Assembly (NCBI RefSeq): GCF_002209355.2
Contig: NZ_CP106855.1
Coordinates: 1,922,001-1,986,000, forward strand
Reading direction: 5' to 3'
DNA from: Bdellovibrio sp. SKB1291214
GTDB lineage: Bacteria > Bdellovibrionota > Bdellovibrionia > Bdellovibrionales > Bdellovibrionaceae
DNA length: 64,000 bases
The notes beneath the pieces were generated by a model, which was given only the letters and a program-made list of their open reading frames with translations, searched no databases and was not told the DNA's origin. The position numbers and the translations under genes are program-made. Numbering within the stretch: the first letter of the stretch is position 1; every line of letters begins with the position of its first letter. Positions 1 through 64,000 of the stretch are shown here, one piece after another.

Positions 1-1
1 C

Positions 2-1264
2 GAAATTCAAGCGTGGCAGTCTGTGGGTGCGGGACCTTTACTGCAATTAACCGGTCTGACATTGGTGGATGGGACCCCTTACCGCATGGAGGTTCGCTCG
101 CGTGATAAAGCGGGCAATACATCCTCCTCTGCATCAGTCACGTGGACCAGCTCCCTAGTTCCTTTCTATGTCAAGTCGTTGGAAAACGCGACGCCATCCA
201 CAGAGTTTACCAGTGACTCGTTCACCTTGGCAGGTGGCACAGGTGCCGTGACGGTGGCTGTCACGAATGGAGCAAAAGTGTGTATTTCCCCATGTGCAAA
301 TTGGGCAGCAGCGGGTGCCTCGGTATCCGCTACAGTGGGGGATACGTTGTCATTAAAAGCTTTTTCCCCGGCTTCGGGAACTTTGACTTCGACGATCACA
401 GCGGGGGCTTACACGACGACTTGGAAGATTTCGACGAGCCTTTTGTGTCCCTCGAATTACGTCTTAGTTCCCGGTGAAAATGGAACTTTGCAAGGCGAAT
501 TCTGTTTGGCAAAATTTGAGATGAAGATTTATGGAAATTCTGACGGGTATCAAACTTATAGCGCAGCCTATGTGGCGGAATCCCGTGCAGACGGCACCCC
601 GTGGCGTTTGTTGAATGTGGATCAAATGATTTCCGAGTGTCAGGCCTTGGGTTCTGGTTATGACCTGATCAACAACACGCAGTGGAATACAGTCGCTCGT
701 AACATTTCATCTTTGGGTTCAAATTGGAGCAGCGGTACCGTTGGCACAGGACAAGTCAATCAGGGGAACCGCTCCAGCACGAATCAATTGGAAGCATCCA
801 CAGATGACTCCGAGGCTTGTGTAAACCTACCGGGCTTTACATATCCGGCGGCGGCAAGTTCTTGCTCCGATTCAGTCTGGCATAATTTCCGTCGTACTCA
901 CCAGCTAAGTAACGGTTCCGTGCTTTGGGATTTCTCGGGGGGCTCGTGGGAAGGCGTGAAGGACACCTATGCGGATAGTTATACCGGCACGAATGATTTC
1001 TTGTCGGCGATGATCGACGGAAGTTTTTTTAAAATGCTTTTAGGAGCTCAAGGAAAAACTTGTGCAGATCCTTCTAACACAACGGAACGTTGTGGCTTCG
1101 GTTATGCATACCTAAGCAATGCTCGTCCCGCCAGTGCGATTTTCAGAGGTGGCAGTGCTAGTAACGGTCGCGAGGCCGGCATCTTTGCCATCGACTTTGA
1201 CTACAGTCGCACCTTTAGTGATGGGGCCCATGGCTTCCGTTGTGTGGCGCCACTTACAAACTAG
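2..1264 (+). CDS. Exported FGE-sulfatase/SUMF1-like protein, 5' end outside window
   Basis: The reading frame is open to the left edge, so this is the C-terminal part of a longer protein. The first ~45 residues read like the end of a fibronectin-III-type or Ig-like beta domain (PYRMEVRSRDKAGNTSSS), followed by another Ser/Thr-rich beta region. From about residue 140 there is a Cys-containing domain with the feel of the formylglycine-generating-enzyme fold: a start like CPSNYVLVPG, a central W-rich part, and an end SASNGREAGIFAI...GFRCVAP. In this superfamily, members either oxidise Cys in sulfatases or serve as lectin-like or binding domains; I cannot tell which applies here. Many bacterial surface proteins of this architecture are non-enzymatic. 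The family assignment is inferred from the pattern of the ending. Confidence 0.6.
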   Translation, partial: EIQAWQSVGAGPLLQLTGLTLVDGTPYRMEVRSRDKAGNTSSSASVTWTSSLVPFYVKSLENATPSTEFTSDSFTLAGGTGAVTVAVTNGAKVCISPCANWAAAGASVSATVGDTLSLKAFSPASGTLTSTITAGAYTTTWKISTSLLCPSNYVLVPGENGTLQGEFCLAKFEMKIYGNSDGYQTYSAAYVAESRADGTPWRLLNVDQMISECQALGSGYDLINNTQWNTVARNISSLGSNWSSGTVGTGQVNQGNRSSTNQLEASTDDSEACVNLPGFTYPAAASSCSDSVWHNFRRTHQLSNGSVLWDFSGGSWEGVKDTYADSYTGTNDFLSAMIDGSFFKMLLGAQGKTCADPSNTTERCGFGYAYLSNARPASAIFRGGSASNGREAGIFAIDFDYSRTFSDGAHGFRCVAPLTN

Positions 1265-1315
1265 CATGTCTTTTTACAGACTGATTCCCTTCGGTCCCAC
1301 GTTTAGAATGTGCAT

Positions 1316-2113
1316 ATGATGGCAAAATTAATTCCTTTTATCGTGCTGGCCATGCTTTGGGGCATGTTCAAGTATGCCTTTGCGGCAACAGAAAAATGCA
1401 CCCGTCGCTTTGAAGTGGGCTTGGCAAATTACGTTCCGACGTATTATCGCGAAGATGGTCAGGTGAAAGGAATCGGGCATGAGTTCGCCCAGGAGTTAGC
1501 TCGCCGCACCGGTTGTACTTTTATAGAAACGGTGTATGCGAGGCCTTCTGCGATTTCTCAAATGAAGTTGGGACGGTTAGATCTTTTTTTCTTTACGGCT
1601 TCGCTTTTTGAGTTTGAGGGGTCCGCAAATTTCGTTCCGATATTAGAAGCCAAAAGAGCATTGAAGGTTCTATCTTCGATTGAAAGTAAGCATCCCAACA
1701 TTGATGATTTTATCAAAGATAAATCGATAAAATTCGGAGTGATGATTGGCTCGCAATCCAGTTTTACCAAAGAAGAATATGACCTGCTTATTTCAGAGGA
1801 AAGGACCATTGGCGTTCCCGATCCTGATGGACTTTTTCGAATGCTTAAAGCGAAACGAGTTCAAGCGGTGATGTTTCCCAGCATGAGTACGAAATACTAT
1901 GTCCAAGTGAATGGTTTAGAAAAACTGACGAAATCGATCGATGATCCGGATAAAAAATCTGTGGTGGGTTATGTCTACTCAAATCGACGCATGTCTAAAA
2001 GCGATGTATCGAAAATAGAAGAAGCTGTGAAAGACATGAAAGCCGATGGCACTCTTAATAAGCTCCTAACTATTCCTAATCATCCTCGAACCGGGGATGC
2101 AAAATCGAAATAA
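1316..2113 (+). CDS. Periplasmic solute-binding protein, SBP_bac_3-like
   Basis: About 265 residues with an N-terminal hydrophobic export signal (IPFIVLAMLWGMFKYAFA) and then a type-II periplasmic binding fold: an early FEVGLANYVPTYY strand, GIGHEFAQELARRTGC, the A/G-rich QMKLGRLDLFF segment and a second lobe with VIGSQSSF-like and VMFPSMS segments. This resembles the amino-acid-binding family (SBP_bac_3). No ABC permease or ATPase lies nearby, so it may be an orphan binding protein or a sensor input domain rather than a transporter part. The start is uncertain: a GTG at 1310 is in frame with ATG at 1316 and 1319, and no strong ribosome-binding site separates them. The C-terminal half of the next gene has the same fold. 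Confidence 0.7.
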   Translation: MMAKLIPFIVLAMLWGMFKYAFAATEKCTRRFEVGLANYVPTYYREDGQVKGIGHEFAQELARRTGCTFIETVYARPSAISQMKLGRLDLFFFTASLFEFEGSANFVPILEAKRALKVLSSIESKHPNIDDFIKDKSIKFGVMIGSQSSFTKEEYDLLISEERTIGVPDPDGLFRMLKAKRVQAVMFPSMSTKYYVQVNGLEKLTKSIDDPDKKSVVGYVYSNRRMSKSDVSKIEEAVKDMKADGTLNKLLTIPNHPRTGDAKSK

Positions 2114-2205
2114 AATCATTCTGTGGACAATATTCCGATCCCGTTTTTCCATTCTCGACGTCACTGTTTTAGAATGACTTCACTGAGGTCAACAATGCTC
2201 CGTGG

Positions 2206-2232
2206 TAAATAACTGAATTTTAATGTCGAGAA
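2206..2232 (+). promoter_or_regulatory. Possible FliA (sigma-28) promoter
   Basis: TAAA at 2206-2209, a 15-base spacer, then GTCGAGAA at 2225-2232, which matches 6 of 8 bases of the FliA -10 consensus GCCGATAA. It lies 39 bases before the GTG start of the double binding protein. The same -10 bases are also one arm of a 9-base inverted repeat (ATTCTCGAC at 2151-2159 with GTCGAGAAT at 2225-2233), so the match could reflect a structured site instead. Confidence 0.3.
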
Positions 2233-2271
2233 TCAGAGAGTTACCAATAAAACTTTGATAAGGTCTCCACC

Positions 2272-4014
2272 GTGGGACCACTCAAAGCATTCTTATCTTT
2301 GTTTTTATTAATCGCGAGCCTTGGAGCTGAGGCTAAAAGCCTTTCTGTACATGTATTCTATTGGAGCAACCGAATCGAAGCCCAAGTTGCTATGAGACGC
2401 GGGTTTGAAGAAGAAATTAAAAAATACAACGAGTCAGCCAAGCAGATTATTCAACTGATTCCCCATGTGGCGGGGGAAGGACATCTGGGAGTCATGAATC
2501 AGATTCATCAGATGGAAAATGCAATTGATCTGAATCCCGATGCGCTGATCGTTCAGCCTGCAGATATTTCCACCGTCAGTCGCGCGACTCAAGATGCAGC
2601 TTTAAAAAAAATCCCTGTTTTCACCTTTGACCAGTTCGTGCTTAACGGAAAAGTGGCATCTTACGTCGCCAGTGATAATTATCAAGCCGGGTGGAACAAC
2701 GGAATTTATGTGGAAAGTCTTTTCCCCAAAAATCACGAAATCAAAATCGTGATTTTTGAATACACCCGTGTTTCGGCGGTGATTAACCGCATTGATGGAT
2801 TTTTTGATGCTCTTCGCAGTCGCAAAAGAAAATTCGTTGTTTTAAAGCGGTACGAAGCGATTGATCCCTTGGCTGCTGGTGATGCTGTGAACAGCATGAT
2901 GAAAGAGTTTCCTAAAAAACGCAGCATTGATTTAATTTTTAGTGTGAATGACGGTGGTGGAAATACTGTCGTTGAGAAGCTATGGAACAAAGGTCGTCGT
3001 GAAGTCATTCATGCTTCTATTGATGGTGACCCCGTGGCTGTTACGAATATCAAAGAGCGTCGTCTGACGGTGATCGATTCGGCCCAATACTGCGCCGAAA
3101 TGGGCCGTGAAATTGCGCGACAGTTGATTGCCCATTTCTCTGGAACTCCGGTGACACCTAAAGTTTTGATTCCTACATTCCCCGTGACTAGGGAAACGGT
3201 TTCGGAATTTAAGGGGTGGTTGGCGCTGCCAGCACCTCCGCCAAAAAGTTTTCCAGATCCCCGAGCCTCAGGATCTCAACAAATTCAAGGCGATTACGGT
3301 GGTGCCACAGTTCGCATCGGAATGGCAGCTCATTGCCCTTACCTGTGTGATCGTGGAGCGGATGTGTGGAGTGGCTACGTTTTTGATATTTTGAAAGACA
3401 TGGCCCAGAAAAATAATTTCAAACTGAAGATCGTTAATACTAAAAATGACGAGCTTGCCAAAGCCTTAAAGGCCAAAAAGATCGATTTTGCGGTGATGCC
3501 CAGCTATTTGGTTCGCTACCAGCCCGGCTATCAAATCGCACGTTCCAAATTGGGCGTAAGTTACACAGGGGCCCTTTTCACTCCAGGTATTAAGATGCGA
3601 GTGGTGGATAAAAACTCTTTGGAGAATCTGCGCGTGGCATTTGCAAATCTGGGACAGGAAAATGATTTTAGCTTAGACCCAGAAGAGTTCAAAAAATCCA
3701 TCAAACTTGAAGGCGTAGATGTCGCGGAAAAAGTAATTAAAGTCATCGGAGAGCGTCGCGTGGACGTGGCGCTAGGTGATTACAACGTCATTCGTTATAC
3801 TCAACAGCGCAGACAGTTGCTGAGCTTGGAGTTGCAAGCGACGTCTCTGACTGGATTTAATACGTTAAGTTTGGTAGCCGCCGAAAGCCCGCCGGCGTTT
3901 GCGGATCATCCGCTTCGTTTGCAGGTGTGGTTGGCTCAAGCAAGAAAATCAGATCAGCTTCAGAAAATACTGACGAAATATAATCTTAAAGACTGGTCTG
4001 ACTTTGAGTACTAG
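2272..4014 (+). CDS. Fusion of two periplasmic binding proteins
   Basis: 580 residues with a signal peptide (LFLLIASLGAEAKS). Residues ~24-320 look like a type-I sugar-binding fold (Peripla_BP_4-like: LNPDALIVQPADISTVS, YVASDNYQAGWNNG, VIFEYTRVSAVINRIDGF, LIFSVNDGGGN, AQYCAEMGREIARQLI). A Pro-rich linker (~320-346) joins a second binding domain of the SBP_bac_3 type (VRIGMAAHCPYLCD, VFDILKDMAQKNN, KKIDFAVMPSYLVRY, RRVDVALGDYNVI). No transmembrane helix or output domain follows, so both lobes sit in the periplasm. The GTG start has an AAGG 9 bases upstream. Such a double binding protein without a transporter or kinase next to it is unusual; it may present ligands to a partner encoded elsewhere. 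Confidence 0.7.
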   Translation: MGPLKAFLSLFLLIASLGAEAKSLSVHVFYWSNRIEAQVAMRRGFEEEIKKYNESAKQIIQLIPHVAGEGHLGVMNQIHQMENAIDLNPDALIVQPADISTVSRATQDAALKKIPVFTFDQFVLNGKVASYVASDNYQAGWNNGIYVESLFPKNHEIKIVIFEYTRVSAVINRIDGFFDALRSRKRKFVVLKRYEAIDPLAAGDAVNSMMKEFPKKRSIDLIFSVNDGGGNTVVEKLWNKGRREVIHASIDGDPVAVTNIKERRLTVIDSAQYCAEMGREIARQLIAHFSGTPVTPKVLIPTFPVTRETVSEFKGWLALPAPPPKSFPDPRASGSQQIQGDYGGATVRIGMAAHCPYLCDRGADVWSGYVFDILKDMAQKNNFKLKIVNTKNDELAKALKAKKIDFAVMPSYLVRYQPGYQIARSKLGVSYTGALFTPGIKMRVVDKNSLENLRVAFANLGQENDFSLDPEEFKKSIKLEGVDVAEKVIKVIGERRVDVALGDYNVIRYTQQRRQLLSLELQATSLTGFNTLSLVAAESPPAFADHPLRLQVWLAQARKSDQLQKILTKYNLKDWSDFEY

Positions 4015-4025
4015 ATCAGTGCAGC

Positions 4026-5411
4026 TTAAATGACTTTTCCAGGATTCATGATGTTATCGGGATCGAATACTTTTTTGATCCCCTTCATCAGTTCAATTTC
4101 AGCGCTAGAGCGTGTGTAGTTTAGGAAAGACTTCTTGGTCAAACCGACCCCGTGCTCGGCACTGATGGAACCCTGATACTTTTTAACCGCATCAAAAACC
4201 ATCACATCGACTTTGCGACATTCTTGAACGAATTCTTCTTTGCTCATTCCTTGCGGACGCAAGATATTTATGTGCAAGTTCCCATCGCCGATATGACCGA
4301 ACCACACAACTTCCCAATCAGGGTAAGCACTGGCTAAAACTTTTTCTAGGTCTGCCATGAACGGTGGAACTTTAGAGATCGCCACGGAGATGTCATTTTT
4401 GTACGGAGAATATTTTGCCAATGATTCAGAGATGTCTTCGCGATATCTCCAAAACGTCGTCGCCTGTGTATCTGATTGAGAGATCACGCCATCAATAACC
4501 CAGCCGTCTTCAGCACAATGGCCGAAAACTTCTAAAGCTTTTTCCTCGTCGTTTTCAGATCGGATTTCCACTTCCGCCAAAACATAAAATGAGGCGGAGG
4601 TTTCAAGGGGTGCCGGCAATCCCGTGTTTTCTAGAACTTTAGCCAAAGCTTTGTCCGAGAACATTTCAAACGCCACCAAAGACGTTTGAGTTTTAAATTT
4701 GCCAAATATTTTCATCACGGCTTCAAGGCCGCTGACTGCCATCACCAAAACTTTCATGGGTGGCGGCGCCGGCGCCAAACGAATCGTCGCCTCGGTGATA
4801 AAACCCAATGTTCCTTCAGCACCGATGAACAAATGACGAAGGTCATAACCAGTCGCATTTTTTACCAGGCCATTATTCAGTTCTAAAATTTCGCCAGTTC
4901 CAGTCACAACTTTCAGACCAGCCACCCAGTCACGTGTCAGACCATAGCGAACCACTTTAATACCGCCTGCGTTGGTCGAAATATTTCCACCCATTTGTGA
5001 TGAACCCGTCGCCGCGAAATCCACTGGATAAAATAAATTATTGGAGTGAGCAAACTCTTGCAGAGTTTCCGTGACAACCCCTGCTTGAATCACCACTGTT
5101 TGATCAACAGCACTAAAATCTTTGATCTTGTTCATTTGATCAAAAGAAACAACAACTTCACCTTGGGTTGCGACCGCTGCGCCCGATAAGCCTGTGCGAC
5201 CCCCTGATGGTACCAATGCGATTTTATTTTTGCGTGCCCATTTAACAAGGGCAGCAACTTCTTCAGTTGTGTGAGGAAAAACGATGGCGGATGCCTTGAT
5301 ATCGAAATAGGTCGTCCAATCCTTGCCCCAGTATTTTAAACTTTCCTCGTCGGTTTTGATTTGGTCTTTTTTTAGAAAGCTATCAAGTTCGAGGAGGGCT
5401 GCTGATGACAT
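4026..5411 (-). CDS. FAD-linked oxidase, GlcD / D-2-hydroxyacid dehydrogenase family
   Basis: 461 residues, the usual length for this family. The FAD-binding PCMH-type domain is visible as ALVPSGGRTGLSGAAVA (~67-83), PVDFAATGSSQMGGNISTNAGG and RDWVAGLKVVTGTGE. The C-terminal FAD-oxidase domain carries WFGHIGDGNLHINIL and ISAEHGVGL. Members oxidise D-lactate, glycolate or D-2-hydroxyglutarate; the substrate cannot be chosen from sequence. The gene is the last of four minus-strand genes (BolA, glutaredoxin, DUF2892, this) separated by 7-25 bases, probably one transcript. Confidence 0.88.
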   Translation of the reverse strand: MSSAALLELDSFLKKDQIKTDEESLKYWGKDWTTYFDIKASAIVFPHTTEEVAALVKWARKNKIALVPSGGRTGLSGAAVATQGEVVVSFDQMNKIKDFSAVDQTVVIQAGVVTETLQEFAHSNNLFYPVDFAATGSSQMGGNISTNAGGIKVVRYGLTRDWVAGLKVVTGTGEILELNNGLVKNATGYDLRHLFIGAEGTLGFITEATIRLAPAPPPMKVLVMAVSGLEAVMKIFGKFKTQTSLVAFEMFSDKALAKVLENTGLPAPLETSASFYVLAEVEIRSENDEEKALEVFGHCAEDGWVIDGVISQSDTQATTFWRYREDISESLAKYSPYKNDISVAISKVPPFMADLEKVLASAYPDWEVVWFGHIGDGNLHINILRPQGMSKEEFVQECRKVDVMVFDAVKKYQGSISAEHGVGLTKKSFLNYTRSSAEIELMKGIKKVFDPDNIMNPGKVI

Positions 5412-5420
5412 GCTGTAATC

Positions 5421-5630
5421 CTATTCCTGGTCGTGAACGGGTCGGTAAAAATCTTTCAGAGTTCTTATTCTAAAGAATGCGTAGATAGGACACAAGCCCC
5501 AAGCCGCAGTGAACAAACCGTAAATACCGATGTAAGTCCAGAACGGACCACCGGCGATAGCGTAGGCCGTCAAGCCTACGCCCATCAAAAACCTTAAGAT
5601 GCGGTCCCAAAGGGCAACATTGCATCTCAT
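5421..5630 (-). CDS. Small membrane protein, DUF2892 family
   Basis: 69 residues: N-terminal MRCNVALWDRILRF, two hydrophobic segments around residues 14-30 and 32-50 with GPFWTYIGIYGLFTAAWG and CPIY, the arrangement of the DUF2892 (inner-membrane YgaP-type) family. In other bacteria it sits beside rhodanese or redox genes. Here it lies between a monothiol glutaredoxin and an FAD oxidase, 9 and 7 bases away, which fits a redox-linked role but proves nothing. Confidence 0.8.
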   Translation of the reverse strand: MRCNVALWDRILRFLMGVGLTAYAIAGGPFWTYIGIYGLFTAAWGLCPIYAFFRIRTLKDFYRPVHDQE

Positions 5631-5637
5631 GGTTTGC

Positions 5638-5943
5638 TTACTTTACTAGCTCTTGCAATTCACCAGATTGGTACATTTCCATCATGATGTCAGAACCGCC
5701 AACAAGTTGGTGATTTACATACAATTGAGGAATTGTCGGCCAGTTGCCGTATTCTTTAATGCCCGCACGAATTTCTTCGTCCTCAAGAACGTTTACATCG
5801 TGAAATTGAACACCAAGATCTTGAAGGATCGCGCAAGCACGTGCAGAGAAACCGCACATTGGAAATTGTTGAGTGCCTTTCATGAAAAGCACTACTTTGT
5901 TACCTTTAACGATACCGTCGATTTTTTGTAGAGTTGGAGACAT
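5638..5943 (-). CDS. grxD: Monothiol glutaredoxin (CGFS type)
   Basis: 101 residues. The CGFS active site is at residues 30-33, preceded by VVLFMKGTQQFPM, and followed by VNVLEDEEIRAGIKEYGNWPTIPQLYV and GGSDIMMEM, the glutathione-binding TIP and GG(S/C)D elements. Grx4-type proteins bind [2Fe-2S] clusters with glutathione and pass them on, working with BolA. A longer in-frame start exists at 6009, but it would overlap bolA; the ATG at 5943 has AGAGGAAA a few bases upstream and gives the canonical N-terminus. Adjacent to bolA, which supports an Fe-S delivery pair. Confidence 0.95.
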   Translation of the reverse strand: MSPTLQKIDGIVKGNKVVLFMKGTQQFPMCGFSARACAILQDLGVQFHDVNVLEDEEIRAGIKEYGNWPTIPQLYVNHQLVGGSDIMMEMYQSGELQELVK

Positions 5944-5968
5944 AAAATTTCCTCTTTGAATAATTATC

Positions 5969-6196
5969 TTAAACGATTTTTGTTTTGATGGAGAGTGCGT
6001 GCACTTCACCAGTTTTCAATTCTGGTCCAAAGCAAGCCATCACTTGTTGGTGTTGTTGAATACGTGTGAGGCCCGCGAATTTCGAGCTTTCCACGTAAAC
6101 TTCCCAGTGATCTTGAGTGCCAGTTAAATCGAACACTTCAATCTTACACTGAGGGTAATTTTCTTCGAGACGTTTTTGCATTTGTTCTTGAGTCAT
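5969..6196 (-). CDS. bolA: BolA/IbaG-family protein
   Basis: 75 residues with the BolA fold: KRLEENYPQCKIEVFDLTG, DHWEVYVES, FAGLTRIQQHQQVMACFG, then GEVHALSIKT. The F.G...I.QHQ.V helix-turn-helix-like signature is present. BolA proteins form heterodimers with CGFS glutaredoxins to bridge a [2Fe-2S] cluster. It is the first gene of the minus-strand group and is followed by the glutaredoxin 25 bases downstream, a co-occurrence typical of the family. The short length is closer to the YrbA/IbaG branch. Confidence 0.92.
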   Translation of the reverse strand: MTQEQMQKRLEENYPQCKIEVFDLTGTQDHWEVYVESSKFAGLTRIQQHQQVMACFGPELKTGEVHALSIKTKIV

Positions 6197-6243
6197 AGGG
6201 AGGGAACGTACCAGAGGCCCACTCCCAAGTCCAGTGGGCGCTT

Positions 6244-6328
6244 GCAGGATTGGCTATCTCTTCGTTGCTCGTTGTCGGCGTACGGGGAGTACGCCTTCCG
6301 CCTCGCGCCTTGATATAGCCAATCCTGC
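6244..6328. repeat. Inverted-repeat-bounded intergenic element
   Basis: In the gap between bolA and the next gene, a perfect 14-base inverted repeat (GCAGGATTGGCTAT at 6244-6257, its complement at 6315-6328) encloses 57 bases. Inside it is a second perfect hairpin, GGCGTAC at 6277-6283 with GTACGCC at 6289-6295 and a GGGGA loop. Outside, CTTGC (6241-6245) and GCAAG (6334-6338) can extend the pairing. The segment is GC-rich compared with its surroundings. It does not look like a simple terminator (no T run). It may be a member of a genome-wide repeat family; two other inverted-repeat elements occur at 15488-15624 and 56084-56230. Confidence 0.6.
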
Positions 6329-6421
6329 TGCTCGCAAGTGGGTTGGGGATTTGGAACTCGGGGTGATTGGCGTGGCGGTGGGTCTTGTTTGACTTGATGC
6401 GGCGGTGTAGGATGCTGGGCT

Positions 6422-8326
6422 ATGTTTGGACATTCTCAGCGGCTTGTTAAGATTTTGGGTCTCATTCTAGTTACGATGGTTTTTTATACCTTGGCTCGGG
6501 TGGAGTTTTTGCTTTGGAATTGGAATTTATTTCATTCTAAATCGGTCTCGGATTTGCTCTGGTCATTTTTTGTGGGGATGCGTTTTGACCTTTCGGCGGC
6601 TTTTTGTGGAGCAGCTCCTGCCTTGTTGTTGGCACTTATTCCGTGGCCGAAATCTTGGAATCCGCTTTGGGAAAAGGTTACTTGGGGCCTCTATTGTTTA
6701 ATCAATGTGCCTTTTTTAATTCTGAATTTGGTTGATACAGAATTCATCAATTTTGTCGGTCGCCGTTTTACTTACGATACGATTTTTATTTTGAATGAAG
6801 CGCAAGGCAAGATGCTGAACTTTATTGGCAGCTATTGGTTGCTGTTTTTGATCAATACTTTGATCGTTACGACCTTTATGATTTTGGCCTGGAAGATTTT
6901 GCGTCGCCCCGGGAATATTCATTGGGTCAGCAGCGGAAAAGCGTGGGTGGCCCATAGTTTGGTTTGCTTCTTGGTATTGGCATTCGCAGTGCTCGGTATT
7001 CGCGGCGGTTTTCAACGTAAGCCCATTAATTTTGTGAACGCGAATGTGTTCACGGCGCCTTTGTTGAACAACTTGGTCTTGAATTCGACATTCACATTTA
7101 TCAAAAGCTATGGCCGTAACGAGATCAAACACGAAAAGTATTTCGCGAACAAAGAGGATATGTTGCGTCTGTTGAACGGTTCTTTGAGGGAATCCGTTTT
7201 AAAAGATCGTCCTGCGAAACCACAAAACATCGTGATTGTGATGTTGGAAAGTTTTGGATCTGAGTATTTGGGACCTGTGGATGGAGTTTCTCGCACTCCT
7301 TTCTTGGATTCATTGATGAAAAAATCCCTGACGTTTGAGCACGCCTACGCTAATGGTCGTCGTTCGATCGAAGGTGTTGCCGCGATCATGGCCGGTATTC
7401 CTGCTTTGATGAGTGAGCCTTTTATTTCTTCGCACTTTACTGCTAATTATTTTTTGGGTTTAGGAACTTTACTGGCCGAAAAAAAATATTCCACAAGTTT
7501 CTTTCATGGGGGACACAACGGGACGATGTATTTTGATTCCTTCATGCAAAGTGCAGGAGTTGAAAAGTATTTCGGGGCCACTCAATACGCCAACTCCGCG
7601 GATGATGACGGTGTGTGGGGAATTTGGGATGAACCGTTCTTACAATGGATGCTGACTCAAGTGAATAAACTTCCTCAGCCATTCATGACCTCGGTCTTTA
7701 CCTTGAGTTCTCACCAGCCCTTTAAAGTTCCGGCTAAGTATCAGGATCAATTCAAAGAGGGATCCATTCCTATTTTGAAAACGATTTCATACACGGATAT
7801 GGCACTCGAGAAATTCTTTGCTGAAGCAGCCAAGCAACCTTGGTACAATGACACTTTGTTCATCGTAACAGCGGATCATACGTCATTGCATTATCGCCCT
7901 GAATTTACGAATGAGGTGGGGGATTACAAGGTTCCTTTGTTCTTCTTTCATCCGACGTTTAAGTTTCCAAAAGTGGACGAGCAGATGGTGGTTCAGCAAA
8001 TCGATATTCTGCCAACGATTTTGGATTTCCTAAATATCCGTCAAAAGGAAGAAAACTATCTAGGCAGTTCGATCTTTATGAAGGGCGACAAAGTCGCTGT
8101 CACCTTCAACGATGGTATCTATCAGTTGATGGCCAAGGACTACCGCATCCGCTGGGCTTTGGGGCAAAGTGAGCCACAGATGTTCGCAATCGATGATCGT
8201 GATGGAAAAAAACCGTTGTCAGAGCCTGCGGCCCGGAAAGAAGAATTGATTCTAAAACTAAAAGCTAACATCCAGTACTTCAACGAAGGCATGTGGGACA
8301 ATAAGCTGTATTACCCATCGTTATAA
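6422..8326 (+). CDS. LtaS/OpgB-type phosphoglycerol transferase (sulfatase fold)
   Basis: 634 residues. Five N-terminal membrane helices (roughly 8-30, 45-70, 85-105, 135-158, 175-195) are followed by an extracytoplasmic sulfatase-fold domain from about 265. Seen motifs: NIVIVMLESFGSE (metal-binding Glu near 276), the nucleophile region GRRSIEG (Ser near 315), SFFHGGHNGTM, FTLSSHQPF and LFIVTADHT. Family members transfer phosphoglycerol to teichoic acids or periplasmic glucans; in a Gram-negative a glucan or outer-envelope role is more likely. In lipoteichoic acid synthases the nucleophile is Thr; Ser here is compatible with the superfamily. The substrate is unknown. It stands alone, ending at a terminator shared with the opposite strand. 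Confidence 0.85.
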   Translation: MFGHSQRLVKILGLILVTMVFYTLARVEFLLWNWNLFHSKSVSDLLWSFFVGMRFDLSAAFCGAAPALLLALIPWPKSWNPLWEKVTWGLYCLINVPFLILNLVDTEFINFVGRRFTYDTIFILNEAQGKMLNFIGSYWLLFLINTLIVTTFMILAWKILRRPGNIHWVSSGKAWVAHSLVCFLVLAFAVLGIRGGFQRKPINFVNANVFTAPLLNNLVLNSTFTFIKSYGRNEIKHEKYFANKEDMLRLLNGSLRESVLKDRPAKPQNIVIVMLESFGSEYLGPVDGVSRTPFLDSLMKKSLTFEHAYANGRRSIEGVAAIMAGIPALMSEPFISSHFTANYFLGLGTLLAEKKYSTSFFHGGHNGTMYFDSFMQSAGVEKYFGATQYANSADDDGVWGIWDEPFLQWMLTQVNKLPQPFMTSVFTLSSHQPFKVPAKYQDQFKEGSIPILKTISYTDMALEKFFAEAAKQPWYNDTLFIVTADHTSLHYRPEFTNEVGDYKVPLFFFHPTFKFPKVDEQMVVQQIDILPTILDFLNIRQKEENYLGSSIFMKGDKVAVTFNDGIYQLMAKDYRIRWALGQSEPQMFAIDDRDGKKPLSEPAARKEELILKLKANIQYFNEGMWDNKLYYPSL

Positions 8327-8345
8327 AAAGGTACCAGGTAGGAAA

Positions 8346-8367
8346 AAAAGGTGCCGTGGCACCTTTT
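8346..8367. terminator. Bidirectional terminator
   Basis: Stem AAAAGGTGCC at 8346-8355 and its complement GGCACCTTTT at 8358-8367, between two convergent genes. A and T runs on either side make it read as an intrinsic terminator on both strands. It overlaps nothing coding; the minus-strand gene stops at 8369. Confidence 0.7.
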
Positions 8368-8368
8368 A

Positions 8369-9049
8369 CTAAGCAGCTTTTTTCTTATAGACCGTTCGTT
8401 GCATTTCAACGATGGCGCTGGTGATGGCAAATTCGCTGGCGTTGGCCAAGTGATTGAACTCTAAACCGATAACCATGTCGTCGCCTTGCACACGCAAATT
8501 CTTAACGAAGCCTTGTACCGGAATTGGATCACGATCACCTAAAAAGATGACGGCTTCCACGCGGTCATCCAAACGCATTGTTGGCATGTCAGCAGTGGAA
8601 AGAACGGCACAACCTTCTGTTGAAAGGTCGATCAGACGCAAATTCGTATTGAAACTTGCTTGGTTTAAAGTCGCGATCATACAGTCCGCTTGAAAGCCGG
8701 TGGGCAGGGTGTAACGGAAGTTTTTACGTCTTTGTAAGTGAAAGACATCTTTGATCGTCAGGTTTACGCCGCCTTCAAACGGAATGCCTGTCGCTTCAAA
8801 CATATACTTTTCATTATTCACGCGGAAATAACATGTCAGAACTTTACTAAAAGAAAATTTAAAGTTTCCGCCATCTGTGATGATGCACTGGATTTGGCCG
8901 GCATTATTCATCGATACGGCGTTGACGTGTTCGCTTTCGTCTTCGGAACCTTTAACAAGAATAGCTCCTTCGATGGCAGTCAACTGCTCGAACAAGTATT
9001 TCTTTTGTTGGCCGTCGTTGACGGCTTTGAATACAACAACTGGTCCCAT
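8369..9049 (-). CDS. PilZ-domain c-di-GMP receptor protein
   Basis: 226 residues. The N-terminal half (to ~105) is a YcgR-N-like beta domain; the C-terminal half is PilZ, with the c-di-GMP-binding QRRKNFRY motif (R...R) near residue 107 and DLSTEGCAV (the [D/N]xSxxG motif) near 145, then VIGLEFNHL. Such proteins link c-di-GMP to motility, adhesion or secretion. The start is ATG at 9049; a GTG three bases earlier overlaps the upstream stop, so the two genes are translationally coupled. The upstream partner is a cyclic-nucleotide-binding protein, suggesting both belong to one nucleotide-second-messenger output. Confidence 0.88.
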   Translation of the reverse strand: MGPVVVFKAVNDGQQKKYLFEQLTAIEGAILVKGSEDESEHVNAVSMNNAGQIQCIITDGGNFKFSFSKVLTCYFRVNNEKYMFEATGIPFEGGVNLTIKDVFHLQRRKNFRYTLPTGFQADCMIATLNQASFNTNLRLIDLSTEGCAVLSTADMPTMRLDDRVEAVIFLGDRDPIPVQGFVKNLRVQGDDMVIGLEFNHLANASEFAITSAIVEMQRTVYKKKAA

Positions 9050-9051
9050 CA

Positions 9052-10203
9052 CTAAGCCGCGCTGACCAGTTTATGGCCGCACTCTCCACAGAATTTAGCT
9101 CCGGCAACAACCTCAGATTTACACTGAGGGCACTCAGGGCCGTTTGATTTCTTCTTAGGTTTTTCTTCTTTTTCGTTCAAATCTACGTATCCGCGTTCAT
9201 TCCATTTATCGATCTCACGAAGCATTTTCCAGCTTTGCAGCATCGAACGGAATTCTTTGATTTCGAATTGCAATAATACGCCGGCACCCACTGTACGGCG
9301 CTTCATAAAGATCCCTTTACCTTCCAGGCGAGTGAAGTGATCGTTATTTAAAGCAAAGCCTAACTCGTTGGTGCAGTAATCAGAAAATTTAGCAAATTCG
9401 ACGCTGGTCACGCCGAAACGGTCCACATCCGGTGAATCACCAGTGACTTTCAAAAGACCATCCAGCAGGTTTAAACATACTTCATCCACGCGAAGAAGTT
9501 CCGACTTACCAGCACCTTTAAAGTAGTAATATTGGAAGAATTCAAAGAACGCTTCCACCAGGCCTAAATCCAAGAAATGAACTTTCTGGATTTCGTCAGC
9601 TCCTTCTGGATTGTCTGCAGGTTTGCCCATTTCATACAAAGCCAGTTTTTGCTTCACCAGGATATTGATCACTTGCTCAACACGCTTTGGACTTTCACCA
9701 AATACACGTTGCGCGTATTGTTTCATCATCGTCCATTCAACAACGATACGGCCTTTTAAAACCTCTTTATCGCCCTTGTGGTTGGCAGTATGAAAGACGG
9801 CACCAAATGCTTTCGCAACTTGGTCTTCAGGACATGGGGAAGAATCTTTTTCAAGCTTAGCAGAACGAACTTCGTTCACACCCATACGCAAACGTTCTGC
9901 CAGTGATTTGATGATCACTTTCAACATTTGCGGAGCGCCTTCGTACATCTGCTTTAATGTATCAACTGGGATTTCTAAAACCTTTGTTTCAGCAGTTGCG
10001 ATCGCAGCTGTAGGATGAGTTTGTGCACCTAAAATCACTTGGTCACCCAGGAAGTGTGATGGCCCCAATTGAAAGAACTCAACGTTCTTTTTTCCGCGGA
10101 TTAAGCACTGTGAAGCGCCTCCGGATTGGATCAGATAAACAGAGGTGATTTTATCTCCATCTTTAAAGATGACTTCGCCTTTTTTAAAGCTTTTCACTGA
10201 CAT
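9052..10203 (-). CDS. Cyclic-nucleotide-binding domain protein with C-terminal zinc ribbon
   Basis: 383 residues. Residues ~1-115 are a CRP-like cNMP-binding domain (KKGEVIFKDGDKITSVYLIQSG, FFQLGPSHFLGDQVI, VLEIPVDTLKQM). The middle, residues ~125-330, is helical with winged-helix-like segments but no clear CRP HTH signature. The end is a double CxxC zinc ribbon (CPQCKSEV...FCGECGH, ~358-376). This is not a standard CRP/FNR regulator, where the domain would be followed by a short HTH. Role unknown; it probably senses a nucleotide and acts through protein contacts. It is the first gene of an operon with a PilZ protein. A FliA-like -10 lies about 35 bases before the start. Confidence 0.8.
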   Translation of the reverse strand: MSVKSFKKGEVIFKDGDKITSVYLIQSGGASQCLIRGKKNVEFFQLGPSHFLGDQVILGAQTHPTAAIATAETKVLEIPVDTLKQMYEGAPQMLKVIIKSLAERLRMGVNEVRSAKLEKDSSPCPEDQVAKAFGAVFHTANHKGDKEVLKGRIVVEWTMMKQYAQRVFGESPKRVEQVINILVKQKLALYEMGKPADNPEGADEIQKVHFLDLGLVEAFFEFFQYYYFKGAGKSELLRVDEVCLNLLDGLLKVTGDSPDVDRFGVTSVEFAKFSDYCTNELGFALNNDHFTRLEGKGIFMKRRTVGAGVLLQFEIKEFRSMLQSWKMLREIDKWNERGYVDLNEKEEKPKKKSNGPECPQCKSEVVAGAKFCGECGHKLVSAA

Positions 10204-10237
10204 AGCTCACTCCTCTAGGACATTTTCTCAGTAAGTG

Positions 10238-10264
10238 TTATCGGCTTAAGCACCGCCAACATTG
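10238..10264 (-). promoter_or_regulatory. Possible FliA (sigma-28) promoter for the cNMP/PilZ operon
   Basis: On the minus strand, GCCGATAA at 10245-10238 is an exact match to the FliA -10 consensus. The expected TAAA 15 bases further upstream is CAAT, only a partial match. The predicted start would be about 25-30 bases before the start codon at 10203. A GAGGAG ribosome site (GGAGTGAGCTATG context) follows. Confidence 0.4.
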
Positions 10265-10605
10265 AGGAGCCTAAGGAGTGACTATGGTCTAGTTTCGAGT
10301 TGGATTTTGATCTCTTCACTAACACCAAGTCGACCCATTCTGAGCCAGTGGAAAATTTGCGAATGTCGTTGAGGTTTCGGTGGTCAAAGGATCGTCGTTA
10401 ATAACGGGTACGACTTGATTCGCGGGGCTGGTTGGGAAAAAAGCAGGGGCAGAATACACAAAGCAGCGGTCAGTCTCATTCAGTTCCTCCAGGGGGCAGG
10501 ATTCAAAAGGCCCTCAGTTCTGTCCAGATCAGAAAAATTATAGGATCTATAAGTAAATGCCGGGGTGGGATTGCTGTTGGCGCGGGTTTCCGCTATAAAA
10601 AGGCC
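10265..10605. other. Non-coding gap before the HNH gene
   Basis: An in-frame TTG at 10432 would extend the HNH protein upstream, but the extension has low-complexity and basic residues and no family resemblance, so I treat it as untranslated. No strong hairpin or promoter is evident apart from the FliA-like site for the opposite strand at its left edge. Confidence 0.5.
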
Positions 10606-10956
10606 ATGGATTATTTCTTCAGCGCAGCCCCTGAGGCTCACCAGAAAAAGGAAAAAGCGAAAGCTCGCGAGCTTCGTCAAAGCCAATGGTGGAGACAGGA
10701 ACTTGGCAAAGGTCTTTGTTATCACTGCGGGGAAAAGTTTAAAGCAGCCGAATTGACGATGGATCATTTAATTCCCATCGCCCGCGGAGGCAAATCCACT
10801 AAGAATAATTGCGTTCCCTCTTGTAAGGAGTGCAATAACAAAAAGGGCTATAAAACCCGTGCAGAAATGGCTATGGATGAGCTAAAAAACAGCTCTCCGT
10901 CTACCGAAATCTCCCCTGAAATAGGCGTGTCTGAAACCCCTGAATCCGAAGACTAA
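10606..10956 (+). CDS. HNH endonuclease
   Basis: 116 residues. The HNH domain runs from about residue 36: CYHCGEKF (C38, C41), TMDHLIPIARGGKS (His in DH near 54), then NNCVPSCKECNNKKG, whose CxxC pair supplies the structural zinc. The N-terminal 35 residues are helical and basic. The ATG at 10606 has AAAAGG 5-6 bases upstream, so I prefer it over an in-frame TTG at 10432. HNH proteins of this size are nucleases in phage packaging, restriction or housekeeping; no phage genes surround it. Its stop overlaps by 4 bases the stop of the convergent gene. Confidence 0.82.
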   Translation: MDYFFSAAPEAHQKKEKAKARELRQSQWWRQELGKGLCYHCGEKFKAAELTMDHLIPIARGGKSTKNNCVPSCKECNNKKGYKTRAEMAMDELKNSSPSTEISPEIGVSETPESED

Positions 10957-11606
10957 ATTTTCCCTGTCTTAGCGCCGCGACCGTGATCGCGAATCAGTGT
11001 CATAGCACCCGCAAAATCATCGCCTTTCCAGAGGGGAATCAGCCATTCTATTTCAGAAATGCATACCAGATTTTCCAAGCTGGCTTTTTCCTGAATAGCC
11101 TGAATTCCGAGGCCGGGAGCCATGCGAATAGGGGGTTTTTGCCCCCAAAATTCCATGACTTTTTCCGTGGTTTTTTGGTGGTCTTTAGGAGCTCTTTCAT
11201 ACAGGTGATACCATTTTCTGCAGGCCAGATCTTCAAAGGTATAAGTGGTGTTTTCTAAAATACTGAAGGAACGAAAGATTTGGATATGATTTATCCCGTA
11301 CATTTCGATGAAATGGTCGGGCTCGATCAGGGATAAATCATCCTGTTTCACCGTCAGACCCAGGATTTCTAAAGCGGCTTTCACCATATGAGCATTGTCT
11401 GTCAGGGAGCCATCTTGCTTATGCACACGGGAACAGATCTCGCTATACAATCGAATGTTATCAACCACTGCTTGTTGTTCGTCATTTGAAAGCAAAGAAA
11501 AATAGGGCAGTAGGGGATCAGCATAGGCCCTAAATACAATGCCTTCCTCTTCCAGAAGATCAGTTAATGCCTGTGCGTAATAGCGAAACAGAGCCTGCAA
11601 TGTCAT
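10953..11606 (-). CDS. Unknown protein, paralogue of the next gene upstream
   Basis: 217 residues, cytoplasmic, no known domain that I recognise. It aligns along its whole length with the 223-residue protein encoded just upstream: shared elements are LTDLLE.EGI..R.YA.P, ALSDN/SLTDN, DDHLIE..., HLFRS..I.E..(S/T)YTFEDL.CR.W.HLYER, and a C-terminal ...E.LIP..KGD. The shared YTFEDLCCR-like and HLYER core suggests a conserved small-domain fold. The pair probably arose by tandem duplication. Function is unknown; the two genes are separated by 7 bases and likely cotranscribed. Confidence 0.75.
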   Translation of the reverse strand: MTLQALFRYYAQALTDLLEEEGIVFRAYADPLLPYFSLLSNDEQQAVVDNIRLYSEICSRVHKQDGSLTDNAHMVKAALEILGLTVKQDDLSLIEPDHFIEMYGINHIQIFRSFSILENTTYTFEDLACRKWYHLYERAPKDHQKTTEKVMEFWGQKPPIRMAPGLGIQAIQEKASLENLVCISEIEWLIPLWKGDDFAGAMTLIRDHGRGAKTGKI

Positions 11607-11613
11607 GGATTTA

Positions 11614-12285
11614 TTATGGCTTCACAAACTGCGGAATGGTATCTGGATTCCAATTAATTACAATAGTGAGAACCGCCTCGATAGAATCACCTTTAAAGAT
11701 GGGGATGAGATACTTTGTTTCGACAATGTAGATAAGCTTTTCTAAGGTGTCTTTTTCAACAATACGCATGGGACCATGATCCGCGAGCATAATTGTTGGA
11801 TTTGTTTGCAGGAAAAATTCAGTAGCCAGTTGGACGATCTTTGCTTGTGCCTCTGCCGGGCGTTCATAAAGGTGGAACCATTGACGGCAGCAGAGGTCTT
11901 CGAAGGTATAGCTGCTCATTTCAAAGATGTTTAAAGAGCGGAATAAATGCATGCCATTTTTGTTGTAGATCTCGATCAGGTGATCATCGTTCATCAACAT
12001 CAAATCTTCAGAACGGGCGTTTAAACCTGTTACATGCAGGAAGGTTTCAATGGCTAGGCGGTTATCACTCAGCGCGCCGTGATTTTCTTTTACTTTAACG
12101 CAGGCAAGTACATACATCTTCACGCGCGCCAAAACATCTTGTTGCTCGTCGGGGGTCAGGCGACAGAAATGGATAAGATTTGGATTGGCGTAAGGACGAA
12201 GGAATATACCTTCACCCTCGAGCAAATCGGTGAATGATTCCGCAAGCTTTTTGAAAGTCGCCTGCGGGGATTCGAAATAGTTCAT
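11614..12285 (-). CDS. Unknown protein, paralogue of the downstream gene
   Basis: 223 residues, predicted cytoplasmic, related to its neighbour over the whole length (see that entry). Distinct local features are LLEGEGIFLRPYANPN, FEMSSYTFEDLCCRQWFHLYE and YLIPIFKGDSIEAVL. No catalytic motif or nucleotide-binding motif is seen. The start at 12285 is preceded by GCAGGCATT with no strong Shine-Dalgarno site. It is divergent from the topoisomerase VI operon across a ~220-base gap. Confidence 0.75.
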   Translation of the reverse strand: MNYFESPQATFKKLAESFTDLLEGEGIFLRPYANPNLIHFCRLTPDEQQDVLARVKMYVLACVKVKENHGALSDNRLAIETFLHVTGLNARSEDLMLMNDDHLIEIYNKNGMHLFRSLNIFEMSSYTFEDLCCRQWFHLYERPAEAQAKIVQLATEFFLQTNPTIMLADHGPMRIVEKDTLEKLIYIVETKYLIPIFKGDSIEAVLTIVINWNPDTIPQFVKP

Positions 12286-12506
12286 AATGCCTGCATTCTA
12301 AAACGTACAAGATGGCTTTACTAAACAAACTTTTTACTAGTCGCCATGTATTCAAACAAGGGTTATTACAAATGTTAGGCTCGCATTCGAAAGCTATGTC
12401 GCGATGTGTTGAGTCTTTGGTCTTGATTTGTCCACTCGCGTTGAGACTAAGCTATCAAAGTCATTGTATTAAAATTCGTTAACATCGTTATAAGGACTAA
12501 GCGACT

Positions 12507-14294
12507 GTGAGCAAAATTACTAAAAGTAGTACAGCTGAATATTTTGCTAAAAACCTCCAACAAGTCGGGTTCTCTTCTCCTTTAAAAGCCGTTCTAACGA
12601 CTTTAAAAGAAGCAGTAGATAACTCGTTGGATGCTTGTGAATCTTCCGGCATTTTGCCTGATTTGTTAGTAGAAATTTCGAAAGTTGGAGCTGGTTCAAC
12701 TAAAAATACTGATTTAATTCGCATCGTTGTCGAAGACAACGGTCCCGGAATCGAGGGCGAGGATCTTGCCAAAGTTTACGGGGAATATCTTGCCTCTTCT
12801 AAGTTCGGTCGCGGTCAATGTTCTCGTGGTCAACAAGGTATCGGTATCTCCGCCGCTACGACTTGGGCGCAGATGACGAATGCTCGTGGTGTGAGCGTTG
12901 TTTCTAAAACAAAGAAAATGCGTAAAGCGATTTCGGCGCAAGTCGATGTCGATATCAAATCCAATACGGGCGTTGTTAAGAACAAAGAGTCTATGGATTG
13001 GGATCGCGAACACGGAACACGCGTTGAATTCATCCTTGATGGACGTATTCAGTTGAACGGTGATGGCGGTATTTTGACTTATATCGAGGGCACAATCCTT
13101 GTGAACCCTCATATGACAATCACATACAAATTGAACGACGCTGACTTCGTTACTGTGACTCGTGTAAGCACTGAAGTTCCTAAGGTTCCAGAGGCTTCTT
13201 TACCGCATCCGCATACGTTTAAACTGGGTGAATTTATCACTCATGCCACGTTGTTCGGTAAAACGACATTGTCTAAGTTTTTGAAGACCGGTTTCTCTCG
13301 TATTTCAGATCAATCTATTTCTGATTTCGTAAAAAAAGGTCTTCCAAAAAACCTTCTTGAAAAGCCTCTGACATCTTTGTCTGAAGAGGACTTTAAAAAG
13401 GTATTCCAGGCAGTTCAAAACACAGACTTGATGGCACCTTCGACGAAGTCCGTTTTGACGGTAGGGGAAGAAGCTCTTTCTAAATCGATCACTCGTTTAG
13501 GTGAGATCGACTTTTTCGCTGTTGTGACTCGTAAACCGACTATTTGTGACTTTAAACCTGTGGTTGTCGAAGTTGCATTGGCGCGTTTCAAGGACCGCAA
13601 TCAACAAAACGATTCTCCGGTAACACTTCTTCGTTTCGCCAACCGTGTACCACTTCAGTTCGACAAGTCGGGCTGTGCGATCACTTGGGCGATCGAATCC
13701 GTAAACTGGAAAACATATGGCTTGGGGCAGCCTAAAGACTCTTTGCCACTAGGTCCTTATATCTTTGCGATTTCTATCGTTTCTCCGTTCATCAAATTTA
13801 AAAATGCCTCGAAAGAAACTATCGATGCATCGGAAGAGTTGGTGGCAGAGATTCGCTTGGCATTGATCCAAGCAGGTCAAAAACTTTCTCGTCACATCAA
13901 AAAAGAAGTGAAAGAAGCTGACCTTGAAAGAAAATTGGCACACATCGAGCAATTCGGTCCGATCCTTGTAGAAGGCTTGGCAAGAATTATCAATGCACCC
14001 GAATCTCGTAAGAAAAGGGCTGAAGAAGGTTTGAAAAAACTATTGGGCCGTGATTCTGAAGAGGCGATGGCAGACCTTGAAGCAGCTGAATCTAAACTTT
14101 TGGCGCAAAAACAGCGTGAAAAGAAAAAAGGTATCGATCATGGAGATGAAGAAGAAGTCGACGTGATTTCTTCTGAAGACTTGGTTGATGAAGCTTCGGA
14201 GCCTCAAGGCACTAAAAAAACTACGACGAAAAAAGCAGTCGGCACTCAAAAAGCCACAGCTACGACTAAGAAAACGACTGGGAAAAAAGCGTAA
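12507..14294 (+). CDS. top6B: DNA topoisomerase VI subunit B
   Basis: 595 residues, GHKL ATPase subunit. Seen motifs: LKEAVDNSLDAC (ATP-Mg Glu and Asn near 35 and 39), VVEDNGPGIEG (~74-84) and GRGQCSRGQQGIGIS (~101-115); later an H2TH-like and transducer region (~210-480) with VALARFKDRNQQND and LLRFANRVPL. Topo VI B binds ATP and gates the double-strand passage made by subunit A. The C-terminus (~545-595) is a Lys/Thr/Ala-rich basic tail after an acidic stretch, not part of the archaeal core, and may bind DNA. GTG start with TAAGGA 10 bases before. Stop overlaps the subunit A start by one base (TAATG). Confidence 0.95.
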   Translation: MSKITKSSTAEYFAKNLQQVGFSSPLKAVLTTLKEAVDNSLDACESSGILPDLLVEISKVGAGSTKNTDLIRIVVEDNGPGIEGEDLAKVYGEYLASSKFGRGQCSRGQQGIGISAATTWAQMTNARGVSVVSKTKKMRKAISAQVDVDIKSNTGVVKNKESMDWDREHGTRVEFILDGRIQLNGDGGILTYIEGTILVNPHMTITYKLNDADFVTVTRVSTEVPKVPEASLPHPHTFKLGEFITHATLFGKTTLSKFLKTGFSRISDQSISDFVKKGLPKNLLEKPLTSLSEEDFKKVFQAVQNTDLMAPSTKSVLTVGEEALSKSITRLGEIDFFAVVTRKPTICDFKPVVVEVALARFKDRNQQNDSPVTLLRFANRVPLQFDKSGCAITWAIESVNWKTYGLGQPKDSLPLGPYIFAISIVSPFIKFKNASKETIDASEELVAEIRLALIQAGQKLSRHIKKEVKEADLERKLAHIEQFGPILVEGLARIINAPESRKKRAEEGLKKLLGRDSEEAMADLEAAESKLLAQKQREKKKGIDHGDEEEVDVISSEDLVDEASEPQGTKKTTTKKAVGTQKATATTKKTTGKKA

Positions 14295-15457
14295 TGGCAA
14301 AATTACTTAGCGTTCGCGAACTAAAAATTGATATTCCTAAAGAGGCTCGCATCTTGGCTGACAAGATGTTGAAAGATCTTGAGTCTTCTAAGCGTCCTGT
14401 ATTGGAAGCGGTTAAGACTTCATTGGACAACTCTTTGTACAACTCTAAAGTGGGTTACTTAACTCCGGGTGATAAAGTTGTTCGTACGGAACTAAATGTT
14501 TCGTCGGTACAAAAACTAGCTCGTGTGGTTTTCGTTCTTGAAATTCTTTTGAACAACTTGGAAATCGGCTCTGTAAATACCAAGCGTGAGCTTTATTACA
14601 TGTGCAAAGGTTTGATCAAAGGGAACTCTCGCTTGAAACCCTTGGATTTCGATGATCAATCTGAGTCAGATTCTATCATCGACTTTATCGGTGACATGCT
14701 TGAGGTCTACCGTGAGGAATTGAACTGTTTCGCCAATGATCGTGGTGGACAAACATATTCTCAACAATTGATCGTGACTGAAACTTTGAACGATGGTGAT
14801 AAAGCCGTTGTTGATCTTTCGACTCTGGGTACGTCTCCGTTCCAGCCTAAAAATAAACCACAAGCTTTGAAATTGAAGGCGAAAAAGAAAATCGATTTCT
14901 GCTTGATCGTAGAATCTGAAGGTACGGCGAATACGCTGGTATCAATGGGTTTCACGAAACGTAACAACTGTATCGTGATGGGTGCTCAAGGGGTTCCATC
15001 GAACGGTGTGCGTGGTTGGTCAAAATTGATTCAGGACGAACTAGATGTTCCGATGTATTTCTTCGGAGATCTCGATGCGTACACAATGCAAAATATCTTC
15101 CGTACATTGAAAGCGGGTTCTGCGGCATCTTTGATCCGTAACTCTAACTTCTCTGCACCGAATGTTAGATTCTTGGGTGTATTGCCTGAAGACGTTAAAA
15201 AGTACGATCTTCCTCACTATAAAGTGAAAGAATCCGATCCGGCTGAAGCACGTGCTTTGAAAAAAGCCAAAGATGCTTTGGAAAACGATCCGTTCTTCTT
15301 AGATAAAAAGAACAAAAACCTGGCGGACATCCTGCGCTGGTTGATCAAAGAAAAGATTCGTTGTGAGCAACAATCTTACTTCTCGGTAGATCCCAAAGAT
15401 CCTATCAAGACAGAAAAATTGATCTTGGAAAAAATCAAACGCGGTTCTTACGTTTAG
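14294..15457 (+). CDS. top6A: DNA topoisomerase VI subunit A (Spo11-like)
   Basis: 387 residues, typical for the subunit. The winged-helix catalytic region has TKRELYYM (Tyr at 101 and 102; the second aligns with the active Tyr of Spo11-type proteins). The Toprim domain has LIVESEG (Glu 207/209) and YFFGDLDAYT (DxD at 259-261) for Mg. It makes a transient double-strand break, using the B subunit's ATPase. Type IIB enzymes are chiefly archaeal and plant, with scattered bacterial copies, so the operon is notable. Overlaps top6B by one base, so the pair is translationally coupled. Confidence 0.95.
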   Translation: MAKLLSVRELKIDIPKEARILADKMLKDLESSKRPVLEAVKTSLDNSLYNSKVGYLTPGDKVVRTELNVSSVQKLARVVFVLEILLNNLEIGSVNTKRELYYMCKGLIKGNSRLKPLDFDDQSESDSIIDFIGDMLEVYREELNCFANDRGGQTYSQQLIVTETLNDGDKAVVDLSTLGTSPFQPKNKPQALKLKAKKKIDFCLIVESEGTANTLVSMGFTKRNNCIVMGAQGVPSNGVRGWSKLIQDELDVPMYFFGDLDAYTMQNIFRTLKAGSAASLIRNSNFSAPNVRFLGVLPEDVKKYDLPHYKVKESDPAEARALKKAKDALENDPFFLDKKNKNLADILRWLIKEKIRCEQQSYFSVDPKDPIKTEKLILEKIKRGSYV

Positions 15458-15487
15458 ACATCGTAATCTTTGAAGCCGCTGTGGAGC

Positions 15488-15624
15488 CTTTACCTGGCTC
15501 CTTAGCTCAAACAGTCCTCGCTCTGTTAATTGAGCGGGGATTTTGTTTTTCAGGGGTTCGATGTTTTTCATTGTGCATTAACTTGCTCTTTTTTGCTGCG
15601 GAACTCGCACGGAGCCAGGTAAAG
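15488..15624. repeat. Inverted-repeat-bounded segment after top6A
   Basis: CTTTACCTGGCTCC at 15488-15501 and its perfect complement at 15611-15624 enclose about 109 bases, including the terminator hairpin at 15515-15540. The architecture (14-base perfect arms around a segment with its own hairpin) resembles the element at 6244-6328, though the sequences differ. Confidence 0.5.
15515..15550 (+). terminator. Intrinsic terminator of the top6 operon
   Basis: Arms TCCTCGCTC at 15515-15523 and GAGCGGGGA at 15532-15540 pair (one G-T), followed directly by TTTTGTTTTT. It lies about 60 bases past the top6A stop. Confidence 0.75.
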
Positions 15625-15673
15625 TCTCCCCATCGGCTTCAAAGACGAAGCCCATCCTTCATGGAGATGGAAG

Positions 15674-16216
15674 ATGTTTCGTGCTGTTATTGCGACTCTA
15701 CTTTTAAGCTCACAAATTGCCTGCGCACATTTCTTAGCGGATTCGTCTTACAAAACTCCACCGGTGCCGTATGAAGGTACCGAGTTGGATTTTTATTCTA
15801 CAAAAAATCCCTATGGCGAGTTTTCTAATTTCGCGAACTATCCGATTTTTGTCGATAACGAGTGGTGGCCGACAAGCGAGCACTACTATCAAGCACACAA
15901 ATACCAAACACCTGAACTCATAAAATGGGTGCAAGACGCACCGAATGCAATGGAGGCCGCTAATCGTGGTCGCGATGCGAATGTTCCAAAACGTGCTGAT
16001 TGGGATGACGTAAAAGACGGCTTCATGGAAAAAGCTGTGGTTGATAAATTCACTCGTCACGAGAAATTGAAAACTTTGCTGTTATCAACGGGCAGTGCGC
16101 GCATTTTCGAACACACTAAGAATGATTGCTACTGGGCTGATTGCGGTGATCGCACGGGTAAAAATAAATTGGGTCTGTTGCTTGAAAAAGTTCGCGAGTC
16201 TTTGCGCGCTCAATAG
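15674..16216 (+). CDS. Exported NADAR-family protein (YbiA-like)
   Basis: 180 residues. A hydrophobic N-terminus (MFRAVIATLLLSSQIACA, cleavage near ACA/HF) precedes a NADAR domain from ~38: YSTKNPYGEFSNFANYP, WWPTSEHYYQAHKY (Glu near 69), then RGRDANV...DWDD, and an end YWADCGDRTGKNKLG. NADAR proteins act on ADP-ribose or riboflavin derivatives, in the cytoplasm in known cases (YbiA/RibX). A secretion signal on this domain is unexpected. The signal lacks a clear -3 Leu for a lipobox, so I read it as a type-I signal. GGAGA upstream of the ATG supports the start. Confidence 0.8.
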   Translation: MFRAVIATLLLSSQIACAHFLADSSYKTPPVPYEGTELDFYSTKNPYGEFSNFANYPIFVDNEWWPTSEHYYQAHKYQTPELIKWVQDAPNAMEAANRGRDANVPKRADWDDVKDGFMEKAVVDKFTRHEKLKTLLLSTGSARIFEHTKNDCYWADCGDRTGKNKLGLLLEKVRESLRAQ

Positions 16217-16231
16217 TGTGTTGGAGTTTTT

Positions 16232-16693
16232 ATGAAAAAGTATTTCATCGTTGGATTGTTTTTGGTTTTAGCTGGTTGCGCCTCTAAAGAACAAAAAGAA
16301 GTTAAAAATAATTTGGAATATCTAAACGGCAAAACTTACGGTGTTGATCCGGGTGGTGTAAAGGATGCTCGCACGGGCAGTGTCTATGATTTAACGGGTA
16401 TTCCTGTAACTGGAACTAAAAATCAAACGACACGCATTCGTGGAACTTTGATGCAAGGAGAAGGCATCACGGCGACGCCACTTAAATACACAAAAGTTAG
16501 ACTGCTTGATGACGATGGTGTGACAGTGGGCGAAGCGACTTCTGATATTCAAGGTAAATTTATTTTGTCGGGAATTTTCTTTAATGGTCATTACACAGTG
16601 GATGTGGCCTCTTCAAAATTCAGTGGTGCTACTCGTGTGTATGTGAACAGTTATGATCAAGAGATCACGGTTCACGTAAAGCCCGCTCAGTAA
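16232..16693 (+). CDS. Lipoprotein with carboxypeptidase-regulatory-like beta domain
   Basis: 153 residues with a clear lipobox (LVLAGC, Cys near 16). After a linker the mature part has IRGTLMQGEG, KVRLLDDDGVTVGEATSDIQGKF and a final HYTVDVASSKFSGATRVYV, typical of a carboxypeptidase regulatory / Cna-B-like beta-sandwich. Located 15 bases after the NADAR gene, so likely cotranscribed. The next gene is a paralogue. Function is probably structural or binding in the envelope; not known. Confidence 0.8.
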   Translation: MKKYFIVGLFLVLAGCASKEQKEVKNNLEYLNGKTYGVDPGGVKDARTGSVYDLTGIPVTGTKNQTTRIRGTLMQGEGITATPLKYTKVRLLDDDGVTVGEATSDIQGKFILSGIFFNGHYTVDVASSKFSGATRVYVNSYDQEITVHVKPAQ

Positions 16694-16745
16694 TCAGTGA
16701 CGCGTCATTGCTACCAAAAGTAAAGCCTTGCCTTAAGATGGTCCT

Positions 16746-17195
16746 ATGAAGATGGTGAAATTACTTTTATTGAGTTTGGTTGTTGCAGGGATCTATGCAG
16801 GCTGTGCCCATGACGAGGAAAGCAAACCCAAAGATCTGGCCTCTGATCATTTTGAAGTTTCCGCCCAAGGCGGCGACGACAAATTGATTCAGGCGGGGAC
16901 AGTGAGTGGTGCACCAACCGTAGAAGTCGTCAACATCTCGGGCACTTTAAAAGTGAAAGGCGTTCATCAAAAATATATGAGCGGCTTGGCTGTTCAGTTG
17001 ATCGATCGTGATGCGACGATCTTTGCGCGTGCTCGCACAAACTCTGCTGGTGGTTTTCAATTGGTGGGGCAAATCCCATTTGGTTTCTACATGATCAGAG
17101 TTGTGGACAAAAAATTTCGCGGGCAATTGCCGGTGCATTACAACGGTCTTGAGCTGCGCGATTTGACGGTGCCAGTTCAAGCTGTGATTCGGTAA
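16746..17195 (+). CDS. Lipoprotein paralogue with carboxypeptidase-regulatory-like domain
   Basis: 149 residues. The export signal ends IYAGCAHDEE, with a plausible lipobox Cys near 20. The mature domain resembles the preceding protein: ISGTLKVKGVHQ, VQLIDRDATIFARARTNSAGGFQLVGQIPFGFYMIRVVDKKFRGQLPVHY. Thus two related lipoproteins lie in tandem with about 52 bases between. The pair may form or bind a surface structure; that is inference. Confidence 0.78.
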   Translation: MKMVKLLLLSLVVAGIYAGCAHDEESKPKDLASDHFEVSAQGGDDKLIQAGTVSGAPTVEVVNISGTLKVKGVHQKYMSGLAVQLIDRDATIFARARTNSAGGFQLVGQIPFGFYMIRVVDKKFRGQLPVHYNGLELRDLTVPVQAVIR

Positions 17196-17317
17196 TGATC
17201 AAAGCCTGTATCTCGTAAATGGCAATGAGTGCTTTGCTTATGTTCAAGTACAACCAAGCTCTGTAGGCTTCATCCAAAAAGAACCCTATTGTTGAGCAAA
17301 CTCAATCCATCTAAAAA

Positions 17318-17346
17318 TTAGATAAAAACATTCCAATCATTCTAAT
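17318..17346 (+). promoter_or_regulatory. Weak sigma-70-like promoter before the structured RNA
   Basis: TTAGAT at 17318-17323, 17 bases, then TCTAAT at 17341-17346 (5 of 6 to TATAAT). The -35 is poor. A start near 17353 would fit the RNA structure that begins about 28 bases later. Confidence 0.25.
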
Positions 17347-17380
17347 TTACGCAATGCGTTGCTTTGTCTATAAACGCCTT

Positions 17381-17592
17381 CAACGGAGACGTTATGGAAT
17401 CTTGGCAAAGTAATGAAAAACTTGCCCGGACCCAGAACGTTACTCTGTTGGAACTTTGGACAGGCCAGATACTCAAGTAAGCGGATCTTTTTAGCAACCG
17501 AATGAAGTGACCAAATCTTAGTCAGAGCTCCATGTGCACCTGGGGTCGTTGCCGACCTAACGAGACCGGGGTTTATTTCCCGATTTTATTTT
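17381..17592 (+). ncRNA. Candidate structured RNA or long leader
   Basis: A 16-pair helix forms between 17381-17397 and 17432-17450: 8 pairs including one G-U, a two-base bulge, 5 pairs, one mismatch and 3 pairs. Inside it, GGCAA (17404-17408) pairs with TTGCC (17422-17426). Further on, GGTCG/CGACC forms a hairpin (17544-17557). CGGG/CCCG (17567-17582) followed by ATTTTATTTT looks like a weak intrinsic terminator. The helix buries the start region of a 28-codon reading frame. It does not match c-di-GMP, 6S, SRP or RNase P RNA by eye. It could be an independent small RNA or a leader for the exported-protein genes at 17641. Confidence 0.35.
17394..17480 (+). CDS. Possible 28-residue small protein or leader peptide
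   Basis: ATG at 17394 with GGAG six bases upstream, 28 codons, TAA at 17480. The peptide reads MESWQSNEKLARTQNVTLLE then LWTGQILK, with no signal or membrane segment. The start codon is inside the paired arm of the RNA helix noted above, so either the frame is fortuitous or its translation is controlled by folding. No family recognised. Confidence 0.25.
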   Translation: MESWQSNEKLARTQNVTLLELWTGQILK

Positions 17593-17640
17593 GAAGAAGT
17601 TAGATTTCTAAAAATTAAACAACTCATAAGGAGTTACTTT

Positions 17641-18102
17641 ATGAAAACTCAAATCGCGCTCTTCTCTGTCGTGTCTATTTTACTCACGAACCAAGCGATG
17701 GCTTGGGCGCCAAGATATTACTCATCCGAGTGCAAAGCTAAATCAGTGGTCGCTCGCATTGCTGTTATGTGCGCAGAGGCTGATGGTTGCAGCACTCAAC
17801 TTTTATCTTTGAAAGTCAAAGGTAAGAAACAAGATCTTAATAAGTTCACTGTTTCTACGGACACAGTCGATGCTGTTACTTATCACCCAGCGGGATTGAT
17901 TCTGGCTGTGAATAAGGAATCTAGTTCTTCTTTGGCACTTATTTTCAAAGGTGATGATCTATCTTCTGCAAACGGGACGGTAGTAATTAAAGCGCACAAG
18001 GAATTTGAAGGTATGCATCCGTCTTCTGAAATCACGAGCTTCACGGAAGAGTTCACTTGCGAACAAGGTCCATTGACTGAAAACGACTTGAAGCAACTTT
18101 AA
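17641..18102 (+). CDS. Small exported protein, unknown
   Basis: 153 residues. Clear signal peptide (FSVVSILLTNQAMAWA). The mature part has four Cys residues (SECKAK, VMCAEADGCST, FTCEQ) suggesting disulfides, and alternating beta-like stretches. No family recognised. AAGGAG upstream of the ATG gives a strong ribosome site. It is first in a run of three small exported proteins. Confidence 0.75.
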   Translation: MKTQIALFSVVSILLTNQAMAWAPRYYSSECKAKSVVARIAVMCAEADGCSTQLLSLKVKGKKQDLNKFTVSTDTVDAVTYHPAGLILAVNKESSSSLALIFKGDDLSSANGTVVIKAHKEFEGMHPSSEITSFTEEFTCEQGPLTENDLKQL

Positions 18103-18153
18103 TCATTTTAAATTGAATCCCACGAATACTCTAATAATTAAAAAGGAAAATTT

Positions 18154-18498
18154 ATGAAAAACATTATCGCAGCCCTTACAATTACGATCGCCTCTTCAAT
18201 CACTATGGCGCAGACACAAAGCGAAGGCCACCAGGCTTTTTGCGTTGTTAAATCTTCTACTGGCAATGCCAATGTGATCATCGATTTGCATCAAGACTAT
18301 CGCTACTGGATCGGAAGCAAAGAATTTGAAGCAGCCGGAGTCAGCGGTTCTATTGAAATCATGACTTGGTCTGGAGCCCGTGAACAAGTTGCACAAAATA
18401 CTTTCGCGATCGATGGAGTTACATTGCAGAATGCAGGTATGAAAGCCTCTGTATCGACGGGCAATGTTTCTTATTCAATTGATTGCCGCTTGAAATAA
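18154..18498 (+). CDS. Small exported protein, unknown
   Basis: 114 residues. Signal peptide MKNIIAALTITIASSITMA followed by a beta-rich mature part with two Cys (FCVVK near 30 and IDCRLK at the end). AAAGGAAAA upstream of ATG. Its stop overlaps the next gene's ATG by one base (TAATG), so the two are translationally coupled. Function unknown. Confidence 0.72.
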   Translation: MKNIIAALTITIASSITMAQTQSEGHQAFCVVKSSTGNANVIIDLHQDYRYWIGSKEFEAAGVSGSIEIMTWSGAREQVAQNTFAIDGVTLQNAGMKASVSTGNVSYSIDCRLK

Positions 18499-18977
18499 TG
18501 GATTTACCTATGACGTTTTCAAAACATTTATTTCTGACGATTGTTTTTTTTGGACAAGCGACGTTCGCATCCTCACAATATGTACCTTCGTTGATGAGGG
18601 ATTTGCCAACAGGGACTACAATAACGATCAATCAGGACATTTACTTCGAACCTGGAGAAAATGAATTCGTATGGAAGTATTTTTCAAATCAAGGTGTGAA
18701 CACTCAATCAGTCCGATGTGAAATTCGACTTCGTCCTGATGCGGACACCTCCCAAGGTCTTTTGCTGAAAGCACCAATTGTCATGAGCATTAAAGAAAAT
18801 TCGGCCATCCGAACACTCGTGGTTGGCAATAAAAAAAGCATTGAGAGCATGCTATGTATTCATGTGGATTTGAATGGGGGCGACTATTTTGAATACGCGA
18901 TGAGTGTGAGCAATCTGAAATTCATGCTTAAAAGAATTAATGGCAGCTTGTCCGTCCCAGCCTCACCGCAAGAGTAA
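18498..18977 (+). CDS. Small exported protein, unknown
   Basis: 159 residues from the ATG at 18498, which overlaps the upstream stop; a second in-frame ATG at 18510 would shorten the signal by four residues. The hydrophobic segment LFLTIVFFGQATFAS fits a signal peptide. Two Cys residues (VRCEIR and MLCIHVD) lie in the mature part. No family recognised. Ends just before a bidirectional terminator. Confidence 0.68.
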   Translation: MDLPMTFSKHLFLTIVFFGQATFASSQYVPSLMRDLPTGTTITINQDIYFEPGENEFVWKYFSNQGVNTQSVRCEIRLRPDADTSQGLLLKAPIVMSIKENSAIRTLVVGNKKSIESMLCIHVDLNGGDYFEYAMSVSNLKFMLKRINGSLSVPASPQE

Positions 18978-18983
18978 TTTCAA

Positions 18984-19013
18984 AAAAGGTACAGTTCAAA
19001 ACTGTGCCTTTTT
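18984..19013. terminator. Bidirectional terminator
   Basis: A long stem AAAAGGTACAGTT (18984-18996) with its near-complement AACTGTGCCTTTTT (19000-19013), three-base loop, with A and T runs at the sides. It lies between convergent genes. Confidence 0.75.
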
Positions 19014-19022
19014 ATTTCGCGA

Positions 19023-20609
19023 TTAGCGGCGTGCTGATGGAGGGATTTCTCCCGGCGCATATTTGATGCCTTTAAAATTATGGCACGAATATACATAGAA
19101 GGTGCGCGCATGGATTCCATGACGGAAGGTCATAAGCTTATCACGGCTGCAGGATTCGAACGTTGCATAATTTGGAATGTCTGCATCGTATTTTTCAGTT
19201 GTTACAACCAAAGCGTCTTGGCCTTCCAGATTTTTCATTTCTTCCACTGTCTGCATCACTGTGTAGTGAGACGTTGTGGAATTCAGCATATATATCTTTT
19301 CAGTATTTTTTACGCCCCAAATGGTTTGCGCTGTCGTTTCGTAACGAAGAGCTCCCAAGAACGGACGGTGACCAGTCTCTGCGTGGATTTCGCGTTGACG
19401 GCGCAGCAGGAATTTTCCCAGTTCTTCCCAACCAGTAAATTCATTCGAAAAATCGTAAGTCGTTTTCCATTCTGCATTTGGTGCCACCGCTTTGAAAACC
19501 TTGGGCACCCATGGATATGCAAAAGGAGTATAAGCAATAAATGCCAATGGAACAAAGAATGCCAGGATCCCATACGTATAGGCCTTGCTGCGCGATTTTA
19601 CGATTTGTTTCTGACCCCATCTAAGACCTTGAGACCATAGGAAGCCCGCACCCATCAAAAGCAATGTGTAAGCGGCACCCGGCCAGTGCGGTTTGTAGTC
19701 CGCAAAGAAAGGTTGCACATAAAAAATGGCGATTGCTGGTACCGTTAGGCAAAATAAAAATCTCCAACGAGCTTCCACGCGTTTCACGATTGAGTTGATG
19801 AACGCCAACACGATTAACACATACAAGAAGGGCGTGCAGAACAAAAGTTGAGCAGCGAACCAGCCACCCCAGCGACCTGGGTTAAAAGATTCACCACTGT
19901 GACGATCATGGAACTGATAACGGAAACCCGGCCAATCGTGCATGTGGTTCCACCAAAAGATTGGGGTGCACAAAATAGTCGCGATCAAGAATCCTACCCA
20001 CGGCCATGGAGTTAACAAATCTTTGCGTCGATTCGGAGTCATCAGCAAATACAAACCAAAACCCGGCGCTAACAATGCGACAATAAACTTGGAGTTTAAT
20101 CCCAAGCCCATGATCACACCCAACCACAACCACGTTTTTTGGGTGGACCAACGTGCAGAGTCTTCGCGCACTCCCTGCCAGAAGACATAAGATGCTGCCA
20201 CCCACGCCAACGCAAACGGTGGCTCTGGTGAAGCAACGTAACCGCCAACCCCCCAGAAGGGAGACCATAACATCACAAAGCCGACAAAGATCGCAGACCA
20301 GTCATCAAAAAGATCGCGTGTTAATTTGTACAATAAAACGATCGTCGCCGTGAAGCACACGAAGCCTGGAAGCCGCACTCCTAGCTGATTATCACCGAAC
20401 AGGGAGGTCGTAATCGCTTCAAGCCACGCAATCATAGCAGGGTGATCAAAGTAAGAAAGTTGGAGGTCTTTTGCCCAAGACCAGTGATAAGCCTCGTCGT
20501 CGATAAGGCCGATATTCAGACTAAAGAACGCTCTAAAAAATAACGTCGCGATGAAAAGAATAAGGACTTTTTGTTGGGTCGTGCTTTTCTTCCAATAGTC
20601 AGCAATCAC
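19023..20609 (-). CDS. Membrane glycosyltransferase, GT39/ArnT-like (PMT_2)
   Basis: 528 residues with about 10-12 hydrophobic helices. The N-terminal extracytoplasmic loop has LIDDEAYHWSWAKDLQLSYF with the acidic pair DE typical of polyprenol-phosphate-dependent transferases, then DHPAMIAWLEA. A later HDRHSGESFNPGRWGGW loop and a soluble C-terminal region follow. Members move sugars such as mannose or aminoarabinose from a lipid carrier onto proteins or lipid A outside the membrane. The acceptor is unknown. It stands alone on the minus strand. Confidence 0.82.
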   Translation of the reverse strand: MIADYWKKSTTQQKVLILFIATLFFRAFFSLNIGLIDDEAYHWSWAKDLQLSYFDHPAMIAWLEAITTSLFGDNQLGVRLPGFVCFTATIVLLYKLTRDLFDDWSAIFVGFVMLWSPFWGVGGYVASPEPPFALAWVAASYVFWQGVREDSARWSTQKTWLWLGVIMGLGLNSKFIVALLAPGFGLYLLMTPNRRKDLLTPWPWVGFLIATILCTPIFWWNHMHDWPGFRYQFHDRHSGESFNPGRWGGWFAAQLLFCTPFLYVLIVLAFINSIVKRVEARWRFLFCLTVPAIAIFYVQPFFADYKPHWPGAAYTLLLMGAGFLWSQGLRWGQKQIVKSRSKAYTYGILAFFVPLAFIAYTPFAYPWVPKVFKAVAPNAEWKTTYDFSNEFTGWEELGKFLLRRQREIHAETGHRPFLGALRYETTAQTIWGVKNTEKIYMLNSTTSHYTVMQTVEEMKNLEGQDALVVTTEKYDADIPNYATFESCSRDKLMTFRHGIHARTFYVYSCHNFKGIKYAPGEIPPSARR

Positions 20610-20694
20610 GGGGTACTCCAGGTTTTACGGAAGTCTTTTTTGTTAAACATCTGTCGTAGCCCTAAGGCAGAGGTCATGGCAATAATTCCCCTCG

Positions 20695-21759
20695 ATGAAG
20701 CTGCGTGTAAAGTGCTATCGTAATGGCATGCGATTGCGAATGATTCTAATGCTTTTTAATGTGGGGTTTCTTGTGGGCTGCGCAGGAACTTTTAAGTACT
20801 ACGATGCAAACCTTCCTCATCATGGGAAGACAGGCTTCTTAAATAATTATGACAACTCTCCCAAGCCGAGCGTTCTGAAATGGTATTGGCAGCGTTGGAC
20901 CACGAGCTTTCCAGAAGACGATCCCGCCGGTGCCCCGACAATTCCAGTGGACTTGCAGGCTTTGCAAAATCCGGAGGGGTTGATGTTAACCTGGTTGGGG
21001 CATTCCGCGATGCTGGTGCAGATGGACGGAATGAATGTCCTAACGGATCCAGCATTATCGGATCGCGTGTCTCCCGTTAGTTTTGCGGGACCAAAACGTT
21101 ATGGAAAATTGCCGCTGCAGATTGAGCAGTTGCCTGCGCTTGATGTGGTTATTATATCCCACGGCCATTATGACCATTTGGATTTACCGTCGCTTAAAAA
21201 AATCTATGACCAGAATGGCGGGCGCACCCAGTTTCTGGTGCCCTTAGGCAACAAAGTACTTTTGGAAAGCGAAGGCATAAAAAATGTGCGGGAATTCGAT
21301 TGGTGGCAAGGGACTCAGGTGGGGGCTTTAAATTTCACCTTTACCCCGGCCCAGCATTGGACCGCTCGCTCCCTTTTCGATCGGAATTTGACGCTGTGGG
21401 GAGGATGGATGGTGAAGGGCTCTCACCAGGTGTTTTTTGCAGGGGATACGGGTTATTCTAAGGATTTTCAGGACATCTATCAGCGGCTAGGTGCGGTGGA
21501 TGTTGCTCTTATTCCAATTGGTGCCTATTCTCCACGCTGGTTCATGCAATTGCAGCACATTGATGCTGGGGAGGCTGTGCAAATTCATAAAGATTTGCAT
21601 GCAAAGCTGTCCCTACCGGTTCACTGGGGAACTTTTAAACTCAGTGACGAGCCAATGAATGAACCACCCGAAAAATTGCGCGAGGCTTTGCAAAAGGCGA
21701 ATCTTCCGCTGTCAGTTTTTCCGGTGATGAAACGTGGCGAAACGAGGATAGTGAAATGA
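20695..21759 (+). CDS. Metallo-beta-lactamase-fold lipoprotein, NAPE-PLD-like
   Basis: 354 residues. Probable lipobox LVGC (Cys 29). The hydrolase domain has [23 protein letters not shown], the zinc motif HGHYDH (156-161), FAGDTGYS and LPVHWGTF, characteristic of the UlaG/NAPE-phospholipase D branch. NAPE-PLD relatives cleave N-acyl-phosphatidylethanolamines; that substrate fits a lipid-remodelling envelope enzyme, but this is inferred from family. Stop overlaps aspA by four bases (ATGA). The coupling to aspA has no obvious metabolic reason. Confidence 0.85.
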
Positions 21760-23174
21760 GTCAGTTCAGAGTTGAAAACGATCTTTTGGGCGATAAGCAA
21801 GTTCCTGCTGATGCTTACTATGGCATTCACACGCTGCGCGCGATCGAAAATTTTGAAATCTCTGGCATGACTGTCGGTCAGGACGAATTGTTTGTGCGAG
21901 CCTTGGCTTTGGTTAAAAAAGCAACAGCCCTGGCAAATGGAGAGCTTGGTACAATTCCTAAAGACGTTTCCCAAACGATCGTCGAAGCCTGCGATGTCAT
22001 TTTGAAAGATCCTAAAAAATGGGGTCCCCAATTTCCCTCCGATATTTTTCAAGGCGGAGCCGGGACTTCGGTCAATATGAATGCCAATGAAGTGATTGCT
22101 AATATCGCTTTGGAACTTCGTGGTCTGAAAAAAGGCGATTACAAAACCGTTCATCCTAACGATCATGTGAATAAGTGCCAATCAACGAATGACGCTTATC
22201 CGACAGCCTTTCGTGTGGCCTTGTACGAACACATCAACCATGCGGTGAAAGCGGTCGATGTTTTATCAGAGGCTTTCGACAGAAAGGGCAAAGAGTTTGC
22301 CCACGTTTTAAAAATGGGTCGTACTCAATTGCAGGACGCGGTTCCTATGTCTTTGGGGCAGGAGTTCAATGCTTTTGCAACGCTCTTGAAAGAAGACAGC
22401 CGCCTTTTAAAGACTGTTCAGAAATTGATTTTAGAAGTGAACTTGGGCGCAACCGCTATCGGAACGGGTGTCAATGCCCCAGCGGGTTACTCGGCATTAG
22501 CCGTCAAAAAACTGGCTGAGGTCACAGGTTATCCCTTTGTGATTTCTGAAGACCTGATCGAGGCAACAAGTGACTGCGGTGCTTATGTGATTATCTCTGC
22601 AGCCTTGAAACGCACAGCTGTGAAGCTTTCCAAAATCTGTAATGACTTGCGTTTGTTAAGCTCAGGCCCTCGTGCCGGTTTAAAAGAAATCAACTTGCCA
22701 GAGTTGCAGGCGGGTTCTTCAATCATGCCAGCCAAAGTAAATCCAGTTATTCCAGAAGTAGTAAACCAAGTGGCTTTCAAAGTGATCGGCAATGATTTGA
22801 CTGTCACCTTGGCGGCTGAAGCAGGGCAGTTACAACTGAATGTTATGGAGCCTGTTATCGCCTCAAGTCTGTTTGAATCCATTCAATTGATGACTCAAGC
22901 TTGTTACACGCTGAAAAATAAATGCGTCGACGGCATCTCTGCGAATGCAGATCGCTGCCGCGAAAACGTTTTGAATTCCATCGGCATCGTGACTTACTTG
23001 GATCCTATCATCGGTCACGAAGAGGGCGACATCATCGGAAAAATTTGTGCTCAAACCGGCAGAAACGTCGCTGAAGTGGCACTTGAACGTGGTGTGGTGA
23101 CTTTAGAACAACTTAACGAAATCTTCTCGACAGAAAATTTATTAAACCCAAAATACATGGGCAAAAAGCACTAA
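21756..23174 (+). CDS. aspA: Aspartate ammonia-lyase
   Basis: 472 residues, close to the usual 470-480. N-terminal [55 protein letters not shown], and the superfamily signature [11 protein letters not shown] containing the catalytic Ser, followed by EVVNQVAF. It converts aspartate to fumarate and ammonia, an important route for an organism living on protein. The ATG overlaps the lipoprotein gene. A structured element lies downstream. Confidence 0.97.
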
Positions 23175-23215
23175 GCCAAACGTAACACCAAAAACACAGA
23201 TGAGAAAAAATAAAA

Positions 23216-23267
23216 GGCCCATCCTAGGCCAGTAATTTAAATCTTAAATTACTGATGAGAGTGGGCC
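23216..23267 (+). terminator. Structured element after aspA
   Basis: Perfect inner stem CAGTAATTTAA (23230-23240) and its complement (23244-23254), loop ATC. Outer GGCCCA (23216-23221) and TGGGCC (23262-23267) can close a second helix. It may terminate aspA and the convergent gene, although no long T run follows. Confidence 0.5.
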
Positions 23268-23294
23268 AATGTGTCTTTTCCCTGTGACGTAATA

Positions 23295-23780
23295 TTAGTT
23301 ACGTTTTTTGCGAGCTTGGTTGCGGTGTTCTTCGTGCCAAGATTTTCTGTGATTTTGATGATGTTCTTGGTTTTTGTCAGACTTAGGCAAGTTCTGCAAA
23401 GCGGCCTTTAATTGTGAATGTAACGGCATCAGTGTTGCGCCATTCAACAACAATCCACGGTATTGCTTGCCGAAAGTGTCAGCTGCAGGATTCTCTTCAA
23501 ACAACAGGCGCTCTATTTCTGCGCGGGCAGTTTCACCGTGCTGTTCAGAAATCATCTCAAGCTCTGTCATGATATCAATGTCGGCCATCAATGAAGTCAG
23601 CTCGCGCAGCCATTTGTAGCGTTCCGCAGTGATCAAAACATTGAACCATTCGTTCGGTTGAGATTCGTAACCCACCTCATGGTCAAACTGCTCTTTAAGG
23701 GCAGTTAAAACTTCTTTTTGCAAAGCCCAAAGAGCTTGGCGAACTTGCATAGCATTGGAGTGGTGGTGTGATTTTGTCAT
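23295..23780 (-). CDS. Unknown helical cytoplasmic protein
   Basis: 161 residues, mostly alpha-helical and charged, with a His/Asn/Lys-rich C-terminus. A GYESQPNEWFNVLI and RYKWLRELTSLMADID segment is its most conserved-looking part. No family recognised. The start overlaps the stop of the upstream flavoprotein gene by four bases (ATGA), so it is translated with it. Confidence 0.7.
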   Translation of the reverse strand: MTKSHHHSNAMQVRQALWALQKEVLTALKEQFDHEVGYESQPNEWFNVLITAERYKWLRELTSLMADIDIMTELEMISEQHGETARAEIERLLFEENPAADTFGKQYRGLLLNGATLMPLHSQLKAALQNLPKSDKNQEHHQNHRKSWHEEHRNQARKKRN

Positions 23781-24880
23781 GTGTGGACTCTACCGTATTG
23801 CAGAGGCCATGTCACATCGACGCCTAGTTTTTCGGCAGCGTGTAACGGCCAATAAGGGTCATGTAACGAACTCCGGGCGATTAAAATCAAATCAGCTTTC
23901 CCAGATTGCAAGATTTCTTCAGCTTGGAGGGCTTCGGTGATCTTACCGACGGCACCGGTTAGAATTTCTGCTTCCTTGCGAACTCCTTCAGCAAAGGGAA
24001 CTTGGTATCCGGGACCTACAGGAATTTTCGCTTTGGGCACATTGCCGCCACTTGAACAATCGACAAGGTCAACGCCCCGTTTTTTAAGTTCTTTCGCGAA
24101 TGAAATGCTTTGTTCTAAATCCCAACCTCCATTGTCCAGCCAATCTGTGGCAGAGATACGAACAAAAAGCGGAAGCTCCGCGGGCCATGCTTTGCGAACC
24201 TCGGCTGCGACCTCTAAAGGAAAGCGCATGCGATTTTCTAAACTGCCGCCATATTGATCTGTGCGCTGATTTGAAATTGGCGACAAAAACTCATGCATCA
24301 AATATCCATGGGCCATGTGCAATTCAATCACTTGAAAGCCTGCTTTTTCAGCAAGGCGGGTGGAGTGAACATAGTCCGTCACTAACTGCTTAATTTCTGG
24401 GATTGTAAGCTCCCGCGGGGTGGGCCAACCTTCCGCAAAGGGTAAGGGGCTTGGACCGACGGTTTCCCAAGCGCCCTGATCCATGCCCAAAGGTTTGCCG
24501 CCTTTCCAGGCAAGATCCGTCGAGGATTTGCGACCGGCATGGGCCAGTTGTATTCCCGCCACAGTTCCATTGCGTTTGATAAACTCGGTGATGGGTTGGA
24601 AGTTGCGAAGCTGTTCTTCATTCCAAAGTCCCAGGCAGCCTGGAGAAATACGTCCATCAGCGCGAACTCCGGTGGCTTCGACGACGACCAGGCCAGCACC
24701 TCCCACGGCCCGGGACCCTAAGTGAACCAGATGCCAATTGTTAGGGACGCCATCCGTTGCCGAATACATGCACATGGGAGCTATGGCGATGCGGTTTTTA
24801 AGCTCGATTGAACGAAGCTTTAAAGGACTAAAGACGATTGAACGAAGCTTTAAAGGACTAAAGAGTCGAGTTTGGTTCAT
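23777..24880 (-). CDS. Old-yellow-enzyme flavoprotein (NADH:flavin oxidoreductase, YqjM-like)
   Basis: 367 residues, FMN-dependent. Seen: LKNRIAIAPMCMYSA, HLVHLGSRAVGGAGLVVVEATGV, HAGRKSS, HMAHGYLMHEFLSPISN (the His pair and gate), FVRISATDW and LILIARSSLHDPYWPLHAA, the YqjM-type signatures. It reduces activated C=C bonds, such as in enones or nitro compounds. The N-terminus carries a perfect duplication of 10 residues (FSPLKLRSI, twice) from a 30-base direct repeat. Natural starts of the family have one copy. No nearby regulator is evident. Confidence 0.92.
   Translation of the reverse strand: MNQTRLFSPLKLRSIVFSPLKLRSIELKNRIAIAPMCMYSATDGVPNNWHLVHLGSRAVGGAGLVVVEATGVRADGRISPGCLGLWNEEQLRNFQPITEFIKRNGTVAGIQLAHAGRKSSTDLAWKGGKPLGMDQGAWETVGPSPLPFAEGWPTPRELTIPEIKQLVTDYVHSTRLAEKAGFQVIELHMAHGYLMHEFLSPISNQRTDQYGGSLENRMRFPLEVAAEVRKAWPAELPLFVRISATDWLDNGGWDLEQSISFAKELKKRGVDLVDCSSGGNVPKAKIPVGPGYQVPFAEGVRKEAEILTGAVGKITEALQAEEILQSGKADLILIARSSLHDPYWPLHAAEKLGVDVTWPLQYGRVHT
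24805..24864. repeat. Perfect 30-bp tandem duplication inside the OYE gene
   Basis: Two back-to-back identical 30-base units at 24805-24834 and 24835-24864. Being a multiple of three, the repeat adds 10 residues without a frameshift. It is near the start codon of the minus-strand flavoprotein. Confidence 0.95.
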
Positions 24881-24989
24881 TTATACCTCTATGGAGTGGC
24901 GGCCAGGTGATCAACTTAGCTTCCCTTTTTTTCCAAAATCAGACAATGGACTTGGCAAAACAGACCACCTCTTTTAAATCGATTGGGAC

Positions 24990-25019
24990 TTGGCGAGGGC
25001 GGTGTTCTTTGGTTAGAAT
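24990..25019 (+). promoter_or_regulatory. Sigma-70-like promoter of the Lys-rich exported protein
   Basis: TTGGCG at 24990-24995, 18 bases, TAGAAT at 25014-25019 (5 of 6). The predicted start lies at the palindrome that follows. Confidence 0.4.
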
Positions 25020-25023
25020 TTAA

Positions 25024-25043
25024 CAATTGTTACTTAACAATTG
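25024..25043. promoter_or_regulatory. Palindromic operator candidate
   Basis: A perfect inverted repeat CAATTGTTA (25024-25032), CT, TAACAATTG (25035-25043), overlapping the predicted transcription start and ending 7 bases before the ribosome site of the Lys-rich protein. A dyad of this type at this place suggests a repressor site. Confidence 0.5.
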
Positions 25044-25058
25044 GATTCTGGAGGAAGA

Positions 25059-25340
25059 ATGAAGCTAAGTAAAAATGTATTTTCAGTTTTGGCAGTTGCT
25101 TTGATGGTAATGACACTTTCAATGCCTTTCGCAGCGGAAGCGAAAAAGAAAAGCAGCAAAAAATCCAAAACTCACCACTCGCAAGTTTCTAAAAAGAAGA
25201 AGAGTGGCAAAGGTTCAAAGAAAGCTAAGAAGAAAAAGCACGCAGACGTTGATTCTTCTACAGCAGCGGCATCAGCTCCTGCAGCTCCGGCACCAGCAGC
25301 ATCTGCTGACTTGAACGTAGAACCACCTCCTTCAATGTAA
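25059..25340 (+). CDS. Small exported Lys/Ala/Pro-rich protein
   Basis: 93 residues from ATG at 25059, with GGAGGAAG just upstream. Signal peptide (VFSVLAVALMVMTLSMPFAAEA) then a highly basic run of Lys, Ser and His (~22-65), then an Ala/Pro/Ser tail and acidic end. The mature protein is strongly positive, resembling small DNA- or polyanion-binding exported proteins. Such composition could bind lipopolysaccharide or nucleic acid outside the membrane; no evidence decides. An in-frame start at 25041 lies inside the operator. Confidence 0.7.
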   Translation: MKLSKNVFSVLAVALMVMTLSMPFAAEAKKKSSKKSKTHHSQVSKKKKSGKGSKKAKKKKHADVDSSTAAASAPAAPAPAASADLNVEPPPSM

Positions 25341-25353
25341 TTTAATAAATCAC

Positions 25354-25379
25354 TCAAAGTCCTCCGACGAGGACTTTGA
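25354..25379 (+). terminator. Hairpin after the Lys-rich protein
   Basis: TCAAAGTCCTC (25354-25364) and its perfect complement (25369-25379) with loop CGAC, before mtgA. There is no real T run, so it may be an attenuator or an RNA stabiliser rather than a full stop. Confidence 0.5.
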
Positions 25380-25397
25380 ATTTGAAGAGTAAGTAAT

Positions 25398-26144
25398 TTG
25401 AAAGCAGCATTGATTAAATTCAGACGAGTTCTTTTTAAAGCGATGCTGCTTTTCTTTGTCACAAGTATCGGTTTTGTTCTGCTATATCGATTTGTTCCCG
25501 TCTATATCACACCCTTGATGGTGATCCGTTCCGCTCAGTCCATTTTTTCCGATAAATTTGTAGGTATCAATCATGACTGGGTTCCTTTGGAGGAGATCTC
25601 TCCATCCATGCAAAAGGCCGTACTAAAAGCTGAAGACTATCGTTTTTTTGATCATAGCGGTTTTGATTTCGATGCCATCGAAAAGGCGATTAAATACAAT
25701 AAGACTCATAAACGCAGTCGTGGTGCGAGTACGATTTCTCAACAAACTGCTAAGAACGTTTTCCTGTGGCCGACTCGGGATTGGGTTCGCAAAGGTTTGG
25801 AAGCTTACTTCACAGTGTTGATCGAGTTCACTTGGCCTAAAGAGCGCATCATGGAAGTTTATCTGAACGTGATCGAGATGGGCCCCGGCGTCTACGGTGT
25901 GGAAGCAGCTTCGCAAAAGTATTTTAAGAAGAAGGCAAAAAATATTTCTGCTTCTCAAGCCAGTTTGATTGCAGCTGTGTTGCCGAATCCTCGTCGCCTG
26001 CGCATTGATCGTCCTTCAAATTATGTTGTCCGTCGACAACAACGAATTCTTTATCGCGTGAGTCCACCATTTCCGCGCGAAGAACGCGCTTCTTTTTTAG
26101 ACTTTCTTGATTTCAAATTCGATAGCGATGAATCTCAAGATTAA
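25398..26144 (+). CDS. mtgA: Monofunctional peptidoglycan glycosyltransferase
   Basis: 248 residues. One N-terminal membrane helix (~13-36), then the GT51 domain: KAVLKAEDYRFFDHSGFD (catalytic Glu 79), RGASTISQQTAKNVFL (the S.ITQQ-type motif) and EVYLNVIEMGPGVYGVEAASQKYF. It polymerises lipid II into glycan strands without a transpeptidase domain. The start is TTG at 25398, preceded by AAGAGTAAG; no ATG lies close enough. A predator grows inside prey as a filament, so multiple wall synthases are expected. Confidence 0.94.
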   Translation: MKAALIKFRRVLFKAMLLFFVTSIGFVLLYRFVPVYITPLMVIRSAQSIFSDKFVGINHDWVPLEEISPSMQKAVLKAEDYRFFDHSGFDFDAIEKAIKYNKTHKRSRGASTISQQTAKNVFLWPTRDWVRKGLEAYFTVLIEFTWPKERIMEVYLNVIEMGPGVYGVEAASQKYFKKKAKNISASQASLIAAVLPNPRRLRIDRPSNYVVRRQQRILYRVSPPFPREERASFLDFLDFKFDSDESQD

Positions 26145-26449
26145 CGATTCAGTAATTTCACTCGTTGCGTAAATTGATTTCTAATTATTAATATCTGCGA
26201 TTTTTTCTTCACAGGTTTCTGCATTTCTTCGCAATTTCTCGAATGAAAAACATAAAATTTCTGTTCTCATGACTGACCTCAGGGATCAAACACGGCGAGT
26301 TCGGCCAGTGTTCATTACAAAAATATTTATATCCACTCCATGACCTCAGCGATACGAATTTATTCCAACACACAACTGCATCTTCAGGATTTTACAGGTA
26401 CGTCGGCTCACACCTGAAGGTGCTTAAAAGATTTTATGGAGAAAATTTT
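26145..26449 (+). promoter_or_regulatory. Leader region of the six-gene exported cluster, with hairpin
   Basis: A 305-base gap. An 11-pair stem (GCATCTTCAGG at 26378-26388 with CCTGAAGGTGC at 26413-26423, one G-T) lies just before the GGAG ribosome site at 26438. Two copies of TGACCTCAG (26274-26282 and 26341-26349) are 67 bases apart. A weaker hairpin is seen around 26290-26312 (AACAC...GTGTT). AT-rich boxes near 26165-26190 could be a promoter, but spacing is not convincing. Confidence 0.5.
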
Positions 26450-26995
26450 ATGAACTTGAAACGCGTATTAATCGTGTTGGCTACTCTTTTGCTTAGCTAT
26501 GCTTCCCATGCAAATGAATTCGACGAGGGTTCTGGTGAGTTCGACGCTCTTGCAAGACCGGGCTACAGCGAAGCAGACATTCAAAAGAAAATCGAAAATG
26601 AAATGGCAATCGCTTGTTCAGGAAACCTGTGCAAAGTGGTTGGTCAAGACAACCAGGGTTCTGGTTGGACCGTTCAGTTTCAAGTCGGCTATGGCGATAA
26701 TAACAATAATGGCAATGGCGATACGATCTATATCGGCGGCAACAATAACAACAATGGTGATGATGGATATGCCAGTGTCACGGTCACTTACAGAAATTTC
26801 AAATGCCACTCCAACCTTTTAGTGACCCCTGCCGTGTACCGCTTCGTAAATACCTACCTTTACAACATGGTGAATTCTGATGGCTCTGTGAAAAGGAATT
26901 TCTCTCCTGCAGATCAAACAGTCATTTTGTTCTACACGACAATGTTGAACAAGGTGAGTGCATGCGGCATGGGCGGCGGCGGCGGATTGAACTAG
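26450..26995 (+). CDS. Exported Asn-rich protein, first of six-gene cluster
   Basis: 181 residues from ATG at 26450 (GGAG upstream; a longer frame from 26420 lacks a signal start). Signal peptide LKRVLIVLATLLLSYASHA. The middle carries two Asn/Gly/Asp-rich runs (DNNNNGNGD and GGNNNNNGDDG) flanking TIYI. Four Cys (ACSGNLC, FKCHS, ACGM) and a Gly-run C-terminus (GMGGGGGLN). No family recognised. The next gene begins 12 bases later. Confidence 0.75.
   Translation: MNLKRVLIVLATLLLSYASHANEFDEGSGEFDALARPGYSEADIQKKIENEMAIACSGNLCKVVGQDNQGSGWTVQFQVGYGDNNNNGNGDTIYIGGNNNNNGDDGYASVTVTYRNFKCHSNLLVTPAVYRFVNTYLYNMVNSDGSVKRNFSPADQTVILFYTTMLNKVSACGMGGGGGLN
26696..26766 (+). repeat. AAT/AAC-rich low-complexity segment
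   Basis: Short imperfect AAC/AAT and GGC/GAT codon runs encode the Asn-rich segments. Such runs can vary in length between strains by slippage. Confidence 0.6.
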
Positions 26996-27007
26996 GAGTG
27001 GGCGGAT

Positions 27008-29746
27008 ATGAAGCTATCATTGGGTATATTGATGTTAATCCTAGGCACCTTTGGTGCCGTGGCGCAGGCGCAGGCCTCTGTGCCGACATCGGGAACGACT
27101 CTTCAATTAAATAATTTAAGAATCGCTAATAGAGCTCAATGTGCGGTGGATTCCGAGATGCCAACCGATACCGCTTTCATCGTAGTTGATGGGTATAATG
27201 CGGGAAAACTTTCGTACTCTTTGGCTAAGAACATCGGCGCCGATGGGGCGCAAATGAGTTCGCAAGGGATGCAGGATTTCCGCATTGCTGTCTCGGTACT
27301 GACAAAAAATATCGCGAATAAATTATTTACGGGTGCACTGCCGATGCTCCCGTTAAATTTGAAAACATCCAAGCTTCATCAATATAATGCCTTGGCTGCG
27401 AAATGTGACAAAAAAACTTACTGTCCAGAACTGAATACTTACCTTGCGAAAATCTGGGATAACTCCGAGGGCGCCGGAATTCCTTGGACGAAAATTGATA
27501 ATTTCACCGGTTCCCAATTTCTGAAGTCTAAAAAGGCAGATCGTGTGGGCTGCTTTTACGTAAAAAAATTCTCGGGTCTTCAGGGAAATCTGCATACGAC
27601 AGAATTGGACGTCGCATCCTTACAGGATATGGCCCAGTCCTATTTAAATCATGATAAGAATATCACGGCTTGCGAAGATCGTGATGTCTCTCTCGATTCC
27701 AGAAACTCCATGATTCAACTCAATTTAAAGTTGGACGGGGTGGGCGATTTCAATGCCTATGGTTTTGATTTCTGGAACAGTGTTAAAATCTATCTTTCCT
27801 TTGCGTGGAGATATTCAAACATTCCCTCGCAAGTCAGTCCCCATATGGGAGAGCTGTTTAAATCCGTGGCGCTCGAGGAATCCATCATGTTGGTTCCGAA
27901 TGGCTGTAAAAGTATCGAAAAACCGGCTTGCGATTCAGAAACTCTATCTTTGAATTCTCTGCGAGAATTAGCGAAGCCAGGTCAGAATCCTGCGGATTCC
28001 TTTAAAGAAAATCCAGATGGACCAGAAAAAGGCACAGTTAATAATGGCGCGCGTTCGGTGAACGACGATTTCTTGGGGACTCGTGGCTATCAAGAGGCTT
28101 CTGATTGGGTGGAAAATTTCCGTAAGAACTATGTGGAAAACCGTGGCTCCATGAAGAATCGTCTGCAAAGTTCGATTCAATTTTTGAATGTCTTGTCTGG
28201 CGCGATGACCGCGGAGGAACTTAATGAATTCGTAAAACCAATGGCCTTTGCCGGCCATTATTCGAATACCCACCGTGACGAGCTTTACTACATGTGCACA
28301 GAGGCTCGCCTGGCCGGTGACAGACGCTTGGATTTCATGCGTTCAGGAATTGACCGTATAAAACAACTTAGCGTCATGCAAAAGGCTTTTGAAGGGTCTC
28401 CTAAATCTTTGGATCAAATGGAAGAATATTTCGATCGATCCGCTGCGGGTTTGGTCAGCTTTTGCGATACTTTAGAAAAGCAAAAAATTTGGAATGTTGA
28501 TGGCTATGTTGTCAATCGCGAAGGCTTCAATCGCTGGGCAAAAGAAATCCTAAACATCCCGCGCAATAAGGAAGCGACAGGAGTCGAATTCCAACCGATG
28601 ACTTTCGGGGCGCCCCTTTTGGTGTGGGATAAAAGTAAGCCTACAACGCCGTCTAATATCATTTGTTTGACGGGAATGGATTGTGCTCGCAAATTGACCA
28701 AGGCCATGGTGGACCTGTATGCAGTATCCAAGTATGCAGATGCATTTTTACCTGTTTCTTCAACAGTCTCTTCGCCAGATATTTTCAATCCCTATGCGGA
28801 TCTGAAGGCCTGCAAGATTTACGATCCCTGGTTTCAAACACGTCGCGCGAACAAGCGCCTGTTTGCGGATTTAACAAGTACTGTGTTGTTTGGTTGGAAT
28901 GCGCTGCCGATGTACATCGATGTGGATTTCACAGCTCCGAAGGTCACAAGCCTTAATGAGATGATTGAAAATGGCACAGTTAAGTTTGATCCGGCGATTC
29001 AAAAATCAAAAATGCAGTATGCGATGCTAGCTGATTTCGGTCCTCTGGTCGGCGCGCCCTGTGCGGTGTCGATTGCGCCAAACAGTGCTAAGGCTTTTAA
29101 CTTTTATGCATTTAACGGCATCACGCTGAATTATTGCAAAGCCCGTTCTGATGGCACGGCAATAGGCGGTAACAACGGCTCTGTGGAAAATAAAACGCCA
29201 GATGCTCGATCATATTGCGGCGGTTGTTCCTTGAATTTCGTGGGTGTGACTTCTGGAGCCGCGATGATGACAGCAAATGCGCTGCCTATCAACCCCATCA
29301 AGCTTGGAATATATTTCTTTCGTTCCATCCAACGTTTTGTCCAAGCAAAAAAGGACAAAGTGAATATTCCGATTTCTGCTGACGTGAATTTACAGAAAGT
29401 GGCAGAGACTTATCAAAAGCACGGCGGATCTATTCCAGAACACTGCGTGGAGCAGCTGGGGGCGGGCGTGGGCTGCTATCAAAGTATTTGTGTGGCAAAG
29501 GCAGCAGACGCCTTTGAAAAATACACAGGTAAAAAGGTTCTCGACATCGAGACCGCAAGCACAACTTCGTCTTCGATTACCAAATCCGTCGTTATCAAAT
29601 CTGCATTTTGCGATGGCGATGTTCAGATGAAATTCAACTGCTCAGACGATGGCAAAAGATTTTCGACCTTTGAACGTTTTGGTGGACTGTATGGTCGCAC
29701 CAAAGCATGCCGTGATGCCATCGGGCAGAATTTCTGGGGGCGCTAG
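27008..29746 (+). CDS. Large exported Cys-rich protein of unknown family
   Basis: 912 residues with signal peptide (LGILMLILGTFGAVAQAQA). About 22 Cys are spread over the whole length, among them CKSIEKPACDS, YCGGCS, GCYQSIC and CDGDVQMKFNC, which suggests many disulfides and a periplasmic or surface location. The rest is a mixed helical/strand protein with no known domain or catalytic motif. It is by far the largest in the cluster and may be its core. GGAGTGGGCGGAT precedes the ATG, and its stop overlaps the next GTG start by one base. Confidence 0.78.
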   Translation: MKLSLGILMLILGTFGAVAQAQASVPTSGTTLQLNNLRIANRAQCAVDSEMPTDTAFIVVDGYNAGKLSYSLAKNIGADGAQMSSQGMQDFRIAVSVLTKNIANKLFTGALPMLPLNLKTSKLHQYNALAAKCDKKTYCPELNTYLAKIWDNSEGAGIPWTKIDNFTGSQFLKSKKADRVGCFYVKKFSGLQGNLHTTELDVASLQDMAQSYLNHDKNITACEDRDVSLDSRNSMIQLNLKLDGVGDFNAYGFDFWNSVKIYLSFAWRYSNIPSQVSPHMGELFKSVALEESIMLVPNGCKSIEKPACDSETLSLNSLRELAKPGQNPADSFKENPDGPEKGTVNNGARSVNDDFLGTRGYQEASDWVENFRKNYVENRGSMKNRLQSSIQFLNVLSGAMTAEELNEFVKPMAFAGHYSNTHRDELYYMCTEARLAGDRRLDFMRSGIDRIKQLSVMQKAFEGSPKSLDQMEEYFDRSAAGLVSFCDTLEKQKIWNVDGYVVNREGFNRWAKEILNIPRNKEATGVEFQPMTFGAPLLVWDKSKPTTPSNIICLTGMDCARKLTKAMVDLYAVSKYADAFLPVSSTVSSPDIFNPYADLKACKIYDPWFQTRRANKRLFADLTSTVLFGWNALPMYIDVDFTAPKVTSLNEMIENGTVKFDPAIQKSKMQYAMLADFGPLVGAPCAVSIAPNSAKAFNFYAFNGITLNYCKARSDGTAIGGNNGSVENKTPDARSYCGGCSLNFVGVTSGAAMMTANALPINPIKLGIYFFRSIQRFVQAKKDKVNIPISADVNLQKVAETYQKHGGSIPEHCVEQLGAGVGCYQSICVAKAADAFEKYTGKKVLDIETASTTSSSITKSVVIKSAFCDGDVQMKFNCSDDGKRFSTFERFGGLYGRTKACRDAIGQNFWGR

Positions 29747-30339
29747 TGAAGAATATATTACTGGGACTTGTCTTATCTTTCAGTTCGCTCAACGCCGGGG
29801 CTTTTACGGTTGAATCCACCTACGACCAGATATTAACGGGGCAGTATGTGAAAACCACCAAGGTTTCTTGCCAGGAAACCACGGCAAACTATTGCACTCA
29901 GATTTGCAACAACCCTGTGCAATGTGTAAGGCGAGAACCGTACTGCAGAAACTGTGCGGGAACCTCCTCGCCATTGCTGCGCCAACTCTTCACCGAACTC
30001 TCCCGATTGTATGCGATTCAAGCCCCAATGCTGGAGTTAAGTCCTCTGATCCATTTCTTGGCCCATCAGAATTACGTACTGCTGGATTTGAACAGCGTAT
30101 TTAATTACTACACGCCCGTGGGTGGAGAACTCTTTTTGAATGAGCTTCGAAGTTTTTGCGCAGATCAAGCAGATACTGCTCTTTTAGTGGTGAAGCTGGA
30201 TGAGGTTCATCAACCGGCATCCCTGAACTATGTTTTGTGCAAAAACCCCATGGGCCAGACGGCAGCATTTGAAGTTGCACCCCGCACGCCAGGTATTCAA
30301 CAGCAATTGAAAACAGAAATATTTTTTAACTTAAACTGA
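29746..30339 (+). CDS. Exported Cys-rich protein
   Basis: 197 residues. Signal peptide ILLGLVLSFSSLNAGA. Eight Cys, six of them packed in residues ~40-70 (VSCQETTANYCTQICNNP, VQCVRREPYCRNC), giving a compact disulfide knot-like region; then a helical part and FCADQ, VLCKNP. No family recognised. GTG start overlapping the stop of the 912-residue protein (TAGTG) indicates translational coupling, hence a likely partner. Confidence 0.76.
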   Translation: MKNILLGLVLSFSSLNAGAFTVESTYDQILTGQYVKTTKVSCQETTANYCTQICNNPVQCVRREPYCRNCAGTSSPLLRQLFTELSRLYAIQAPMLELSPLIHFLAHQNYVLLDLNSVFNYYTPVGGELFLNELRSFCADQADTALLVVKLDEVHQPASLNYVLCKNPMGQTAAFEVAPRTPGIQQQLKTEIFFNLN

Positions 30340-30386
30340 GGAATTCAGTTTATTAAAACTCCCTTAACCGGGAAAAGGAGAACAAC

Positions 30387-31517
30387 ATGAAGCGTTTTGT
30401 AAAAGGTTTGGCTGCGACAGCCGTTACCTTCATGGCGATCCAAGCGAACGCCGTGCAAGTTACTTATACATTCAGAGTGAACAGCTCTGGTCCAAGCATT
30501 TATCCGTGTAATGCGGGTCTATTAACAGAGAATCCATATCAAGGTGACAAAGCAATTTGCTACACTGCGGATACTCACGAAGTTTGTGATCCTGATTGCG
30601 TCGGAGTTGATTGCCAAGGTAAAGACAATGGTAAACCAGGCCCTGAGTTGCCAGGTCCGGGTAATCCACATCCGCACTCTGCTGCGATGGAACTATTTAC
30701 GGGCGGTCATCACGGTCCTCCGGGCGGTGGCGGTCACCAACCTCCAAGAAAAAATGTTTGCGAATGTACGACAGAATACGGTCGTAAAAACGGCAACTAC
30801 CTTCATGCGACTTACACTCCATGGGGTGAAAACAACGATCCACACAAAGATGTGATCTCTGGCCAAGGCAATCAATTTGCTAAGCTTTTCAATGACGAAG
30901 TAACGCCATATAAAAACGTATTGCAAACTTTGGCATTCAATCTTGGTAGCGAATTGTATACAGCGAAATACTTCGTTGATATCTGCTACCGTGGCTCACA
31001 AATTGACTACGGCACAATCAATACTGGCTGGAACATTCTTGCTGAAACGGCGGTAACAGACTTTGGTTTCGCACCACAAGGCCAAGGTTACAGCAAACTT
31101 TCAGATCTTGAGATGAAAGCCTATGTGATCTGTACAAATCAAAACAAGACTTGTGAACACGGCAATTGCAACGAATACGATACAGCTATCGATGGCGCGC
31201 AAGTGGCTCAATTCAACAACGCGTTCTTGGATTATTTGGGTCAAGGTAAATTCCATTACTCTGACAAATCTAACTGGCAACCAGCTAAAGGTTCTTTCAC
31301 TCAGTTGATCGACAACAAAAATGAAGACCTTGGTAACCACGCAGCAGCTAAATTCTGTAAAGTTCGTTACGTGTATTCTGAAACGAATGGTTTGGATAAA
31401 CACAAAGCAAAACACAGAAAATGGCAAAAACACGGCGCTAATATCTGCACTCACACGAAAATTGAGATGGCATCTATGGGCGAATGTTCTAACTGTGGCG
31501 GCGGCCACCACCACTAA
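30387..31517 (+). CDS. Exported Cys/His-rich protein, paralogue of the sixth gene
   Basis: 376 residues. Signal peptide FVKGLAATAVTFMAIQANA. Fifteen Cys and a Gly/Pro/His-rich insert (~100-125, ELFTGGHHGPPGGGGHQPPR). The end is CSNCGGGHHH, a plausible metal site. Shared with the 298-residue protein two genes on: an early CNAG, EVC, a CxC, LGSE..AKY.VDICYRG/LGSE..AEYSVRFCYLG, then (K/R)FCKV/FCVFEF, and a final IC.H/ICKQG...C. A strong AAGGAG ribosome site lies upstream. Function unknown. Confidence 0.78.
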   Translation: MKRFVKGLAATAVTFMAIQANAVQVTYTFRVNSSGPSIYPCNAGLLTENPYQGDKAICYTADTHEVCDPDCVGVDCQGKDNGKPGPELPGPGNPHPHSAAMELFTGGHHGPPGGGGHQPPRKNVCECTTEYGRKNGNYLHATYTPWGENNDPHKDVISGQGNQFAKLFNDEVTPYKNVLQTLAFNLGSELYTAKYFVDICYRGSQIDYGTINTGWNILAETAVTDFGFAPQGQGYSKLSDLEMKAYVICTNQNKTCEHGNCNEYDTAIDGAQVAQFNNAFLDYLGQGKFHYSDKSNWQPAKGSFTQLIDNKNEDLGNHAAAKFCKVRYVYSETNGLDKHKAKHRKWQKHGANICTHTKIEMASMGECSNCGGGHHH

Positions 31518-31530
31518 TTCGAGAGTTTAA

Positions 31531-31554
31531 GCATTTCCGCTAAAGGCGGAGTGC
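31531..31554 (+). other. Intergenic hairpin between cluster genes four and five
   Basis: GCATTTCCGC (31531-31540) pairs with GCGGAGTGC (31546-31554) with one bulge. It may tune expression or RNA stability between the two genes. Confidence 0.4.
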
Positions 31555-31572
31555 AGAGAAGAGGAGACTGCG

Positions 31573-33144
31573 ATGTCTGAAATTAAACTGAAGAGATTCT
31601 GGTCTCTTCTTCTTGGGTTGTTCTTCACTCTATCGGGCGCGGCGGCGTCCGCAGCCTGCGTGGTGGACAATGATGATCGAATTCAACTTAATGTTTCCCC
31701 CGAGACTAAGTCTTGGGGGGACTACAATGGGAATAAACTTATCACGGCCTCTAAGGTTTATAAGTGTGAGCAAGATGCGGGACGCTATCTGATGCTGTCG
31801 ATGGGCGCCACTCAGTGGAGCGCATCCACAGATGTCAAAGACACCTATTTATTTGATACCTATGAGCCCGAGACATGCTCTTTAAAAAACTCGAAGGCTT
31901 TTGCGTCTTATACACCGGAGCGCACTAAAGCCAACTTCAGTCGCCAGTACAAATTTATCAGAAGCTGTTTCGATCTTCGCGTGGTTGATATGGGCGGTGC
32001 CCAAATCATTGCTAAGGAAAACCAACAGTACTGCAAAGTGGAAAGAACCTCTGACGGCGCTGTCATTCTTCGCGGTGATATGTGTTTTCTAAAAATTCGT
32101 GCGCAAAGTAATTTTGCCGTGCAGCCGATTTTCAACAATAAATGTGCAGACCCTGATTACTTGCGTTCGATCGGCGTTCAAGCTCAGGACATTTATGCCA
32201 ACCTGAATATCCTAACAACAGGGGATGATTCCGGTTACAGCGAGGACGTCGACAACATCGGCAGCCGCGCGTTGCATATTAATATCACTCCCAATTCTAA
32301 AGTCCTTAATCTGTCCGAAGATTTTGGCGCCAGTGTCCCAAGATTTCCAACCAGCTACAACATCAACGCTGATTGGGGGGACTTGAAAATCCATACGGAT
32401 TTTGAAAATAAAACTGAAATTGATCTTTCGTTTTTTGTCTCTAATATGGCCTCAGAAAAATGTGTTGCAGGGGAATGCTCGAGCTCTTCAAATTTTACCC
32501 AACCTTTTGTGGGGCAGGTGGAGCTTTTTAAACTTTCAAGTGGCCGTCCTCCCAAGCTTGTGGAGGAGTGGTGGGATGGTGGACTGGTTCCTCCAAACTG
32601 GCAGGGCTTTGTCAAAGGGATTCAATACCGTGTACCTGATACCGTCGTCGATGCTGGAGGACGGTACCGAATGGTTGCAACCTTCCAAGATCCCACAGAT
32701 GACTATGCGATTTATTTGAACGGTCTTCGTCAAATGTTGCTGCGCATGTATGATGTCGAAGGCGCTACAGTAGGGGTCGATACCTTGCCTGCGTTAGCGA
32801 CTTTAAATACATTAGGTGTGATTCCGGGATTTAACGGAACCCGTGTGTTGAATCAGAATAACCAAAGTGTGGATTTGTCTCAGACATTAAAGGGGCTAGA
32901 GGAGATTATTTCCTCCACAGTCTGGCCGCCTTACTATAGTGCGATTTGCGATCACGACAAATGCACAAAAATTAAAAACAGAAAATTCCATCAACGTCTG
33001 GTTTTGGAGTTTGTTGTAGGACGCCCCGAAGTTGGTGAGGATGAAGTGAAAATTCAAGACATCCATATGCAAAAAATCTCTCCGATCTTTGACAACTATC
33101 CGATGCAGAAAGCTGACTTCGTGAGCTTGCAATGTGGGGGATAA
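31573..33144 (+). CDS. Exported Cys-rich protein of unknown family
   Basis: 523 residues. Signal peptide around LLLGLFFTLSGAAASA. Twelve Cys, beginning CVVDNDD, with pairs such as KCVAGEC and ICDHDKC. Long beta-rich stretches (WGDYNGNKLITASKV, FYVSNMASEK-like and YLNGLRQMLLRMYD) suggest repeated beta domains. No family recognised. AGAGGAGA before ATG. It is flanked by the two paralogues of the cluster, and the next gene starts just after its stop. Confidence 0.76.
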   Translation: MSEIKLKRFWSLLLGLFFTLSGAAASAACVVDNDDRIQLNVSPETKSWGDYNGNKLITASKVYKCEQDAGRYLMLSMGATQWSASTDVKDTYLFDTYEPETCSLKNSKAFASYTPERTKANFSRQYKFIRSCFDLRVVDMGGAQIIAKENQQYCKVERTSDGAVILRGDMCFLKIRAQSNFAVQPIFNNKCADPDYLRSIGVQAQDIYANLNILTTGDDSGYSEDVDNIGSRALHINITPNSKVLNLSEDFGASVPRFPTSYNINADWGDLKIHTDFENKTEIDLSFFVSNMASEKCVAGECSSSSNFTQPFVGQVELFKLSSGRPPKLVEEWWDGGLVPPNWQGFVKGIQYRVPDTVVDAGGRYRMVATFQDPTDDYAIYLNGLRQMLLRMYDVEGATVGVDTLPALATLNTLGVIPGFNGTRVLNQNNQSVDLSQTLKGLEEIISSTVWPPYYSAICDHDKCTKIKNRKFHQRLVLEFVVGRPEVGEDEVKIQDIHMQKISPIFDNYPMQKADFVSLQCGG

Positions 33145-33149
33145 ATCCT

Positions 33150-34028
33150 ATGAAGTGGATTTTTATAGCTTTCGTTCTGTTAATGGCTTTGGCTTCTCAG
33201 GCAGAAGTTGCCATACAAACGGCCGTAGATACGACAACCGCCGAGGAGTTATATCTATGCAACGCAGGCCTTCGTCACCCGACTTTACAAAACGAACAAG
33301 AGTGCTTGGACCTGTCTTCGGGAGAGGTTTGTTCCCCCCATGAGAATGACCCTAAAAAGCCCGCTTGCGTTTGCCGTGCTAAATCTAATTACGGTGATCA
33401 GATCATCGGCTGGAATCAGGATGGGGAGTACGCTAACATTATTGGAACAAACGATTGGATGAGCTTGTTCTCAACACCCAATTCGTTTGCCAATAAATTG
33501 TCACGTTTGGATATTTCGTTAGGCAGTGAAAACCTGGGGGCTGAGTACTCGGTTCGTTTTTGTTACTTGGGACCCCAGGAAGTTTTGAAAACGGAAGGCA
33601 CGACCACCAAAGATCTGACAGAAGGAAAATACCAAGTTGAAGTTTCTTTGGCGGGTGCGAATTACAACAAAGCCTTGGATAAAGTCTATTTTTCTTATCA
33701 ATGTGATTACCGTTACCGTGGGAACCAATCGGGTCCTCGCAGATCGAATGATCACGGACCTTCTAAAGGTATCGTCGAAAACGACGACAGCGCAAACTAC
33801 ACGATCTTTGGTGATTCCCCGGGGGCACGTCCAGGAACTGTTAATTTTCTTCGCAGAGCTTTATCCTTAAACTCAACCTCTTCGCAAGTTCCGCGGTTTT
33901 GTGTCTTTGAGTTCAAATTCAAAGAGCTGGCAGGTAAAAACCTGGGCAGAAATATTAATGCGACCCAGGCCAACTTCACGGGCAAGCTTCGCATATGCAA
34001 GCAAGGCACTTGTCCTTCTGGCCTTTAG
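33150..34028 (+). CDS. Exported Cys-rich protein, paralogue of the fourth gene
   Basis: 292 residues from ATG at 33150 (an upstream ATG at 33132 overlaps the previous gene and gives no signal peptide). Signal peptide KWIFIAFVLLMALASQA. Ten Cys in positions that align with the 376-residue protein, without its His-rich parts. GGGGGA upstream serves as the ribosome site. It is the last gene of the cluster; the following gene on the same strand begins about 75 bases later and is cytoplasmic. Confidence 0.77.
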   Translation: MKWIFIAFVLLMALASQAEVAIQTAVDTTTAEELYLCNAGLRHPTLQNEQECLDLSSGEVCSPHENDPKKPACVCRAKSNYGDQIIGWNQDGEYANIIGTNDWMSLFSTPNSFANKLSRLDISLGSENLGAEYSVRFCYLGPQEVLKTEGTTTKDLTEGKYQVEVSLAGANYNKALDKVYFSYQCDYRYRGNQSGPRRSNDHGPSKGIVENDDSANYTIFGDSPGARPGTVNFLRRALSLNSTSSQVPRFCVFEFKFKELAGKNLGRNINATQANFTGKLRICKQGTCPSGL

Positions 34029-34103
34029 TTTGCAACTTGTCCGAGTTTGAGCGTTTCCTATCTAATCCTTGACCGAATTATTGTTGGGAACAATGATTTG
34101 ATC

Positions 34104-34697
34104 ATGAAGATGACCGAAGAGATTTATCAAATGCTCGTGGCTTCCCCTGAAGAGGCCAATAAAATGGCGATGCTACACTTGCAGTCCGCCCATAGCCAAG
34201 AGGAAAAAGATTCCATCAATTGGGCCCGAGCCTTTGCTTTGGTCGAAATGAAGGAATATGCCGAGGCCCTTGAAATCTGGCAGGACATTTTCAATCGTAC
34301 CCAGGATCATAAAGCTCTTCACCAGGTCGGCTATGTGCACCGAGCCTCTGGAAATTTGCCGATGGCAGTAAATATATTTAGCCAAGAATTCTCTCTGATT
34401 TCCCAAGATGATAAACAGTCCTTAGCTGTGAATCTTTACGAGCAATCATACAGCCATATTCTTTTAGGATACATGCGCAAAGCTCACGAGATGTTCACTC
34501 GCTATGAAGAACTGAACATGAGCGAATTTGATCTGATTGAAAGAGGCTGCTTTTTCCGTTTAAAAGGTGATCTTCATAAGACAACGGACGTTGTCGTTGC
34601 GAAAACAGCCTACGAGGAAAGCCTCAAGTTTTTTACTCAAGCCAATGACGAAACAGCCGCGCAGGAAGTTAAGCAAAGACTGGCTGTTTTAAGCTAA
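34104..34697 (+). CDS. TPR-like helical protein
   Basis: 197 residues from ATG at 34104 (34110 is equally possible; both share the frame). Repeating helix pairs: EYAEALEIWQDIF..., HKALHQVGYVHRASGNLPMAVNIFSQEF, and LGYMRKAHEMFTRYEELN, typical of tetratricopeptide repeats, which bind proteins. No signal peptide, so cytoplasmic. It lies between the exported cluster and a regulator. Confidence 0.65.
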   Translation: MKMTEEIYQMLVASPEEANKMAMLHLQSAHSQEEKDSINWARAFALVEMKEYAEALEIWQDIFNRTQDHKALHQVGYVHRASGNLPMAVNIFSQEFSLISQDDKQSLAVNLYEQSYSHILLGYMRKAHEMFTRYEELNMSEFDLIERGCFFRLKGDLHKTTDVVVAKTAYEESLKFFTQANDETAAQEVKQRLAVLS

Positions 34698-34713
34698 ATC
34701 GTTAAAAGTCCCC

Positions 34714-34745
34714 GGTGCAACTCAAATTGCACCACTTTGGTGCAA
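34714..34745. promoter_or_regulatory. Three GTGCAA half-sites before the TIGR02147 gene
   Basis: GGTGCAA (34714-34720) and TTGCACC (34727-34733) form a perfect dyad; a third GGTGCAA (34739-34745) repeats the first 25 bases on. This looks like a regulator-binding site, possibly for the product of the gene that follows. Confidence 0.55.
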
Positions 34746-34787
34746 AAACACTTGCCGTCTTCACTATTCCTTCGCTAAATCATCGTC

Positions 34788-35546
34788 ATGAACGATTTTA
34801 GAACTTATCTTCAACATGAATTCGCGAAAAGGGTCGGTAAGAACCCTTCTTATTCCCTGAGAGCATTTGCGACTCAGTTGAAGATCAATCACGCGACTTT
34901 ATCCAGCATCCTATCTGGTAAGCGCAGTTTGACGGACAAAACGGCGACGAAGCTTGCAGTGGCATTAAATCTGTCACCAAGCCAGATAAATGAAATGATT
35001 GGGAATGGCCCAACAGAAAGCAGTAAAGCTGAAAATGCCTATCACGTCCTTCAAGAAGATACTTTTGCATCCATGTCCGAGTGGTATTTCGATGCGATCC
35101 TAGAGCTAACATTGATTCCCAGATTTAAAATGGAGCCTTCGGTGATCGCGGCCTCTTTGGGGATTTCTACGGTTCAGGCTAAGATGGCTTTGGAAACTTT
35201 GGTGCGATTGAACCTGATTTCAAAAATGAAGAACGGCAGATATCGACTGATGCATCCCAACAGCGATAATTGCTTGGATGCCGAATATACCAGTGCTGCG
35301 AACAGAAAGTATCAGCTTTCTATTTTAAACAAATCTACTCAGGCATTGGAAAATATAGATCGTAGGCACCGAGATCATACGTCGATGACTCTTGCGGTCG
35401 ATTCTAAGGATTTGCCGAAAGTGAAAGAGATCATCCAAAAGTTTCGCCGCGAAATAGACGCATTCACACATCGCAAAGAAGCTAAGTTGAATTCTGTATA
35501 TCAACTCCAAGTTTCCTTTTTTCCTTTAAGCAAATTAGAAAAATAA
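34788..35546 (+). CDS. TIGR02147-family regulator with XRE-like helix-turn-helix
   Basis: 252 residues. Residues 20-65 form a Cro/CI-type HTH (YSLRAFATQLKINHATLSSILSGKRSLTDKTATKLAVALNLSPSQI). The C-terminal part (FASMSEWYFDAILELTLIPRF, AASLGISTVQAKMALETLVRLNLI, SVYQLQVSFFPLS) is the TIGR02147/DUF4423 signature. The family is abundant in Bdellovibrio and Fibrobacter and is thought regulatory. GTGCAA repeats upstream may be its autoregulatory site, and the two exported proteins that follow may be its targets. Confidence 0.85.
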   Translation: MNDFRTYLQHEFAKRVGKNPSYSLRAFATQLKINHATLSSILSGKRSLTDKTATKLAVALNLSPSQINEMIGNGPTESSKAENAYHVLQEDTFASMSEWYFDAILELTLIPRFKMEPSVIAASLGISTVQAKMALETLVRLNLISKMKNGRYRLMHPNSDNCLDAEYTSAANRKYQLSILNKSTQALENIDRRHRDHTSMTLAVDSKDLPKVKEIIQKFRREIDAFTHRKEAKLNSVYQLQVSFFPLSKLEK

Positions 35547-35555
35547 AGAGGCACC

Positions 35556-36329
35556 GTGAAATACCCAGCGAAATATATATTTATTCTATTGTTAACATTG
35601 AATTTATCGGCCGCGATCGCTGCAGATGAATCTAAGATAGAGACTTTTCCACAGGGGCAAGATCGTGGCGGCTCGCCAGTTGAAAACCTCAAAGGAACTG
35701 TAAAAGGCGCTCCTTTGAACGTAAACCCAGACAAGCTTTTGCCGTTTTATTCACTGTTCAAAACCAAAGGGAAAACCAAATTTACCTGTGAAGCTTCCGT
35801 GGACATGGATATCAACGTCCAGTCGAAAAATGTAGGTAAGGCCGTTAAATTCGTTTTTGAGTGTAAAGATGATGCGAATTCGTGCACGATTCGAGCTAAT
35901 TTTAAAGAATTGGATCCTAAAACAACGAGGCTGGCGAAAGGCTTAAAAAAGACGTTGGAGATGTCCATAAACGCTGGCGTTGACATGTACACCAGCGTGA
36001 ATCGCGTGACACACTTCGAGAAAGCGACAAAAACAAAGGACGGCTGGGAAATTGATTATTCTGCGAAGGTAGGAAAGCTCGTCGTCAATTCTCAAATGAC
36101 TGAAATGCTTTCCGTTAAGAAAGGCTGGATGACAAAACTTTCGATCATTGATGGATATCTATTTGTCACAAATCTTAAGGACATTCGAGATTCAGCTGTA
36201 TTGGATGTTAGCACAGAGTACGCAAAAAATGGCGACACTTATTTCCCATCGCGTATCAAATCACAAGCGACCTTGGATAAAAACCATCTCGATTACGATA
36301 TCATAATCGAGAAATGCAAAGCGGAATAA
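35556..36329 (+). CDS. Exported protein, unknown
   Basis: 257 residues. Signal peptide IFILLLTLNLSAAIAA (mature start near ADESK). Long beta-rich mature part with VDMDINVQSKNVGKAVKFVFECKD and GDTYFPSRIKSQATLD. Few Cys. No family recognised, though the shape resembles outer-membrane-lipoprotein-sorting-like folds that carry lipids; I would not claim it. GTG start 9 bases after the regulator's stop, probably cotranscribed with it. Confidence 0.68.
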   Translation: MKYPAKYIFILLLTLNLSAAIAADESKIETFPQGQDRGGSPVENLKGTVKGAPLNVNPDKLLPFYSLFKTKGKTKFTCEASVDMDINVQSKNVGKAVKFVFECKDDANSCTIRANFKELDPKTTRLAKGLKKTLEMSINAGVDMYTSVNRVTHFEKATKTKDGWEIDYSAKVGKLVVNSQMTEMLSVKKGWMTKLSIIDGYLFVTNLKDIRDSAVLDVSTEYAKNGDTYFPSRIKSQATLDKNHLDYDIIIEKCKAE

Positions 36330-36343
36330 CTTAGGAGAAAAAG

Positions 36344-36652
36344 ATGAAAACAGCAGTCCTACTTTTTTTGTTACCCTTATCAAGTTTCGCTAGCGACAAA
36401 TGTCCGCTGAATGCTGAAATTTCAGCCTATCAAAAGGAAACAAAGATTATGAGTGAACGAAACGTTCAGGCGTTCACCGAGAAATTCACGAAGCTTTGCG
36501 AAATCGCTGATAAAGCCTACACATGCAAAGTGGACAGACTGAAGGCCGACGAGATCGAAGCACTAAAGAAAACTTCTCTGGGAAGTTGTGATTTTAGAAC
36601 TTGGCTCCCGGACCGTGGATGGTACGCAACGTTTCAATTTATTCAGAAATAA
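36344..36652 (+). CDS. Small exported protein, unknown
   Basis: 102 residues. Signal peptide AVLLFLLPLSSFAS, mature part with four Cys (DKCPLN, KLCEIADKAYTCKV, SCDFR). AGGAGAAAAAG upstream. It follows the previous gene by 14 bases and ends before a hairpin. No family recognised. Confidence 0.68.
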   Translation: MKTAVLLFLLPLSSFASDKCPLNAEISAYQKETKIMSERNVQAFTEKFTKLCEIADKAYTCKVDRLKADEIEALKKTSLGSCDFRTWLPDRGWYATFQFIQK

Positions 36653-36661
36653 TTCGAACTG

Positions 36662-36689
36662 CACCGCAGAACCGCTGGGTTTTGCGGTG
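36662..36689. terminator. Hairpin between convergent genes
   Basis: CACCGCAGAACC (36662-36673) pairs fully with GGTTTTGCGGTG (36678-36689), including one G-T pair. No T run. Probably a bidirectional stop. Confidence 0.5.
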
Positions 36690-36699
36690 AGTAAAATTT

Positions 36700-37443
36700 C
36701 TAGTATTTAACCGAGAATCCCACCAAGTAGTCGATATCGGTTTGCTTTACACCTTCTGGCAGGCCGCTGTCGTTCACTAAGTTAAAATCGATATCTAGAC
36801 TCAATGATTTGGTCATACGCACGTCAAGTCCCGTCATTAAGCGCAGTCGGTAATTGGCGATATCATTGAATTTTGGCTGATAGTAAATGACTGTTGAGCT
36901 TGTGACAGTTTCGTTTAATCGCGCCACATGAGAGATATACAAGTTGCCACGCACACCTTCAGCGTCTTCATCTTGTCCTTCGAAGTCTTCGACTTCGTAA
37001 AAGGCACCCACTCCGGCATATAAGCGGTTTCCTTCTCCGTGATAAATTCTAAAGCGCAGATTCCCACCGGCATAGTTTTGAGAATTCAATTTTTTAAATT
37101 CGTCAAAGGCACTTTGCGCGAAAGCTTCGTAAGCTAAAGGCTCTTGATAATTCCAAGTATGACGAATGTGGCCACTCCCCAAATTAGTGTCTTTTACGTT
37201 AGCACTCGTTCCGTATTGGTAGCTCGCCGTGTACAGCCATTCGTTCACATCCAAACGGTAAACACCCATGGTGGATGCCTGGGACGTAAATTTATCGGTA
37301 TTACCTTGTTGTCCAGCAACTTGAAGGGTGGTTTGGCCCAGGTAGCCTTTGCCATCTATCTGGCGCAAAGATTCGATGTTGATGAAGGCAAAGGCAGGGA
37401 TGCTGACTAAAGAGAACAAAAGAGTGGAGAATAGTTTAAGCAT
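36700..37443 (-). CDS. Outer-membrane-type beta-barrel, DUF481-like
   Basis: 247 residues. Signal peptide TLLFSLVSIPAFA, then alternating strands (LGQTTLQVAGQQGNTDKFT, WLYTASYQYGTSANVKD, NLYISHVARLNETVTSSTVIYYQPKF, DYLVGFSVKY) ending in Tyr, the usual barrel C-terminus. DUF481 proteins are salt- or stress-linked outer-membrane proteins. It stands alone. Confidence 0.75.
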   Translation of the reverse strand: MLKLFSTLLFSLVSIPAFAFINIESLRQIDGKGYLGQTTLQVAGQQGNTDKFTSQASTMGVYRLDVNEWLYTASYQYGTSANVKDTNLGSGHIRHTWNYQEPLAYEAFAQSAFDEFKKLNSQNYAGGNLRFRIYHGEGNRLYAGVGAFYEVEDFEGQDEDAEGVRGNLYISHVARLNETVTSSTVIYYQPKFNDIANYRLRLMTGLDVRMTKSLSLDIDFNLVNDSGLPEGVKQTDIDYLVGFSVKY

Positions 37444-37515
37444 AAAAGAATCCTTTCTTTCATTTTCAAACTAACTTGATTAGAAAAATTTGTCCCCATA
37501 TGCCGCAGCATAAAA

Positions 37516-37542
37516 AAAATCCCGCCTTGTGAGCGGGATTTT
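37516..37542 (-). terminator. Intrinsic terminator of the HPPD-like gene
   Basis: AAAATCCCGC (37516-37525) and GCGGGATTTT (37533-37542) with a 7-base loop, T run on the minus strand. Confidence 0.8.
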
Positions 37543-37565
37543 CAAACTTAAAGTGTAATTTTTAG

Positions 37566-38333
37566 TTATTTTTTTTGTGCTTTGGCAGCCATGTCGATCA
37601 TGATTTTATCGCAGGCTTCTAGATCAGCTTCAGTGATTTCGTAAACTTCTTTGCCCTCTAGGTATTTCAACAAAGCTTCCATCACATCTTTTGGAAGAAA
37701 TGAAAGAACGTTTCCTGATTGGTACTCGCGCTCTTTTTCATCATAAAGTCCCAAGAACGTTTCGTCGCGGAACCAGCTTTGCTTATTGGCCTTTTGGATT
37801 GTCGCTAGTTCGTCGTCAGATGGATCACGTTGCAAGAACTCAAAGAAGAAACCAGATGGCTTCGCACCTGGCAAGTACCACTCACCAGAGAATACTTGGA
37901 TTAAGTTTTCGTGATCGTCTTTCAAAATGGGCGTCACAAACTGAACCCCGCGCTCAACCATGTGTTTATGGAAAGCGATCAAATCTGGAGTGCGTAGAGC
38001 CACGTGCTGAAGATGTGCCGTGTTTTCATGACCGTCCAACATTTGACGAACATGCGATGGCTGGTCTTTTGGTTCAGACGGCTGAACCAATGCAAAGATC
38101 GTGTTCAATGGATCGCCTGCTTTCGGCTCCCATGTACCCACGCGAGTTGCATAAGTCATCGAAACATCTTTAGCGCCGTCATTACCTTTGCGCTTTTTTT
38201 CATACAAAAGGTCATCAGGAGTTGTTCCGAAAATATTGCGGAAAACCACGTAAGAAAGTTTGTAAAGATTTGGGTGGAACAGCATCGTCATGTGATCCAC
38301 AGCAAAGTTCATAAATGCTGGTTTTTGCTTCAT
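37566..38333 (-). CDS. VOC-fold dioxygenase resembling the catalytic half of 4-hydroxyphenylpyruvate dioxygenase
   Basis: 255 residues from ATG at 38333, with GGAGA just upstream. The metal triad pattern of the HPPD C-terminal domain is visible: VDHM (His 14), QHVALRT (His 110) and GFFFEFLQRD (Glu 165). HPPD itself is about 360 residues with two VOC domains; here only the catalytic one is present. Probably an Fe(II) dioxygenase or lyase of an aromatic or oxo-acid; substrate unknown. A longer start at 38357 is less likely. Confidence 0.75.
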   Translation of the reverse strand: MKQKPAFMNFAVDHMTMLFHPNLYKLSYVVFRNIFGTTPDDLLYEKKRKGNDGAKDVSMTYATRVGTWEPKAGDPLNTIFALVQPSEPKDQPSHVRQMLDGHENTAHLQHVALRTPDLIAFHKHMVERGVQFVTPILKDDHENLIQVFSGEWYLPGAKPSGFFFEFLQRDPSDDELATIQKANKQSWFRDETFLGLYDEKEREYQSGNVLSFLPKDVMEALLKYLEGKEVYEITEADLEACDKIMIDMAAKAQKK

Positions 38334-38555
38334 TAAAATCTCCTGAAATAGTGCCAAAAATGAAGCCCGATACTAAAAATCCTTATACCTGTGGTCAAGA
38401 GCTTTCGTCTCCACCGCCGCTGGAACGCTGTAGAAAGGCCTGATCCGGGGCAACGTGTTGTTTTTTAAGAGGTCTTTGCTTAATGCGAACTATTTCTTAA
38501 TTGGTCGGAGTAGAATAGAAACAGACGACTTTTTGATCTGAATGCGGGGTCATTT

Positions 38556-39080
38556 ATGAGATCTCTGAGTAGGGCTTCTAAGATGATATTTTTGGCGTTG
38601 GTTTTGGTGACAGGGGCAGCAGCGATGGATTTTGATCATTATAAAAAACCGAGCGACATGGATTTAAAGAAAAAACTTTCTGCGATTCAATTTGAAGTCA
38701 CACAAAAAGATGGAACAGAAGTGCCCTTCCAGAATGAATACTGGGACAATCACGCCGAAGGCATTTATGTGGATGTTGTCTCCGGCGAACCATTATTCAG
38801 TTCCAAAGATAAATTTGATTCTAAAACGGGTTGGCCAAGTTTTACAAAACCGCTTCATCCCAAAGCGATTAAAACCAAAGAGGACAAAAATATTTTTTTG
38901 GGAAATCGCACCGAAGTTCGCAGTACTCACGCGAATTTTCATCTAGGTCATGTATTTGACGACGGACCTGCACCAACGGGCTTACGTTACTGCATGAACT
39001 CGGCGTCGTTGCGATTTATACCCGTAAGCCAACTTGAAAAAGAAGGCTACGGGGAATATCTAAAATTATTTAAGCAGTGA
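38556..39080 (+). CDS. msrB: Exported methionine-R-sulfoxide reductase
   Basis: 174 residues. N-terminal hydrophobic segment ([15 protein letters not shown]) suggests export. The MsrB domain has [31 protein letters not shown] and [11 protein letters not shown] with catalytic Cys near 146. The zinc-binding CxxC pairs are absent, as in some MsrB groups. It repairs oxidised methionine in envelope proteins. Stop lies 2 bases from the convergent neighbour's stop. Confidence 0.92.
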
Positions 39081-39082
39081 TA

Positions 39083-39496
39083 TTAGTGCGAGCGTTTGGT
39101 TTTTTTCTTAAGACCGTGCGATGCCAAGTATTCATCGGTCTTGGCTTCGACTTCCTCTAAGCCGCCCGGCGTGTTTTTAAAGGAAGACCCCAATTCGCCG
39201 CGGGGGCTGTCTTGGGAACTGCGATCAGGGATTCCACGCAACGAAGAATCTAAGGCCTCCGCAGCCATGTTCATTTGATCTAAAACATCGATTTCGCCGC
39301 GAATAAAATCCGGCGGCAGATCTTCCAATGTATCAAAGGATCGGTCGGTGTTTTTCATCGCACGTTTTAAATTCTTAACATCGACCTTCGAAGTTTCATC
39401 TTTATCGACTAAGATTTCGTTTTCATCGACATGGTTATTGGTCGCTTCACCTTGGTGAAGTCCGGTGAATGAGGGGTTCGCATTGGGAGTAGCCAT
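39083..39496 (-). CDS. Unknown acidic protein
   Basis: 137 residues, hydrophilic, no signal peptide, no Cys. Acidic and charged throughout with a basic KKKTKRSH end, probably disordered. No family recognised. Confidence 0.6.
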   Translation of the reverse strand: MATPNANPSFTGLHQGEATNNHVDENEILVDKDETSKVDVKNLKRAMKNTDRSFDTLEDLPPDFIRGEIDVLDQMNMAAEALDSSLRGIPDRSSQDSPRGELGSSFKNTPGGLEEVEAKTDEYLASHGLKKKTKRSH

Positions 39497-39517
39497 AATG
39501 ACCTCCGTCGGCTGGCA

Positions 39518-39580
39518 CTCCGATCAAGTCGGAGACGTGTTTACGCCCTCATTATATACTGACTTCGACAAAGTCGAAGT
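39518..39580. other. Two hairpins in a short gap
   Basis: CTCCGA/TCGGAG (39518-39534) and ACTTCGAC/GTCGAAGT (39562-39580), both perfect. They lie between two minus-strand genes and may end the upstream one. Confidence 0.5.
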
Positions 39581-39585
39581 TGTGA

Positions 39586-39852
39586 TTAAACATCCCGAGC
39601 TAACTGAGAAATATCTAGGTTTGCTTCCCAATCCACGGTCAAACCGATTAGAGGGCGCTCTTGCATGACAGAACTGCCTTTAAGCACATCCGAGAAGTAA
39701 ATTGATTCCTCCTGGATGATAGTGATCAGTTGGCTGTAATAAAGAGGCGCCAGCTCGTGTCCACAATCATGGCAGACGAATACTCCTTGGTCATGCTTGC
39801 TATGTACAGTTCCGCAGTGGTGGCAGCGACGAAAGTGTCTATTGTTTTCCAT
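39586..39852 (-). CDS. Small zinc-ribbon protein
   Basis: 88 residues. RRCHHCGTVHS and FVCHDCGHEL give two CxxC pairs binding zinc (C10-C13 and C27-C30 or so). The C-terminal half is helical. Zinc ribbons bind nucleic acid or protein; function not known. No signal peptide. Confidence 0.7.
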   Translation of the reverse strand: MENNRHFRRCHHCGTVHSKHDQGVFVCHDCGHELAPLYYSQLITIIQEESIYFSDVLKGSSVMQERPLIGLTVDWEANLDISQLARDV

Positions 39853-40039
39853 TTACGTACCTCATTAGTCAGTAGGTCTAGGATAAGGCGACTGGACTGG
39901 ACCCACAAGGCGTCGTCTCAATAAAACCGTTAATCTTTTGAACAACTGTTCCATTCATGAGAATCCAAAGTGATTTCACGGAGTCTAGTTCAGGCCTGAG
40001 ACACTACACTTATCAGAGTGAGACACCGACAAGAAACCT

Positions 40040-42535
40040 ATGAAATCCGTGTCTTTATTTAAAACCCTGGTCTCCCGTTTTGGTGTGGAGCTCTGCCTGC
40101 TTGTGCTGGTAGTGGTGGGTTATTCCATGTTCCAAGAACATCATTCTTTGCAAAAAGCATTGCTGCCTACAGAGTCAGTCAATTCGTTGCAGAATATGTC
40201 GGGGATACTGGCGGATGTGGACCGAGCCAAGAAAGAATATATCCAAGACAGCACGCCGGAAAAACTTCAGGTTTTCAATAATCAAGTTAACAAAATTAAT
40301 GATGAATTGACCAAGCTTTACAAATCCGTCAATGGCCGTCATGACTTGCAAATGCAAGTGTACCAACTGAATCAAAACCTGCATAAACAGTTCGAAACAG
40401 CAACGATGGAGATCAAGCAGAAGCACTCTGCGCGAAAGCCCTCCAATGTTGAAGACTTTAATCAAAAAAGCATCTTAGAGATGTTGCAGTCGCACCGCAA
40501 GGCACAGCAAGATTTCATCCAAGTCGGTGATTATAATTTCCTAAGAAGTGAACTGCTTTTCGCGATCATGGCGCTTTTTGGCGTGGTGATTTTATTAAGT
40601 CGTTATTGGCAGTACAATGACTTGCGAGAGCAACGCGAAATTGCCATGGGCTTACAAACTCGTTCGTTACTGTTAGATACTATCCTGGGCAGTATGAGCG
40701 AAGGTATGATCGTGGTGAACAACCGTGGCCACTTTATGCAATATAACGCCGCTGCGCAAAGAATCGTGGGCACCAAAGTGAAAGAGGTCGGTACCGAGAC
40801 GGGTGCGAAAGAACTTGGTTTCCATGATGAAAATCAAAAGCTCTATGCCGCTAAAGATCTTCCCTTCCATCGAGCTCTGTATGGCGTTGAAGTGGATGAT
40901 TTGGAAATCTTCGTTCAAAATGAGACTCATCCTGAAGGAATCTTTATTCTTTTAAGCAGTCGCTCCATCAAGGATATAGACGGTGGTATTTCTGGCGCGT
41001 TGGTTGTATTCCGCGATATCAGTCGACGTAAATTAGTTGAACTTGAGTGGGCCAAAGCCCGCGAAGCTGCTGTCGAAGCGTCCTTAAAGAAATCAGATTT
41101 CCTGGCAGCGATGAGCCACGAAATTCGCACTCCTATGAATGGTGTGATCGGAATGAGTACACTTTTAGCCGATACTAATTTGCAGCCTGAGCAGAAAGAA
41201 TACGTTGGCACCATCAAACGTTCAGCAGAATCGTTGCTCATGTTGATCAATGATATCTTGGATTATTCAAAAATTGAGGCAGGCAAAATTGAATTGGATC
41301 CTCAGCCTTTTGATCTAGGCTTCTTAGTTCGTGACGTTGTTGAGATGTTCCGTCCTGCTGTGAATGAAAAGAATGTTGAGTTAGAATTCAGCATGTCGCA
41401 GAAATCCAATCTGTACTTTAAAGGTGATCAGGGCCGCATTCGTCAGATTCTGGTGAATCTGATGGGAAATGCCGTGAAATTTACCAGCGCTGGTACAGTA
41501 GGTCTGGAAGTCTCCATACTGGATTCTGCCTCAGGACCTTCATTCTTGAAATTCCAAATTCGTGATACGGGGATGGGACTTCGTGAAGATGAACGTAAAG
41601 CATTATTCCAAAAATACTTCCAAGCCTCCGGTGGTAAAAAGTTCGGAGGAACTGGATTGGGTCTTTCGATCTGTAAGCAATTGGTCGACATGATGCAAGG
41701 ACAAATGGGTGTTGAAAGCACCTTTGGTATTGGTTCCACCTTCTGGTTTTCATTGCAGCTTCCGGTGTGCAGTGCTGAGGAGATCCCAAAATCGAATACT
41801 GAAAACAGTTTCACAGCTTTGTTCAGTGGACACGTGCTAGTCGCTGAAGATCAGGTCGTCAATCAGCGTGTGGCGCAAAGTTATTTGCAAAAAATGGGAT
41901 TGGACGTGGATATCGCTCCGAACGGTCGTATTGCTGTGGAAATGGCTCGCAGTGGAAAATACGATTTGATCTTTATGGACTGTCAGATGCCGGTGATGAA
42001 TGGCTTTGATGCAACGAAACGCATTCGAGAAGAAGAGCGAACCAGAAATTCCACACGTCGCACACCGATTGTGGCGCTGACCGCGGAAGGTACTATTGCT
42101 GATAAAGCTCCTTATATGGCCGCAGGCATGGACGATTATTTGTCTAAGCCCATTGAACTTCCCCGTTTAGTTGAAACTCTTCAGAAATATGTGAAAGTCG
42201 GGGAGGCGGCCGTGCTGGATTTAGCTGCTCTACAAAAGCTGGCGAAATACGCTTCGAAAGACAGCAATCTTGTTGCGGCCCTTGTGGAAGAGTTTGAAAA
42301 GTCCGCTCCCGATCTGATTGTGGCGATGAGAACACCAGATTTCAGTGAAGCAGCCCATGCTTTGAAGTCCACAGCTGCAACTCTTGGAGCAAAAAATTTG
42401 GCAGAACTTTGCCAAAAACTTGAAGACGAAGCAAATCCAGAGCACATTAACAAATGGGTTGTGCAGATCGAGAACGAATATGTTCGCAGTTTGCATGATC
42501 TAAAAAACTACATCAGCGAAAAAGGGGCTGCCTAA
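40040..42535 (+). CDS. Hybrid sensor histidine kinase with REC and Hpt domains
   Basis: 831 residues. Two membrane helices (~17-31 and 170-188) frame a periplasmic coiled-coil sensor region. A PAS domain (~205-325), HisKA with SHEIRTPMNG (His 360), HATPase (NLMGNAVKF, DTGMGL, GGTGLGLSI), REC with YDLIFMDCQMP (Asp 647) and KPIE, and a C-terminal Hpt with AHALKSTAATLGA (His 773). A BarA/ArcB-style four-step phosphorelay in one chain. The next gene, 12 bases on, is a response regulator likely to receive the signal. Confidence 0.93.
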   Translation: MKSVSLFKTLVSRFGVELCLLVLVVVGYSMFQEHHSLQKALLPTESVNSLQNMSGILADVDRAKKEYIQDSTPEKLQVFNNQVNKINDELTKLYKSVNGRHDLQMQVYQLNQNLHKQFETATMEIKQKHSARKPSNVEDFNQKSILEMLQSHRKAQQDFIQVGDYNFLRSELLFAIMALFGVVILLSRYWQYNDLREQREIAMGLQTRSLLLDTILGSMSEGMIVVNNRGHFMQYNAAAQRIVGTKVKEVGTETGAKELGFHDENQKLYAAKDLPFHRALYGVEVDDLEIFVQNETHPEGIFILLSSRSIKDIDGGISGALVVFRDISRRKLVELEWAKAREAAVEASLKKSDFLAAMSHEIRTPMNGVIGMSTLLADTNLQPEQKEYVGTIKRSAESLLMLINDILDYSKIEAGKIELDPQPFDLGFLVRDVVEMFRPAVNEKNVELEFSMSQKSNLYFKGDQGRIRQILVNLMGNAVKFTSAGTVGLEVSILDSASGPSFLKFQIRDTGMGLREDERKALFQKYFQASGGKKFGGTGLGLSICKQLVDMMQGQMGVESTFGIGSTFWFSLQLPVCSAEEIPKSNTENSFTALFSGHVLVAEDQVVNQRVAQSYLQKMGLDVDIAPNGRIAVEMARSGKYDLIFMDCQMPVMNGFDATKRIREEERTRNSTRRTPIVALTAEGTIADKAPYMAAGMDDYLSKPIELPRLVETLQKYVKVGEAAVLDLAALQKLAKYASKDSNLVAALVEEFEKSAPDLIVAMRTPDFSEAAHALKSTAATLGAKNLAELCQKLEDEANPEHINKWVVQIENEYVRSLHDLKNYISEKGAA

Positions 42536-42547
42536 GGAAAGGTATTT

Positions 42548-43240
42548 ATGGCCAATATACTTATCGTAGATGATCAAAAAAGTATTCTGATGACTCTTGA
42601 GGCGCTACTTAGCTCCGATGGACACGCCGTGGTTCAAGCAACCAATGCGATCGATGCGGTCCACCACCTGACTCAAGAAAAATTCGACCTTGTAATCACA
42701 GATGCTATCATGCCAGGCGGCAGTGATGGATACGCCCTGACTCGCACAATTCGAAAACAACCTCAATTGTTAAAACTTCCGGTGGTGTTGCTCACTGGAA
42801 AACGCGAAAAGAGTGATGTGGAAAAGGGCCTCGAAGCCGGCGTGAATGACTATATCATTAAACCGATTGATCCCGATATGCTTCTTGCTAAAGTCCGTAC
42901 AATTCTAACAACGAATGGTGAGCAAGGAGCGACGTTCATCGAAGCTCCCGTTGCCATCAAGGCAGATTGGGAAATTAAAACGGAAATCGTATCGGTTTCT
43001 GAAATGGGTTTTACTCTTCACTCATCGGTCGCTATGCCACTTGGGAAAATTTTAAGAATTAAAAGTTCCATATTTGATGATATTGGAATTGATCCGGTCG
43101 CTCTTCGTATCGATTCCTGCGAAGATTTAAATCCCATCGAAAACGCCTATAAGATTCACGGGCATTTCGTTGGTATCGCAGAAAAAGAGCTGACGCCACT
43201 GCGCTTGTATATCCGTCAAAAACAAAGCAAGGCTAGCTAG
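42548..43240 (+). CDS. Response regulator with C-terminal PilZ-like domain
   Basis: 230 residues. REC at 1-125: ILIVDDQ (Asp 8-9), LVITDAIMP (Asp 52), LLTGKRE and YIIKPID. The C-terminal ~100 residues (IKTEIVSVSEMGFTLHSSVAMPLG, KIHGHFVGI) show the rhythm of a PilZ-like beta barrel, but without a clear RxxxR motif, so c-di-GMP binding is doubtful. Directly downstream of the hybrid kinase with 12 bases between. Confidence 0.82.
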   Translation: MANILIVDDQKSILMTLEALLSSDGHAVVQATNAIDAVHHLTQEKFDLVITDAIMPGGSDGYALTRTIRKQPQLLKLPVVLLTGKREKSDVEKGLEAGVNDYIIKPIDPDMLLAKVRTILTTNGEQGATFIEAPVAIKADWEIKTEIVSVSEMGFTLHSSVAMPLGKILRIKSSIFDDIGIDPVALRIDSCEDLNPIENAYKIHGHFVGIAEKELTPLRLYIRQKQSKAS

Positions 43241-43272
43241 TAAGACAAATTTTTTGGCTTTTTAATTAGTGC

Positions 43273-43306
43273 GGGGCTATCGACCTCATATGTTGTCGAT
43301 AGCCCC
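43273..43306. terminator. Bidirectional terminator
   Basis: GGGGCTATCGAC (43273-43284) and its perfect complement (43295-43306), 10-base loop, followed by T-rich sequence on the plus strand. It separates convergent genes. Confidence 0.75.
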
Positions 43307-43339
43307 GGCTTGTTCTTACCTAAAAGTTTTTAGAAAGAC

Positions 43340-44788
43340 TTACTGGCAGAATGGAAGCGACTTAACCATTGATTTGATGGAAGTCAGCTTGTTGTATTTG
43401 CCACCCGGTTTAAGAACTGACCAGTACACGCCTGATTTGATCGCGATCGTGTTGTAGTTCTTGATCTGCTTAGCCATGATACCCACACCGCAGTGAAGAT
43501 TGATGTAAGGATCCAAAATAGTTTTCTTTGAACTTGTTGAGCTTAGAGATTTATCTTTTGCCCAATCAAATTTACACCATTTGTTCCACTGAGTGTCTTG
43601 GTAAGACAACTGCAACAAGCCTTCGGAGTATACTGGCTTTTTAGTTACGTTGTCCGTACCCATTGTTGTTTCATGCATGCGAGAAAGCGGGTTGTAAGCA
43701 CTTTCGTATCGAGCCATCGCCACAAACAATTGCGCCCAGACGTTCGCTTTTTGGTTTGTGTTCAAGCTTGAATACTTAGGACAGAATTGACCCATATCAC
43801 TTGCACCTTTAAGAAGGCTGCTCCACTCGCCAGTGATCAAAGTTTGTAGGTACTTAGACCATGCTTTTCTCTCTGGATGAGCCGTTGTATCCCAAGAAAG
43901 TGGCGCCATCACATAGGAGCCATCACCTGGAGTTGGAGACGGTGAAGGAACTGGAGATGGTTCTGGTGATGGAGTCGGAGTCGGCGTTGGTTGCGTCGGC
44001 TCAGTCGGCTTTGGGAGACCCGTGCCACCTTTATCAAGTACCGCATAAATCAAAGATCCACCTTTAAGGGCATTGATCACTTGAGTACGGATGCTCATGT
44101 CAACAGCAGGACAACCCCATGAACGACCTTGAATCACAGACTTTTCTTGAACATATGAAGCACCATGAATCACGATAGCGCGAGCACGAGCGTTCGAGTT
44201 TGTTGAAGAAAGACCATCTAGGCGCAAAGACAAACCGTGGCTGCCGGAATATGTTTCAGCAGTGCGGTAGTATCCTAGCGAAGATTTGTTCGAACCTGAA
44301 GTGTTCGAAAAAGATGTCGCGTAGCCGTCGTGGTTCGGGTCTGAGTTTTTACCGTGAGCCACGTGGATAGGCCAAACGTCACCGGAATTCATATCGATGA
44401 TATAAAAACGTGGCGTTTTCGAGCTTTGAGAGAAGTTGATAACTGAAATGTAGTTTTGGTTTTTGAACGATGATTTATTTTGTTCAAAATAGATCAAAGC
44501 CTTAACCAAGGATTCAGTCGGTACAATCTTCTTAGGGTCCAGATAGTTATACTTCAACAAGATGGTTTCACGATCATAATCAGAGATCGTTACCACATCA
44601 GATGCCATAGTTCTTAGCATGGGTTCTGCTGGTGTTTGTACAGTCTCCTCGAAACCTGGATCATCGGGAAGAGCTGGTTCAGTTTGGGCTTGAGCGTTTG
44701 CTGCAATACCCAGGGTTAATAAAGTGGCTGCGAAAAAAAGCGTGGCTCTAGAACGTACAGAAGAATTAGTTTGCTGCTTAACAAGCAT
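43340..44788 (-). CDS. Exported fusion of an L,D-transpeptidase and a lysozyme-like domain
   Basis: 482 residues. Signal peptide (~13-34, ending ANAQA). Residues ~60-255 are a YkuD-type L,D-transpeptidase: FYIIDMNSGDVW, IVIHGASYVQ (His 208) and GRSWGCPAVD (Cys 226). A Pro/Thr/Ser linker of about 30 residues (~258-290) leads to a C-terminal domain with FVAMARYESAYNP (Glu 362) and EGLLQLSYQD, which resembles transglycosylase/lysozyme folds. So one protein could both link and cut peptidoglycan. Predators of this type are known to use L,D-transpeptidases on prey walls; that this enzyme does so is inference. The GGAGGAAAC ribosome site precedes the ATG. Confidence 0.82.
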   Translation of the reverse strand: MLVKQQTNSSVRSRATLFFAATLLTLGIAANAQAQTEPALPDDPGFEETVQTPAEPMLRTMASDVVTISDYDRETILLKYNYLDPKKIVPTESLVKALIYFEQNKSSFKNQNYISVINFSQSSKTPRFYIIDMNSGDVWPIHVAHGKNSDPNHDGYATSFSNTSGSNKSSLGYYRTAETYSGSHGLSLRLDGLSSTNSNARARAIVIHGASYVQEKSVIQGRSWGCPAVDMSIRTQVINALKGGSLIYAVLDKGGTGLPKPTEPTQPTPTPTPSPEPSPVPSPSPTPGDGSYVMAPLSWDTTAHPERKAWSKYLQTLITGEWSSLLKGASDMGQFCPKYSSLNTNQKANVWAQLFVAMARYESAYNPLSRMHETTMGTDNVTKKPVYSEGLLQLSYQDTQWNKWCKFDWAKDKSLSSTSSKKTILDPYINLHCGVGIMAKQIKNYNTIAIKSGVYWSVLKPGGKYNKLTSIKSMVKSLPFCQ

Positions 44789-45002
44789 CTAGTTTCCTCC
44801 TGTGCGGAATTACACAATCATGTGCGCTAACAAAGACTAGCCGAGAAAATTACGTCACGGAAAAATACATTACGGATGAAGAAAAAATAGGACCAACATC
44901 CACCACAGACGTGGAATCCGCTCACATAGCCCCGTTCGGAGGGCTTGTGTGTTTATGACTGTGGTCTGTATTTAGAGAGTTGAATGGTTCTAATCTGAGG
45001 AA

Positions 45003-45836
45003 ATGAAGAATTTATTATTGCTATCGATTTTATTTATTTGCGGATGTGGGGCAGGCAATCCTGTTTTAGATGCGATGGTAGGAGGCATGTCCGTCACCAA
45101 GGTGGAAAGCTACTTCAACCTGGACGAGAAGCAGGAAAAGGAATTCGAAAAGAACGTCGAACATGATTTGAAACGCCTTAAGCAAGAACAGCTGCAGGAA
45201 TTTTCCAAGTCACTCAGACAATTTGACGAGCGTATTCCCAAAGAAAAATCTGACTCAATCATTTTGTCAGAGGCTTTTGATTTGTTGGAGAAGGAATACA
45301 CTCGTTCGTCAGGATATTTTAAAAATGCAGCCGTTAAGCTGACAAACACTTTACGTGATGAACAGTTTGACTACTTTGAGAATCGTGTAAAAAAAGAAAT
45401 CGCAGAATCCCGGGCGCAATCAGTTCAATCTAAAAACTCAGAGCTTAAGGAAAGATATCGCAAACAAATTCTTTTTTGGGTCGGTAAGATGGATGTCCAT
45501 CAGGAACAAGCTTTAGATCAGTTCATAAGAAAGGGGCAGTTCCCATGGAAAGAACGATTGGATAATCGTGAAAGCATTTTGAATTCCTTCATGGCTAAGC
45601 GCAGAGACTCGGCAAAGCTTCGTGCGATGGCTGCACAATTTATGACGGATTATGACTCCTTAAGAACGCCTGAGTATGCCCAAGCTATTCAAAATTACGA
45701 GACAAAATTTAAAGGCTTTCTAAATAAGTTTTGGAGCTCGTTAAGTTCCGAACAAAAGCAGCAAATGCAGATCAGTCTTAATAAACAAGCACTTGAAATA
45801 GATCGATTTGCTGCGATTTCCGTGACTGATAAATAG
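45003..45836 (+). CDS. DUF6279-like lipoprotein
   Basis: 277 residues. The lipobox is near FICGCGAG (Cys 15). The mature part is almost all helix and rich in Lys, Glu and Gln (YFNLDEKQEKEFEKN, LRDEQFDYFENRVKKEIAES, RKQILFWVGKMD, WKERLDNRESILNSFM). The arrangement fits the DUF6279 envelope lipoprotein family. Function unknown. The gene follows a 210-base gap with no clear promoter. Confidence 0.75.
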   Translation: MKNLLLLSILFICGCGAGNPVLDAMVGGMSVTKVESYFNLDEKQEKEFEKNVEHDLKRLKQEQLQEFSKSLRQFDERIPKEKSDSIILSEAFDLLEKEYTRSSGYFKNAAVKLTNTLRDEQFDYFENRVKKEIAESRAQSVQSKNSELKERYRKQILFWVGKMDVHQEQALDQFIRKGQFPWKERLDNRESILNSFMAKRRDSAKLRAMAAQFMTDYDSLRTPEYAQAIQNYETKFKGFLNKFWSSLSSEQKQQMQISLNKQALEIDRFAAISVTDK

Positions 45837-45902
45837 ACCTAGTTCCAGGGCCAGGGTTGCATGTGTTCCTGTGATCTTTACAATGAAGATCGGAGGAAAT
45901 TA

Positions 45903-46448
45903 ATGAAACTACTTTTACTGGCAGCCCTGGTTGCTTTGACAGCTTGTTCGACGACACCGACGGCGCCGACTCCCTCTAAGACTCCGCCTATGGCTACGGA
46001 AATTGGAACCGAAAGTTCCCGCATTGATTACGTTGCCGTTCAACGTGCATTGAATCTTGAGCGTCCTGTTGAAACACTGGGTGTGGATGAAAAGAATTTC
46101 AACTCTTGTGAAATGGGTTATGGATATTCTCCCAACCAAGATTGCCGTACAATTTACATGACCGTGGTGAACGTGCGGTTGTTGTGTCGTGATTCCGAAG
46201 GAACAATTTCAACTGTTCTTACGGAAGCAGACGTGACGCCGATTGCTTCGCAAAATATTCGGTGGACACTTAAAAATGTTCAAGGGCAGTTCAGAACAGA
46301 TGGTTTAGGATACGGCCAAATCGTGGCTGTGTCGCCTAGGTCCCAAAAAAGGGAACGCCTGAAGCTGGCCTTGGGTAACGAGTTTTTGTATATGCGGGCA
46401 AACGAAATAACGAAGGTCATCACCCCTCGTCCATGGTGTTCCATGTGA
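45903..46448 (+). CDS. Lipoprotein, unknown
   Basis: 181 residues from ATG at 45903, with GGAGGAAA upstream (a longer frame exists but lacks the signal). Lipobox LTAC, then Thr/Pro-rich spacer, then a compact domain with five Cys including SCEMGYGYSPNQDCRTIY and PWCSM at the end. No family recognised. Separated from the previous lipoprotein by 66 bases. Confidence 0.72.
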   Translation: MKLLLLAALVALTACSTTPTAPTPSKTPPMATEIGTESSRIDYVAVQRALNLERPVETLGVDEKNFNSCEMGYGYSPNQDCRTIYMTVVNVRLLCRDSEGTISTVLTEADVTPIASQNIRWTLKNVQGQFRTDGLGYGQIVAVSPRSQKRERLKLALGNEFLYMRANEITKVITPRPWCSM

Positions 46449-46532
46449 CGCATCGTGCCGAAATGCATAAAAACGCACTTTTTGAACTATTTTTCGGTTT
46501 AGTGCTTCGATTTTCGCGAAATATGGTTTAGC

Positions 46533-46538
46533 TATTAT
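46533..46538 (+). promoter_or_regulatory. Possible -10 box before the RNA-binding protein
   Basis: TATTAT (5 of 6) at 46533-46538, with no good -35. The resulting 5' untranslated region would be about 80 bases and contains GTTCG and CGAAC arms (46561 and 46596 or so) that could fold, in keeping with cold-shock-type RNA-binding genes. Confidence 0.25.
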
Positions 46539-46623
46539 GAGAATAACAGGTTCCCTTTGAGTTCGAGGCAATTAAGCCATCTCCTCAACGTGGGCTCCGA
46601 ACGCCATTTTAGGAGGTATTAAA

Positions 46624-46959
46624 ATGGGTAAAAAAATCTACGTAGGAAATCTTTCTTACCAACTAGACGAACAAACTCTTGCAGACGCTTTCGCTGAATT
46701 CGGTAACGTTGAATCAGCACGCATCGTAACTGACCGTGAAACAGGTCGCAGCAAAGGTTTCGCATTCGTAGAAATGTCTACTGATGATGAAGCTGCTACT
46801 GCAATCTCTAAATTGAACGGTGCAGAACTTGCTGGTCGCGCAATGAACGTTTCTGAAGCAAAACCAATGGCTCCTCGTGAGAACCGTGGTGGCGGCTTCG
46901 GCGGTGGTCGTGGCGGCGGTCGTGGTGGTTTCGGCGGTGGTAACCGCGGTCCTAGATAG
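46624..46959 (+). CDS. RNA-binding protein, RRM with Gly/Arg-rich tail
   Basis: 111 residues. RNP2 is KIYVGNL (4-10), RNP1 is KGFAFVEM (44-51), so this is a canonical single RRM. The C-terminal ~25 residues are Arg/Gly-rich (RGGGFGG repeats), as in cyanobacterial-type Rbp proteins that bind RNA at low temperature. AGGAGG before the ATG. A terminator follows. Confidence 0.93.
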   Translation: MGKKIYVGNLSYQLDEQTLADAFAEFGNVESARIVTDRETGRSKGFAFVEMSTDDEAATAISKLNGAELAGRAMNVSEAKPMAPRENRGGGFGGGRGGGRGGFGGGNRGPR

Positions 46960-46993
46960 TTTCTAGCACCCACCAGACTTAAACTAAGTCTTC

Positions 46994-47025
46994 AAACCCC
47001 TGGTCTCACGATCAGGGGTTTTTTT
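46994..47025 (+). terminator. Intrinsic terminator of the RRM gene
   Basis: AAACCCCTG (46994-47002) and CAGGGGTTT (47013-47021), followed by a T run to 47025. Confidence 0.88.
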
Positions 47026-47114
47026 ATGTCCAAAATCAAGAACCTCTCCCTTGAGTTCGAACACTCAAAGTTTCAACCTAAATAGGACAGTCAAATCTGT
47101 CGAATGAGGTGCTT

Positions 47115-47336
47115 ATGATGGATATCGAACCGGAGATTCGCAAAGAAAATAAACGTATTCGTGAACAACGATTCGCAGAGGACGATGGTCCCGAAGAAAC
47201 CGAAGGGATGACTGAGCGTCCCCACCGAACTCACGAGTTGGAGACAAGTCCACTCAAAGTTTTTTCAGGCGTCGTTGCGATTTGTCTGACGGGGGCCTTA
47301 TTAGTCGGCGCCATTATCTGGATCTTCTTCGTATAA
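47115..47336 (+). CDS. Small C-terminally anchored membrane protein
   Basis: 73 residues from ATG at 47115 (GAGG upstream). The first ~45 residues are charged and hydrophilic, then one membrane helix (VFSGVVAICLTGALLVGAII). No family recognised. It may be a partner of the MFS transporter that starts about 50 bases on. Confidence 0.65.
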   Translation: MMDIEPEIRKENKRIREQRFAEDDGPEETEGMTERPHRTHELETSPLKVFSGVVAICLTGALLVGAIIWIFFV

Positions 47337-47385
47337 GATAAAGCAATTTGCGAATGCCGCGGAGTGGGCGTATGTATAGTTCTCT

Positions 47386-48621
47386 ATGCAATCGTCCTCT
47401 GCGCTTTCTGACTTCAAAAAACTTATCTCTGCAAGATTTCTTTTTACCCTAGCCGTGCAAATGCAGGCGGTCGTTGTTGGGTGGAGAATTTACGAACTCA
47501 CACAAGATCCTCTCTCATTAGGTTTGATGGGCCTGGCCGAAGCGATTCCTGCTTTGGGGTTGGCACTGTATGCAGGTTATGTCGTTGACCGATCTCGTCC
47601 TTTAAAAGTTTATCGCTGGGTTTTAGAAGGCAGTTTGATTTCTTCGGGAATTTTACTGGTGGCAGCTTATTACGGCGGTCGTTGGACAGATCACTGGCAA
47701 ATTGTTGCCTTGTACCTTTCCTCCGTATTTGCAGGAGCTGCTCGCGCGTTTTCGCAGCCATCAATGTATGCCATTTTACCTAAGATGACGAAGCGTGAAG
47801 GCTTATCTAAGGCTTTGGCATGGATGAGTACCGCAATGCAAACGGCTCGAGTTACGGGGCCTGCATTGGGCGGTTTGATTTTTGGATTTATGGGGCTTGA
47901 AGTTTCGTATGCAGTGATATTTGTTTTGTTAGTGGGGGCCCTCGGTTCCACTTACGCGATTCGTATGAACATCGAAGCTCCAGCCAGCGTGGGTGAAGAA
48001 CGCGAAATGGTTGAGGAGTTGAAGTCGGGCGTAAAGTTTGTTTTTGGCCATCCGATTTTGTTACCGGCATTGTCGCTGGATATGATTTCTGTTTTGTTTG
48101 GCGGAGTGACGGCCTTGCTACCTATTTATGCCAAAGAAATTTTAGCCGTCGGCCCGCGAGGTCTTGGAATCTTGCGGGCAGCCCCAGCGATTGGTGCAAC
48201 CGTTATGGGCTTTATTCTGACTCGAATTGAAATTCGTAAGAATGCAGGAAAATATTTGCTATCGGCTGTTTTTGGTTTTGGTTTAAGTATTTTGGTATTT
48301 GCTCTTAGCAAAGATTTCTATTTGTCAGTCCTAGCACTGGGGCTTAGTGGAATTTTTGACAGTGTGAGTGTGGTAGTTCGAAGCACTGCTGTTCAGTTGG
48401 CATCACCCGATCATATGCGCGGTCGTATATCCTCTGTGAACTCCATGTTCATTGGTTCGTCGAATGAGGTCGGCGAGTTCGAGTCCGGGGTTGCAGCAAA
48501 ATTCCTTGGTACGGTCCCCGCAGCGTGCTTCGGCGCGGTGATGTGCTTGCTGACTGTAAGTATTATCGCGTGGAAGTCGCCGACACTGCGTAATATGGAC
48601 ATGGACAAAGTGACGCCGTAA
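47386..48621 (+). CDS. MFS transporter, EntS-type
   Basis: 411 residues, about 12 membrane helices. GWRIYELTQDPLSLGLMGLAEAIPALGLALYAGYVVDRS is typical of the MFS_3 (enterobactin exporter-like) family; GGLIFGFMGLE and MRGRISSVNSMFIGSSNEVGEFESG further mark it. It exports small molecules; substrate unknown. Confidence 0.85.
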   Translation: MQSSSALSDFKKLISARFLFTLAVQMQAVVVGWRIYELTQDPLSLGLMGLAEAIPALGLALYAGYVVDRSRPLKVYRWVLEGSLISSGILLVAAYYGGRWTDHWQIVALYLSSVFAGAARAFSQPSMYAILPKMTKREGLSKALAWMSTAMQTARVTGPALGGLIFGFMGLEVSYAVIFVLLVGALGSTYAIRMNIEAPASVGEEREMVEELKSGVKFVFGHPILLPALSLDMISVLFGGVTALLPIYAKEILAVGPRGLGILRAAPAIGATVMGFILTRIEIRKNAGKYLLSAVFGFGLSILVFALSKDFYLSVLALGLSGIFDSVSVVVRSTAVQLASPDHMRGRISSVNSMFIGSSNEVGEFESGVAAKFLGTVPAACFGAVMCLLTVSIIAWKSPTLRNMDMDKVTP

Positions 48622-48746
48622 AACGCATCCTTTGTCATGTGACGGCAACATAGGGTTGCACTTTTCACATTCATATTTTCATCTGTGACAATTCGGTTCA
48701 TACTCCCTTCGACCAATCACCCTTAGTGGGAGTGAGGATTTCAAGT

Positions 48747-50057
48747 ATGGACGATTTACTTGCCGCACGCTCGACGATGGCTTTTTCGTTGGGATTTCAT
48801 ATTATTTTTGCCGCTATCGGAATGGTGATGCCATTCATGATGGCTATGGCTCATTTTCTGTACTTAAAGAAAAATCGACAAGAGGATCTTGAGCTGACTA
48901 AACTGTGGATGAAAGGCGTTGCCATTTTATTCGCTGTGGGTGCGGTTTCTGGGACTGTATTGTCGTTTGAGTTAGGATTGTTGTGGCCTGGCTTTATGAA
49001 GCATGCAGGGCCCATAATAGGGATGCCCTTTTCTTGGGAAGGAACGGCTTTCTTTCTGGAAGCGATTGCCATCGGATTATTTCTGTATGGTTGGAATCGT
49101 ATGAACAAGTGGGTTCACTGGTTTGCGGGATTTGTCGTGGGTCTTTCCGGATTTGCTTCGGGGATCTTTGTCGTGGCCGCCAACAGTTGGATGAATACAC
49201 CTGCCGGTTTTGATTGGGTGAATGGACAAGCGGTAAATATCGATCCCGTAGCGGCTATGTTTAATAAAGCCTGGTTGCATCAGACGATGCATATGCAGGT
49301 TGCTGCAATTCAAGCCGTGGGTTTTGCCGTTGCGGGCTTACATGCGTTGTTGTTACTAAAAGGATCGCATTCGGCTTTGCATGCACGCGCTTTGAAAATC
49401 GCAATGGTTTTTGCAACCGTGGCTTCGCTTATTCAACCTATGGTGGGACATTTCGCAGCACAAAAAGTGGCAGAATACCAACCGGTCAAGTTAGCAGCGA
49501 TGGAAGCGCACTTTAAAACAGAAGCTCGTGCTCCCATTATCTTGGGTGGAATTCCCGATGTCGAAACTGGTGAAGTTCACGGTGCGATTAAAATTCCTGG
49601 AGTTCTTAGTTTCTTAGCATTTAATGATTTCAATGCGACAGTAAAGGGACTGCATGACTTCCCCCGGGAAGAGTGGCCTCCCGTTTTAATTGTGCATATT
49701 GCATTTCAAATCATGGTGGGCTTAGGCTCTTTGATGATAGTCTTGGGCTTGGTTTATATCTTCCTGGCGCGTCGTGGCGGTTTGCCAAAATGGTTTTTAA
49801 AAGTGTTGGTGGTATCAACACCCCTAGGATTTATCGCCATCGAAGCTGGTTGGGTGGTGACCGAAGTGGGACGTCAGCCGTGGATCGTGTACGGGATCAT
49901 GAAAACCAAAGATGCCGTGACTCCCATGCCGGGAGTGCAGTTTCATTTCTATTTGTTCGTTGCTCTGTATCTGTTTCTTTCTTTTGTCACGGCGTGGTTG
50001 TTCCGTCGCCAGGTGCAGGTGGCTGAAAATAACATGCACAAGGGAGCGGTGAAATGA
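48747..50057 (+). CDS. cydA: Cytochrome bd oxidase subunit I
   Basis: 436 residues from ATG at 48747 (GAGGAT upstream; a longer start is possible). Several helices with the heme ligands near FHIIFAA (His 18) and HQTMHMQ (~181), and the GRQPW signature (TEVGRQPWIVYG). The Q-loop is short, as in cyanide-insensitive types. It reduces O2 with quinol. Coupled to cydB by an ATGA overlap. Confidence 0.95.
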   Translation: MDDLLAARSTMAFSLGFHIIFAAIGMVMPFMMAMAHFLYLKKNRQEDLELTKLWMKGVAILFAVGAVSGTVLSFELGLLWPGFMKHAGPIIGMPFSWEGTAFFLEAIAIGLFLYGWNRMNKWVHWFAGFVVGLSGFASGIFVVAANSWMNTPAGFDWVNGQAVNIDPVAAMFNKAWLHQTMHMQVAAIQAVGFAVAGLHALLLLKGSHSALHARALKIAMVFATVASLIQPMVGHFAAQKVAEYQPVKLAAMEAHFKTEARAPIILGGIPDVETGEVHGAIKIPGVLSFLAFNDFNATVKGLHDFPREEWPPVLIVHIAFQIMVGLGSLMIVLGLVYIFLARRGGLPKWFLKVLVVSTPLGFIAIEAGWVVTEVGRQPWIVYGIMKTKDAVTPMPGVQFHFYLFVALYLFLSFVTAWLFRRQVQVAENNMHKGAVK

Positions 50058-51094
50058 TCGAGATACTTTTGTTTTTCATTGCAGCTTCGGTGCTCTTGTA
50101 CGTCGTCTTAGGTGGCGCGGATTATGGTGCAGGTATTTTAGAGTTGGTACCTATTCCTTATCTGCAGAACAAGCAGCGCCATGTGGTCAATGAAGCGATG
50201 GGACCTGTGTGGGAAGCAAATCACATGTGGCTGATTTTGGTCGTCGTGATTTTGTTCGTTGGCTTTCCGGGAATTTTCAACATCGTGATGATACACTTGC
50301 ACATTCCGGTGGTCGCGCTTTTGGTAGGGATTGTCGCACGAGGAACTGCTTTTACATTTCGCCATTATGATGCGATTCACGAGCCAAAGTCCCAGAATGT
50401 GTACTCGTTGATATTTAGTCTTTCAAGTTTGTGGACGACATTTTGGTTAGGAGTTCTGGCCGGTAGTTTATTTCAGGGGCGTATCGATCCCACAGCTAAA
50501 GATTTTGTTAATGCTTACGTGGCGCCTTGGACAGGATTTGTTCCATTCACGATGGGCATCTTTACCATCTGCATTTGCACGTTTTTGGCTTCGGTTTATT
50601 TAGTGGGTGAAACTCAAGACTCTGAACTTAAAAAATATTTTTGGAGACGTGGATTCGCATACAATATTGCAGTCATTATCACGGGGGGATTGGTTTTTCT
50701 TGCGGCCTATTTGGAAGACAGCGCATTTTTGAAAGAATTTTTAAATCATCCTTTGTCGATAGCTTGTGTCGTGGCCGCGACTTTGTTGTTCTTTTTATTG
50801 TGGCAATTGTTAAAAAGAAATCAGCCATTGCTGGTAAGACTTACAGCAGCGGCGCAAGTGTCACTTATCATTTTGGGGTGGTATTTCGCGATGGCTCCTG
50901 CGGCCTTAAGTACTCCTCAGGGACCTGTGTCATTTTACGATGCTGCAGCTCCAGCGGCAGCCCTCAGACAGCTGACCTACGCTCTGTGCGTGGGCAGCGT
51001 TCTGATTTTTCCAAGCCTGTTTTATTTGCTGAAAGTTTTTAAGCTCTCAAGCAAAAGTTTGCAGAGCGACTCCGCAAAGAACGATGGCAAATAA
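50054..51094 (+). CDS. cydB: Cytochrome bd oxidase subunit II
   Basis: 346 residues, about nine helices. N-terminal VVLGGADYGAGILELVP, then GPVWEANHMWLILVVVILFVGFPG and ARGTAFTFRHYD. It pairs with CydA. Starts four bases within cydA, so coupled in translation. No cydX-like peptide is obvious in the short stretch after the stop. Confidence 0.95.
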   Translation: MIEILLFFIAASVLLYVVLGGADYGAGILELVPIPYLQNKQRHVVNEAMGPVWEANHMWLILVVVILFVGFPGIFNIVMIHLHIPVVALLVGIVARGTAFTFRHYDAIHEPKSQNVYSLIFSLSSLWTTFWLGVLAGSLFQGRIDPTAKDFVNAYVAPWTGFVPFTMGIFTICICTFLASVYLVGETQDSELKKYFWRRGFAYNIAVIITGGLVFLAAYLEDSAFLKEFLNHPLSIACVVAATLLFFLLWQLLKRNQPLLVRLTAAAQVSLIILGWYFAMAPAALSTPQGPVSFYDAAAPAAALRQLTYALCVGSVLIFPSLFYLLKVFKLSSKSLQSDSAKNDGK

Positions 51095-51169
51095 GAACAC
51101 GAGCTTCATGGATGCCTCCTTCTAACTGCCCCCAGACTACGCTGTTGGTTTTTGCAGGCAAATAGGTTT

Positions 51170-52279
51170 ATGATGTTTGATAGCATGACATCATATCGCG
51201 CAACATACATGAGAGGTGGCACAAGCCGTGCCTTGATTTTCCACGAAAAAGATCTACCTGCAGATCGAAAATCCTGGGATGCGCTTTTTTTACGCGCTTT
51301 GGGAAGCCCAGATCATTATGGACGACAGCTTGATGGGATGGGTGGGGGAATTTCTTCCTTAAGCAAAGTAGCTATTGTGCGCCCGTCCACGCATCCTCAC
51401 GCGGATATCGATTACACATTTGCACAAGTCTCTGTGACCGAATCCAAAGTTGATTACAAAGGGAATTGCGGAAATATCAGTTCGGCAATTGGGCCTTATG
51501 CTGTTTTGCAAAGATTGTGTTCGGTCAAAGGTGAGGAGGCTTGTATTCGCATCTTTAACACCAACACGCAAAAAATTATTCACTCGCACTTTCCGGTGAA
51601 AAATGGAATGCCGGAATTTGCCGGCAAATTTGAAATACCTGGAGTCTCTGGGACGGGAGCACCTATTCGTTTGGAATTTCAGGAACCCGGCGGAGCTTCC
51701 ACTGGAAAGCTTTTACCAACGGGCAAAGTTTGCGAAACTTTGACTGTGGAGGGCGTCGGTTCTATTGAGGTCTCTATGGTGGATGCGGCAAATGCTTGTG
51801 TGTTCATTCGTGCACGTGACGTGGGCATGACCGGTAAAGAAATGCCGATAGAGCTAGAAACAGCCAAAGATCTGTTGATAAAATTGGATCTGATTCGACG
51901 GCACGCTTCAGTTGCTATGGGAATAGCCAAGGATTTAGAAGATGCGAAAAACTATATTGCCATTCCCTACATCGGTATTGTCAGTGATTCCCCGGGGAGC
52001 GCTATGGATTTTGAAATGCGCGTGATTGCAAGTGGTCAGCCCCATAAAGCTTTGCCGTTGACGGTTTCATTGTGCTCGTCGGTAACAGCAAAACTTCCCG
52101 GCAGTATTATTCACGAGGCCGTTCAAGGTAAAAAACTTTCGGAAGTACGCATTGGAATGCCTTCAGGAATCTTAACTTTGGATGCTCAGGTGGAAAATAA
52201 AAACGGCCACTGGATTGCTCACAGTGGCAGTTTTTATAGAACCGCTAGGCCCCTTTTTGTCGGGGACGTCTTTACTTAG
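51170..52279 (+). CDS. PrpF-family isomerase (2-methylaconitate/4-oxalomesaconate type)
   Basis: 369 residues from ATG at 51170 (AGG upstream; 51173 and 51185 are also in frame). MRGGTSRALIFHEKDLP, DGMGGGISSLSKVAIV and DYKGNCGNISSAIGP are PrpF signatures with the catalytic Cys. Members isomerise methylaconitate or oxalomesaconate. No prp genes surround it, so the substrate is open. The 3' end overlaps the convergent hydrolase by 8 bases. Confidence 0.85.
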   Translation: MMFDSMTSYRATYMRGGTSRALIFHEKDLPADRKSWDALFLRALGSPDHYGRQLDGMGGGISSLSKVAIVRPSTHPHADIDYTFAQVSVTESKVDYKGNCGNISSAIGPYAVLQRLCSVKGEEACIRIFNTNTQKIIHSHFPVKNGMPEFAGKFEIPGVSGTGAPIRLEFQEPGGASTGKLLPTGKVCETLTVEGVGSIEVSMVDAANACVFIRARDVGMTGKEMPIELETAKDLLIKLDLIRRHASVAMGIAKDLEDAKNYIAIPYIGIVSDSPGSAMDFEMRVIASGQPHKALPLTVSLCSSVTAKLPGSIIHEAVQGKKLSEVRIGMPSGILTLDAQVENKNGHWIAHSGSFYRTARPLFVGDVFT

Positions 52280-53027
52280 TTTTCTTTACAGGAAGTGCTT
52301 CGGCAGCGGCTAGGATGGCAGCTGCCACTTCCGCTGGTTTGGATATCATCGGTACGTGACTAGTTGGTAAACTGATCGTCGTTGCATTCATTCGTTTCGC
52401 AAAATCCCGTTGAGCATCGGGCTGAATCATAAAATCATTTTCTGCGACAATATAAGTTGTCGGCTTTGCCTTCCACGCGGCCGTCGTAAGTTTTGAAGTA
52501 AAGATCCCCGCAAACGTCGGACCTTGAGTCGCAAACATAATACTTTTTTGCTCCTCGCTGACGTCTTGGGCAAAGAATTCTTTCATGCCTTTTTCAGTCA
52601 AGATCGCAAAACCAAACTGATCCACAGATAGTTCACCAAAACCCGGCGGCACAGGATAATTTGATACGGCGTCTTGTACGGATTGATTTTCTTCAGGTGC
52701 AAAGGCCGCCACATATACTAAACCACCTACGTTGGGATGAGTTCCTACTTCAGTGATAACGGCACCACCATAGGAATGACCGACTAATAAAACCTGTTCC
52801 GTTTGATTTGTTAGAGTCCGAGTTGTCGAAGCCACATCATCGGCCATGGCGGTCAGGGGATTTTGCACGGCAATGACTTTGTGACCTGCAGCTTGTAGGG
52901 TAGGAATGATTTTTTCCCAAGTGGAACCATCGGCGAAAGCCCCGTGGACCAGAACGATGGTTTTTGCTGAAGCAGAGAAAGCACATATCATGATCGCAAG
53001 GGTTGTCACCCACTTGAACAGTTTCAT
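52272..53027 (-). CDS. Exported alpha/beta hydrolase
   Basis: 251 residues. Signal peptide (TLAIMICAFSASA), then VLVHGAFADGSTWEKII, LLVGHSYGGAVI (nucleophile Ser in GHSYGG) and a terminal TSHVPM His. Resembles RutD/esterase-type hydrolases. Substrate unknown. AGGAGACTAAG-like upstream of ATG. Confidence 0.83.
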   Translation of the reverse strand: MKLFKWVTTLAIMICAFSASAKTIVLVHGAFADGSTWEKIIPTLQAAGHKVIAVQNPLTAMADDVASTTRTLTNQTEQVLLVGHSYGGAVITEVGTHPNVGGLVYVAAFAPEENQSVQDAVSNYPVPPGFGELSVDQFGFAILTEKGMKEFFAQDVSEEQKSIMFATQGPTFAGIFTSKLTTAAWKAKPTTYIVAENDFMIQPDAQRDFAKRMNATTISLPTSHVPMISKPAEVAAAILAAAEALPVKKTK

Positions 53028-53129
53028 CTTAGTCTCCTAAAGTTTTGACGGAGGAAATTCCATCGAAGTTTAAGTGAAACACTGGATGGTTTGCTGTTGA
53101 AGGCGAGTGACTAAGAAACAAAATCTCGC

Positions 53130-53885
53130 TTAAAGGCCCAGGTGTTCCCCGTACCCAAGTTCTGCCCAGTAATCAGCGGGCGGTGAATGACCGAAGTCGA
53201 TGCTGCCTAATTGTTTGATGTTTTTAACCCCATATTTGACAGGTGTGATAAGACGCAAAGGATATCCGTTTTCAAGCAGCAGTGTACGCCCATTCATTTC
53301 ATAGCAAAGGAGGGTCTGCGAATGCATCAGACTTCGCATATCCATCGACACGTAATACCCCCCATTTATGGTTGCAAGTAAAGCAAAGGCATATTTGGAG
53401 ATTTCATCTTTTTCAGAAAGGTGCTTGGCAAAATCTGAAAACTTCACTCCACGGGCTGTGACATTTTCACTCCAGCCTTCGATGCATTTAAATTCAAAGC
53501 TTTCAGTGACTGCAGGCAGGGCTTTAATTTCATCTAAACTCATGAATAAGGGAGATGCCAGTCCTGGAGAATTGATTTGCAATTTCCAGTCCGCGGGTAC
53601 TGAGGCATTCATGCCGACATAACCATTCACTCGCACTCGTCCTGTAGCGGGTGGAGTTTCAGGGGCCCTGGCATTATTGCGAAATACAGAATTCCAAAAC
53701 TGATCTGTCAATCGATTGACAGATCGAAGTGGCCAGGGCAGTTCCATGTCCACCTCGCTGGCATCGATCGCCCGGATGCCTGCAAAACCTGCAGCAGACA
53801 GGACTGCCCATGTTAACAGTTTGCGGCGATTCATCTTTTTGAATTCGCGTTCATCAATTTGACGGCGAGGAAGATTATCACTCAT
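53130..53885 (-). CDS. Molybdopterin oxidoreductase, sulfite-oxidase fold
   Basis: 251 residues. A twin-Arg start (NRRKLLTWAVLSAAGFAGI, Arg 20-21) suggests Tat export with cofactor. The Mo domain has FEFKCIEGWSENVTARGV with the Mo-ligand Cys near 134, and YPLRLITPVKYGVKNIKQL. Related to MsrP/YedY, but shorter. Its neighbour on the same strand is a cytochrome b561 that would supply electrons, overlapping by four bases. Confidence 0.85.
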   Translation of the reverse strand: MSDNLPRRQIDEREFKKMNRRKLLTWAVLSAAGFAGIRAIDASEVDMELPWPLRSVNRLTDQFWNSVFRNNARAPETPPATGRVRVNGYVGMNASVPADWKLQINSPGLASPLFMSLDEIKALPAVTESFEFKCIEGWSENVTARGVKFSDFAKHLSEKDEISKYAFALLATINGGYYVSMDMRSLMHSQTLLCYEMNGRTLLLENGYPLRLITPVKYGVKNIKQLGSIDFGHSPPADYWAELGYGEHLGL

Positions 53886-54433
53886 TCGTCATCCTTTCTG
53901 TTCACTTGCTCCCAGCCAGTGACCATGGCTCGAAAATTATTCCATCCCGCGCGTATGACTTGAACGACATGAACGATAAAAAACAGGACAAAGATCACCG
54001 CAATTACAAAATGAATAAGGCGGGCCCATTGATATCCGCCAAGGATGAAGGTCAGCTCTTTCAGTTGGATGGGTTTATAGATCGCAAAACCACTGAGTAC
54101 GGCAACTGCTGCCAAAGTAATCACCAAATGGTAAGCAATTCGTTGGGGCTGGTGGTATGTCCTGTACCGCCAATGCCCCGAATAAATGGAATAGGAAACA
54201 TAGAGAACACCGTTAATTACGAACAGAATTCCAAAGGCGAAATGCCAGCTCATCCCGCGCGCCAGTTGATAACCCATTCCCAGCCGGTCCAGCCAACTTC
54301 CAGGAATAAAATAAGCCGGGTACGCCCAGTAAATTAAAAATCCCGACCACACCATAATTGCAATAACCGGAAAATTCACCCAATGGTTCCATCTTGTTAT
54401 GAGGAGATGTTTTTTTTGAATCTCGGTTTTCAT
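53882..54433 (-). CDS. Cytochrome b561-type membrane subunit
   Basis: 183 residues, four helices. RWNHWVNFPVIAIMVWSG (His 17), MSWHFAFGILFVING, IAYHLVITLAAVAVLSG and ARLIHFVIAVIFVLFFIVHVVQVI carry the heme His residues. Likely the quinol-linked partner (MsrQ-like role) of the Mo protein, with an overlap in the gene order. Confidence 0.85.
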   Translation of the reverse strand: MKTEIQKKHLLITRWNHWVNFPVIAIMVWSGFLIYWAYPAYFIPGSWLDRLGMGYQLARGMSWHFAFGILFVINGVLYVSYSIYSGHWRYRTYHQPQRIAYHLVITLAAVAVLSGFAIYKPIQLKELTFILGGYQWARLIHFVIAVIFVLFFIVHVVQVIRAGWNNFRAMVTGWEQVNRKDDE

Positions 54434-54574
54434 TTAAACAACGTATTCAAATCTTCGTCACTTTGGCAAATTACGAATCGGTCTAGTTGTTTCATATTAA
54501 GACAAGTCCGACTGGCTCCAAGACAGTCCTTGCAGATATTATTTTTTAAAAGTACTCAAACTGGGCCACTGAAA

Positions 54575-54592
54575 ATCGGGTAAAAATCCGAT
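54575..54592 (+). other. Small hairpin at the ribosome site of the transglycosylase gene
   Basis: ATCGG (54575-54579) and CCGAT (54588-54592) can pair, abutting the AAGG ribosome site. It may affect translation. Confidence 0.25.
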
Positions 54593-54600
54593 AAGGTATT

Positions 54601-56055
54601 ATGCGCAAATTAGTTCTCGCTTCATTCTTATTTCTATCTGCCTGTGCTTCTAAATCTCGCTTGCCGTCTGCAACAACTGAGGCCGTGCAAACTCCGCCTC
54701 CAGCGGGTGCACTGACTTTGGATCAAGCCTTAGCACAAGGTGAGGATGCTACTGTTGAATATCTGAAATCTCAGGTAAAGGCTGATGCCTATGCAAGTCT
54801 GAGTTCAAGAGACCCTGCTGCTGATATGGCGCAGTCTGTAAGAGCAGAGCGCACTAAAAACGACAACCCTGACAAAAAGCAACAATCTGCTTTCCTAAGA
54901 AAGTTCCGTGGCTGGAGTACTAAAAAACGTGTTGGTCATGGTGAAGAGCTTGTTGCGGATTTTAATTGCGATAAAGCCCTTGAAAGCCAGGCCTTGGGTT
55001 ATTCTTTGGAATTGGATTTTCCAGAGCAAGAAGCCCGTGATGTTTCCAGACAGCTTCATGAAAAGGTTTTGAACTGCGATAACATTTCTAAGAATGAAAG
55101 CGTTTTCCGGTTGGCGGTATTCGCCATTCAACAAAATGAGTGTCCTCGTGCCGTAGAATATCTTGATAAATACCCAGCTCCACCAGAGCGCGGGATGCGT
55201 GATCGTCAAGCATATCTAAAAAGTTTTTGTTCTGTGACCGCTGAAAATGTGCAATCAAACCCTCTAGGTGGTTATGGCATTTTAGTCAGCACATTCCAGT
55301 CTCCAGCGACGCCATCCAACTGGTATTTGGGCACGGCAAGTGGTGATCCTGAATGGGACCGTTTGTTGGCGTCAATGATCAAAGCAACTGAGGAAGGTCA
55401 TCCCGAGACTGTTCAGTACTTGGCTGGAAAAATGAATTTAGAAAAGTTCCGTACTTTGCCTCAATCCTTCCAAACGTCCATGTTGGTTTTGATGAGCGCG
55501 AATGGTGCTGATCTATCAGTGTTCCAAGCTCTTCACAAGTATTTGGCAGATCATCCGGATTCTTTAACGGCATCTGTTGCGAACCTTCTTTTCCCGATTC
55601 GCTATTGGAAAGAAATCGTGGAAAATAGTAAGAGTGCAGACCCTATTCTTGTAAAAGCTTTGATTCGTCAAGAGAGCGCATTTAATAAAGCAGCTCGCAG
55701 CCGTGCAAGGGCCTCCGGTTTGATGCAATTGATTTATCCAACAGCAAAGCATTTTGGCGTTAAGAAACCTGCTCAATTATTAAGTCCTGAAGTGAACATT
55801 CACGCAGGCTCGGAGTTCTTGGCCCAGTTGATTCAAGATTTCGGCTCTGTGGAGTTGGCTCTGGCTGCTTACAACGCAGGTCCTGCAATGGTTCGTCAAT
55901 GGCAGAAACGTTATCCTACAGAGAATATCGATTTGTTTGTCGAGATGATTCCTTATACAGAAACACGCGAATACGTTAGACTTGTTAAACGTAACTATAA
56001 GATCTATCAGTCTATCCTCGTTAAGCCTCAAATTCTTGGTTCTAATTCCCACTAA
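54601..56055 (+). CDS. Lytic transglycosylase lipoprotein (SLT domain)
   Basis: 484 residues. Lipobox LSAC (Cys 15). The middle (~120-340) is helical, like the superhelical ring of Slt70. The catalytic domain begins ILVKALIRQESAFN (Glu 358), then SRARASGLMQLIYPTA, GSVELALAAYNAGP and YTETREYVRLV. It cleaves glycan strands to 1,6-anhydro ends. Role in wall turnover or prey-wall entry is inference. Confidence 0.92.
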   Translation: MRKLVLASFLFLSACASKSRLPSATTEAVQTPPPAGALTLDQALAQGEDATVEYLKSQVKADAYASLSSRDPAADMAQSVRAERTKNDNPDKKQQSAFLRKFRGWSTKKRVGHGEELVADFNCDKALESQALGYSLELDFPEQEARDVSRQLHEKVLNCDNISKNESVFRLAVFAIQQNECPRAVEYLDKYPAPPERGMRDRQAYLKSFCSVTAENVQSNPLGGYGILVSTFQSPATPSNWYLGTASGDPEWDRLLASMIKATEEGHPETVQYLAGKMNLEKFRTLPQSFQTSMLVLMSANGADLSVFQALHKYLADHPDSLTASVANLLFPIRYWKEIVENSKSADPILVKALIRQESAFNKAARSRARASGLMQLIYPTAKHFGVKKPAQLLSPEVNIHAGSEFLAQLIQDFGSVELALAAYNAGPAMVRQWQKRYPTENIDLFVEMIPYTETREYVRLVKRNYKIYQSILVKPQILGSNSH

Positions 56056-56544
56056 TATAGAGTGTTACAGTTTGTCCTATTATCGAAGCAGGTCCTCGTA
56101 CCTGCTTCGCTTGCGTTTGGGATATATCCCATACTCAGCGACACGGCATCCTATCTCACCGTAGTCAGCTTGGCCGGGTTCGCGCATCTAACGCCGACAA
56201 AGATCGCTGCGTAGGCAAAGCCCCCAAACACAACCTAATCAGAAAAAAGTTTGTTTCGGTTTGAGTAAACTTGATTCTATTTTTGTGATAATCAGAATAT
56301 TATTTATGTTTGGTTGGCTATGGTTTTCTTTTTTCTCTATCATATACACACGGACATGTTTTGACGGTTTGTATCGCCACTGCAAAAGTTTTCATGGTGT
56401 TCATGGATTTTGGGATGAACATGATTTATTTGTGAGTAAATTCGCAAGTAAGAAAGTTCAAATTTCTCTGATCTAAATCAATTTAAATTGTTGGGACCGT
56501 TGTGAGTCGCCAACATTATAATACCGATATCTTAGAACAAAAGT
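56056..56544. other. Long gap before the chemoreceptor, with hairpins
   Basis: A perfect 10-pair hairpin CGAAGCAGGT/ACCTGCTTCG (56084-56109, loop of 6) follows the transglycosylase gene and may terminate it. A near-perfect pair TGCGTTTGGG (56112 on) and CCCAAACACA (56223 on) encloses about 100 bases of GC-rich sequence, similar in layout to the 6244 element. The rest is AT-rich with no strong gene; a 71-codon TTG-started frame at 56261 is probably spurious. Confidence 0.5.
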
Positions 56545-56571
56545 TAAACGCTCGCTTTTTTTTGCCGAATA
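56545..56571 (+). promoter_or_regulatory. FliA (sigma-28) promoter of the chemosensory operon
   Basis: TAAA at 56545-56548, exactly 15 bases, then GCCGAATA at 56564-56571 (6 of 8 to GCCGATAA). It is 29 bases before the receptor start, giving a short leader with AAGGAG. The function fits: FliA drives motility and chemotaxis genes. Confidence 0.7.
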
Positions 56572-56600
56572 GAAGGCATCACTAATTATAAGGAGACCAA

Positions 56601-58679
56601 ATGTCCACCGCCCGTATTCTTGATGCTTCAAATTCGCAACTTGATGAATTGGGTCAACTCAAAGAAGAGGTTAAAGCTCTTCACCGAGTGCAAGCTGTGA
56701 TTGAATTCAATCTGGATGGCTCCATCCTGACGGCAAATGAAAATTTTCTGAAAACAGTTGGTTACTCTTTGGATGAAGTTCAAGGTAAGCATCATTCGAT
56801 GTTCTGTGATCCTGAATATGCGCGCGGAATTGAGTACAGAAATTTGTGGCAGACGCTTGCTAAAGGCGAATATGTTGAAGGAGAGTTTAAACGCTTTTCG
56901 AAAGATGGTAAGGAACTGTGGATTCATGGTTCCTACAATCCAGTTTTCAATGTCGAAGGAAAAGCCTATAAGGTTATTAAATTTGCAGTGGATATCACAG
57001 TTCATAAAATTCGCCACGCAGATTACGAAAGTCGTTTGAATGCAATTGATCGCGTTCAGGCCGTGATCCAATTTAATCTTGATGGAACGATCTTAAAGGC
57101 GAATGAAAACTTCCTTAAAACGATCGGTTACTCTTTAAGTGAAATCGAAGGTAAGCATCACAGCATGTTCTGCGATGCCGCGTTCACGACATCTCCTGAG
57201 TATAAAGAATTCTGGGCAAAGCTTTCTAAAGGCGAATTTTTCGCGGGTGATTTTAGACGTGTTGGTAAAGGTGGCAAAGAGATTTGGATCAACGCCTCCT
57301 ACAACCCGATCTTTGATGCTAGTGGCAAGGTTTATAAAGTCGTGAAGTTTGCAACGGATATTACCGCAGCTCGCATGAAAAGTGCCGAGGACGAAGGTAA
57401 GATTGCAGCCATCAGCAAGGCTCAGGCTGTTATCGAATTCAATTTAGATGGTACAATCCTAACGGCAAATGAAAACTTCCTTAAAACTTTGGGTTACAGC
57501 TTGTCTGAGATCCAAGGTAAACATCACCGTATGTTCTGCGATAGTGATTACACTCGCACAACAGAGTACGACCAGTTCTGGTCAAAATTGAACCGTGGCG
57601 AATTCGATTCGGGTCGCTATATGCGCAAAGGTGCTGGTGGTCGTACAGTGTGGATTCAAGCGACTTATAATCCGATTATGGATGCCAGTGGCAAACCCTA
57701 CAAAGTGGTTAAGTTTGCATCCGATATCACAGAGCAGTACATGCTAGAACAATCTATCAAGGTCAAAGCCGAAGAAGACCAAAAGAAAGTCGATCAGCTT
57801 TTGACCGTGGTTAGCCGCGCCGCTGCTGGTGATTTGACAACTGAAATTTCTGTTGAGGGAACGGATGCTTTAGGGCAGTTGGCTGAAGGCATCTCTGCGA
57901 TGATGCGCGACCTGCGTGGTGTGATCAGCAAAGTCGTAAATTCTGCAAATACATTTGGAACTTCATCGAAATCGATTGCCGATCAATCTAATAGCGTTGC
58001 CGGCGGTGCCCACAGCTTGGGTGCAACTGTTGAGGAAATGAATGCTTCTATCGAAGAATTCACAGCATCTATCAACTCGATCGCTGATAATACGAAAAAA
58101 GCCAACGAGCTTGCAAAAGTCACTCACACGGAAGCAGAAACGGGCAGTCAGTCGATCAAAAAGTCCATCGAAGCTATGGAGTTGATCAATAAGTCGTCTG
58201 AAGATATCAGCGAGATCATTAAAGTGATCAGCGAAATCGCAAGTCAAACGAACTTACTGGCGTTCAATGCCGCAATCGAAGCAGCACGTGCTGGTGAGCA
58301 CGGTCTTGGATTCTCGGTTGTTGCCGATGAAGTTCGTAAGCTTGCAGAACGATCATCTCAAGCGACGAAGGAAATTTCTAAACTTATTAATGAATCTGTC
58401 AAACGTGTAGAGCAGGGCAGTACGATTTCTAAACAAGCCGGCGAGGCCTTTAATAAGATCCTTTCTGGTATCGAGAAAACGACTCAATCAATTGCTGAAG
58501 TGAATGTGGCTGCTGAAGAACAATCTGAAGCCTCCAAAGGTATCAGCACTGCGATTCAATACATTGCTAATGAAGCGATGAAATCGGCTCAGTCCTCAGA
58601 AAACATTGCCACAGAGACTAAATCTCTGGTGAATAATGCTGAAGACTTGAATAAAACGGTTGCGAGATTCGTGGTTTAA
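56601..58679 (+). CDS. Soluble chemoreceptor with three tandem PAS domains
   Basis: 692 residues without membrane helices. Three near-identical PAS domains (~28-135, 150-257, 272-379), each with [11 protein letters not shown](S/T)[22 protein letters not shown] and YNP. Then a HAMP-like region (~390-445), and the methyl-accepting signalling domain with [21 protein letters not shown] hairpin-tip sequence. PAS-GKHHxMFC motifs are typical of BdlA-like heme or flavin receptors. AAGGAG ribosome site. Confidence 0.94.
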
Positions 58680-58680
58680 T

Positions 58681-59505
58681 ATGTCGATGGAGCCGGATCG
58701 TAAACTGGATGGGGCGTCTTTACAGCGCCTTATCGCATTGGTGAAAAAGCACACGGGCATTACGATGGAGGAGCGCAAACGAGAGCTTCTATCCTCGCGT
58801 ATTCGTCCACGTATGAAAGAATTAAATCTTTCAACTCCGGATATGGACTATTTGGATACTCATAAACATGAGATTCAAAAGTTCGTGAACGTCATTACGA
58901 CGAATGAAACTATTTTCTTTCGTACTCCCATCATTTGGGAGTATTTTAGCCAGGAATTTTTAAAGTCGTGGCAGAAAAAAAATACTGACCAAACATTGCG
59001 AATTTGGTCTTCGGCCTCTTCAACGGGCGAGGAATCTGCAAGTATCGGCATGATGTGTGAGGAATTCAAACGTGCTTGTCCGACATTTAAGTATCGTATT
59101 TACGCTTCTGACATCGATACGGATGTTTTAGAAGGTGCGCGCAAGGGCATGTATAAAGAGCGCAGTATTAATGATATCCGCGCGCGAATGCCAGAACTCT
59201 ATACTCGTTACTTTAAAAATCACAACACAGCTGAACCCCAATTATGTGATGCGATTTTAAGTAATATGGAATTTTTTGTACATAATCTCCACTCTCGTGG
59301 GGCGCATTTAACATTCTTTGATATCGTGTTTTGTCGTAATGTTCTGATTTATTTTAATGACCAAGATCAGGAGCTTGTACTGCGTAATATGTACGCAAGT
59401 TTGAAACCCGATGGGGTTCTGATCATCGGTGAATCTGAATCATTGGCCCGATTAAAAACGTCTTTTGAATACACCAAGCCCCTGATTTACAAGAGAGCTG
59501 CTTAA
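58681..59505 (+). CDS. cheR: Chemotaxis protein methyltransferase CheR
   Basis: 274 residues from ATG at 58681. The N-terminal helical domain is followed by the SAM-binding fold: NETIFFRTP, WSSASSTGEESASIGM (motif I region) and FDIVFCRNVLIYF. It methylates Glu in the receptor. Starts one base after the receptor stop and its own stop overlaps the cheW-like start. Confidence 0.95.
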   Translation: MSMEPDRKLDGASLQRLIALVKKHTGITMEERKRELLSSRIRPRMKELNLSTPDMDYLDTHKHEIQKFVNVITTNETIFFRTPIIWEYFSQEFLKSWQKKNTDQTLRIWSSASSTGEESASIGMMCEEFKRACPTFKYRIYASDIDTDVLEGARKGMYKERSINDIRARMPELYTRYFKNHNTAEPQLCDAILSNMEFFVHNLHSRGAHLTFFDIVFCRNVLIYFNDQDQELVLRNMYASLKPDGVLIIGESESLARLKTSFEYTKPLIYKRAA

Positions 59506-61001
59506 TGAGTGCTGCGAGTGGAAAGAAAGTTTTAAATAAGTTACAGATGTTTGCTTCCTTTAAATTAGGGGATTCTGAAATTGCAATTTCAGTTTCGACT
59601 CTTCAGGAAGTGGTCAATGTACCGGATAAAATCAGTTCTATTCCATTGGCACCCAATTATCTTATGGGTATTTTCAATTTGCGGGGTATGGTGATCCCTG
59701 TTGTTGATGTAGGAATTCTGCTAAACATCCCCCGCAGTGGCGCAGCGGCGGGCAAGATTGCAGTCGTGATCACAGAGGGTGTGCGCATAGGACTTTATTT
59801 TGATGCAACCTCAGAAATCTTAAACGTACCTCATGATTTCGTTTGTCAGTTTAATGACAATCCCGAAGGTGTGAAGTCGGTTATCAAATCCGTGCTAAAA
59901 CTGGATAATGGCAATCGTTTGGTCGAGGTGATTGAGCCGGCGTCTTTGCTTAAAATCGAAAACCTTTCAAGCCTTCTGACAAGCTCACAAGACACTCAAG
60001 AAGAAGCTAAAAAAAAGAAATTCACGCGTCGCCAGTGCATTACTTTTCATTCAGGAGCTCGTGAATTCGGTCTTAATCTTTCGGCCATTCGAGAAATCAT
60101 TCGTGTGCCCGAGATCAAACGAAGCTCTTTGCAAGTCAGTAACTGCCTAGGGGTAGTGAGCTTGCGGGGAGTGGTCATTCCGGTTTTGGATTTTAAAAAA
60201 TTCCTGCAAGTTGGCGAGGACCAGGTCACTGACCCCGAAGACCGCCGTATTATCATTATGAAAGTCCAAGAATTCTATGTGGGCTTCTTAGTTGATTCGG
60301 TTGATAGCATTCGCACGTACTTCGAAGAGGACTTGCTGCCGATTCCTATGTTTAAACAAGAAAAGGCCAACATGATGCGTGGAATGCTTTCCACGTCCGC
60401 AACGAACAACGTTTTGTTATTAGCCGAAGATCAGCTTTTGACCGAAGACGAAGTGAACGAGTTCACGCGCGGTCACAGTGCACTATATGCGAAAGGCGAA
60501 AAGACGTTAGAAAAAGACTCTGGTGGCGAACGCCATCCTTATATTTCCTTTAAGCTTGAGTACATGCTTTCAACAAGACTGTCATCTGTGCACGAAATCG
60601 CTAACATCACCGAGGACATGGTTAAGCCTCCAGGTTATCCAGATTTTGTGGTGGGAGTGCAACACATGCGCGGCGAAGTTGTGACTCTGGTAGATTTACG
60701 CATGTACTATGGTATGAAAGTGACCGGGGACTATTCTAACTCACGAATCCTGATTGTGAAGGGAGCCCAAGGTAAGATTGGTTTGTTGGTGGACTCGGTT
60801 GAATCGATTGATACTGTGGATGAGTCAAAAAAGATTCAGATCCCAAGTCTCTTCGCTCGCGATGCCATTACCGCATTACGCGGCGATATCGGGCAGATCA
60901 TCGAGATGCCTGACCTGACCGGCAAGAAGAAAATCTTCATGGTTTTGGACATGCCGGAGGTTCTTAAAAAACTTCTTAATCCCAACGGAACTGCGGCTTG
61001 A
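59505..61001 (+). CDS. Triple CheW-domain scaffold protein
   Basis: 498 residues. Three CheW domains: ~10-150 (FASFKLGDSEIAISV...MGIFNLRGMVIPVVDV), ~172-310 (ITFHSGAREFGLNL...CLGVVSLRGVVIPVLDF) and ~345-490 (ISFKLEYMLSTRL...HMRGEVVTLVDLRMYYG). CheW couples receptors to CheA. Three domains in one chain is unusual and mirrors the three PAS domains in the receptor. No cheA, cheB or cheY in the window. TAATG overlap with cheR. Confidence 0.93.
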   Translation: MSAASGKKVLNKLQMFASFKLGDSEIAISVSTLQEVVNVPDKISSIPLAPNYLMGIFNLRGMVIPVVDVGILLNIPRSGAAAGKIAVVITEGVRIGLYFDATSEILNVPHDFVCQFNDNPEGVKSVIKSVLKLDNGNRLVEVIEPASLLKIENLSSLLTSSQDTQEEAKKKKFTRRQCITFHSGAREFGLNLSAIREIIRVPEIKRSSLQVSNCLGVVSLRGVVIPVLDFKKFLQVGEDQVTDPEDRRIIIMKVQEFYVGFLVDSVDSIRTYFEEDLLPIPMFKQEKANMMRGMLSTSATNNVLLLAEDQLLTEDEVNEFTRGHSALYAKGEKTLEKDSGGERHPYISFKLEYMLSTRLSSVHEIANITEDMVKPPGYPDFVVGVQHMRGEVVTLVDLRMYYGMKVTGDYSNSRILIVKGAQGKIGLLVDSVESIDTVDESKKIQIPSLFARDAITALRGDIGQIIEMPDLTGKKKIFMVLDMPEVLKKLLNPNGTAA

Positions 61002-61074
61002 TAACTCGAAAACAGCTCCCTTTTCCCTCTGAAAATAAGCTTTTTTATGACAAAACTTTTGGGACCTAATAGCA

Positions 61075-61129
61075 ATTTACTAATGGGTCCATCGTAAATA
61101 ATTGGCGAAGCTTAGTTGCCTTAGTAAAT
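61075..61129. promoter_or_regulatory. Inverted repeat before the efflux genes
   Basis: ATTTACTAA (61075-61083) and TTAGTAAAT (61121-61129) are perfect complements 37 bases apart. Might be a regulator site for the efflux operon; spacing is wide. Confidence 0.3.
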
Positions 61130-61170
61130 GACATTTGTTAAACCAAGGGCATTCCAGATGGAGTGTTCCT

Positions 61171-62094
61171 ATGTCTTCAGTAGCGACGCCGCAATCGGCT
61201 CAAACGTATCGTTCTCTTTCCAGTAAACTTGTTCCTGCGATTGTTAAAGAAAAAATCCAGCAGAGTCCTTTAGGCAAAATAAATCTGACTCCCAAGCAGC
61301 AAAAAATGGCGAAATGGGGCGGGATTGCAGCTCTGATTCTTATCTCTATTGCTAGCTACAATATCTTTTTCTTTGAGAGCACCGATGATGCTTTCGTGAA
61401 AGCTCACTTGCACACCGTAAGCCCTCGAATCATCGGAACCGTGGTTGAGGTTTTAGTGCAAGACAATCAGCATGTGAAAAAAGGCGACGTGTTGGTGCGC
61501 CTTGATAAACGTGATTACGAAGTTCAAGTGAAAGCAGCGCAGGCCCGCTACGGAAAATCTCATCGTGACTTGGGCCGCTTTACAGGCTTTGAGCATTTGG
61601 GCCCTTCAGAGCGTCCTGTTTTTGACCAATACCAAGCAGATGCGTTGGTTTCAGAGGCTGAACTTCAAAAAGCTCAACTACAACTTGAATACACGACAAT
61701 TGTTGCACCGGAAGATGGCAAGGTCGGAAAAAGAAATGTCGAGACAGGTGAGTTGGTGCAGCCGGGACAACCCTTACTTGCGTTGGTAGAAGAGGAACCA
61801 TGGATTGAAGCGAACTTTAAAGAAAACCAAGTTCGTCATTTTAAGCCGGGCCAAAAAGTTGAAATCAAAGTCGATGCGATTACCGGCAAGTCTTTCGAAG
61901 GTCACTTAGAAAGTATCGCTCCGGGTTCAGGTTCTACGTTTTCCTTACTTCCCCCTGATAATGCGACTGGTAACTTTACTAAAATCGTCCAACGTATTCC
62001 TGTGAAAATTGTATTTAATAAAGAAGATTTGAAAGGCTACGAAGATAAGCTGATTTCCGGCATGTCCACAGAAGTCTCCGTTAGAATTCACTAA
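61171..62094 (+). CDS. emrA: Membrane fusion protein, EmrA-type
   Basis: 307 residues from ATG at 61171 (GGAG upstream). One membrane helix (~47-65), then HlyD-type barrel-sandwich (VSPRIIGTVVEVLVQDNQHVKKGDVLVRLD) and the hairpin (shorter than usual), then PEDGKVGKRNVETGELVQPGQ. It links an inner-membrane pump to the outer membrane. Stop overlaps the pump start. Confidence 0.9.
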   Translation: MSSVATPQSAQTYRSLSSKLVPAIVKEKIQQSPLGKINLTPKQQKMAKWGGIAALILISIASYNIFFFESTDDAFVKAHLHTVSPRIIGTVVEVLVQDNQHVKKGDVLVRLDKRDYEVQVKAAQARYGKSHRDLGRFTGFEHLGPSERPVFDQYQADALVSEAELQKAQLQLEYTTIVAPEDGKVGKRNVETGELVQPGQPLLALVEEEPWIEANFKENQVRHFKPGQKVEIKVDAITGKSFEGHLESIAPGSGSTFSLLPPDNATGNFTKIVQRIPVKIVFNKEDLKGYEDKLISGMSTEVSVRIH

Positions 62095-63668
62095 TGTCTG
62101 CCGACGTCGCTCATGGTTCAAGCGCTGAACCCAAGATGACATTCAAAGCCTGGCTTGCCGTATTCGGTGCGGTGCTGGGCGCTTTCATGGCGATCCTCGA
62201 TATTCAAATCACCAATGCCTCGATCCGCGATATCACTGGTGGGTTGGGCGCAACTTTAGAGGAAGGCTCTTGGATTTCGACTTCTTACTTAGTTGCCGAA
62301 ATCGTAATCATCCCGATCAGTGGTTGGTTGACTCGAGTGTTCTCGCTGCGCACATATCTTACGTGGACGTCTGTGCTGTTTTTGATTTTTTCAGTGGCCT
62401 GCGGTCTTGCGTGGAATTTAGAATCCATGATCGTTTTCCGTGCACTTCAAGGTGCAACGGGCGGTGCCCTGATTCCCCTGGCGTTTCAAGTTATTTTAAG
62501 AATGCCTCCATCCAAACGTAACATCGGTATGGCGATGTTCGCGATCACGGCGACTTTTGCTCCAGCGATCGGTCCGACAGTGGGAGGGTATCTCACGCAA
62601 ATGTTCCATTGGTCCGTCGTGTTTTACATGAATTTGATCCCTGGGATCTTTTTGATGATTGCCATTTACTTTGGTATCGACAAAGCTCCCAAGCAATTGG
62701 AACTTTTAAAACAAGTAGATCGTTGGGGTATCCTGACGATGGCCATTGGTTTGTCTTCCCTGACGATTTTTTTGGAAGAGGGCGAGCGTAAAGACTGGTT
62801 TAATTCCACCACGATTATCTGGTTAGGTATTTTCGCTGTCGTTTTCTTAGTGGCGTTTTTGATAATCGAGCTTAGGATTAAAAATCCATTTATTAATTTG
62901 CGCCTCTTGCTGCAAAAAAACTTTGGGTTTGGTTGTCTGGTTAATTTTGTAGTGGGTCTTGCCATGTATGGGGCTCTTTACCTCTTGCCTTTGTATCTGG
63001 CGACAATTCAAGGTTACAACTCGGTGGATATCGGGCGCACGATGATGTGGGCGGGGATTCCACAGCTTTTGATTTTACCATTCGTCCCTAAAATCTTGGC
63101 CCGCGTTGATGCCAGATGGTTGGCTTTTATCGGTATTAATATTTTCGGCATCAGCTGCTTGATGAACAGCCATATGACGGCCGACGTGGGATATGATCAA
63201 TTAATGTGGTCACAGATCGTGCGCGCCATGGGGCAACCATTATTGATGATTCCACTTTCGACTATTACTACCGGTCTGGTGGCGGCTCAAGATGTGGGAT
63301 CTGCTTCGGGACTTTTCAATATGCTTCGCAACCTGGGCGGCTCTGTGGGAATTGCGCTATTGGGTACGATGATGAGTCATCGCGAAAAATTTCACTCTGC
63401 GATGCTTACTGAAGGCGTCAGCCTTTTTCATAAAAACACGCAACAACGTATTTCCGATCTCGAGCATTTATTCATGAGTGGCGGAGCCGATGTCGTGACT
63501 GCTCATCAAAAAGCAATTGCGTATCTTGATATGTTAGTTCGCAAACAAGCCAACCTGCTTAGCTTCAATGACTGCTTTAAGACAGTTGCAATAGCTTTGA
63601 TCGCAAGCTCAGTTTTGATTCTTCTTTGCGATAAAGTGAAGGGCGGCGGTGGCGGTGAAGCTCACTAA
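62094..63668 (+). CDS. emrB: MFS efflux pump, EmrB/QacA (DHA2) type
   Basis: 524 residues, about 14 helices. AFMAILDIQITNASIRDI (helix 1 motif), WISTSYLVAEIVIIPISGWLTRVF and ALQGATGGALIPLAFQVILRMPP and AIGPTVGGYL (motif C) fit the DHA2 drug:proton antiporters. The His/Gly end is short. It follows emrA with a one-base overlap. The pair exports drugs or lipids; no regulator gene adjoins. Confidence 0.92.
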   Translation: MSADVAHGSSAEPKMTFKAWLAVFGAVLGAFMAILDIQITNASIRDITGGLGATLEEGSWISTSYLVAEIVIIPISGWLTRVFSLRTYLTWTSVLFLIFSVACGLAWNLESMIVFRALQGATGGALIPLAFQVILRMPPSKRNIGMAMFAITATFAPAIGPTVGGYLTQMFHWSVVFYMNLIPGIFLMIAIYFGIDKAPKQLELLKQVDRWGILTMAIGLSSLTIFLEEGERKDWFNSTTIIWLGIFAVVFLVAFLIIELRIKNPFINLRLLLQKNFGFGCLVNFVVGLAMYGALYLLPLYLATIQGYNSVDIGRTMMWAGIPQLLILPFVPKILARVDARWLAFIGINIFGISCLMNSHMTADVGYDQLMWSQIVRAMGQPLLMIPLSTITTGLVAAQDVGSASGLFNMLRNLGGSVGIALLGTMMSHREKFHSAMLTEGVSLFHKNTQQRISDLEHLFMSGGADVVTAHQKAIAYLDMLVRKQANLLSFNDCFKTVAIALIASSVLILLCDKVKGGGGGEAH

Positions 63669-63787
63669 GGCCTTTTAACAATGAGCTTTAGATTTTTAAC
63701 AACGTTACTGGTTCTAAATTAGGCATCCTGAAACGTCGAAAGTATCCTAGGCATAAATTCATAATTTATCGCTTTGGGAGCAATGTC

Positions 63788-64000
63788 ATGAGTCGCGTAT
63801 CGTGCGTTTTGTTAACGTCTAAAAATTCATCTCGTTTAAGTGTGCTTCAAACCGCACTAGAGGTTCTCAATATTCCCTTTGAGGAAATGATCACAGTCGT
63901 GGGGAACCATAACGAATCCCTCGCTTATGATCTGCGTGATTTACCCTTGAAAGTCGTCCTCAATCTGGATCTTGTGGCAGATATTCATACGCTGATCCGC
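63788..64000 (+). CDS. Start of an unknown protein, 3' end outside window
   Basis: 71 codons from ATG at 63788 to the window edge, with GGAG seven bases upstream. Reads MSRVSCVLLTSKNSSRLSV then LQTALEVLNIPFEEMITVVGN, faintly like a nucleotidyltransferase (MobA-like) N-terminus, but too short to call. An ATAAATT/AATTTAT inverted repeat (63753-63769) lies just upstream and may be a regulator site. Confidence 0.55.
   Translation, partial: MSRVSCVLLTSKNSSRLSVLQTALEVLNIPFEEMITVVGNHNESLAYDLRDLPLKVVLNLDLVADIHTLIR

Follow-up and report, generated by a model that had tools for sequence, protein, structure and literature searches.

Organization of the gene run

The window, the whole stretch of 64,000 nucleotides analysed here, sits at positions 1922001-1986000 of a 3.68-Mb single-contig genome of the Bdellovibrio lineage. 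A run of six genes occupies a single strand between 26450 and 34028 and is preceded by a leader stem-loop. The features are as follows.

26378..26423, + strand: leader stem-loop, an 11-pair stem (GCATCTTCAGG/CCTGAAGGTGC) with a 24-nt loop containing GNACGT; putative cis-regulatory RNA element
26450..26995, + strand: gene 1 (family F4), 181 amino acids, exported, Gly/Asn-rich, 4 conserved Cys
27008..29746, + strand: gene 2 (family F1), 912 amino acids, exported, 22 Cys, CGGC motif; predicted mixed helical and alpha/beta
29746..30339, + strand: gene 3 (family F2), 197 amino acids, GTG start, exported, 8 conserved Cys
30387..31517, + strand: gene 4 (family F0, first copy), 376 amino acids, exported, 15 Cys, with a His/Gly-rich insert and tail
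31573..33144, + strand: gene 5 (family F3), 523 amino acids, exported, 12 conserved Cys; two Ig-like domains predicted
33150..34028, + strand: gene 6 (family F0, second copy), 292 amino acids, exported, 10 Cys; paralogue of gene 4

Open reading frames were found at all six starts given in the original prediction, which had described same-strand genes for exported proteins separated by gaps of -1 to about 55 bases. The measured gaps from gene 1 to gene 6 are 12, -1, 47, 55 and 5 bases, and the overlap between gene 2 and gene 3 is one base (TAGTG). Judged by eye, all six N-termini are basic and then hydrophobic, like Sec signal peptides, and none contains a lipobox. The proteins encoded by genes 1 to 6 contain 4, 22, 8, 15, 12 and 10 cysteines, in agreement with the prediction of five proteins with 8 to ~22 Cys (gene 1 has 4).

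None of the six proteins, described earlier as being without a recognizable domain, has a significant match in Pfam, NCBIfam, PHROGs or PADLOC. The gene 6 protein is related to the gene 4 protein (BLASTP E 7e-6 over 203 columns), which makes the two genes paralogues and brings the number of families among the six genes to five (F4, F1, F2, F0 and F3). Profile comparison detected no homology between F0 and F3, nor between F1 and F2. Sequence searches of the PDB with all five core families, and with the linked hydrolase family F5 described below, found nothing. The original prediction did not include the paralogy of genes 4 and 6, the phylum-wide spread of the set, or the hydrolase present in many cassettes.

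Distribution and co-occurrence of the five families

Relatives of the gene 2 protein are present in 33 of 100 close relatives. Across the class they occur in 33 of 144 genomes, and across the phylum in 75 of 369. Searches with F1 and with F3 match exactly the same 33 of the 144 class genomes. Searches of plasmids and phages gave no hit with the gene 2 protein. A scan of ~85,000 species genomes returned Bdellovibrionota-type records only, together with a few loosely named MAGs; the scan used a single conserved peptide pattern, which leaves room for members in other phyla.

We compared 57 loci, the window included, of which 37 are from Bdellovibrionia and 20 from elsewhere in the phylum. All five families are found together in 53 of them, three loci are cut by the sequence end, and one is an orphan. 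Within Bdellovibrionia the full set is present at 34 of 37 loci. Two of the incomplete ones, L056 and L066, are cut off where the contig or the fetched sequence ends; the third, L038 of strain kdesi, consists of an orphan gene 2, the sole orphan among the 57 loci. Outside Bdellovibrionia 19 of 20 loci have the full set, and the remaining one (L148) is cut before gene 1. The pairwise divergences of the families are also correlated, with Spearman coefficients of 0.93 for F1-F3, 0.93 for F1-F4, 0.86 for F1-F2 and 0.83-0.93 for the core families overall, to which shared species history contributes in part. The five families are found either as a set or not at all, and they evolve in step.

In the genus, 7 of 24 genomes lack the set, and several of these are complete. 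The system is therefore accessory and not a core predation device. If the genomes without it belong to predators, predation in general does not require the set.

The cassettes display at least three gene orders: F4-F1-F2-F0-F3-F0; F0-F3-(F0)-F4-F1-F2; and a divergent arrangement in which F3-F0 faces F1-F2. Gene-order conservation had been set beforehand as a test of the original prediction, and the cassettes pass it. The F1-F2 and F0-F3 adjacencies are kept through all of these orders, and genes 2 and 3, which were proposed to be fixed partners from their one-base overlap, lie side by side wherever an examined cassette has both. Many cassettes contain F0 twice. In the gene 2 tree, cassettes from one chromosomal site cluster together and have conserved flanking genes, and the site of the window is common to L031-L034. 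Up to three cassette loci per genome were found in the Bdellovibrio genomes examined. Strain kdesi carries two complete cassettes in addition to its orphan gene 2, and one 3,782,950-bp genome, which we take to be that of B. bacteriovorus HD100, carries a pair of cassettes, one at 708-717 kb and the other at 2,835-2,843 kb.

Conserved cysteines

Cysteine columns were compared over 54-57 loci, a count that is inflated by related sequences. The number of conserved columns is 4 in gene 1, 22 in gene 2, 8 in gene 3 and 12 in gene 5, always even, and in these four single-copy families the conserved columns account for all cysteines of the protein encoded in the window. Four pairs of cysteines are present or absent together without exception (r = 1.0). 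In gene 2 these pairs are C133/C139 and C868/C901, and in gene 5 they are C297/C302 and C459/C464; one further pair in gene 5 arises in step in other lineages. The even, conserved cysteines and the four pairs lost together indicate, from the alignments, structural disulphides in the core proteins. The genome encodes three DsbA-type proteins. The CGGC motif of gene 2 and a CRNC motif of gene 3 are nearly invariant across the phylum.

Structure models of the gene 2 and gene 5 proteins

The gene 2 model (22 relatives) has a mean pLDDT of 77.5 and a pTM of 0.75. Its N-terminal part is mixed alpha/beta and is followed by long helices at residues 364-491, a beta-rich region around 635-742 that is poorly predicted after residue 678, and a small alpha/beta C-terminal domain. 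Comparison of the whole-chain model with the PDB by Foldseek and VIA gave no clear match; the best E was 0.77, and the best Z, 5.1, covered a single small domain at the C-terminus. Nor does a thioredoxin-like fold stand out in the model. A single domain of the model may still have a known fold.

The gene 5 model (pLDDT 80.4) contains two Ig-like domains. Its best match in VIA is an Enterococcus WxLIP (9i25; Z 10.3, rmsd 7.1, 237 aligned residues). Next come many pilus chaperones of the PapD type, including PapD, FimC and CsuC, which align over both domains with Z 7-8 and rmsd of about 5-7 angstrom, and also CfaE. Foldseek matches have E of 1.7e-4 or worse and low TM-scores, with pilins and a fimbrial adhesin among them. 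The likeness of this model is one of fold and domain number, and is not evidence of function.

Probable exported hydrolases linked to the cassettes

An additional family, F5, lies within 20 of the 37 Bdellovibrionia cassettes. F5 is likely an NlpC/P60-like cysteine hydrolase, judging from its motifs. It is an exported protein of about 400 residues and shares with NlpC/P60 hydrolases an invariant Asp-Cys-Ala-Asp (DCAD) and a later invariant His, but it is below the detection of NlpC/P60 by Pfam, where its only matches are weak ones to DUF4846. In three cassettes that lack F5, an exported trypsin-like protease (Trypsin_2, PF13365) is encoded between F2 and F0. In the clade of the window, all nine cassettes with enough sequence have neither enzyme in the operon. 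The divergence of F5 follows that of the core families with Spearman coefficients of 0.57-0.66.

F5-like proteins are found in every Bdellovibrio genome searched. We rejected F5 homologues as markers of hidden cassettes, as those outside cassettes whose surroundings were inspected stand alone. F5 is a large family that is also found alone, and its link to the cassette may therefore be loose.

The leader hairpin

The leader hairpin of the original prediction does fold with 11 pairs. In the window it is statistically weak on its own, as the 81-nt segment has a z of -2.1 and 11 of 200 shuffles are as good; its recurrence at other cassettes strengthens the case. The hairpin is kept at the same site in four orthologous cassettes, with sequence changes. 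At five other cassettes, mostly unrelated stems (for example TGTCAGG/CCTGACA, GGGCGCTCGA/TCGACCGCCC and TCTTTCAAAGTTC/GGACCTTGAAGGA) enclose ACGT in a 22-27 nt loop, with a shuffle p of 0.001-0.006 each. In these hairpins the GNACGT loop is about 40-54 bases upstream of the start codon. Because the stems differ, the hairpins could not be aligned across cassettes by MAFFT, and they were tested singly by folds and shuffles. Of the nine loci tested, six had shuffle support (p 0.001-0.006), among them two related cassettes, and no support was found at L034, L057 and L045. Cassettes of the L035-L037/L059 type have no hairpin.

A covariance model built from one hairpin group found essentially its own members only, with no other strong site in five genomes, and a regulon could therefore not be defined. 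Rfam gave nothing credible for the hairpin. The natural reading of these sequence comparisons is that the hairpin is a conserved RNA regulatory element.

Discussion

Relation to known systems

Several known systems share features with the gene run. WxL systems, like the predicted complex, are multi-gene and extracytoplasmic. WxLIP (DUF916/DUF3324), from Gram-positive surface complexes, has two tandem Ig-like domains in common with the gene 5 model. However, there is no sequence match between them, Pfam detects neither DUF916 nor DUF3324 in gene 5, the host of gene 5 is Gram-negative, the gene 5 protein has 12 conserved cysteines, and the cassette has no WxL domain protein. In chaperone-usher pili (PapD/FimC and the archaic Csu type), as in the cassette, an exported protein with two Ig domains, predicted ones in the case of gene 5, is found beside paralogous exported subunits. 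The cassette differs in having no usher (none among the six genes by Pfam), no Pfam chaperone and no pilin, and its 912-residue Cys-rich protein has no counterpart in these pili. In F-type conjugation, TraN, TraU and TraH belong to sets of exported Cys-rich periplasmic or outer-membrane proteins, and such a set is what the gene run has in common with it. The six proteins have no significant Pfam or NCBIfam match to the TraN, TraU or TraH families, and the gene 2 protein was not found on plasmids.

The MAT fibres of Bdellovibrio are surface adhesins encoded at many paralogous loci; they are single-gene trimeric fibres, many of which have a C-terminal S74 domain (PMC10769870). They are likewise exported proteins of these predators, but none of the six proteins matches an S74 domain, or a trimeric fibre domain equivalent to it, in Pfam, and the text of the MAT fibre paper does not mention cysteines or disulphides (PMC10769870). 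The PADLOC scan was empty, with no match to a known anti-phage defence protein.

A strong match to a known secretion, pilus or conjugation family would speak against the original prediction, and no such Pfam or NCBIfam match was found. Our literature search found no paper describing these genes, with supplements and subscription journals outside its reach. A search under HD100 locus tags near the two cassettes, whose mapping to the genes is uncertain, also gave nothing on them. We rate the system as new by its family content: no member of a known system was identified, and the defining features tested for the candidate systems were not found.

Proposed function and alternatives

The products of the six genes very probably build one structure in or outside the cell envelope. 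Our preferred reading, with a probability of about 0.5, is that of an obligate disulphide-bonded extracytoplasmic complex with a role in adhesion or contact. The lineage-specific, disulphide-rich exported complex of fixed partners that had been predicted is strongly supported by the co-occurrence, the synteny, the even and conserved cysteines, their paired loss and the absence of a known family; its surface location and role in prey contact are what we infer.

In the proposed mechanism, the five families would form one obligate hetero-oligomeric complex outside the cytoplasm. The proteins would cross the inner membrane via Sec and be oxidized by the DsbA-type enzymes of the genome. During assembly, gene 2 may provide a large scaffold to which gene 3 is joined as a fixed partner, the gene 5 protein with its two Ig domains and the paralogues encoded by genes 4 and 6 may be beta-rich subunits, and gene 1 may be a small Gly/Asn-rich component. 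The complex is most likely a cell-surface adhesion or contact structure. An outer-membrane anchor, an usher, a secretin or a sortase signal is not obvious in the six genes, so surface display would need a separate route. In many relatives, a co-encoded exported hydrolase could mature the complex or modify its target. In the lineage of the window the operon has no hydrolase; the enzyme may be dispensable there, or another part of the genome may supply it. The leader hairpin probably acts on the transcript by tuning its translation or its stability.

The linked hydrolases bring up a different possibility, that of a secreted digestive or effector complex delivered into prey or the medium, with the Cys-rich proteins serving as carriers or inhibitors of the enzyme. 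The presence of F5 in more than half of the Bdellovibrionia cassettes, and of a trypsin-like protease in three operons that lack F5, would fit it. However, the window and its sister cassettes (nine) keep the five core families in an operon free of hydrolase, and F5 evolves less in step with the core than the core families do with one another, which makes this possibility doubtful. F5 also enters into a second reading, in which the set is a periplasmic redox or peptidoglycan maintenance system and the CGGC and CRNC motifs are redox-active or metal-binding. The F5 motif resembles those of peptidoglycan hydrolases and both CXXC motifs are nearly invariant, but the gene 2 model shows no thioredoxin-like fold that stands out, the paired loss of cysteines fits structural disulphides, and the set is dispensable and patchy. 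We consider such a role unlikely.

It is equally unlikely that the cassette encodes a divergent fibre of the chaperone-usher kind, with gene 5 as a two-domain Ig chaperone and gene 4 and gene 6 as fibre subunits. The alignment of the gene 5 model over both domains with PapD, FimC and CsuC, its match to CfaE and the doubling of F0 in many cassettes are in line with such a fibre. Nevertheless, the high rmsd, and the fact that a generic Ig pair also fits WxLIP, suggest that the likeness may be at the level of the fold only. Neither a chaperone nor a pilin is detected by Pfam, gene 5 has its 12 conserved cysteines, and the cassettes have no usher; the one usher of the genome is at 1.465 Mb, about 0.48 Mb off. 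A mobile or defence island was already disfavoured and is very improbable. Its patchy presence at several chromosomal sites could suggest mobility, but the cassettes fall into stable, site-specific clades whose flanking genes are conserved, and neither the plasmid and phage searches nor the PADLOC scan gave a match.

Returning to the adhesion or contact complex, we put forward a more specific version tentatively, as one that is possible but not the probable outcome. The cassette may encode a Bdellovibrionota-specific, disulphide-built surface appendage or contact organelle that holds or opens other bacteria. It would consist of five exported families (six proteins with the paralogue) without relatives elsewhere, with an optional hydrolase and control by a stem-loop leader.

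How the predators of this phylum attach to and handle their prey is still poorly explained. Gene 2 encodes a large protein, and no PDB entry clearly matches its predicted structure. As an obligate, phylum-specific set of five exported families, the cassette provides a defined genetic target.

Genes flanking the cassette

The PF00912 gene immediately 5' of the leader stem-loop is kept in all four orthologous loci at this site. The two downstream genes recur near some orthologous cassettes, not all, and are therefore not core.

25398-26144, monofunctional peptidoglycan transglycosylase (PF00912), upstream
34047-34697, TPR-like protein, downstream
34788-35546, TIGR02147/DUF4423 helix-turn-helix protein, downstream

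Further upstream, the predicted N-terminus of the gene at 23777-24880 (minus strand) carries FSPLKLRSI twice in tandem (FSPLKLRSIVFSPLKLRSI); this suggests that a short segment was duplicated in frame or that the true start lies further into the reading frame.

Cassette variants and related genes elsewhere

The F5 proteins, exported and cysteine-hydrolase-like with a DCAD motif and a later His, form a large Bdellovibrio family with several members per genome, mostly standing alone. The window's genome encodes members outside the cassette, and counterparts were found in all of the 23 other genomes of the genus searched. The single fimbrial usher of the genome lies far from the cassette.

G000:C1:2151611-2152840, F5 family member
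G000:C1:2260042-2261421, F5 family member
G000:C1:1465252-1465908, fimbrial usher (PF00577)

In three cassette loci that lack F5 (L051, L151 and L159), an exported trypsin-like protease (L051:7803-8918, minus strand, in the first) occupies a position within the operon. Gene 3 is long in L051 and L151 (423-471 residues).

In strain kdesi (G016), a gene 2 homologue stands alone at L038:6150-8918, with the other core families all absent. The genes flanking it are those around the complete cassette in L042. L038 is a decayed cassette of which the largest gene alone remains.

Follow-up and report, generated by a model that had tools for sequence, protein, structure and literature searches.

In Bdellovibrio sp. 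SKB1291214, one gene joins a YkuD_2 domain, which has the L,D-transpeptidase (LDT) fold, to a Dsl-type, deacetylation-specific lysozyme domain within a single protein of 482 residues. A first-pass annotation, made from the sequence alone, had proposed such a fusion, and our analysis upholds it: the open reading frame carries a signal peptide, the YkuD_2 domain, a Pro-rich linker and a domain of lysozyme fold. Chance does not explain it: the protein matches DslA by phmmer (E=8e-17), its modelled halves reach Z scores of about 16 against DslA and about 12 against LDTs, 16 fused proteins were found, and dN/dS is 0.05-0.08 in the domains versus 0.2-0.3 in the linker. The fusion puts two known families into a new arrangement and is not a new kind of enzyme; it is real, conserved and functional-looking. 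We think it probable that it serves as an exported two-domain peptidoglycan enzyme with which an intraperiplasmic predator remodels the prey wall.

The fused gene and its setting

The gene occupies positions 43340-44788 on the minus strand of the window (the whole stretch of 64,000 nucleotides that was analysed) and is complete from ATG to stop. All of its parts are given here on that strand. An N-terminal signal peptide (residues 1-35; 44684-44788) ends at an AQA^Q-type site, placed by eye, and has no lipobox Cys in the sequence or the alignment. The YkuD_2 catalytic domain (residues 90-249; 44042-44521) matches PF13645 with 174.4 bits and E=1.8e-51 (Pfam cut-off 27). A Pro/Thr-rich linker (residues 253-291; 43916-44032) leads to the Dsl-type lysozyme domain (residues 292-482; 43343-43915), within which PF01464 (SLT) matches residues 345-447 with 25.9 bits and E=7.8e-6 (Pfam cut-off 21.3).

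The fused gene converges on a response regulator gene (42548-43240), itself 3' of a hybrid histidine kinase gene (40040-42535), and has a divergently oriented DUF6279 gene (45003-45836) on its other side. The C-terminal 110 or so residues of the regulator matched no Pfam family. An inverted repeat (43273-43306) with perfect 12-bp arms and a loop of 10 bases lies between the two converging genes and is possibly a two-way terminator; scans for promoter and terminator patterns gave matches no better than shuffles.

Comparing the window gene with its two closest fused relatives by Nei-Gojobori counts, we obtained dN/dS of 0.045-0.061 for the LDT domain, 0.061-0.078 for the lysozyme domain and 0.21-0.33 for the linker, values that are rough at a dS of about 1.0-1.7. 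Purifying selection acts strongly on both domains, and both halves are maintained. Export signals vary more. By eye, the alignment shows a lipobox-like LxxC or VxC in 13 of the 16 fused proteins, while the window protein and those of G015 and G017 have no lipobox and look like ordinary signal-peptidase-I substrates. Delivery may therefore differ between the window protein with its two closest relatives and the other 13. The lipobox of DslA has been argued to tether the enzyme to the predator (PMC7511926, partial text), so by analogy this small clade may release its enzyme rather than tether it.

Two halves and their catalytic sites

By sequence, the sole strong PDB relatives of the protein are entries for DslA (Bd0314): 6ta9 and 6tab, which share one sequence (phmmer E=8.2e-17), 6taf (8.5e-17) and 6tad (2.2e-16). 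The modelled C-terminal domain has the DslA variant of the lysozyme-superfamily fold, aligning with DslA chains 6tad, 6ta9 and 6taf at Z 15.7-16.0 across 158-159 residues. The full-length model is of moderate confidence (pLDDT 71.6, from 23 sequences), and its loop at residues 366-374, which holds Glu373, falls below pLDDT 50. This structure prediction, combined with a check of the active site, bore out the lysozyme fold and the catalytic Glu362 put forward in the first-pass annotation, and a second acid, Glu373, can now be added to them. Glu362 (codon 43703-43705) lies in the ES motif and aligns with E143, the general acid of DslA. Glu373 (codon 43670-43672), 11 residues on, matches E154, the second catalytic Glu of DslA, with the same spacing; the HMMER alignment gaps the E154 loop, so this equivalence is drawn from equal spacing and conservation. 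Tyr455-Trp456 (codons 43421-43426) align with the Y228-W229 specificity motif of DslA, S388 corresponds to DslA S166, and C336, C405, C433 and C481, predicted disulfide cysteines, align with C117, C182, C199 and C253. Both Glu residues, the Tyr-Trp pair, the Ser and the four Cys are invariant in all 16 fused proteins.

These positions are informative in the light of work on the family. DslA, DslB and DslC cleave GlcNAc-deacetylated but not acetylated wall; DslA requires both E143 and E154 for activity, its Y228 is absolutely conserved among homologues having E154, and its disulfides are C117:C253 and C182:C199 (PMC7511926, partial text). By sequence and modelled structure, the lysozyme half is a member of the deacetylation-specific DslA/B/C family and not a generic lysozyme, and from this membership deacetylated GlcNAc wall would be its substrate. 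The presence of both Dsl Glu residues together with the YW motif rules out a generic lysozyme or lytic transglycosylase, as the Pfam name SLT would have it. GH23 lytic transglycosylases have a single catalytic Glu and no second acid, whereas E373 is present here and invariant.

DslB (Bd1413) and DslC (Bd1440) of B. bacteriovorus HD100 share 64-66% identity with the window lysozyme domain, along with the Glu pair, the YW motif and the Cys set. They are, however, single-domain and lipoprotein-like, whereas the window domain sits behind a YkuD_2 domain in a protein without a lipobox. The exit lysozyme DslA (PDB 6TA9) has the fold and active-site residues in common with the window domain at about 32-34% identity in structural alignment, but it has no LDT domain and is a lipoprotein upregulated at exit.

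The YkuD_2 half gave a better model on its own (185 residues, pLDDT 85.1, pTM 0.85), for which Foldseek returned LdtMt1, Pgp2, Bd1075 and YkuD with E down to 4.7e-5. Within the full-length model this part has the LDT fold, with a Z of about 11-12 whether it is compared with LDTs or with LD-carboxypeptidases (top 12.1). His208 (codon 44165-44167) and Cys226 (codon 44111-44113, in a GRSWGCPA motif) are invariant in 16/16 fused proteins. The dyad named in the first-pass annotation is therefore present in an LDT fold, but its description as a crosslinking site goes further than this evidence. Cross-linking by this half would be assigned by name, with hydrolysis as a live rival, because the PF13645 domain has no PDB chain clearly related to it by sequence (best E=0.38), because deletion of the Legionella YkuD_2 (PF13645) gene lpg1697 left muropeptides unchanged (PMC10117105, partial text), and because Ala, not Arg, stands two residues after the catalytic Cys. 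We found no PF13645 protein with tested activity in the papers searched.

The residue at Cys+2 deserves attention. Most 3-3 cross-linking YkuD enzymes have an SHGC-x-R motif, and the window reads SWGCPA instead; in the set compiled here, 55 of 56 YkuD_2 domains have Ala at this position and one has Val. In the PF03734 enzymes of the same genomes, searched on both strands, the position is Arg, Ala or Val, several of the 25 loci having no pattern match. The 1-3 cross-linking LdtGo2 type was also considered for the YkuD_2 domain and set aside: in a keyword look-up, two papers on that type name YkuD (PF03734) or YkuD-like (cd16913) and never PF13645 or YkuD_2.

These observations bear on a possible, though not the likeliest, alternative in which the YkuD_2 domain acts not as a cross-linker but as an LD-carboxypeptidase or LD-endopeptidase, so that the protein trims stems, cuts glycans and only dismantles the marked prey wall, mainly for exit. 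The near-universal Ala at Cys+2 is as in LD-carboxypeptidases, structures of Pgp2 and Bd1075 are among the top Foldseek matches, and the unchanged muropeptides of the lpg1697 mutant agree with it. Yet the fold scores do not separate LDTs from LD-carboxypeptidases, the PF13645 genes of HD100 are annotated as LDTs, and a single residue is weak evidence, LdtMt2 being a genuine LDT with another residue at Cys+2. The LD-carboxypeptidases Bd1075, Csd6 and Pgp2 share the LDT fold with the window protein, and Csd6 and Pgp2 also the Ala at Cys+2, but their second domain is NTF2-like where that of the window protein is a Dsl-type lysozyme. For the L,D-transpeptidases Bd0886 and Bd1176, LDT activity on the prey wall is reported; they most likely belong to PF03734 (judged by map position only), whereas the window domain is PF13645, and the reports, seen as partial text, show no lysozyme domain in them.

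Enzymes of LDT fold can also attach proteins to peptidoglycan (PMC12729407, a review, partial text), and the lysozyme comes without a binding domain of its own. It is conceivable, but in our judgement very unlikely, that the YkuD_2 half is mainly a wall-binding or self-attaching module holding the lysozyme on peptidoglycan, with little catalysis of its own. Against this, His208 and Cys226 are invariant in every fused protein at a dN/dS of about 0.05, and an unfused, LDT-only relative in G022 keeps the catalytic residues.

Distribution and exchange at one locus

The first-pass annotation had suggested looking for the fusion in other predators. A family-level search of 66 genomes, 24 of them of the window genus, found it in 16 of these 24 (G000, which is the window genome, G005, G007, G008, G011, G012, G014-G021, G023 and G025), with a lysozyme of DslB/C type in 15 and of DslA type in G025. 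The other eight, some of them drafts, gave no fusion (G003, G004, G006, G009, G010, G013, G022 and G024). In G004 there was also no close DslB/C-type lysozyme, the top match to the window domain having 35% identity. Outside the genus, no match among those listed spanned the full protein in 143 class genomes or 368 phylum genomes. A search of named-record contigs with an alignment as query gave 20 loci, four of them fused and all four Bdellovibrio MAG loci; the same search with the single protein as query gave no match.

In the genus labelled g17, an LDT gene is followed by a Dsl gene on the same strand after a gap of about 70-80 bases (G049, G052 and G055). Frames of 511-513 residues in G049 and G055 were examined as fused LDT-Dsl genes and rejected, as they translate as two adjoining genes with stop codons between. 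A long frame of 423 residues in G119 was likewise dropped, only an LDT of 249 residues being found there. Elsewhere in G049 (L174:1524-3223), two Dsl-type lysozyme genes stand in tandem with an overlap of a few bases. We found no description of an LDT-lysozyme fusion in a predator in the open-licence full-text papers searched.

The genomic setting is largely shared. For 14 of the 16 fused genes, a response regulator/kinase pair (in G018 the regulator alone, at a contig end) lies within one to four genes, although the genes converge; it is absent near the fused gene of G021, and in G019 the contig ends. Flanking families were joined by BLAST links, with identity to the window genes checked for G011, G018, G025 and the unfused G022. 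On the far side, the DUF6279 gene and a 195-residue gene without a Pfam match (together 45003-46448 in the window) accompany the locus in G015, G017, G018, G022 and G025.

Within this setting, the lysozyme module changes. Between G025 and the window, the regulator is 69% and the kinase 53% identical, and the genes of the opposite flank 39% and 58%. In the LDT tree the domain of G025 pairs as sister with the one of G014 (support 96/89), a protein whose lysozyme module is of DslB/C type. In the lysozyme trees the G025 module falls with HD100 DslA and with a DslA paralogue from G025 itself. At the same locus in G022 (L049:9636-10421), an LDT with intact catalytic residues is followed by a stop and the neighbouring gene, with no lysozyme. 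Thus, at one locus, a DslA-type copy has taken the place of the usual lysozyme half in G025, and G022 lacks that half. The signal region of the G022 protein has a single Cys (LGLC), perhaps what is left of a lipobox. The LDT tree is weakly supported as to a single clade of fused LDTs, and the 15 fused lysozyme domains of DslB/C type form two groups in the larger lysozyme tree, a grouping that the smaller tree leaves unresolved.

No fusion was found in HD100, whose nearest LDT stands as a gene of its own, and the fusion is therefore not needed for predation. The HD100 regulator/kinase pair has no LDT adjoining it. The separate LDT gene, by position probably Bd1402, is found some 8 kb from DslB and has neighbours in common with the window locus on the side away from the regulator. 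Bd1402 and Bd0782 form an HD100 gene cluster annotated as L,D-transpeptidase (PMC11656739, partial text); they are PF13645 like the window domain but have no fused lysozyme. In G006 the orthologue of this unfused LDT is split into two overlapping frames and looks broken (L054:13823-14622).

A proposed role on the prey wall

The first-pass annotation offered prey-wall remodelling as one use for the protein. This fits, and the deacetylation-specific Dsl lineage sharpens it; for wall resealing, the other use that it named, we found no direct evidence. We propose that the C-terminal domain would hydrolyse the glycan strand at deacetylated GlcNAc, a mark put on the prey wall and not on the predator's own, as an inverting lysozyme in which E362 would act as the acid and E373 as the base and Y455 would block an acetylated sugar. 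The Cys226/His208 domain would attack the tetrapeptide stem at meso-DAP in the same wall, most likely passing it to another stem or to a D-amino acid (L,D-transpeptidation or exchange). The lysozyme half, being specific for prey, would hold the stem-editing half on the prey wall, so that strands would be cut and re-tied locally. What we infer in this scheme is that the protein reaches the prey, that the reaction is transfer and not hydrolysis, and its timing. The window genome has six loci with a polysaccharide deacetylase domain, a broad family, and these could include makers of the lysozyme's substrate.

The protein might instead be a housekeeping enzyme that acts in septation or curvature on the predator's own wall, which we consider improbable. 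An ordinary signal peptide would bring the window protein into the predator's own periplasm first, and Bd1075, an LDT-fold enzyme of Bdellovibrio, acts on the predator wall (PMC8938487). However, the lysozyme half is of Dsl type, the tested Dsl members spare acetylated wall (PMC7511926, partial text), and the deacetylation mark of the prey is described as missing from the wall of the predator itself.

Remodelling of the prey wall also sits well with what is reported of LD-cross-links. Predator LDTs are reported to reinforce the prey wall (PMC10482364, partial text), and lytic transglycosylases, but not lysozymes, are inhibited by LD-cross-links (PMC11390936, partial text). LD-cross-linking and a hydrolytic lysozyme are therefore compatible on the same wall. 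In HD100, PF03734 has 14 matches and PF13645 five, 19 in all, which is the number of LDTs implied for that strain (PMC12546842, partial text). A bolder and distinctly tentative reading makes the fused protein a self-contained wall editor: LD-cross-links added by one half would stop lytic transglycosylases from breaking the occupied prey wall, the unhindered lysozyme of the other half would cut only at the predator's deacetylation mark, and the lysozyme would work as a cartridge that can be exchanged at one locus, being of DslB/C type, swapped for DslA type or missing. If true, this would be the first substrate setting to be defined for the PF13645 family.

The fusion also touches published gene counts. 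KM01, ZAP7 and SKB1291214 are each said to have just a single gene of the Bd1413/Bd1440 cluster, which was read as loss of a duplicate (PMC11656739, partial text); the main text of that paper uses neither "fusion" nor "fused". In the window genome and in G017, the sole close DslB/C-type match is the fused gene, and in G015 the fusion is the only lysozyme-spanning match among the matches listed. As the fused gene is the only close match of this type in the first two, the remaining DslB/C copy counted in strains said to have lost the duplicate is, from these sequences, probably the LDT-lysozyme fusion. The published inference is qualified accordingly, in that the remaining copy appears to be fused.

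Two activities so far studied as separate predator enzymes, the editing of stems by LDT-fold enzymes and the deacetylation-specific cutting of glycans, are here joined in one polypeptide. Coupling of wall cutting to wall editing in predators thereby becomes testable, and the genomes of cultured strains with the fusion offer a natural contrast to those that keep the parts separate. The fused protein also provides a route to the function of PF13645.
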